Virus record (IMG/VR): IMGVR_UViG_3300045009_000458
Span: 1-20,327 of that record
Strand: one strand, 5' to 3'
Length of the DNA: 20,327 nt
Origin: a virus
Below, piece after piece: positions 1 to 20,327 of the stretch (position 1 is its first letter; the number at the start of each line of letters is the position of its first letter). The translations under genes were made by a program, and so were the position numbers. The notes under the pieces were generated by a model. The model worked only from the letters and a program-made list of their open reading frames with translations. It did no database searches and was not told the DNA's origin.

Positions 1-148
1 TGGGCAGAGTTCCGTATCCGTGTCCCCATTTCTTTGATGCCACGATAGATAAAAGTTGGCAAGTTTCAACTGGCATTTTACAAATGTGTTTGTCTGGAAG
101 TACAATTGCACTCTCTGCAGGAAATGGCGATGTGACGAAAATATTCAA
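1..148 (-). CDS. N-terminus of phage protein with DKH..KM..ETCQLLS motif (partial, TTG start)
   Basis: A reading frame opens at a TTG codon (148-146) and stays open to the window edge, giving 49 codons; the C-terminus lies outside the window. A GAGGA Shine-Dalgarno sequence sits 7 bases before the TTG, inside the end of the HNH gene, which supports the start. The protein begins MNIFVTSPFPAES and continues with DKHICKMPVETCQLLS. From memory this resembles the N-terminus of a widespread phage family of unknown function (pattern D-K-H/R-V-V-K-M-x-x-E-x-x-Q-L-L), but I cannot verify that. No catalytic function can be assigned. The stop of the upstream HNH gene is 2 bases before the start, so the two are probably co-translated. 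An ATG-only gene caller would miss it. Confidence 0.6.
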   Translation of the reverse strand, partial: MNIFVTSPFPAESAIVLPDKHICKMPVETCQLLSIVASKKWGHGYGTLP

Positions 149-150
149 AG

Positions 151-732
151 TTAGTTCCTCAAAGTTTTGTAATAATTTAAAAGTAGTTCTAACTCTTCAA
201 CTGTAGCATCTCTTTTTAAAATGTTTGCTCTTCTACTGACAACTGTAACATTTCCTTTTATATACCCTTTAGAACTGTCTATTCTATCAACACTGGGAGC
301 GCACATCCAAGTTTGCTTATCTTCTCTTTTCAATTCAAATCCAAATACGGGACATTTTTCTGGAATGATTATATCTTCCAAATCAATAGAAAATTCTTTT
401 CCAGTTCTTTTGCATCTTGACTTAATATTTTTATAAAGAAGTTTTGCAGCATCGACTTTCCAATCTCTATTTAATTTTTCAGTTTGTCTTATTTTTGTGG
501 AGCATTTTTTACAGATGCCTTTAGTACCAGAATCAACATTCCATTTTTGAATTAGACTAAATTTATTGAGATTTAGAGATTGATTGCACTCTCCACAAAC
601 TTTATATCTATTTGGATTTTCTTCTCGGTGTTTCATACCAAACTCTCTTGCATTATATACATTCATACATTTGCAAGAGCAAAACTTTTTTTGTCTTTTG
701 CCGAGAATAGAATTACATTCCAAACAATACAT
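151..732 (-). CDS. HNH homing endonuclease with zinc-binding cysteines
   Basis: A 193-residue protein. The N-terminal half is cysteine-rich: C3/C6 with C18-C20-C22, then CGEC (46-49) and CKKC (74-77), which looks like two zinc ribbons or knuckles. The C-terminal half carries CPVFGFEL (127-134), SVDRIDSSKGY (147-157) and GNVTVVSRRAN (160-170). This is the signature of phage HNH endonucleases of the 'SLDRIDSSKGYxxGNVxxVSxRAN' type, where the D of SVDRID stands near the first catalytic position and the two Asn complete the motif. Such genes are free-standing homing endonucleases that cut the matching locus of phages lacking them. It lies between an unknown gene and the partial gene at the left edge, with its own late-promoter-like motif at 757-764. 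The Shine-Dalgarno is poor. The family is fairly sure; the target site is unknown. Confidence 0.85.
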   Translation of the reverse strand: MYCLECNSILGKRQKKFCSCKCMNVYNAREFGMKHREENPNRYKVCGECNQSLNLNKFSLIQKWNVDSGTKGICKKCSTKIRQTEKLNRDWKVDAAKLLYKNIKSRCKRTGKEFSIDLEDIIIPEKCPVFGFELKREDKQTWMCAPSVDRIDSSKGYIKGNVTVVSRRANILKRDATVEELELLLNYYKTLRN

Positions 733-750
733 CTGCTTACATTCTAACTA

Positions 751-764
751 TATAAATATTTATA
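751..764. promoter_or_regulatory. Palindromic late-promoter motif upstream of the HNH gene
   Basis: TATAAATATTTATA is a perfect 14-base palindrome, so the exact T4 late-promoter box TATAAATA is present on both strands (plus 751-758, minus 764-757). The minus copy ends 25 bases before the HNH start, the same spacing seen at other late-type genes here. The plus copy faces no gene. Confidence 0.6.
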
Positions 765-787
765 AAAAAGAATACTTACAAATGTAA

Positions 788-1090
788 TTAATACATAAAA
801 TCTGTAACTTTAATTCTTTTCATCATACCATATTTTTTAATAAACCAATCAACAATTATTTCAAAAAAATTTTTATCTACTGATGGAATATTTTTAATAT
901 AGAGTGGTCTTTCAGAATTTAAATTTAATGATAAAATACATTCATTAATATCATAGCAATAAATTTTTTTATCGCTATGGAACTCGTAATTTAGATAATT
1001 TTTTATGAATTTGATAGGAACTTTATTATCAATTTCGTTTGGAATGTATTTAGAATCCCACGAAAGGCAACAGTATTTAAAGTAATTCAT
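788..1090 (-). CDS. Conserved-looking hypothetical protein downstream of gp45
   Basis: A 100-residue protein if it starts at the ATG at 1090 (MNYFKYCCLSWD), 4 bases after the gp45 stop. The frame is open further upstream inside gp45, but those 12 codons overlap the conserved gp45 C-terminus and are unlikely to be translated. The protein is rich in Lys, Ile, Asn and Tyr and ends KYGMMKRIKVTDFMY. I recognise no domain, signal peptide or membrane segment. The tight spacing suggests translation together with the sliding clamp as the last gene of that unit. In T4 the clamp-loader gene 44 follows gene 45; this protein is too small and has no Walker motifs, so it is not gp44. Confidence 0.7.
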   Translation of the reverse strand: MNYFKYCCLSWDSKYIPNEIDNKVPIKFIKNYLNYEFHSDKKIYCYDINECILSLNLNSERPLYIKNIPSVDKNFFEIIVDWFIKKYGMMKRIKVTDFMY

Positions 1091-1094
1091 TCTA

Positions 1095-1760
1095 TCATCC
1101 AAAGGTAGAATCAGGTTCCAAAGCAATATAATACTTCAGATCTCTGTCAGTGCTCGTAAATCGTGACAAAAGTTTTTGTGAGATAACAACCGCATAGGAA
1201 CCAGGAAGAATCTTGATATTCTCTACTTTAAAGTTAAAAGTAAAAACACTATCAGTTTCTCCAACCACAATAGAAAAATCATTTGAGGTATCATTCTTTT
1301 TATCTCTTACTACCAACTTAACAATACCTGCCTCACCAACCGCAGATAAGTCTGGAAGTTGATAAATCGCAGCAGCTTTAAGTAATTTATCTAATTGTTG
1401 AGTATTCAACTCAAAGCATACATCCTCACTCGGAAGAGTAATTTCTTTATCTGGTGGTGTTACAATTACACTCGCATCAGCAAAAAAATACTTGGAACGA
1501 GACTTTCCTTCTTTGATTACAACATAACTATCATTCTCGAAATCAAGTTCGGGATTCTGATACAAACCAAGTCCATTTAGAAATTGATTCAAATCGTAAA
1601 TACCGAAGTCTTTAGGAAACTCTTCAGTAATCGTTGCTTCGGCAAGTATATTTTTCATCACACTAATCGTTCTCAAAGAACTACCCCTTTTAAAAAAAAT
1701 AGATTGATTGATACTAGAAAAGTTTTTTAATAAAACAAGAGTTTTATCAGAAAGTTTCAT
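1095..1760 (-). CDS. 45: DNA polymerase sliding clamp gp45
   Basis: A 221-residue protein (T4 gp45 is 228). It starts MKLSDKTLVLLKNFSSIN, aligning with the T4 N-terminus MKLSKDTxxLLKNFATIN, so I chose the ATG at 1760 over two upstream ATGs (1781 and 1796). Other matching blocks are AEATI near 37-41, IYDLNQFLNGL near 50-60, FNFKVENIKILPGSYAVVIS in the last quarter and the terminal ALEPDST (T4: ALEADST). gp45 forms a ring-shaped homotrimer that tethers the replicative polymerase and, in T4, also acts as the mobile co-activator of late transcription with gp33 and gp55. The start overlaps the end of the DUF3310 gene by 14 bases. The clamp loader (gp44/62) is not in this window. Confidence 0.93.
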   Translation of the reverse strand: MKLSDKTLVLLKNFSSINQSIFFKRGSSLRTISVMKNILAEATITEEFPKDFGIYDLNQFLNGLGLYQNPELDFENDSYVVIKEGKSRSKYFFADASVIVTPPDKEITLPSEDVCFELNTQQLDKLLKAAAIYQLPDLSAVGEAGIVKLVVRDKKNDTSNDFSIVVGETDSVFTFNFKVENIKILPGSYAVVISQKLLSRFTSTDRDLKYYIALEPDSTFG

Positions 1761-2289
1761 AGTTTGATTTCGCAGTTTCATTATTAAATCCAGCAAAGTG
1801 ATACAAAAGAATACCGTAGTGAATAATTTTCAAAGCATCAAGTCTTGACATTCCTTCTTTTTTTCCAAAACGAGAGGAATACTTAATAAGATTATCACGA
1901 CAGAAAGGAACTCCATCATCAATCGCATCAATCATATCCAGAACCTGAACCTTTGATTTATCAGAGGCATAGTGACCATTATAGGTTCCTTTGATATACT
2001 CTTCAACTGCTTTGAGTGTTTTTCCTTCACCAAACTTCCAAAAATTAGCCAAGTTTGGTTGTGATTTTACTTCATAAGAAGTAGGAAATGAAATAACATC
2101 AGGAGAGGCATAAGGATTTCCAGTCAAACTGAATCCATCATCCTCCCAATAGTTATTACAGTTGAAAGAAATATGATCTTCCCCCATTCCTCCCAAAAGG
2201 CGACTTCCGGTAATAGAAGAACCAAATGTTACTGTAGAAGAATTTTTTGGAATAGAACTTTCATAATCAGTTTCAAAATTTTCAGTCAT
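1747..2289 (-). CDS. DUF3310-type phage protein
   Basis: A 180-residue protein starting at the ATG at 2289 (MTENFETDYESS). The frame continues upstream to 2433 but that extension lies inside the CobS-like gene and is best seen as a shadow. The last ~75 residues contain YNGHYASDKSKVQVLDMIDAID, PFCRDNLIKYSSRFGKK and SRLDALKIIHYGILLYHF. This is the arrangement of DUF3310 proteins, in which a short helical domain has N-x-x-K-Y followed by G-K-K and D-x-x-K-A-x-x-Y/H. The family occurs widely in phages, sometimes called nucleotide-kinase-like, and its biochemical role is not established. The first ~100 residues (Ser/Gly/Asn-rich, with GSRLLGGMGEDHIS) are not recognised. The gene overlaps gp45 by 14 bases, suggesting translational coupling. 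Confidence 0.75.
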   Translation of the reverse strand: MTENFETDYESSIPKNSSTVTFGSSITGSRLLGGMGEDHISFNCNNYWEDDGFSLTGNPYASPDVISFPTSYEVKSQPNLANFWKFGEGKTLKAVEEYIKGTYNGHYASDKSKVQVLDMIDAIDDGVPFCRDNLIKYSSRFGKKEGMSRLDALKIIHYGILLYHFAGFNNETAKSNYETF

Positions 2290-2301
2290 AAGATTTTCCA
2301 A

Positions 2302-2334
2302 TAAAAGAACAAAAGAGAAGTATTTACTACTCCT
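2302..2334 (-). terminator. Possible weak terminator after the CobS-like gene
   Basis: Read on the minus strand, AGGAGTA / GTAAA / TACTTCT folds into a 7-bp stem (one G-U) with a 5-base loop, followed by the T-rich run CTTTTGTTCTTTT. It begins 8 bases after the CobS-like stop. The T tract is interrupted, so termination may be partial. The same bases contain AGTAAATA, one mismatch from the late-promoter box. Confidence 0.4.
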
Positions 2335-2341
2335 TATCATA

Positions 2342-3442
2342 TCAGTTTGATTCAGATTCGTCAATAGGAAGTTTAAAATCCGTATCAATCTTATCGTAGA
2401 GTTCCAAGAAAGATTGCTTGGTCTCATCATCAAAACGATTTACACAAACTTGTATTGCCTTTGCCTTATCATTAAAGATACTATAGGCACGAAGAATGTG
2501 AACGAGACGACGTGTACTGATGATTTCTTCAATACCACCATCATAAAAAGTCTTTCGAATCACATCTCCCCAATCTACAAGTCTCTTACAAAAATCACGA
2601 TCTTCAATACCTAATTCAAGAGCAACACCTTCTAAAATCTTTTGCTCAATTGTAGGAGCAGGATAAGACTGCTCAAAGGTTACAGGAAAACGCTCTAAAA
2701 AGGCTTCGTTGAGCACGTTAGTTCCAATAAACCTGCCATCGTCTGAACCTTTGCCTTTAGTATTGGCAGTTGCAAAGACGTTAAACCCAGTTGTTGGTCT
2801 AACGAATTTTCCAATTTTCTTAAGAAAAACTCCTTTTCCTTCCAAGACAGATTGTAAACATAAAATTTTGTTAGAGGCAAGGTCGATCTCGTCAAGGAGC
2901 AATATAGCACCTCGTTGTAATGCTTCAATGACTGGGCCGTTGTGCCATACAGTTTCACCATTAATGAGACGAAAACCCCCAATAAGATCATCCTCGTCAG
3001 TTTCTACTGTAATATTTACACGAATCAATTCTCTGTTCAGTTGAGCACATGCCTGCTCTACACTAAATGTTTTACCATTACCCGAAAGACCCGTAATGAA
3101 CGTAGGATAAAAAAGATTGGATTGAATAATTTTTTTAATATCATTGAAGTTACCAAACTTGACGAAAGTATCATCTTTATCGGGAATAAGATTTTGTTCC
3201 ACAGCAGGAAGAGCAGAGGGAGCAGAAAAACTGCGCTCAATTTCTTGAACCTTTTTTGATGTTACTTCCAAATTCCACTTACCACGTCCAACCTTAAAAT
3301 TTTCCAATCGTTTAGTCACAGTTGGATATGAGATATTTTTAGATTTACAATAACCACGAACATCCGCAGCAATAAATTCTTTACCAAAAGTATTTTTAAG
3401 ATCTGAAAGAATTTGATCGTCTGTCATTTGAATGCTTTTCAT
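2342..3442 (-). CDS. cobS: CobS-like AAA+ ATPase (MoxR/cobaltochelatase small-subunit type)
   Basis: A 366-residue protein. Residues 1-60 form a small N-terminal domain (SDLKNTFGKEFIAADVRGYC, VTKRLENFKVGRGKW). The AAA+ core has Walker A GLSGNGKT (118-125), DDLIGGFRL (151-159), Walker B LLLDEID (181-187), sensor FATANT (223-228) and LERF (249-252) near the expected arginine finger. This matches CobS and related MoxR-class ATPases. In aerobic B12 synthesis CobS works with CobT and CobN to insert cobalt into the corrin ring, and cobS-like genes are known in marine T4-like phages. No CobN/ChlH large subunit is present here, but a CobT-like protein is encoded three genes upstream (4432-6597), so it may remodel another target. 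A TATAAT promoter and terminator lie just upstream. Confidence 0.85.
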   Translation of the reverse strand: MKSIQMTDDQILSDLKNTFGKEFIAADVRGYCKSKNISYPTVTKRLENFKVGRGKWNLEVTSKKVQEIERSFSAPSALPAVEQNLIPDKDDTFVKFGNFNDIKKIIQSNLFYPTFITGLSGNGKTFSVEQACAQLNRELIRVNITVETDEDDLIGGFRLINGETVWHNGPVIEALQRGAILLLDEIDLASNKILCLQSVLEGKGVFLKKIGKFVRPTTGFNVFATANTKGKGSDDGRFIGTNVLNEAFLERFPVTFEQSYPAPTIEQKILEGVALELGIEDRDFCKRLVDWGDVIRKTFYDGGIEEIISTRRLVHILRAYSIFNDKAKAIQVCVNRFDDETKQSFLELYDKIDTDFKLPIDESESN

Positions 3443-3472
3443 TTGTGAGAAAAAGTGTTTTCAACTGAATTC

Positions 3473-3501
3473 ATTATAAAACAAAAAAGGGGTTGCCAAA
3501 A
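3473..3501 (-). promoter_or_regulatory. Sigma70-type promoter for the CobS-like gene
   Basis: On the minus strand a perfect -10 TATAAT (3478-3473) lies 31 bases before the CobS-like start. A TTGGCA (-35-like, one mismatch, at 3499-3494) stands 15 bases upstream, a short spacer. The -35 falls inside the terminator hairpin of the preceding gene. The -10 is strong and the -35 assignment tentative. Confidence 0.5.
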
Positions 3502-3509
3502 CCCCCCTT
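3483..3509 (-). terminator. Rho-independent terminator after the 61-aa gene
   Basis: Minus strand GGGGTT / TTGGC / AACCCC gives a 6-bp GC-rich stem with a 5-base loop (3505-3489), followed by TTTTTTG. It starts a few bases after the stop of the 61-residue gene (3513), and G-U and A-U pairs can lengthen the stem. It separates the late-type gene at 3701-4408 from the CobS-like gene. Confidence 0.8.
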
Positions 3510-3512
3510 GTG

Positions 3513-3698
3513 TCAGTTTACAAACTGGGTTTTTAGTTTTTCAAAGTGCTCTCTGCTTACAATTTTACCCTTATATCCAGGATAAAACTGCTTAACAATT
3601 GCTGGAATACCCATTGCAGTAATCGCACTGTTACAAATTACACAGACTTCTTGTGTATCGTGATTGACTACATGCTCAAGTGGAAATTTAGTTTTCAT
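3513..3698 (-). CDS. Small hypothetical protein with CxxC
   Basis: A 61-residue protein, MKTKFPLEHVVNHD..., with one CVIC pair (19-22) and a basic C-terminal half (YKGKIVSREHFEKLK). One CxxC is not enough for a zinc site in a monomer, though an intermolecular site is possible. It starts 2 bases after the stop of the capsid-targeted protein gene and ends just before a strong terminator, so it is the last gene of that transcription unit. I recognise no family. That it is a real gene rests on tight spacing, the flanking terminator and an unbroken frame. Confidence 0.65.
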   Translation of the reverse strand: MKTKFPLEHVVNHDTQEVCVICNSAITAMGIPAIVKQFYPGYKGKIVSREHFEKLKTQFVN

Positions 3699-3700
3699 AA

Positions 3701-4408
3701 TTAATCCTCAACAGTAAAAGTTTTGTTTTTAACTTTTGTATCAAACTCACCAGTTCTACCTGGTTTCATACTTCCTATTTTAACATTCTTTCCCTCTCCT
3801 GGCCAAGAAGTCTTTGAAGTTCCTTTAAGAGTTGAACTTCCACTTGGTTTGCGTTGAATCAAAACAGAATCTTGATCATACTTTTTACCCAGTTTTTCAA
3901 TAACCTTTTTAAACTTTCTCTTACCCATTTTTCCAGGAGTAATAACGTGAGATTTCTCTCCCACTTTTTTCTCTTGTGGAGTTCCTGGATTTTCTGTATA
4001 TCTGCCAGCAACCTTTGTAGGGCCAGGAAGACCAGCACCTCTTACATCACGCTCCAGTTGTCTTGAACGTTCTTTGTTTTCTGCTTTTGATTTATCACCA
4101 CGTTGAGCAGACATAATTGCCATACCACCCCTCTCTGACTTACTCATAATACGAGCAAGAGAAGTTTCACTTAAATCAACTTCTTCTTTTCTTGTTCTCT
4201 CTGCTTCCCTACGTTTAGCAAATTGCATATAGGTTTCACCTGGTTTCAGTCTATTACTATAATCAGGAATTGTTTGTGCTGAAGTGCTTTGTCCTCTGTC
4301 TTCACGAGCTCTCATTTGAGGGCCCTTACCAGGAAGTGTTCTGTCTATTTTTGAATCTGGATGCCACCAATCACCTGCTTCAATCATAAACTCTTGAAAT
4401 GTTTTCAT
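3701..4408 (-). CDS. Candidate internal head protein with T4-type capsid-targeting sequence
   Basis: A 235-residue protein from the ATG at 4408; a GTG 4 codons upstream is possible but less likely. The N-terminus MKTFQEFMIEA nearly matches the capsid-targeting sequence MKTYQEFIAEA of the T4 internal proteins (IPI, IPIII), which sends proteins into the prohead and is cut by gp21 after Glu10. Here MIE|A would be the equivalent site. The rest is strongly basic and low in hydrophobics, with many Lys, Arg, Gly, Ser and Thr (TSAQTIPDYSNRLKPGETY near 42-60, KMGKRKFKKVIEKLGKKYD near 160-178, terminal EFDTKVKNKTFTVED), fitting a DNA-associated internal protein. A late-promoter variant (CTAAATA) lies 21 bases upstream. 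T4 internal proteins are injected with the DNA and can act on host defences; the function here is unknown. Confidence 0.7.
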   Translation of the reverse strand: MKTFQEFMIEAGDWWHPDSKIDRTLPGKGPQMRAREDRGQSTSAQTIPDYSNRLKPGETYMQFAKRREAERTRKEEVDLSETSLARIMSKSERGGMAIMSAQRGDKSKAENKERSRQLERDVRGAGLPGPTKVAGRYTENPGTPQEKKVGEKSHVITPGKMGKRKFKKVIEKLGKKYDQDSVLIQRKPSGSSTLKGTSKTSWPGEGKNVKIGSMKPGRTGEFDTKVKNKTFTVED

Positions 4409-4428
4409 ATTAGCAGACACTTTTTAAA

Positions 4429-4435
4429 TATTTAG
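4429..4435 (-). promoter_or_regulatory. Late-promoter variant CTAAATA upstream of the capsid-targeted protein
   Basis: CTAAATA on the minus strand differs from the ATAAATA core by one base and ends 21 bases before the ATG at 4408, the spacing of the exact motifs elsewhere. It overlaps the stop codon of the VWA gene and sits in a TTTAAATATTT element seen at other gene junctions. Confidence 0.4.
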
Positions 4436-6597
4436 ACAACAAGAGAAATAAACTCTCCAAGAACTTTCTTGTTAAGTTTTTTTGTTTTTAATGACTTTGC
4501 AAAAGCAGATTTAATTTGTGCCTTTGTTGCATCATCAGAAACTTCAAATTCTGAATTTTGTGCCAGAGAACTTGAGGAAAGACCAAAATAAACATCATAA
4601 GCAGAATTTAAAATATTAATGCTTCTATGTTTTTTCCAGTAATTCATAATTTTATCATACTCTGGTGAAGATTGTTTGTAATATAAACTTACAAATCGAA
4701 ATGTATCTCTACTTTGAAGAATACGAATACCTACAAAGTTAACAGAAGGAAAATTATCCTTTAAATTATAAAGTAAAGTCTCTGTAAGAGAATTATAATT
4801 TTGCTCTATTTTATATGTTGTTCCAATTTTACGATCTCGAAGAAAAGTACGAGTTGGTTTGATTCCACAAACTCCCAGATAATCTTCACTACCACGTTTT
4901 ACCTGATGGTGATAAGGTAGAGAATTTGCCTCACCATCAGTAAGAATTACGCACTGAACTTTTTGAAGTTTATTGTCTTTTTGAAATTTGGGAAGAATTT
5001 GATGTAGAGAAATCAAACTTTCATTTAATGGAGTTCCAGAAAGAGAAAGAGAAGATGGAACTTGATATTGACAAAAATATGGTGAGGCAATACAAGTTGC
5101 AAGTCTCCAAATATTAATCATTTGACTCTCTAATAATCTCGAATTCACTTTACTAGTCAAAATATTCATTAGAGAAAATTCATCGCTAACAAAAACCATA
5201 CCTTCTTTTTTCTGATAGTGAGAGTCCAAATATTTTTTAGATTCCAATCGAGGGTTTCTCCATTCATTCGTAAAAGCATACACCTCAAATGGAATTGATA
5301 TTTTTTTACAAAACCAAATTAAATTATAAAGTTGCTTACAAGTATCTTTTAATACCGTCTGCATTGAGCCACTCCAATCCAAAATGAATATCAATCCGTG
5401 ATTCTTACCATCAGGTGTTATATTAACTTTTTTAAAAAGATTCTCATTATATTTGTAAGTATGAAGACGAGAGGTATCAAGAACACCTGTACGAGAAGTT
5501 AATGTACGTGAATATGAATCTGCTGCCTTGCGACACTCAAATTCTTTTACAAGATAATTAACTTCTTTTTGAGCAGAATTTTTAAATTCTTTAAAGGATT
5601 TGTCAGTTTCTTCGTAAATATCATACTTTGGTAATGAATTCATTTTTAGCCATTCGTTCTTCAGAATTTGTTGATTTACAAAATATTCATCAATAAATTG
5701 ATGTATTTCTGAATTTTTTGTAATAACCGTATCTAAATTAACCTTTGGAATTTCAACATATACATTTTCACTTCCCATAAGATTTACAAGATTTTCGATT
5801 TTTTGGCGAAGTGATTCTGCTGTACGAACTTCGGGTTCATCAGAAGAATTAGCAGGGACATTGCTTACTGATTCTCCTTCGATTCTTTCAAATTGCTCCA
5901 AAGTCTCAGAGTTTATTAATTGTGATTGAACATTTTCTATTTCTTCGTCTTCAGATTGTTGTTGAACATTTTGCTCACTTGAATTCGAAGAATTTTCATC
6001 ACCTTGTTGAGAATGAGAATCTAATTCAACGACATTTTGTTTTTTCTCTTTTTCATTCTTACAATAATTATAAAGTTTTTCAGCAGCAATTAACACTTCA
6101 GAAAAAGTTTCACACGATGCAATAAGGCTTAGGATTTCATTTTCATCAGAGGTAAAATTTAAAGGTAAAAAATTTCCAATCTTGAAGTAAAGATTTGCAC
6201 GATCAGCAAGATTAAAAGTAGTTACATCTTCATTCTTTATTTCAAAAAAGTCTTGTTCATTAAGCTCTTTATATCCATTATAAAATGTTTTTGCAAGTCC
6301 CGCATACTTGCGTTTTATTAATTTTTCAATGCGAACATCTTCAACAATATTTACAAACTGATGTGGAATTTCAGTCTTCTCACTCCAGTCTATGTCATCT
6401 GTAAAAAGAGCATGTCCAACTTCATGTCCCACTAATAAATCATATATACCATTGCTTGCTTTCTCCCATAAGGGTAAAGTCAATACACGAGTATGAACAT
6501 TAAAGCAAGCAGTAGAAACTTTTTTATGCTCTACCAATAAGTCTTCAGTAGCAAGCAATTTAGCAAGTTGTGACTTAATTTCGTGATTAACTGGCAT
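4432..6597 (-). CDS. CobT-like VWA protein with N-terminal HEXXH peptidase-like domain
   Basis: A 721-residue protein in three parts. Residues 1-150 contain HEVGH (58-62), the zinc-metallopeptidase HEXXH motif, followed by NIVEDVRIE (83-91), which could supply the third ligand as in gluzincins. Residues 180-265 are an acidic Gln/Ser/Glu-rich linker with no fold apparent. The C-terminal part has GVLDTSRLHTY (371-381), like the 'GxLDTxRL' of CobT, then a VWA domain with MIDAS motif DWSGS (407-411), GTPLNES (521-527) and ILTDGE (551-556). CobT is the VWA partner of the CobS AAA+ ATPase, and such an ATPase is encoded at 2342-3442. No signal peptide is seen. Peptidase activity is inferred from the motif only. 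The gene follows gp46 after 67 bases. Confidence 0.85.
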   Translation of the reverse strand: MPVNHEIKSQLAKLLATEDLLVEHKKVSTACFNVHTRVLTLPLWEKASNGIYDLLVGHEVGHALFTDDIDWSEKTEIPHQFVNIVEDVRIEKLIKRKYAGLAKTFYNGYKELNEQDFFEIKNEDVTTFNLADRANLYFKIGNFLPLNFTSDENEILSLIASCETFSEVLIAAEKLYNYCKNEKEKKQNVVELDSHSQQGDENSSNSSEQNVQQQSEDEEIENVQSQLINSETLEQFERIEGESVSNVPANSSDEPEVRTAESLRQKIENLVNLMGSENVYVEIPKVNLDTVITKNSEIHQFIDEYFVNQQILKNEWLKMNSLPKYDIYEETDKSFKEFKNSAQKEVNYLVKEFECRKAADSYSRTLTSRTGVLDTSRLHTYKYNENLFKKVNITPDGKNHGLIFILDWSGSMQTVLKDTCKQLYNLIWFCKKISIPFEVYAFTNEWRNPRLESKKYLDSHYQKKEGMVFVSDEFSLMNILTSKVNSRLLESQMINIWRLATCIASPYFCQYQVPSSLSLSGTPLNESLISLHQILPKFQKDNKLQKVQCVILTDGEANSLPYHHQVKRGSEDYLGVCGIKPTRTFLRDRKIGTTYKIEQNYNSLTETLLYNLKDNFPSVNFVGIRILQSRDTFRFVSLYYKQSSPEYDKIMNYWKKHRSINILNSAYDVYFGLSSSSLAQNSEFEVSDDATKAQIKSAFAKSLKTKKLNKKVLGEFISLVV

Positions 6598-6618
6598 GAT
6601 TTTTTTGCTTATAAACCT

Positions 6619-6627
6619 ATCATACCA
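6619..6627 (-). promoter_or_regulatory. Possible extended -10 promoter for the VWA protein
   Basis: TGGTATGAT on the minus strand is an extended -10 (TGn plus TATGAT, one mismatch from TATAAT), 22 bases before the start at 6597. The -35 position (CGTTCG, 17 bases upstream) is a poor match. It would separate this gene from gp46. Confidence 0.35.
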
Positions 6628-6664
6628 AAAACAAGTCTCTACGAACGTTATAGTAGACAGATAT

Positions 6665-8377
6665 TTAAGTGTCCATTCTACTAAATCCCTTTACTTTGGT
6701 AAATTTAAGCACACTCTCAAATTTGTCTTCCATTCCTATCTTATGAGAAATTACAAAAATATTAGCATCCTTAACGACATATTTAATAATCTTAAGAAAA
6801 TCTTCGGTTCCTGTAGAATCTAAAGAGCTATCAAAAATTTCATCAAGTATCATCAAGTTACAATTCACAGAATTTTTCATTCTTGCAACTTCTCTCCAAG
6901 TAAATAATAATGCTAAATCTATGCGTTGCTTTTCACCCTCACTAAAAGAGGCATAAGAAAAATCTTCGTGAATTGGTGATTGAACAATTTCATTAAACTC
7001 CTCATCAAGAGTGAAATTAATATAAAAGTCCATCATTTGCAAATAACGATTGACCTGTTGATTTATGAGAGGAAGATATTTCTTAATGATTTTGGATTTA
7101 ACTCCACCATCCTTTAAGAGTTCATACGCAAAATCATAATAATTGATTGAGTCCCGTTTAATTGCTAATTGATCATAAGTCTCATGAAGATTTTCTTGAA
7201 ATAACTCTAACTTTTTATGTTCAGAATTTCTGTTTTTAAGTTGATTGGTAAATGTTTGAATTTGATTTTCAAGTTCTCTGATTTGCTTTTGACAGCCAGA
7301 GATTTTAGTATTGTTCCGAGAAACTTCATGTGTTAATTTTGTAATCTCTTTTGATAGTAGAGTAAATTGACGCTCTCGTTCTTCTTCTTCCTTGATTGCC
7401 TCTTCCAGTTCTTTATAACCAGATTGCAATTCCTTTGCCTTATTTTGAGCATCATTAATTTTATTTATTCTAAACTCTTCATCAATCTCTTGAGTACAAG
7501 TAGGGCATACCATATTTTCATTAAAGAATTTATGTTCATCAGTAATTGTTAATATTTTTTGTGAGATTTTACCCTTCAGTACTTCAAGTTTTTTAAGTCT
7601 TTCTAATGCTCCTGTAACTTCTTCCTGTTCTTTTGTATATTTAAAAATATCTTCTTCATATAATGAATTTTCCTTTATATGAAGCATAACCTCATTATCT
7701 AAACTTATAATTTTTTTCTTGTTTTCATTTATATTTTCATTTCCACGATTTTCAAGTTCTTCAATAAAGTTTTTTTGCATTTCAACTTTATCAAAAAGAG
7801 ATTCCTTCTTAAGTTCTAAAGTTTTTATTTCATCTCGAATTTTACGAATTTTTTCTTTAATTACAATATTCATTGAAGAAAATATTTTAATATCCAACAA
7901 GTCCTCTATGACTTCTCTACGATGAGAAGTTGGAAGTTGCATAAAAGGAATAAAGGCACTCGAACCCAATATTACGATTTGAGTAAAAGATTTATAATTC
8001 ATTTTAAGAACCGTTTGTTCTAACCACTTTTGTTGATCTACTGCTGCAGAAACCTGATCTATGATTTTATTATTACAGTAAATTTCGAAAATATTTGGTT
8101 TAATGCCACGAACAATTTTCCATTCAGAAGTTCCAGTTGAAAACTCAACTTCAACGAAACAATCTTTTTCATTGACTGTATTGATAAGTTGAGATTTATT
8201 AATTTTTCTAAAACTACGACCAAATAAAGAAAAGCACAGGGCATCTAAGATTGTAGATTTACCTGCTCCATTTGTACCAACAATCAAATTAGTTTTATTT
8301 TTGATAAAATTAACTTCTGTAAATTGATTTCCAGTAGATAAAAAATTTTTCCAACGTATTTTTTCAAAAATAATCAT
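6665..8377 (-). CDS. 46: gp46 recombination endonuclease subunit (Rad50-like ATPase)
   Basis: A 570-residue SMC/Rad50-family protein (T4 gp46 is 560). Walker A is GTNGAGKST (34-42). A long charged coiled coil runs from about 180 to 430 and is broken by the zinc hook CPTC (291-294), through which two Rad50-type subunits dimerise. The ABC signature FSEGEKQR lies near 478-485, Walker B LMILDE at 508-513 with D-loop SSLD just after, and the switch region VISHK near 543-547. With gp47 it forms the Mre11/Rad50-like complex that resects DNA ends for recombination-dependent replication and degrades host DNA. The start lies 1 base after the stop of the DUF3110 gene, and gp47 is directly upstream of that. 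All key motifs are intact. Confidence 0.96.
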   Translation of the reverse strand: MIIFEKIRWKNFLSTGNQFTEVNFIKNKTNLIVGTNGAGKSTILDALCFSLFGRSFRKINKSQLINTVNEKDCFVEVEFSTGTSEWKIVRGIKPNIFEIYCNNKIIDQVSAAVDQQKWLEQTVLKMNYKSFTQIVILGSSAFIPFMQLPTSHRREVIEDLLDIKIFSSMNIVIKEKIRKIRDEIKTLELKKESLFDKVEMQKNFIEELENRGNENINENKKKIISLDNEVMLHIKENSLYEEDIFKYTKEQEEVTGALERLKKLEVLKGKISQKILTITDEHKFFNENMVCPTCTQEIDEEFRINKINDAQNKAKELQSGYKELEEAIKEEEERERQFTLLSKEITKLTHEVSRNNTKISGCQKQIRELENQIQTFTNQLKNRNSEHKKLELFQENLHETYDQLAIKRDSINYYDFAYELLKDGGVKSKIIKKYLPLINQQVNRYLQMMDFYINFTLDEEFNEIVQSPIHEDFSYASFSEGEKQRIDLALLFTWREVARMKNSVNCNLMILDEIFDSSLDSTGTEDFLKIIKYVVKDANIFVISHKIGMEDKFESVLKFTKVKGFSRMDT

Positions 8378-8378
8378 C

Positions 8379-8636
8379 TTAGTATTTTGGAGGAATTACA
8401 ATGTCATTTGAAGTAATGACCGTATACTTATAATCATTTACATTACAGGTCTCTAACATAAGTTCATCTTCAACCTCTATTATATGCATCTCTGGGAATC
8501 CAGATTCTTCGAGCATCATAGAATATCTTACAGCATCATCTTCTTCTTCGAAGAGATAAAAAATATTTTCTCCATATTCATTTATAACTGAATATGCACC
8601 CTCTCTTTCTCTTCCGTGTATTGTGAGTATAAACAT
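8379..8636 (-). CDS. DUF3110-like small protein
   Basis: An 85-residue protein from the ATG at 8636 (MFILTIHGREREGAYS). A TTG start at 8654 inside gp47 is possible but would overlap 16 bases. Visible features are ENIFYLFEEEDDAVRYSMMLEESGFPEMHIIEVE, in which the pattern 'vLmFEdEDDAeRYa.lLea.dFp.p.v..i' matches what I know of DUF3110. That family is found in cyanobacteria, and similar genes lie between gp47 and gp46 in cyanophages. The fold is probably a small alpha/beta sandwich and no activity is known to me. It is flanked by gaps of 2 bases (gp47) and 1 base (gp46), so it is almost certainly co-expressed with the nuclease. It is useful evidence for a cyanobacterial host. Confidence 0.75.
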   Translation of the reverse strand: MFILTIHGREREGAYSVINEYGENIFYLFEEEDDAVRYSMMLEESGFPEMHIIEVEDELMLETCNVNDYKYTVITSNDIVIPPKY

Positions 8637-8638
8637 AC

Positions 8639-9673
8639 TTAAATCATTTCGCAAGCCTCACGATAAATTTCGTGTAGTATTTTTTGAACGATTAATTTAT
8701 CAATTGATATTTCAGATTCTTCGACATATCGATTTAAAATAGAGAGTGTATCTTCTGATTCATATGCCTCAAAATCTTCATTTTCTTGTATTTGAATATT
8801 TTCAACAATTTTAAGTTCTGATATATTTGACTTATAAAGTTTATCGATAAATTTTTCAAACTTTTTAGTATTTGTTTTTTTGCGAACGATTACCTTTACA
8901 ATTTTGTTCTCATACTCACGAGTATCAAATGTTTGATAATTTGTGTCCTCGTAATAAATAATATAGTATATTCGATATGGATTATTTACAGGAGTGTGCT
9001 CAAGAGTTTCAGTATCGAAAATATGAAATCCACGAGTATCATTTACATCGTTCCAAAAAATTTCATAGGGATTACCAAGATAAAATACTATTCCATTATT
9101 TGAACGAGTATGATAATGTCCAGAAAATACTTTTGTAAAATCGTCAAATACAATTGAATCCATACCATCGTCCATTATATGTCCTTGATAGGCTTGAAAC
9201 CCATTTAATTCTAAATGACCCATTGCAACTTTACAACCACTTTTTTTAATTAAACGTAAAGTTTTTTCTTCATTATCGGCACAAATCCAAGGAATCAAAA
9301 GAACATTTAAATTTCCAATTTTAATAACCTCTGGATCACTGTAAGTTTTTATATTTAAATAATTTTGAAGTAAAAGTGAAGGTGAATTTACAGTGTTCGT
9401 ATTCTTATAATATGCATCATGATTTCCAACAAGCATATGTACATTATATTTTGAGAGTGGGTCTAATACAACTCTTTTTGTCCACTCTAAACTTTGATAG
9501 TCAATCGACTTACGACTATCAAAAGCATCTCCAAGGTGAAGAACTGTAGTGATTTTTTCCTTTTCTAATGTTGGAAAAAATATATTTTTATAAAAGGTTT
9601 CAAAATAATCGTGAAAAATTTTAGAACCCTTCCTGGCACCCCAGTGGCTATCTGTGATTATTGCAACACGCAT
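8639..9673 (-). CDS. 47: gp47 recombination endonuclease subunit (Mre11-like)
   Basis: A 344-residue metallophosphoesterase (T4 gp47 is 339). Metal-binding motifs are in order: TDSH (D8, H10), HLGD (D49), GNHD (83-86), GH (152-153) and GHYH (185-188). These are the five phosphodiesterase motifs of Mre11/SbcD, all intact. The C-terminal ~130 residues are Lys/Glu/Ile-rich and should contact gp46. Together gp46/47 form the exonuclease that creates 3' single strands for UvsX/UvsY-driven recombination. The gene starts 4 bases after the gp55 stop and is followed by the DUF3110 gene, then gp46, as one operon led by the promoter at 10201-10229. Confidence 0.96.
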   Translation of the reverse strand: MRVAIITDSHWGARKGSKIFHDYFETFYKNIFFPTLEKEKITTVLHLGDAFDSRKSIDYQSLEWTKRVVLDPLSKYNVHMLVGNHDAYYKNTNTVNSPSLLLQNYLNIKTYSDPEVIKIGNLNVLLIPWICADNEEKTLRLIKKSGCKVAMGHLELNGFQAYQGHIMDDGMDSIVFDDFTKVFSGHYHTRSNNGIVFYLGNPYEIFWNDVNDTRGFHIFDTETLEHTPVNNPYRIYYIIYYEDTNYQTFDTREYENKIVKVIVRKKTNTKKFEKFIDKLYKSNISELKIVENIQIQENEDFEAYESEDTLSILNRYVEESEISIDKLIVQKILHEIYREACEMI

Positions 9674-9677
9674 AAAA

Positions 9678-10175
9678 TTAATATCTTATTTTGCTGTGTA
9701 CATCGTCTTTAATACTATTATAATCAGAATAATTTCCACTGTCAAGAGTGTTATCGTCAGTAAAAACTTCACTAAATCCAGAACGTTCAAGAATTTTATT
9801 TTTAATTTCTAATTGACGTTTTTCTCTCTGAATACGACGAAGAAAAGCATAGTAAATAACTTGTGTAAAATATGCGAATGGATTTTCAGATTTCTTTGGA
9901 TCAAATCTATCAATGTACTGAACACAATTTTCAATTCCATCACAAATCATATCTTCCTTGAACATATAATTAACAAAATTTGGTTTAAATGAGAGATGAT
10001 TAGCAATCTTCAAAAAACATTCTCCAATATAACGTGGTATGACTGGTTTTGGTTTATCTTGAAAAATAGATATTTCAACATCTTCAGAATACTTAACTAA
10101 TGCAGCAAGAAAATCCTTATTATTCACATAATGATCTGACCTTTTTCTTTTAGTCATAACATTTGTTGTTATCAT
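9678..10175 (-). CDS. 55: gp55 late-transcription sigma factor
   Basis: A 165-residue protein (T4 gp55 is 185). HYVNNKDFLAAL matches the T4 YVNNKELLQAI, MICDGIENCVQYIDRFDPKKSENPFAYFTQVIYYAFLRRI (split here across about 80-115) matches the T4 MIADGIEA...NPHAYITQACFNAFVQRI block, and the short charged C-terminus DDVHSKIRY follows. gp55 is a minimal sigma factor that directs host RNA polymerase to TATAAATA late promoters, with gp45 and gp33 as co-activators. Several matching promoters lie in this window. Two starts are possible: ATG at 10175 (used here) or ATG at 10157 (MTKRKRSDHYV), which keeps all conserved sequence; neither has a good Shine-Dalgarno. A sigma70-type extended -10 promoter stands just upstream, as expected for a gene needed before late transcription. 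Confidence 0.92.
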   Translation of the reverse strand: MITTNVMTKRKRSDHYVNNKDFLAALVKYSEDVEISIFQDKPKPVIPRYIGECFLKIANHLSFKPNFVNYMFKEDMICDGIENCVQYIDRFDPKKSENPFAYFTQVIYYAFLRRIQREKRQLEIKNKILERSGFSEVFTDDNTLDSGNYSDYNSIKDDVHSKIRY

Positions 10176-10200
10176 AAGTTTTATTCATTATTATGTAGGA

Positions 10201-10229
10201 ATAATAACATATATTTAAATATTTGACAA
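10201..10229 (-). promoter_or_regulatory. Sigma70-type promoter for gp55 (with gp47, DUF3110, gp46)
   Basis: On the minus strand: -35 TTGTCA (10229-10224), a 17-base spacer, -10 TATTAT (10206-10201), with TG one base before the -10 (10209-10208) making it an extended -10. Each box has one mismatch to consensus. Transcription would begin near 10194, about 20 bases before the first gp55 ATG. The -35 box overlaps that of the opposing promoter. Confidence 0.65.
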
Positions 10230-10251
10230 AGGTCTTAAATTAATGTATAAT
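10223..10251 (+). promoter_or_regulatory. Perfect-consensus sigma70 promoter on the plus strand (antisense)
   Basis: TTGACA (10223-10228), 17-base spacer, TATAAT (10246-10251): all 12 consensus bases with optimal spacing. It points to the right, against every gene in the window, so the transcript would be antisense to the LSm-like gene and uvsW. No plus-strand gene is seen downstream. It is back to back with the gp55 promoter and shares the -35 region. Confidence 0.65.
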
Positions 10252-10260
10252 TACCTTTGT
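10226..10260. repeat. Inverted repeat ACAAAGGT ... ACCTTTGT
   Basis: Perfect 8-base arms (10226-10233 and 10253-10260) separated by 19 bases. The left arm overlaps both -35 boxes and the right arm begins just after the plus-strand -10. It could be an operator for the divergent promoters or an RNA hairpin between the LSm-like gene and gp55. No T-tract follows on either strand, so it is not a typical terminator. Confidence 0.5.
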
Positions 10261-10280
10261 GAAGGTTGAAAAGATTAGTA

Positions 10281-10670
10281 TTAGCTAATATTATAAAGTT
10301 TCTCTAATATCTCTTTAGCATCATTTACATTTGAAAGATAACCCATTTCTTTACTTGGTTTTGATTCGTTAATTTTCTCTTTATCTAATTGTTTAACATA
10401 TAATTGATACATTAAAATCATTTCAATATCATAAGATTCAGATATAGTAACAACATCATCTAAATTGATTACAAACATATTTTCTGTTGTTGTTTTCATC
10501 CAAGATTCAAATTTATATCCAGAAACTCCAGATCTGTTCTTAATTTCTGATATTGTAATTGGATTCAAAATAAATAATAAGGTTTTATCCTCTTCTTCAA
10601 CCACAGATACTTTAGTAAATATTTCTTCACCAGTTTTTAATTTAATTGATGCGTAAAAATCTTCTTCCAT
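10281..10670 (-). CDS. LSm/Hfq-like conserved phage protein
   Basis: A 129-residue protein. Residues 5-42 (YASIKLKTGEEIFTKV, then a charged turn, TLLFILNPITI) look like an Sm1 motif, in which a small barrel begins with a 'V.LkTGEEI.g.V' strand pair. MFVINLDDVVTISE (65-78) resembles the Sm2 strand pair. The C-terminal tail has KEMGYLSNVNDAKEILEKLYN. From memory, similar proteins sit between UvsW and gp55 in marine T4-like phages and are annotated as hypothetical or LSm-like. LSm/Hfq proteins form rings that bind U- or A-rich RNA; RNA binding here is inference. Its start overlaps the UvsW stop by one base (TAATG), so it should be translationally coupled. A 12-base palindrome (10279-10290) covers its stop. 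Confidence 0.75.
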   Translation of the reverse strand: MEEDFYASIKLKTGEEIFTKVSVVEEEDKTLLFILNPITISEIKNRSGVSGYKFESWMKTTTENMFVINLDDVVTISESYDIEMILMYQLYVKQLDKEKINESKPSKEMGYLSNVNDAKEILEKLYNIS

Positions 10671-12139
10671 TATTTTTTAAGTTGTACTGTGATGATTTCA
10701 TAATTAAATTTTTCTTCATTATAAATTTTAATTCTTTCTATAAAATGATTTAATGTGTAGTTTTTTCTTGAATTATAAGTGCAATCATCAGAAATATCAT
10801 ATAAGACTGCCTTTGTTTTATTTTTTCCTTTTCTTAAAACTCTTCCAATCGATTGAAGATTTCGAATTCTAGATTTGTTAGGAGATGCAAATATTACATT
10901 ATGTAAATTTTGAATATTTATACCAGTTGAAAATGTACCATAAGAAGCAACTATAATCGCATCACTTTCCTTTTCAGTAATTTCTCTTGTAAGTTCTCTT
11001 TCCTCTGTATCTATACCACCATGAATAAAGAAGACTTTTCTATCATTCTTCTTGCTATTATTTATCATTTCATATAATATAGATCCATGGGTTTCTACTC
11101 TACTATATAAAACTAAAGTGTTTCCTCTTAAATCTAAAGTTAAGTTTTTAATAAATTTATTTCTTTTCTCATGAGAAATTAAATATTGTATTTCATCTTC
11201 ATAAACATCAAATTTTTGAGGAGAGTGCTTAAGAACAATACACTGAATTTCCAATTGTGAAAGATGTCCTTGTTTCATCAATTGATCTGTCCTTGTAACT
11301 TTATATGATGGACCAAACAAGCCCTCTAAAACCCATTTATGAGTTTGAGTTCCGTCTAAAGTTCCAGTAAATCCAAATCGATATTTAGCATGATGCAATT
11401 TAGTCATGATTGAAATTAATGACTTACTCTTAAATAAATGAGCTTCATCACCTATAATAACTCCATAGTTCTCAAAGAAAGAACGCTCAAGTTTGTATAT
11501 TGATTGCCAAGTAGTGATTGTAACTGAATTCTCATTTGTTTTTTCTCTTCCTGAATAAATTCGATGACAATATGACTCAGCATTCCAACCATAATCTTGA
11601 AAGTCCTTATACATTTGCTCCACGAGTGATGTCGTTGGAACAACTAAAAGTATTTTTTCGTGTTTATCTACATAGTATCTCACTAACGAATAAATCATCA
11701 GAGATTTTCCTGATGCAGTGGGAGATATCAATAGTTTTCGATTATTTCTTAATGCACCATATACTCCCTCTACTTGATAGTCACGAGGAGTGTGACAACA
11801 AATAGATTTCATGTAATCCTGAACACCTTCATATGAAATTCCATCATTTATTTCAAAAGGTTGTCCATAAAATTTATTATCTTCAAAACTATAAGTATAT
11901 TTTGATTGCTCACAAAAACTTATAATTTTATCTAAAAGGCCAACATATATCTGTTTATTTCTAATATCAAATAAATGAATTTCACCATTCCAGTGTTTAT
12001 TGCGATATTGAGGCATAAACTTTGCCCCATCCACTTGAAATGTAAAATGATCTCTTAATTCATACTCGATATGAGGTTGAGTTTGTAATTTTAAAAATAC
12101 TTCGTTTATTTTTTTAATAATAATGTCTGATACACTCAC
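10670..12139 (-). CDS. uvsW: UvsW superfamily 2 DNA/RNA helicase
   Basis: A 489-residue protein (T4 UvsW is about 500). The N-terminal domain carries ELRDHFTFQVDGAKFMPQYRNKHWNGEIHLFD (split over 27-58), matching the UvsW-specific DNA-binding domain. Helicase motifs: YQ (121-122), motif I SPTASGKS (139-146), motif II DEAH (231-234), motif III FTGT (257-260) and motif VI QSIGRVLR (429-436). It ends EEKFNYEIITVQL, like T4. UvsW unwinds R-loops, branched DNA and stalled forks, shutting off origin-dependent replication late in infection. The start is GTG at 12139; the only nearby ATG (12153) is out of frame. A GATAAATA late-promoter motif lies 22 bases upstream, and T4 uvsW is known to be a late gene. 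Confidence 0.95.
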   Translation of the reverse strand: MSVSDIIIKKINEVFLKLQTQPHIEYELRDHFTFQVDGAKFMPQYRNKHWNGEIHLFDIRNKQIYVGLLDKIISFCEQSKYTYSFEDNKFYGQPFEINDGISYEGVQDYMKSICCHTPRDYQVEGVYGALRNNRKLLISPTASGKSLMIYSLVRYYVDKHEKILLVVPTTSLVEQMYKDFQDYGWNAESYCHRIYSGREKTNENSVTITTWQSIYKLERSFFENYGVIIGDEAHLFKSKSLISIMTKLHHAKYRFGFTGTLDGTQTHKWVLEGLFGPSYKVTRTDQLMKQGHLSQLEIQCIVLKHSPQKFDVYEDEIQYLISHEKRNKFIKNLTLDLRGNTLVLYSRVETHGSILYEMINNSKKNDRKVFFIHGGIDTEERELTREITEKESDAIIVASYGTFSTGINIQNLHNVIFASPNKSRIRNLQSIGRVLRKGKNKTKAVLYDISDDCTYNSRKNYTLNHFIERIKIYNEEKFNYEIITVQLKK

Positions 12140-12160
12140 GATGATTTATTCATCTATGAG

Positions 12161-12168
12161 TATTTATC
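12161..12168 (-). promoter_or_regulatory. Late promoter GATAAATA for uvsW
   Basis: An exact NATAAATA match on the minus strand, 22 bases before the uvsW GTG and overlapping the UvsY stop (TAG). It agrees with late control of uvsW in T4. Confidence 0.65.
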
Positions 12169-12605
12169 TATCCCAGTCCGCTCATAAATTTTTGATATTC
12201 AATTGCATTTTTAATTTGATAAGTTCGATTATGTATCATTTTTAATATATTATCAACATAAAAAATTATCGTATCATAATAATCAAGTTTTAAAGAAACA
12301 GAAGAAAGTTTTTCATCAGCATCAAGATATTTTTGTAAGGTATCTTTATCTCTGATTTTTTTGGGAAATGGATTTTTTATATAAGTTTCTGGATCAGATT
12401 TACCAGAATAATATTCATATCTTTCATGTCTAATATTTTTTCTTTGTTGTTCTGCTTTCTTTTTTAAAAGTATTGTATGATTATAAATATCAAAATATTT
12501 TGCATGTAAAACTGGTATTTTTAATGATTCTGTATGAAGATTATCTGGATCTATTTCTGAATCCTTTTCCCACATTTTTTGAATTAATTCAAGATCAAAA
12601 CTCAT
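12168..12605 (-). CDS. uvsY: UvsY recombination mediator
   Basis: A 145-residue protein (T4 UvsY is 137). It is mostly helical and charged, with IQKMWEKDSEIDPDNLHTESLKIPVLHAKYFDIYN at the N-terminus (split over 8-42), LKKKAEQQRKNIRHERYEYYSG in the middle and YYDTIIFYVDNILKMIHNRTYQIKNAIEY near the end. This is the UvsY pattern, including the conserved P-x-L-H-x-K-Y and N-R-x-x-x-I-K-N. UvsY helps load the UvsX recombinase onto gp32-coated single-stranded DNA. Its ATG overlaps the TGA of the gp3-like gene (ATGA), so translation is probably coupled. UvsX and gp32 are not in this window. Confidence 0.9.
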   Translation of the reverse strand: MSFDLELIQKMWEKDSEIDPDNLHTESLKIPVLHAKYFDIYNHTILLKKKAEQQRKNIRHERYEYYSGKSDPETYIKNPFPKKIRDKDTLQKYLDADEKLSSVSLKLDYYDTIIFYVDNILKMIHNRTYQIKNAIEYQKFMSGLG

Positions 12606-13150
12606 AAAGCAGTTCCACCAATAGTGGTTATATTATAGATAGTATACTTGAAACCTACGTCTGCTGTAAAGTATTGAATATCTGTATCAGTTGCATCAAA
12701 AGACAATGTAGATAGTGAATAAGGAAATAAATCTTTAAAGTTTACATTAAATTTTGCAACAAAATTACTGCTTAAAATTTGCAAAGTTCCATCAGAATAT
12801 ATGTTCATTGATTTTTTCCCGTATTTTGGATTTATAATACCATTATTTTGAAGGTTATAAATTTCTTCCAAACTTTCTGGGTATCCAAGACCACGAATCC
12901 AATTTTGCAATTCCATATAATTTTCAAGATTTTCATCAACTAAAAATCTTAAATTTAAATCTCCAAATATAATTTTATCTCCTGGAGTATCAATATCTTT
13001 TAGATAAGAAGGTTGTATTGCAACACCTAGAGTTAAATCTGGTATATTTGCTTGATTGCAAAAAAAAGCAACCTTTGGACTTCTTTTAAGTAAAAATTTA
13101 AAACCTGTTGGTGAAAGAAAATTTCTATTTTCTATTTGGTTGACTGACAT
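12602..13150 (-). CDS. 3: gp3-like tail completion / sheath stabiliser protein
   Basis: A 182-residue protein (T4 gp3 is 176). Its N-terminal half, GFKFLLKRSPKVAFFCNQANIPD, then a proline/glycine turn, GDKIIFGDLNLRFLVDENLENYMELQNWIRGLG, has the tail-tube-type fold signature. The same pattern (F-x-C-x-x-x-x-x-P, G-D-x-x-x, W-I/M-x-x-x-G) is visible in gp19 at the right end of the window. Position between gp23 and UvsY is where marine T4-like phages carry the protein annotated as gp3, which caps the tail tube and stabilises the sheath. I rely on fold pattern, length and position more than residue identity with T4 gp3; another tube-like protein is possible. The gene starts right after the gp23 terminator. 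Confidence 0.7.
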   Translation of the reverse strand: MSVNQIENRNFLSPTGFKFLLKRSPKVAFFCNQANIPDLTLGVAIQPSYLKDIDTPGDKIIFGDLNLRFLVDENLENYMELQNWIRGLGYPESLEEIYNLQNNGIINPKYGKKSMNIYSDGTLQILSSNFVAKFNVNFKDLFPYSLSTLSFDATDTDIQYFTADVGFKYTIYNITTIGGTAL

Positions 13151-13168
13151 TTTTTTAAATATTTAGAT

Positions 13169-13196
13169 AAAAAAAGAGGGTCTTGAAAGACCCTCT
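13169..13196 (-). terminator. Rho-independent terminator after gp23
   Basis: On the minus strand GAGGGTCT / TTCA / AGACCCTC forms a perfect 8-bp stem with a tetraloop (13195-13176), with one more A-T pair outside, directly followed by seven T residues. It begins about 22 bases after the gp23 stop. This is the clearest terminator in the window and separates the head module from the gp3-UvsY genes. Confidence 0.92.
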
Positions 13197-13217
13197 CAAT
13201 AAACTTTGTGAGAAGAC

Positions 13218-14648
13218 TCACATTAGATTTTTTACAGCAACTCTTCTATAGTAACGGTTAGCATTCACTAGAAGTCTTCCAAGTCCTTGAGTAGTGCCTT
13301 CAGCAAATGGATTTGCAACAAGACCATAGCGAGTCTTAAATCCAATTTTTGGTTGGAATGAATTCTCACCAACGGCACGAACCATTTGAAGAGGAACATA
13401 AGGGCAATAGAACAGTCCAGCATCATAAGGTGAAGAACCCTTGTAACCAACAATATAATATTGATTACCAGGAGTAGCATTACCTGAGGTTAGGTTTGCT
13501 GCATATGGATCAATGTAAACACGATACTTACCTTGAAGAACACCAGCAAAGGTGTTACCAGTATCGTCAACATTGAGATTGGCATTGAGTGCAGGAGTGT
13601 AGTCAAGAACACCAGCCATAGTCAGTGCTGAAGCAACGTCAGCAGAGCACATGATGATATTACCCTTTCCACGACGAGTTCTTTGTGCGATTGCATTAGC
13701 ATCACGCTCAATTTGGAATAGAAGTCCTTTGAACTTCTCAACTGACCAACGACCATTGGAATCAACATCAAGGTCAAATATACCTGCAGTAGCAACGTTT
13801 TGAACAGCACCTTGCTCAGCTACCTTATAAATGGTTCTGATAACCTCACGATTGATTTCAGCAAGAATCTCTGTTGAGAGAATATTTGCTAATTCTGCTT
13901 CGGCATTTAGACCGTGAATTGCCTTGAGATCTTGAGCAAGTTCTAATGAATACTCAGCTTTCAGTGCTCTGGATTTTGCAGTTACAGTGACTTTCTCGAT
14001 TGAAAATGCCATCTGATTGAAGGCATCACTACCAGTACCATCAAGGTTTTCTGCATCTCCCGTTGCCATTCCCTGACCTACGTTGTAGGCAGTGGAAGTT
14101 GCAGTGCCAACAGGGTTAAGAACTGAAGGGTTGGTTCCACTTTGAGCAGTAGTACCAATACCAGCAGCAGCATCACTGAATCCTGCAGTTTCATCAAGAC
14201 CTGCATCTTGACCAGAGAATGCAGAATCTACTTCGTTGTAGAATGCTTCAGTACCACTCTGATTGATATAACGTGAGCGCATTGCAAAAATAAGTCCAGT
14301 AGGACCACTCATTGGTTGTACGCCAGCAAGATCATAAGCAACCAGATTAGGCATTGAACGTCTAATTAATGAAATTAGAACGGGATCGAAACCAGCAGTA
14401 GGACCAGCAGCAGCTGCACTGCCACCGAATCCTCCACTAGCACCAGCAGCATTACCGCTGTTGGTTGGAGATTCCATCAACATTGACAATGAACCATTGT
14501 CGAATGAAGACTGCTCTCTTAAAAATCTTTCTTGATTTTCTAACAGGACAGCAGTTACTGCTCTACGATGCGAATCTTTGATTGATTCAAGACCCTCATA
14601 GTTGAGTAGAGGAGCCCACTTTTCCTGCAGATGTTCTGATTGAAACAT
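13218..14648 (-). CDS. 23: gp23 major capsid protein precursor
   Basis: A 476-residue protein, shorter than T4 gp23 (521) but typical of marine T4-like phages. LIRRSMPNLVAYDLAGVQPMSGPTGLIFAM (split over 92-121) matches the T4 block VRRAIPNLIAFDICGVQPMNSPTGQVFAL. SRALKAEYSLELAQDLKAIHGL near 235-256 and the C-terminal KIGFKTRYGLVANPFAEG are also diagnostic. The N-terminal ~60 residues (helical, charged) form the delta domain removed by gp21 during maturation. LMES (57-60) offers a plausible cut after Glu59, just before a Gly/Ala-rich stretch (66-83). gp23 forms the hexamers of the head; no separate gp24 vertex gene is present here. A good Shine-Dalgarno (AAAGGT) precedes the ATG, and a strong terminator follows. 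Confidence 0.97.
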   Translation of the reverse strand: MFQSEHLQEKWAPLLNYEGLESIKDSHRRAVTAVLLENQERFLREQSSFDNGSLSMLMESPTNSGNAAGASGGFGGSAAAAGPTAGFDPVLISLIRRSMPNLVAYDLAGVQPMSGPTGLIFAMRSRYINQSGTEAFYNEVDSAFSGQDAGLDETAGFSDAAAGIGTTAQSGTNPSVLNPVGTATSTAYNVGQGMATGDAENLDGTGSDAFNQMAFSIEKVTVTAKSRALKAEYSLELAQDLKAIHGLNAEAELANILSTEILAEINREVIRTIYKVAEQGAVQNVATAGIFDLDVDSNGRWSVEKFKGLLFQIERDANAIAQRTRRGKGNIIMCSADVASALTMAGVLDYTPALNANLNVDDTGNTFAGVLQGKYRVYIDPYAANLTSGNATPGNQYYIVGYKGSSPYDAGLFYCPYVPLQMVRAVGENSFQPKIGFKTRYGLVANPFAEGTTQGLGRLLVNANRYYRRVAVKNLM

Positions 14649-14700
14649 TTGCGTTTACCTTTAGTGTGTTTGTTTACGTTTGATTTAATATTGAATTCAA

Positions 14701-15861
14701 TTATTTACTGAATCTTGAAAGAGTGTTCAGGTAAGATGCCATTGTTCCTGAAATAGATTCAGGTGAACTATCTATTCCTTCTGACAAATTTTCAGTTTGA
14801 GACCTTGAACTTCTATATGATGGAAAATATGATTCTCTCAAAGTCTCTAATTTTTCACGATATTCTGATTCACTTTCAAACTCAACACTTTCGGCAAGTG
14901 AAGCGAGCTTATCTTTCTGAGTGGCAGCAAGACCACTAGAAACTTGTTCAAAGATTCCGTCAGCAACCGACTCTGAGAGACGTTTGTTTAGGAAAACATT
15001 TTTCTCAATTTGCTCGTTGAGTTTTGTTTCCATTTCATCAAGTTTTTCTACCATACTATCTAGAACATCATATTTATCTTCAGGGATTTCTACATAATGA
15101 TTTTCAAAAAGATTCTTCATTCCTTGAATGAAGGACTCTGTAAGTTCTGCCTTAAGTCCTTGCTCGATTGCAAGGTAGTTTTCGGTAAACCATTCATCAG
15201 CAACATATTCTAGATAAGAATCTACACGCTCGTTGAGTTCAGTTTTAATTTCTTCAACCTCCTCAACAAGTGCTCTCGCATATTGATCTTCAATAGATTC
15301 TTTGATTTCACTAACCTTGGATCTAAGAGCAGCTTCAAAAATGGTTCTTGCCTTTATCTGAAACTCTTCTGAAAGTTCTTCACCTTCTAGAAGAGCATTT
15401 ACATCTTCTTCAATATCAAAATCTTCTTTCATATCTTCTTCATCTTCTTCATCCTCGTCCTCGTCTTCATCTTTTTCCTTCTTCTTGCCTTTTTTGTGAT
15501 TTTTATCTTCATCTTCATCTTCATCTTCTTTATCGTCTTTTGCATCTTCGAGATGTTCCTCTTCATCATCATCTTCGGAGTCTTCTTTCACTTCTTTCAT
15601 TGCATCAGCAGTACTTGCTTCTTTGTTTACAACATCTCTCACTTGTTTGAGTGTTACACCAGGAGTTTTGAGTTTGGCTGAATCATCATCTGACTTATAA
15701 TTTTCTGGAGTAGGACCACCAAGGTCCTCCCAACTTCCAGTTTGACCTGGAGTGCTTCCAGATAATGATTTCATTGCATCTGCTGCTTGAGCATTAGAAT
15801 TTACAGAAGTTTTGGATTGCTTAGTGCCTACTTCCATTTCTTGTAGATCTCCACGAGACAT
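14701..15861 (-). CDS. 22: gp22 prohead core scaffold protein
   Basis: A 386-residue protein, longer than T4 gp22 (269). Residues 1-85 are Ser/Gly/Thr-rich. Residues about 88-150 are an extreme low-complexity run of Asp/Glu with a central Lys cluster (NHKKGKKKEKD). From about 155 the chain is helical and coiled-coil-like (ALLEGEELSEEFQIKARTIFEAALRSK, NEQIEKNVFLNKRLSE, SEYREKLETLRESYFPSY), ending MASYLNTLSRFSK. gp22 is the main component of the T4 prohead core, around which gp23 assembles, and it is later chopped into small acidic peptides by gp21. A GGAG Shine-Dalgarno and two overlapping late-promoter boxes lie upstream. It is separated from gp21 by the GIY-YIG gene. Confidence 0.92.
   Translation of the reverse strand: MSRGDLQEMEVGTKQSKTSVNSNAQAADAMKSLSGSTPGQTGSWEDLGGPTPENYKSDDDSAKLKTPGVTLKQVRDVVNKEASTADAMKEVKEDSEDDDEEEHLEDAKDDKEDEDEDEDKNHKKGKKKEKDEDEDEDEEDEEDMKEDFDIEEDVNALLEGEELSEEFQIKARTIFEAALRSKVSEIKESIEDQYARALVEEVEEIKTELNERVDSYLEYVADEWFTENYLAIEQGLKAELTESFIQGMKNLFENHYVEIPEDKYDVLDSMVEKLDEMETKLNEQIEKNVFLNKRLSESVADGIFEQVSSGLAATQKDKLASLAESVEFESESEYREKLETLRESYFPSYRSSRSQTENLSEGIDSSPESISGTMASYLNTLSRFSK
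14702..14709 (-). promoter_or_regulatory. Possible weak late box AGTAAATA for gp23
   Basis: One mismatch from NATAAATA on the minus strand, overlapping the last codons of gp22 and 54 bases before the gp23 start, further than other boxes. No exact match exists in the gp22-gp23 gap, so gp23 may depend mainly on the gp22 promoter plus its good Shine-Dalgarno. Confidence 0.25.
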
Positions 15862-15893
15862 TTGAACTCTCCGATTTACCTTTATTAAATCTA

Positions 15894-15905
15894 TATTTAT
15901 TTATA
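15894..15905 (-). promoter_or_regulatory. Double late promoter for gp22-gp23
   Basis: TATAAATAAATA on the minus strand contains TATAAATA (15905-15898) and AATAAATA (15901-15894) offset by 4 bases, 37 and 33 bases before the gp22 start. It gives scaffold and capsid genes a promoter independent of the endonuclease gene just upstream. Confidence 0.75.
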
Positions 15906-15907
15906 AT

Positions 15908-16501
15908 TTAAATATTTGCAAGAAAATTAAATTCATATCTTTTTTTAAAAGTTTGCTTAGAAACATTAAAATACTTGTAAGCATCCTTCATACATCCAAA
16001 TTTTATACCATTACATATAATTGATTTTGAATTTGGATTTTTTGACCCCTCATTTCTTTTTGATGAATTATCAATATATTTTTTATTTATTTCATAATTT
16101 GGTTTATGTGAATTTGATATTCCTATTTTGTTTTTATGTTCTTCAGTTAAAACTTTTCCAATATTTTTTAGTCTTAAGTGTTCCTTTTGGGATTCTGATA
16201 ATTTAGAACCAGTTCTATCTGGTGGAATTATTTCTTTATTTGTAAGAAATTCTTTATAATAATCAATAAAATAAGATTCTAATTTTAAAGAATCAGAATT
16301 TGATAAATTTTCAATAATTTTATAAATTATTGTTTCAAATCCTAAATTTCTGATATTATCAATATATTTTAATTTTTCTTGATTATAATTTGCGTGACCT
16401 TTCAAATGCTTAAAGCATCTATCTTTTTTCCCCTTTCCAATATAAAAAGGAATCCTATTTATTGGATCAACTAGAGCATACACATAATATTCTTCATTCA
16501 T
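15908..16501 (-). CDS. GIY-YIG homing endonuclease between gp21 and gp22
   Basis: A 197-residue protein. The catalytic GIY-YIG domain is at the N-terminus: YVYAL (6-10) and YIGKGKKDRCFKH (20-32) supply the two GIY/YIG strands, R28 and H32, and LKLESYFIDYY supplies the catalytic Glu (E76). Residues 96-133 (GSKLSESQKEHLRLKN, GKVLTEEHKNKIGISN) look like two NUMOD3-type DNA-binding repeats. The C-terminus (SIICNGIKFGCMKDAYKYFNVSKQTFKKR) resembles a NUMOD1 helix-turn-helix. This is the arrangement of free-standing phage GIY-YIG endonucleases such as the T4 Seg proteins. The start overlaps the gp21 stop (ATGA). The gene is more A+T-rich than its neighbours, consistent with a mobile insertion. Confidence 0.9.
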   Translation of the reverse strand: MNEEYYVYALVDPINRIPFYIGKGKKDRCFKHLKGHANYNQEKLKYIDNIRNLGFETIIYKIIENLSNSDSLKLESYFIDYYKEFLTNKEIIPPDRTGSKLSESQKEHLRLKNIGKVLTEEHKNKIGISNSHKPNYEINKKYIDNSSKRNEGSKNPNSKSIICNGIKFGCMKDAYKYFNVSKQTFKKRYEFNFLANI

Positions 16502-17148
16502 AACATACTTATAAATCTTTCAAAGTGTTGAATCTTCCTCTCCTCTGTTAATTTCTTTCTTCTGACATCCTTCTCTATAATATTTTTAATTGACTCCGCA
16601 ATCCAGACTTTTTTATTGGAATCATAAATCCACTCCTTTCCTTCCATAATTCCTTGAACAAATGCATCAGGTGCAGAGGGATCTGCAACAATATCAGCAG
16701 CAGTTGCTAACATAAAATCTTCACCAACTTCATTATATCCATCACGATTTCTTGTAACAGAACCTATTCCACGAGAGGAAACACCAAGAGTTACACCAGA
16801 ATTCAAAAGTGCCTCGGCAATTTTACCCATTGGAGTGGGAAGAATTTGTGCCTTACCGATAAAATTATTTCCTTCTGGAAAAAGAGAAATGATTTTATGA
16901 GAAACACGATCAAGATTTACTGTAGGTCCATCTGGATGACCAAGTTCTCCAAGAGCACGACCTTTATTGACATATTGTTCATTATATCTTTTAACTTCTC
17001 TTTCCACAATCTGTCTTCGATATAATCTATTATTACGATTAGGTTGTTCAGTTTGAAGAAAAGGGCCTTGAATAAACAAAGTCTTTTTTCCATTCACTGT
17101 TTCAGTAAGAACCTCTACGGATTCAACTTCTTCGGTAATAAGCTTCAT
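16498..17148 (-). CDS. 21: gp21 prohead core protease
   Basis: A 216-residue protein from the ATG at 17148 (MKLITEEVESVEVL), close to T4 gp21 (212). The 21 codons upstream overlap the preceding gene and are not needed. Conserved sites are GELGHPDGPTVNLDRVSH (67-84; His71 is the likely catalytic His) and LGVSSRGIG (121-129; Ser124/125 the nucleophile), with AADIVADPSAPDAFV near 151-165. gp21 is a serine protease with a herpesvirus-assemblin-like fold that cleaves head proteins after Glu (consensus hydrophobic-x-Glu) and then itself. Likely substrates here are gp22, gp23, the gp67-like protein and the candidate internal protein at 3701-4408. It begins 1 base after the 184-aa protein's stop. Confidence 0.93.
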   Translation of the reverse strand: MKLITEEVESVEVLTETVNGKKTLFIQGPFLQTEQPNRNNRLYRRQIVEREVKRYNEQYVNKGRALGELGHPDGPTVNLDRVSHKIISLFPEGNNFIGKAQILPTPMGKIAEALLNSGVTLGVSSRGIGSVTRNRDGYNEVGEDFMLATAADIVADPSAPDAFVQGIMEGKEWIYDSNKKVWIAESIKNIIEKDVRRKKLTEERKIQHFERFISML

Positions 17149-17149
17149 T

Positions 17150-17704
17150 TTATGCTTGATTAGTAATTTGTACTTGTTGATAATATAAGACTCCAGTTGA
17201 TCCAGTAGCACCTACAGCACCAAGTTTTTGTGAAACTCTTAATGTTGCATCAGCAGAGGAAAATGCAGTCACAATACCACTTGAGTTATAAGATACAACA
17301 ATTCGACTCTGATGATATCCATTTATACCACTACTTGTATTCACAGATGTAACTGCCTGATGAGTAAAATCATAATAAGACTGACCAGATGCACTTAAAG
17401 TTACATAATCACCAATACCAAATGGAGATTGTGTTCCCTCTGCAAAATCTATGATTGTAGTTGTTCCTGTTGTAATACCAACAACTCTATTTGATGCCTT
17501 GGTGAGAGCAAGAGTTACTGATTCACCAGAAGGAACATAATAATCTAAAGAAGATGCTGTTGGACTTGATCCGATTGCAATATGTGCCGCACCACCAACG
17601 GCAACAACTCTCAAAGTATCTGATTGTACTGAAAATGGAGATGATGTTGTTGCGGTACCTGTAAACGAAAACGATGAACCTGCTCCAACTGGTCTATGCG
17701 TCAT
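17150..17704 (-). CDS. Beta-rich putative virion structural / decoration protein
   Basis: A 184-residue protein from the ATG at 17704 (MTHRPVGAGSSFSF). The frame opens 7 codons earlier with GTG, but that would leave almost no leader after the late promoter at 17734-17741. The sequence is rich in Ser, Thr, Gly and Val and almost free of Cys and Trp. It contains LRVVAVGGAAHIAIGSSPTASS, YYVPSGESVTLAL, RVVGITTGTTTIIDFAEG and the C-terminal GAVGATGSTGVLYYQQVQI. Short alternating strands suggest a beta sandwich of the kind found in capsid decoration or fibre proteins. T4 has gp68 near this place, but this protein does not look like it. Its position within the head genes and its own late promoter support a virion protein; no specific role is known to me. 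Confidence 0.75.
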   Translation of the reverse strand: MTHRPVGAGSSFSFTGTATTSSPFSVQSDTLRVVAVGGAAHIAIGSSPTASSLDYYVPSGESVTLALTKASNRVVGITTGTTTIIDFAEGTQSPFGIGDYVTLSASGQSYYDFTHQAVTSVNTSSGINGYHQSRIVVSYNSSGIVTAFSSADATLRVSQKLGAVGATGSTGVLYYQQVQITNQA

Positions 17705-17733
17705 TATTTTTTTTTTATAATACACCTATCGAT

Positions 17734-17741
17734 TATTTATT
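17734..17741 (-). promoter_or_regulatory. Late promoter AATAAATA for the 184-aa protein and gp21
   Basis: An exact NATAAATA match on the minus strand, 30 bases before the ATG at 17704, in the gap after the gp67-like gene. Confidence 0.6.
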
Positions 17742-17771
17742 ACTTTACAAATTCATAGTATAAATTTTACT

Positions 17772-17963
17772 TTATTCTTCGTCTTCTTCGTATTCTGTAT
17801 CATCTTCATTTTCATCTTCATCAAAAATTGAAGATGCTACCATTGGTCTAAATATATCTAATCTTTCTGTGGATTTTGCAAAAAGTAAATCTTTGATTTT
17901 ATCGCTAATTTGAGATGGCGATTCATCAGTAATAATCATATCCATCAGCTCATCCATATCCAT
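17772..17963 (-). CDS. 67: gp67-like prohead core protein
   Basis: A 63-residue acidic protein: MDMDELMDMIITDESPSQISDKIKDLLFAK in the N-terminal half and a strongly acidic tail (SSIFDEDENEDDTEYEEDEE). T4 gp67 (PIP, 80 aa) is a small acidic core protein encoded between genes 20 and 21 and degraded by gp21 to internal peptides. Position right after the portal gene, small size, a helical N-terminus ('Ixd..S...sd.Ik.LLf.K') and the acidic tail all agree. Exact residue identity cannot be judged. An exact late promoter precedes it. Confidence 0.65.
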   Translation of the reverse strand: MDMDELMDMIITDESPSQISDKIKDLLFAKSTERLDIFRPMVASSIFDEDENEDDTEYEEDEE

Positions 17964-17988
17964 ATTTGTGATCCATTAATTACTTGTG

Positions 17989-17996
17989 TATTTATA
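17989..17996 (-). promoter_or_regulatory. Late promoter TATAAATA for the gp67-like gene
   Basis: A perfect T4 late box on the minus strand, immediately after the gp20 stop and 26 bases before the gp67-like ATG. Confidence 0.7.
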
Positions 17997-17997
17997 T

Positions 17998-19683
17998 TTA
18001 TATCTCTCCTCCCTTAGGAATTTCTGCAATTTTTCCATCTGCAACTGTTACATCGCCTTGTTTATCAATATTAGGTTCCATTACTGGTTGTCCTAAATCC
18101 ATTTGAGATGTTTGATCTAATGGAAGATCAGTCTGTGAATCAATTGGTTGATTTGGATCTGGAATAATTCCATTTTCAATTTCTTTTTTGATAATTGAAT
18201 CTTGCTCAATAATTTCAACATCAGTTTGACGAAGAATTTTACGTCTTATATAATCTTGAGAGAAATATTTACCAACATAAGGTTCAGCAACTTGTACCAT
18301 ATTTAATCTTTCGTTCAATAATTCTGCATCCTTAAGTTCTGCAAAGTGATTATCATATAAAAAATCATATTGTATATGCTCACTCATTGATTCCCAATCC
18401 TCTGGAGTGATAATATTTTTAAGAATCAATTGAGTTTTCAACATATCATTAAACATATATGAGAATCTTTTTCTCAATCTACCAACAAACTTACTAAACT
18501 TAACTTCATCACGAAGAATTTCCGAAGATCGACCAAGATTAAATCCTCCCTGTCCATCCATTCTCGATGGAGGAACATTTAAAGAACGATAAAGTTTTTT
18601 CTTAAAGTATTCAATATCTGTGATTTCACCAAGATTTTGGCCACCAGGAAGAGTTGTGATTTCAGTTCCTCTTCCACCCTCTCTTCGTGGTAACCAAAAA
18701 TCTTCCATCATTGACATCATTTTTTTATCATCACGAATTTCTCCAGTATTCGCATCATATACAAGTTTATTACGATATCTCATCATCACATCACGAAGAT
18801 ATTGTTCTGCTTTTACTTTGGGAAGATTTCCAACATCAATATAAAATATTCTTCTTTCTGGTGCTCTTGAAAGACGATAAATTACCAAAGAATCTTCAAT
18901 CATACGAAGTTGATTGAGAGACTTAATTGCTTTATGAAGATATGAAAGAGTTGATCCCTTATTACGATCTACAAGACCAGAAGTGCAATATGTAATTGAA
19001 TCTCTGGTCATTTTAATTCCTGCCTCACCACCTAATGCCGATGGATTGCCTGTGGGATAAGACATTTTAGGGTTATAAATGAAATATTCTTCAATCTCAG
19101 GAAAATCATATTCCATTGGATTGCGACTATTTGCATTTGCTAGTCTATATCTTTTATTAAGATCTGTGATTTTCTTTTGTTGCCTTATATAACGCATTTT
19201 TATTGCGTCAATATATCTCAATTCTTGTATTCCTTCTTCTGATTTTTTTAAATCTATTATCTTATGATAATAAAGTCTTCCATCAATATACCAATTTCTA
19301 TAAATTTCGTGAGATTTTCTATCAAAATCTAATAAGTTAAGAATATTTTTAAATTCTTCTCTAATTCTTTTTTTAATACCATCACTGGCATTTAAGTTTG
19401 AAAGTTCAATTTCTACTGGACTATCGTTTGTGTCAGATACAATTGCCTCACTTACAATATCCTCAATAGCACTATCACATTCTGGATGAAGTGCCATTTC
19501 ACGGTATCTTTTAATTAAATCAAATTCAGTTCGGTAAACACCTTCTATATCTATATAAGAACCGAAAAATCCACTGCTCAAATAAAAATCAGATCCGTCT
19601 TCACTATTTGGAGGAACTGGCGATACAACGGATGGTGATATTGGTTCTTGGTCTTCAATAGAAAAACCAAATAATTTTGCCAT
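17998..19683 (-). CDS. 20: gp20 portal vertex protein
   Basis: A 561-residue protein (T4 gp20 is 524). Diagnostic blocks are EFDLIKRYREMALHPECDSAIEDIVSEAI (split over 53-81), RLYYHKIIDL near 134-143, YLHKAIKSLNQLRMIEDSLVIYRLSRAPERRIFYIDVGNLP near 250-290, MMEDFWLPRREGGRGTEITTLPGGQNLG near 325-352 and SLNVPPSRMDGQGGFNLGRSSEILRDEVKFSKFV near 368-402. The C-terminal ~60 residues are Pro/Gln/Asp-rich and poorly conserved. gp20 forms the dodecameric ring at one head vertex, starts head assembly, binds the terminase and passes DNA into the tail. The gene is the usual marker for cyanomyovirus diversity. It starts 39 bases after the gp19 stop with a late box between. Confidence 0.97.
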   Translation of the reverse strand: MAKLFGFSIEDQEPISPSVVSPVPPNSEDGSDFYLSSGFFGSYIDIEGVYRTEFDLIKRYREMALHPECDSAIEDIVSEAIVSDTNDSPVEIELSNLNASDGIKKRIREEFKNILNLLDFDRKSHEIYRNWYIDGRLYYHKIIDLKKSEEGIQELRYIDAIKMRYIRQQKKITDLNKRYRLANANSRNPMEYDFPEIEEYFIYNPKMSYPTGNPSALGGEAGIKMTRDSITYCTSGLVDRNKGSTLSYLHKAIKSLNQLRMIEDSLVIYRLSRAPERRIFYIDVGNLPKVKAEQYLRDVMMRYRNKLVYDANTGEIRDDKKMMSMMEDFWLPRREGGRGTEITTLPGGQNLGEITDIEYFKKKLYRSLNVPPSRMDGQGGFNLGRSSEILRDEVKFSKFVGRLRKRFSYMFNDMLKTQLILKNIITPEDWESMSEHIQYDFLYDNHFAELKDAELLNERLNMVQVAEPYVGKYFSQDYIRRKILRQTDVEIIEQDSIIKKEIENGIIPDPNQPIDSQTDLPLDQTSQMDLGQPVMEPNIDKQGDVTVADGKIAEIPKGGEI

Positions 19684-19707
19684 AATTTAATTAATTTATA
19701 TTCCTAT

Positions 19708-19715
19708 TATTTATT
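19708..19715 (-). promoter_or_regulatory. Late promoter AATAAATA for gp20
   Basis: An exact NATAAATA match on the minus strand in the short gp19-gp20 gap, 25 bases before the gp20 ATG. Confidence 0.65.
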
Positions 19716-19722
19716 ATTTGTC

Positions 19723-20301
19723 TTATGGATTAGTCTTACCATCAACGGGATACCAGTAATTCACTTGAAACTCAACTGTAAATTCCTCAATTGTATCTGA
19801 TGAATCAAAAGAAAGATCAATTGCAGAAATATTAGTTGGAAAAATATCTTCAAATTTATACTGCTTTGCATCTTTAACACCCTTACCAGAGGTTTGAGAT
19901 TTAGTTGATAATTCTCTAGTCAGTTGAGTCACCGTTGCATTTGCCATATAAGTTTTAGGATCGGTAGTGCCACTTGCATCTTTATATTGGCCAATTTGTT
20001 GCATCCAATCTTCCATAACCTTTCTAATCGCAAAGTCAGTGTCATTAATTACAGTAATTGACCAAGTATCATAAGTTCTGTCTCCAGCAACTTTAAAAAT
20101 TCTTCCTCGAAAGGGAACATCAATAGATGCAATATTTGATGCAGGTAAGTTAGTTGCCTTACATAACATCAAAAAATTGTCCTCAGGAAGAGTTCCCGCA
20201 TCGCTAGGAATATTTCCAAAAGAGACTTCAAATAGATTGGGGCGAGCACCACCACCAACCATTGCTGATTTAAAGTCGGAAAGAGTTTTTTGTTTTGCCA
20301 T
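19723..20301 (-). CDS. 19: gp19 tail tube protein
   Basis: A 192-residue protein (T4 gp19 is 163). RPNLFEVSFG near 19-28, LCKATNLPASNIASIDVPFRGRIFKVAGDRTYDTWSITVINDTDF (split over 46-90), RKVMEDWMQQIG and the C-terminal DLSFDSSDTIEEFTVEFQVNYW are typical of contractile-tail tube proteins. gp19 stacks as hexameric rings inside the sheath and forms the channel for DNA. The start ATG at 20301 has only a weak Shine-Dalgarno (GAGA 11-14 bases upstream), and the 26 bases upstream to the window edge hold no complete late box. gp18 sheath would be expected just beyond the right edge. Confidence 0.95.
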   Translation of the reverse strand: MAKQKTLSDFKSAMVGGGARPNLFEVSFGNIPSDAGTLPEDNFLMLCKATNLPASNIASIDVPFRGRIFKVAGDRTYDTWSITVINDTDFAIRKVMEDWMQQIGQYKDASGTTDPKTYMANATVTQLTRELSTKSQTSGKGVKDAKQYKFEDIFPTNISAIDLSFDSSDTIEEFTVEFQVNYWYPVDGKTNP

Positions 20302-20327
20302 TTTTGAGTTCTCTTTTTAATTTATTT

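Follow-up and report, generated by a model that had tools for sequence, protein, structure and literature searches.

We identified, in a stretch of T4-like phage DNA, a gene that joins a T4-type capsid-targeting sequence (CTS) to an S-adenosylmethionine (SAM) lyase domain. We consider it likely that its product is made late, packaged in the phage head, trimmed by the prohead protease and injected into the host as a SAM lyase. Because a packing tag and a SAM-destroying enzyme are found in one gene, the virus probably injects the enzyme together with its DNA, disarming the host at once.

Results

The gene lies between CobT-like and CobS-like genes of a cyanophage-like virus

The window, by which we mean the whole stretch of DNA analysed (20,327 nucleotides), represents 20 kb of T4-like phage DNA, and the phage is known from this metagenomic contig alone. 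The major capsid protein of the window is 80-86% identical to its counterparts in Synechococcus and Prochlorococcus phages such as S-B05, S-B43, P-TIM68 and S-SM2. Copies of the SAM lyase gene are 99% identical at locus L002 and 87% identical at loci L003-L005. A first-pass annotation of this DNA had placed the gene beside a CobS/CobT-like pair and had reported a gp21 protease in the same window; both descriptions agree with our analysis, in which the two Cob-like genes flank the SAM lyase ORF and the protease is recognized as a Peptidase_S77 (Table 1). A PADLOC search gave no match.

What separates the CobT-like from the CobS-like gene (window 3443-4431) varies among phages: it is the SAM lyase gene in the window, PurM and a SAM lyase in P-TIM68, and a SAM-dependent methyltransferase in S-SCSM1. 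Elsewhere in the window, a GIY-YIG homing-type endonuclease gene (15908..16501) is found between the gp21 and gp22 genes, and the gene of a 191-aa phrog_682 protein (17150..17725) between the gp67-like and gp21 genes, while 151..732 encodes an endonuclease VII/HNH-like protein (phrog_3322, phrog_1035) whose N-terminus resembles a zinc ribbon.

Table 1. Features of the SAM lyase gene and its surroundings in the window (an arrow marks a predicted or likely cleavage site).
Feature	Position	Strand	Remarks
CTS-tagged SAM lyase CDS	3701..4408	-	235 aa + stop; ATG start; from ORF list and sequence
Capsid-targeting sequence, residues 1-10 (MKTFQEFMIE)	4379..4408	-	predicted gp21 cut E10↓A11 follows
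Swappable middle module, residues 11-81 (WWHPD...RLKPGETYMQFAKRR)	4166..4378	-	also inside cyanophage gp114-like proteins
Glu81 codon, second predicted gp21-type site LSE81↓T82	4166..4168	-	
SAM lyase domain, residues 82-235	3704..4165	-	Pfam stretch 98-221
Gly135-x-Tyr137, equivalents of Svi3-3 Gly56 and Tyr58	3998..4006	-	invariant
Glu151, equivalent of catalytic Svi3-3 Glu69 / T3 SAMase Glu68	3956..3958	-	invariant
Gln179, equivalent of Svi3-3 Gln104	3872..3874	-	invariant
Late-promoter-like CTAAATA	4429..4435	-	20 nt upstream of ATG; promoter-like sequence
CobT-like protein (phrog_459), upstream neighbour	4432..6597	-	E=2.7e-259
CobS/MoxR-like AAA ATPase, downstream neighbour	2342..3442	-	
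gp21-like prohead protease, Peptidase_S77	16498..17148	-	PF03420 E=9.2e-34; ATG start MKLITEEVES
Major capsid protein gp23	13218..14648	-	likely maturation site LME59↓S60, position-matched to T4 FLTE↓A

The protein body is a predicted SAM lyase

Residues 98-221 matched the Pfam family S-AdoMet_lyase (PF23780, E=7.2e-15, 55.5 bits against a cut-off of 28). When a profile of 27 homologues was compared with the PDB, only T3 SAMase (7ock, E=0.027) and Svi3-3 (6zm9, E=0.28) fell below E=1. The first-pass annotation had also suggested structure prediction, and this recovered the SAM-lyase (PII-like ferredoxin) fold from models of limited confidence: with the AlphaFold model of the lyase domain (mean pLDDT 63), Foldseek ranks 1-7 in the PDB were all SAM lyases (best TM 0.65-0.69; 8bb1, 6zm9, 7ock and 6znb matched at probability 1.00), and the whole-protein model, although poor (pLDDT 51), ranked the same folds first. 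In Svi3-3, SAM is bound by Gly56, Tyr58, the catalytic Glu69 and Gln104 (PMC7877911). The equivalent residues G135, Y137, E151 and Q179 were invariant in the initial 27 and then in 46 homologues, down to 28% identity. Taken together, sequence and models place the protein body in the phage SAM lyase family, with the corresponding predicted activity. It shares with T3 SAMase and Svi3-3 the domain family, the PII-like fold and the catalytic Gly/Tyr/Glu/Gln set. The likely action is therefore on host SAM rather than direct inhibition of a nuclease as by T4 internal protein IPI, and the earlier suggestion that the protein could act on host nucleases gives way to SAM as the likely target.

The protein might be packaged and cut in the same way and have SAM-AMP or another SAM derivative as its target, which would make it an injected type III anti-CRISPR. 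One phage enzyme that shares the fold and has an additional N-terminal domain is a SAM-AMP lyase that leaves SAM itself intact (PMC12255297), and the two activities have the catalytic Glu and Gln in common. The AcrIIIB4 candidate of this kind (DAN18478) is likewise phage-encoded and resembles the window protein in fold, catalytic Glu and the presence of an extra N-terminal region; it differs in acting on SAM-AMP, and the text available on it reports no packaging. We nevertheless regard such a target as unlikely, given that Gly135 and Tyr137 match the SAM-specific Svi3-3 set too and that the structural matches are the T3 and Svi3-3 SAM lyases.

The N-terminus resembles the leader of T4 internal proteins

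The protein starts with MKTFQEFMIEA at the ATG of its ORF, as originally described. The first-pass annotation had compared this start with MKTYQEFIAEA, given as the start of both IPI and IPIII of T4, and had counted agreement at eight of 11 positions. The count holds against IPII and IPIII, the two proteins that bear MKTYQEFIAEA in the T4 record. The attribution was correct for IPIII and wrong for IPI, which begins with MKTFKEFTSTTTPVSTITEA (MKTFKEFTST...ITEA) and has a leader of 19 residues, with 6 matches to the first 7 residues of the window protein; the comparison with T4 thus stands without the IPI claim.

In T4 IPIII, a leader of 10 residues suffices (Mullaney and Black, as summarised in PMC9026906). 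According to the same summary, residues 4 and 7 govern targeting whereas 8 and 10 govern processing, and Asp at position 10 stops processing with targeting kept (PMC9026906). The window protein is aromatic at both targeting positions (F4 and F7), and its gp21-type site reads M8-I9-E10↓A11, with Met at P3 compared to Leu or Ile in T4 sites. The predicted trimming at Glu10 fits this sequence. A GTG start four codons upstream (MSAN-MKTF) was considered and rejected: a transcript initiated at the late box would have this GTG right at its 5' end, and some relatives do not retain the upstream codons.

Leader positions with a known function are conserved among SAM-lyase relatives

We assembled 61 distinct complete SAM-lyase N-termini, most of them found via the C-terminal domain. 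Homologues without the motif had been named beforehand as grounds for abandoning the idea of a targeting leader; the leader was present on 59 of the 61, the canonical form being absent from two. Among the 59 leaders, Phe or Tyr at position 4 and Phe at position 7 were found in all, Glu10 in 57 and a conserved hydrophobic residue at position 8; P3 is mostly Val, Met or Ile, and there is free variation at positions 5, 6 and 9. The conserved positions coincide exactly with those that T4 IPIII requires for targeting and cutting. In the subgroup with Asp10, the sequence runs on as IQE↓SSLSR, so that a gp21-type site seems to be restored three residues downstream. Conservation of the leader at the DNA level was ruled out, because codons at conserved positions vary synonymously (Phe7: TTT 29, TTC 17) and it is therefore the protein that is conserved. 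Peptidase_S77 co-occurrence was seen on 7 of 15 contigs and on all four contigs of at least 170 kb, a result that is only partly informative since most contigs are fragments. By homology, the assignment of the leader as a genuine capsid-targeting sequence is strongly supported as far as packaging is concerned.

Leader-bearing proteins of other phages are found in virions

The SAM lyase homologue of cyanophage S-CREM2, ORF6 (WNL50925, 'S-adenosyl methionine hydrolase'), is 50.9% identical over residues 79-235 and starts with the CTS-like MKDFDSFLEEF. Mass spectrometry of CsCl-purified virions detected it through 19 unique peptides, at 26% coverage (PMC10665884 Table 3), and the part of that study available to us suggests encapsulation and names no targeting sequence. 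Unlike the window protein, ORF6 has its enzyme domain almost directly after the leader and carries an extra C-terminal region of about 240 residues. A scan of the S-CREM2 genome for starts of the form M[KR]x[FYLM]xx[FYLM]xx[ED] matched four annotated genes (ORF6, 13, 14 and 154); the products of all four are in the virion, where 52 of the 219 proteins are found (hypergeometric P=0.003). Two more S-CREM2 virion proteins were noticed afterwards and not counted: the Cas9-like ORF12, with RFASFMAEA after 17 residues, and ORF136, which starts with MQTFSMFFSED. In phage S-SCSM1, the NMNAT virion protein starts with MKSFLQFLKEA, and a second leader-bearing protein (ORF30, 107 aa) is not among the reported virion proteins, so that one of two leader-bearing proteins is in this virion. 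A cut N-terminus does not appear in the published proteomes. Packaging of the window protein, which the first-pass annotation had deduced from the T4 likeness, is strongly supported as a prediction by homology, with the leader positions conserved, and by the published virion proteome of S-CREM2, whose homologue carries a variant leader.

The late-promoter variant reported upstream of the gene was also recovered, as CTAAATA (Table 1). TAAATA occurs within 80 nt upstream of 57 of the 61 family genes, most commonly 21-27 nt from the start, compared to 35 of 740 other ORFs on the same contigs. A late-type box would also suit a lyase that works late in the producing cell, draining SAM or keeping progeny DNA unmethylated, with the leader sequestering surplus enzyme or the copies in the head being passengers; known phage SAMases do work inside the infected cell. 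T3 SAMase, however, is described as the first viral protein expressed (PMC8406200), and late synthesis alone therefore makes poor sense as an anti-restriction measure. As the functional CTS positions are kept in the leader and the S-CREM2 homologue is in virions, we find this purely intracellular role quite unlikely.

The body was found to be basic and hydrophilic, as stated in the first-pass annotation (pI 10.0, net charge +19, GRAVY -1.18). T4 internal proteins are similarly basic, and the protein might accordingly be a structural or DNA-binding internal head protein with a real CTS, its lyase fold serving as a non-catalytic neutraliser of DNA charge. Such a role seems very unlikely when the four catalytic positions do not vary across the 46 sequences, and a packaged, active SAM lyase is preferred.

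A swappable middle module is bounded by a second gp21-type site

The segments that precede the lyase domain differ among relatives, from none to about 280 residues. At the site before the enzyme domain, all 71 distinct contexts have Glu, with Ile, Leu, Val or Met at P3 and Thr, Ser or Gly at P1'. In relatives of the P-TIM68 type, the 10-residue leader abuts this second site directly (MKTYKEFMQE↓SSLSR). The same gp21-type pattern is seen in T4 gp23 (FLTE↓A) and gp24 (LRE↓S) and in the gp23 of the window (LME↓S); the gp21-type sites of the window were assigned by position. The start of the middle module also follows a common boundary, [IVM]xE↓[ARS]GDxWHPD, in 17 of 17 distinct contexts, interiors of gp114-like proteins included. 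These modules therefore seem to be joined at prohead-protease sites, and a second gp21 cut probably falls after Glu81, judging from the sequence pattern.

The gp114-like proteins with the WWHPD module are encoded beside terminase genes. In S-WAM1 and S-SZBM1 such a protein has a SAM-lyase domain at its C-terminal end, with the Pfam match demonstrated for that of S-WAM1. We considered the occurrence of the middle module (residues 5-63) inside gp114-like proteins as an argument against a CTS and rejected it, because the module follows a gp21-type site there as well, with the leader absent or internal.

In a close relative, the SAM lyase gene is split at the orthologous locus (L197, 5781 downwards, minus strand). 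The first ORF comprises the CTS and WHPD module and stops after 75 aa; the second starts with a separate leader (MKTFQEFMVEC) and continues into a highly divergent lyase-like body that scores 14.7 bits with PF23780, under the cut-off.

The leader heads many unrelated proteins

A motif search across phage proteomes had been proposed in the first-pass annotation. With the loose pattern MKx[FY]xx[FY][FLIMV]xE we obtained 38 matches in 25 records, mostly marine T4-like phages, against 0 for the reversed control, and 22 against 0 in a further 10 records; within T4 itself the pattern picks out IPII, IPIII and gene 61.1. A strict DNA pattern was found in at least 119 IMG/VR stretches, its codon-permuted control in none, and chance origin of the leader is ruled out by these control patterns. 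S-PM2 and CP220 gave no match to the ATG-AAR pattern, which indicates that the tag is not universal. The 83 leader ORFs of at least 45 aa formed 37 clusters with unrelated bodies, and the strict leader MKTFx[EQ]F[hyd]xEA (IMG/VR loci L175-L254) heads at least 37 unrelated bodies. Pfam matches of these bodies above cut-off were to glucosaminidase, double-psi beta-barrel, cytidylyltransferase-like and GNAT families, with a weak match to PARP-like ADP-ribosyltransferase. That the likeness of the leader is accidental, or marks a lineage-specific start unrelated to targeting, could be argued from the mere 11 residues involved and from the common descent of the homologues. It is extremely improbable given the same leader on so many unrelated bodies, the empty controls, and the leader proteins in the virions of S-CREM2 (4/4) and S-SCSM1 (1/2).

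Several further observations concern the leader-bearing proteins. Bodies at L175-L254 also include HNH-like and kinase-like ones, and the bodies at these loci as a whole are candidate packaged effectors of many kinds. In NMNAT-like proteins the leader is followed by a second small module, GLxGDGHGxWxDxxGxxVAKTExGxLxFY, which we located in S-CREM2 ORF12 and ORF14 and at L103, L106, L111, L119-L121 and L244; among the virion proteins of S-CREM2, the Cas9-like and kinase-like ones have it as well. T4 gp61.1 (AF158101 18966-19130; 54 aa, hypothetical) has a CTS-like start, MKTFKEFIKED, and adjoins gene 61.2 (adfA); judging by this start, gp61.1 may belong to the minor internal proteins of T4 itself. 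On the 243-kb IMG/VR contig 3300042560_001323, six leader starts form two groups with three members each, an arrangement that recalls the tandem ipII-ipIII pair of T4.

Discussion

We propose that the protein would be synthesized late, from the late promoter, and that residues 1-10 would attach it to the scaffold core while the head assembles. The gp21-like protease may then cut after Glu10 and probably also after Glu81, freeing a basic 154-residue lyase that would stay in the head alongside the DNA. At infection the enzyme would be ejected with the DNA and would convert host SAM to methylthioadenosine and homoserine lactone ahead of phage gene expression, which may weaken defences that need SAM (type I/III restriction, BREX-like) or reset the methylation state of the host in some other way. 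The phage would most plausibly gain protection from SAM-dependent restriction or from BREX-type systems, as T3 does through its SAMase, here before genes are expressed. A small cell is assumed to hold a few tens of thousands of SAM molecules. A T4 head takes up 20-200 CTS fusions (PMC9026906), and the turnover of Svi3-3 is about 9.5 per second (PMC7877911); as a rough estimate, 200 lyase molecules could consume some 2,000 SAM per second and empty such a cell in about half a minute.

The window protein shares with T4 IPII and IPIII (and IPI) the MKT[FY]xEF[hydrophobic]xE↓A type of leader, a basic body and a gp21-type protease in the same genome, and as in T4 one leader stands ahead of variable bodies. 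In contrast to the T4 internal proteins, its body belongs to a known enzyme family unrelated to them, the enzyme is preceded by another gp21-type site, the middle module is exchanged from relative to relative, and the phage is marine and cyanophage-like. Whereas the cell makes T3 SAMase ahead of all other phage proteins, the window lyase appears to be late, capsid-tagged and probably delivered ready-made. The start of T4 Alt appears to differ from the IP-type leader. Alt, an ADP-ribosyltransferase, is alike in being an enzyme within a T4-type head that is trimmed by gp21 (PMC5694885), although the enzyme itself differs.

Apart from a T4 review, our literature search did not find the capsid-targeting sequence tied to cyanophages. 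Marine T4-like phages may use the IP leader as a general cargo tag for interchangeable injected enzymes, with modular cargo, gp21 sites between the modules and a pro-enzyme cut to its active form in the head; NMN/cytidylyltransferase-like, ADP-ribosyltransferase-like, kinase-like, glucosaminidase and acetyltransferase proteins would be further cargo. We give this broader proposal even chances. If it holds, the separation of cargo modules by gp21 sites would mean that the prohead protease makes the active enzyme inside the head.

In T4, ready-made counter-defence proteins are carried in the phage head, and the known examples are a few coliphage proteins. Our findings link the tag used for delivery in T4 with one defined enzyme across a large group of marine phages. 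The tag may explain why virion proteomes of cyanophages include a SAM lyase, an NMNAT and a kinase. As a simple rule, aromatic residues at positions 4 and 7 together with Glu at 10 would predict further injected effectors. Removal of SAM as the DNA enters would precede the early genes on which T3 depends.
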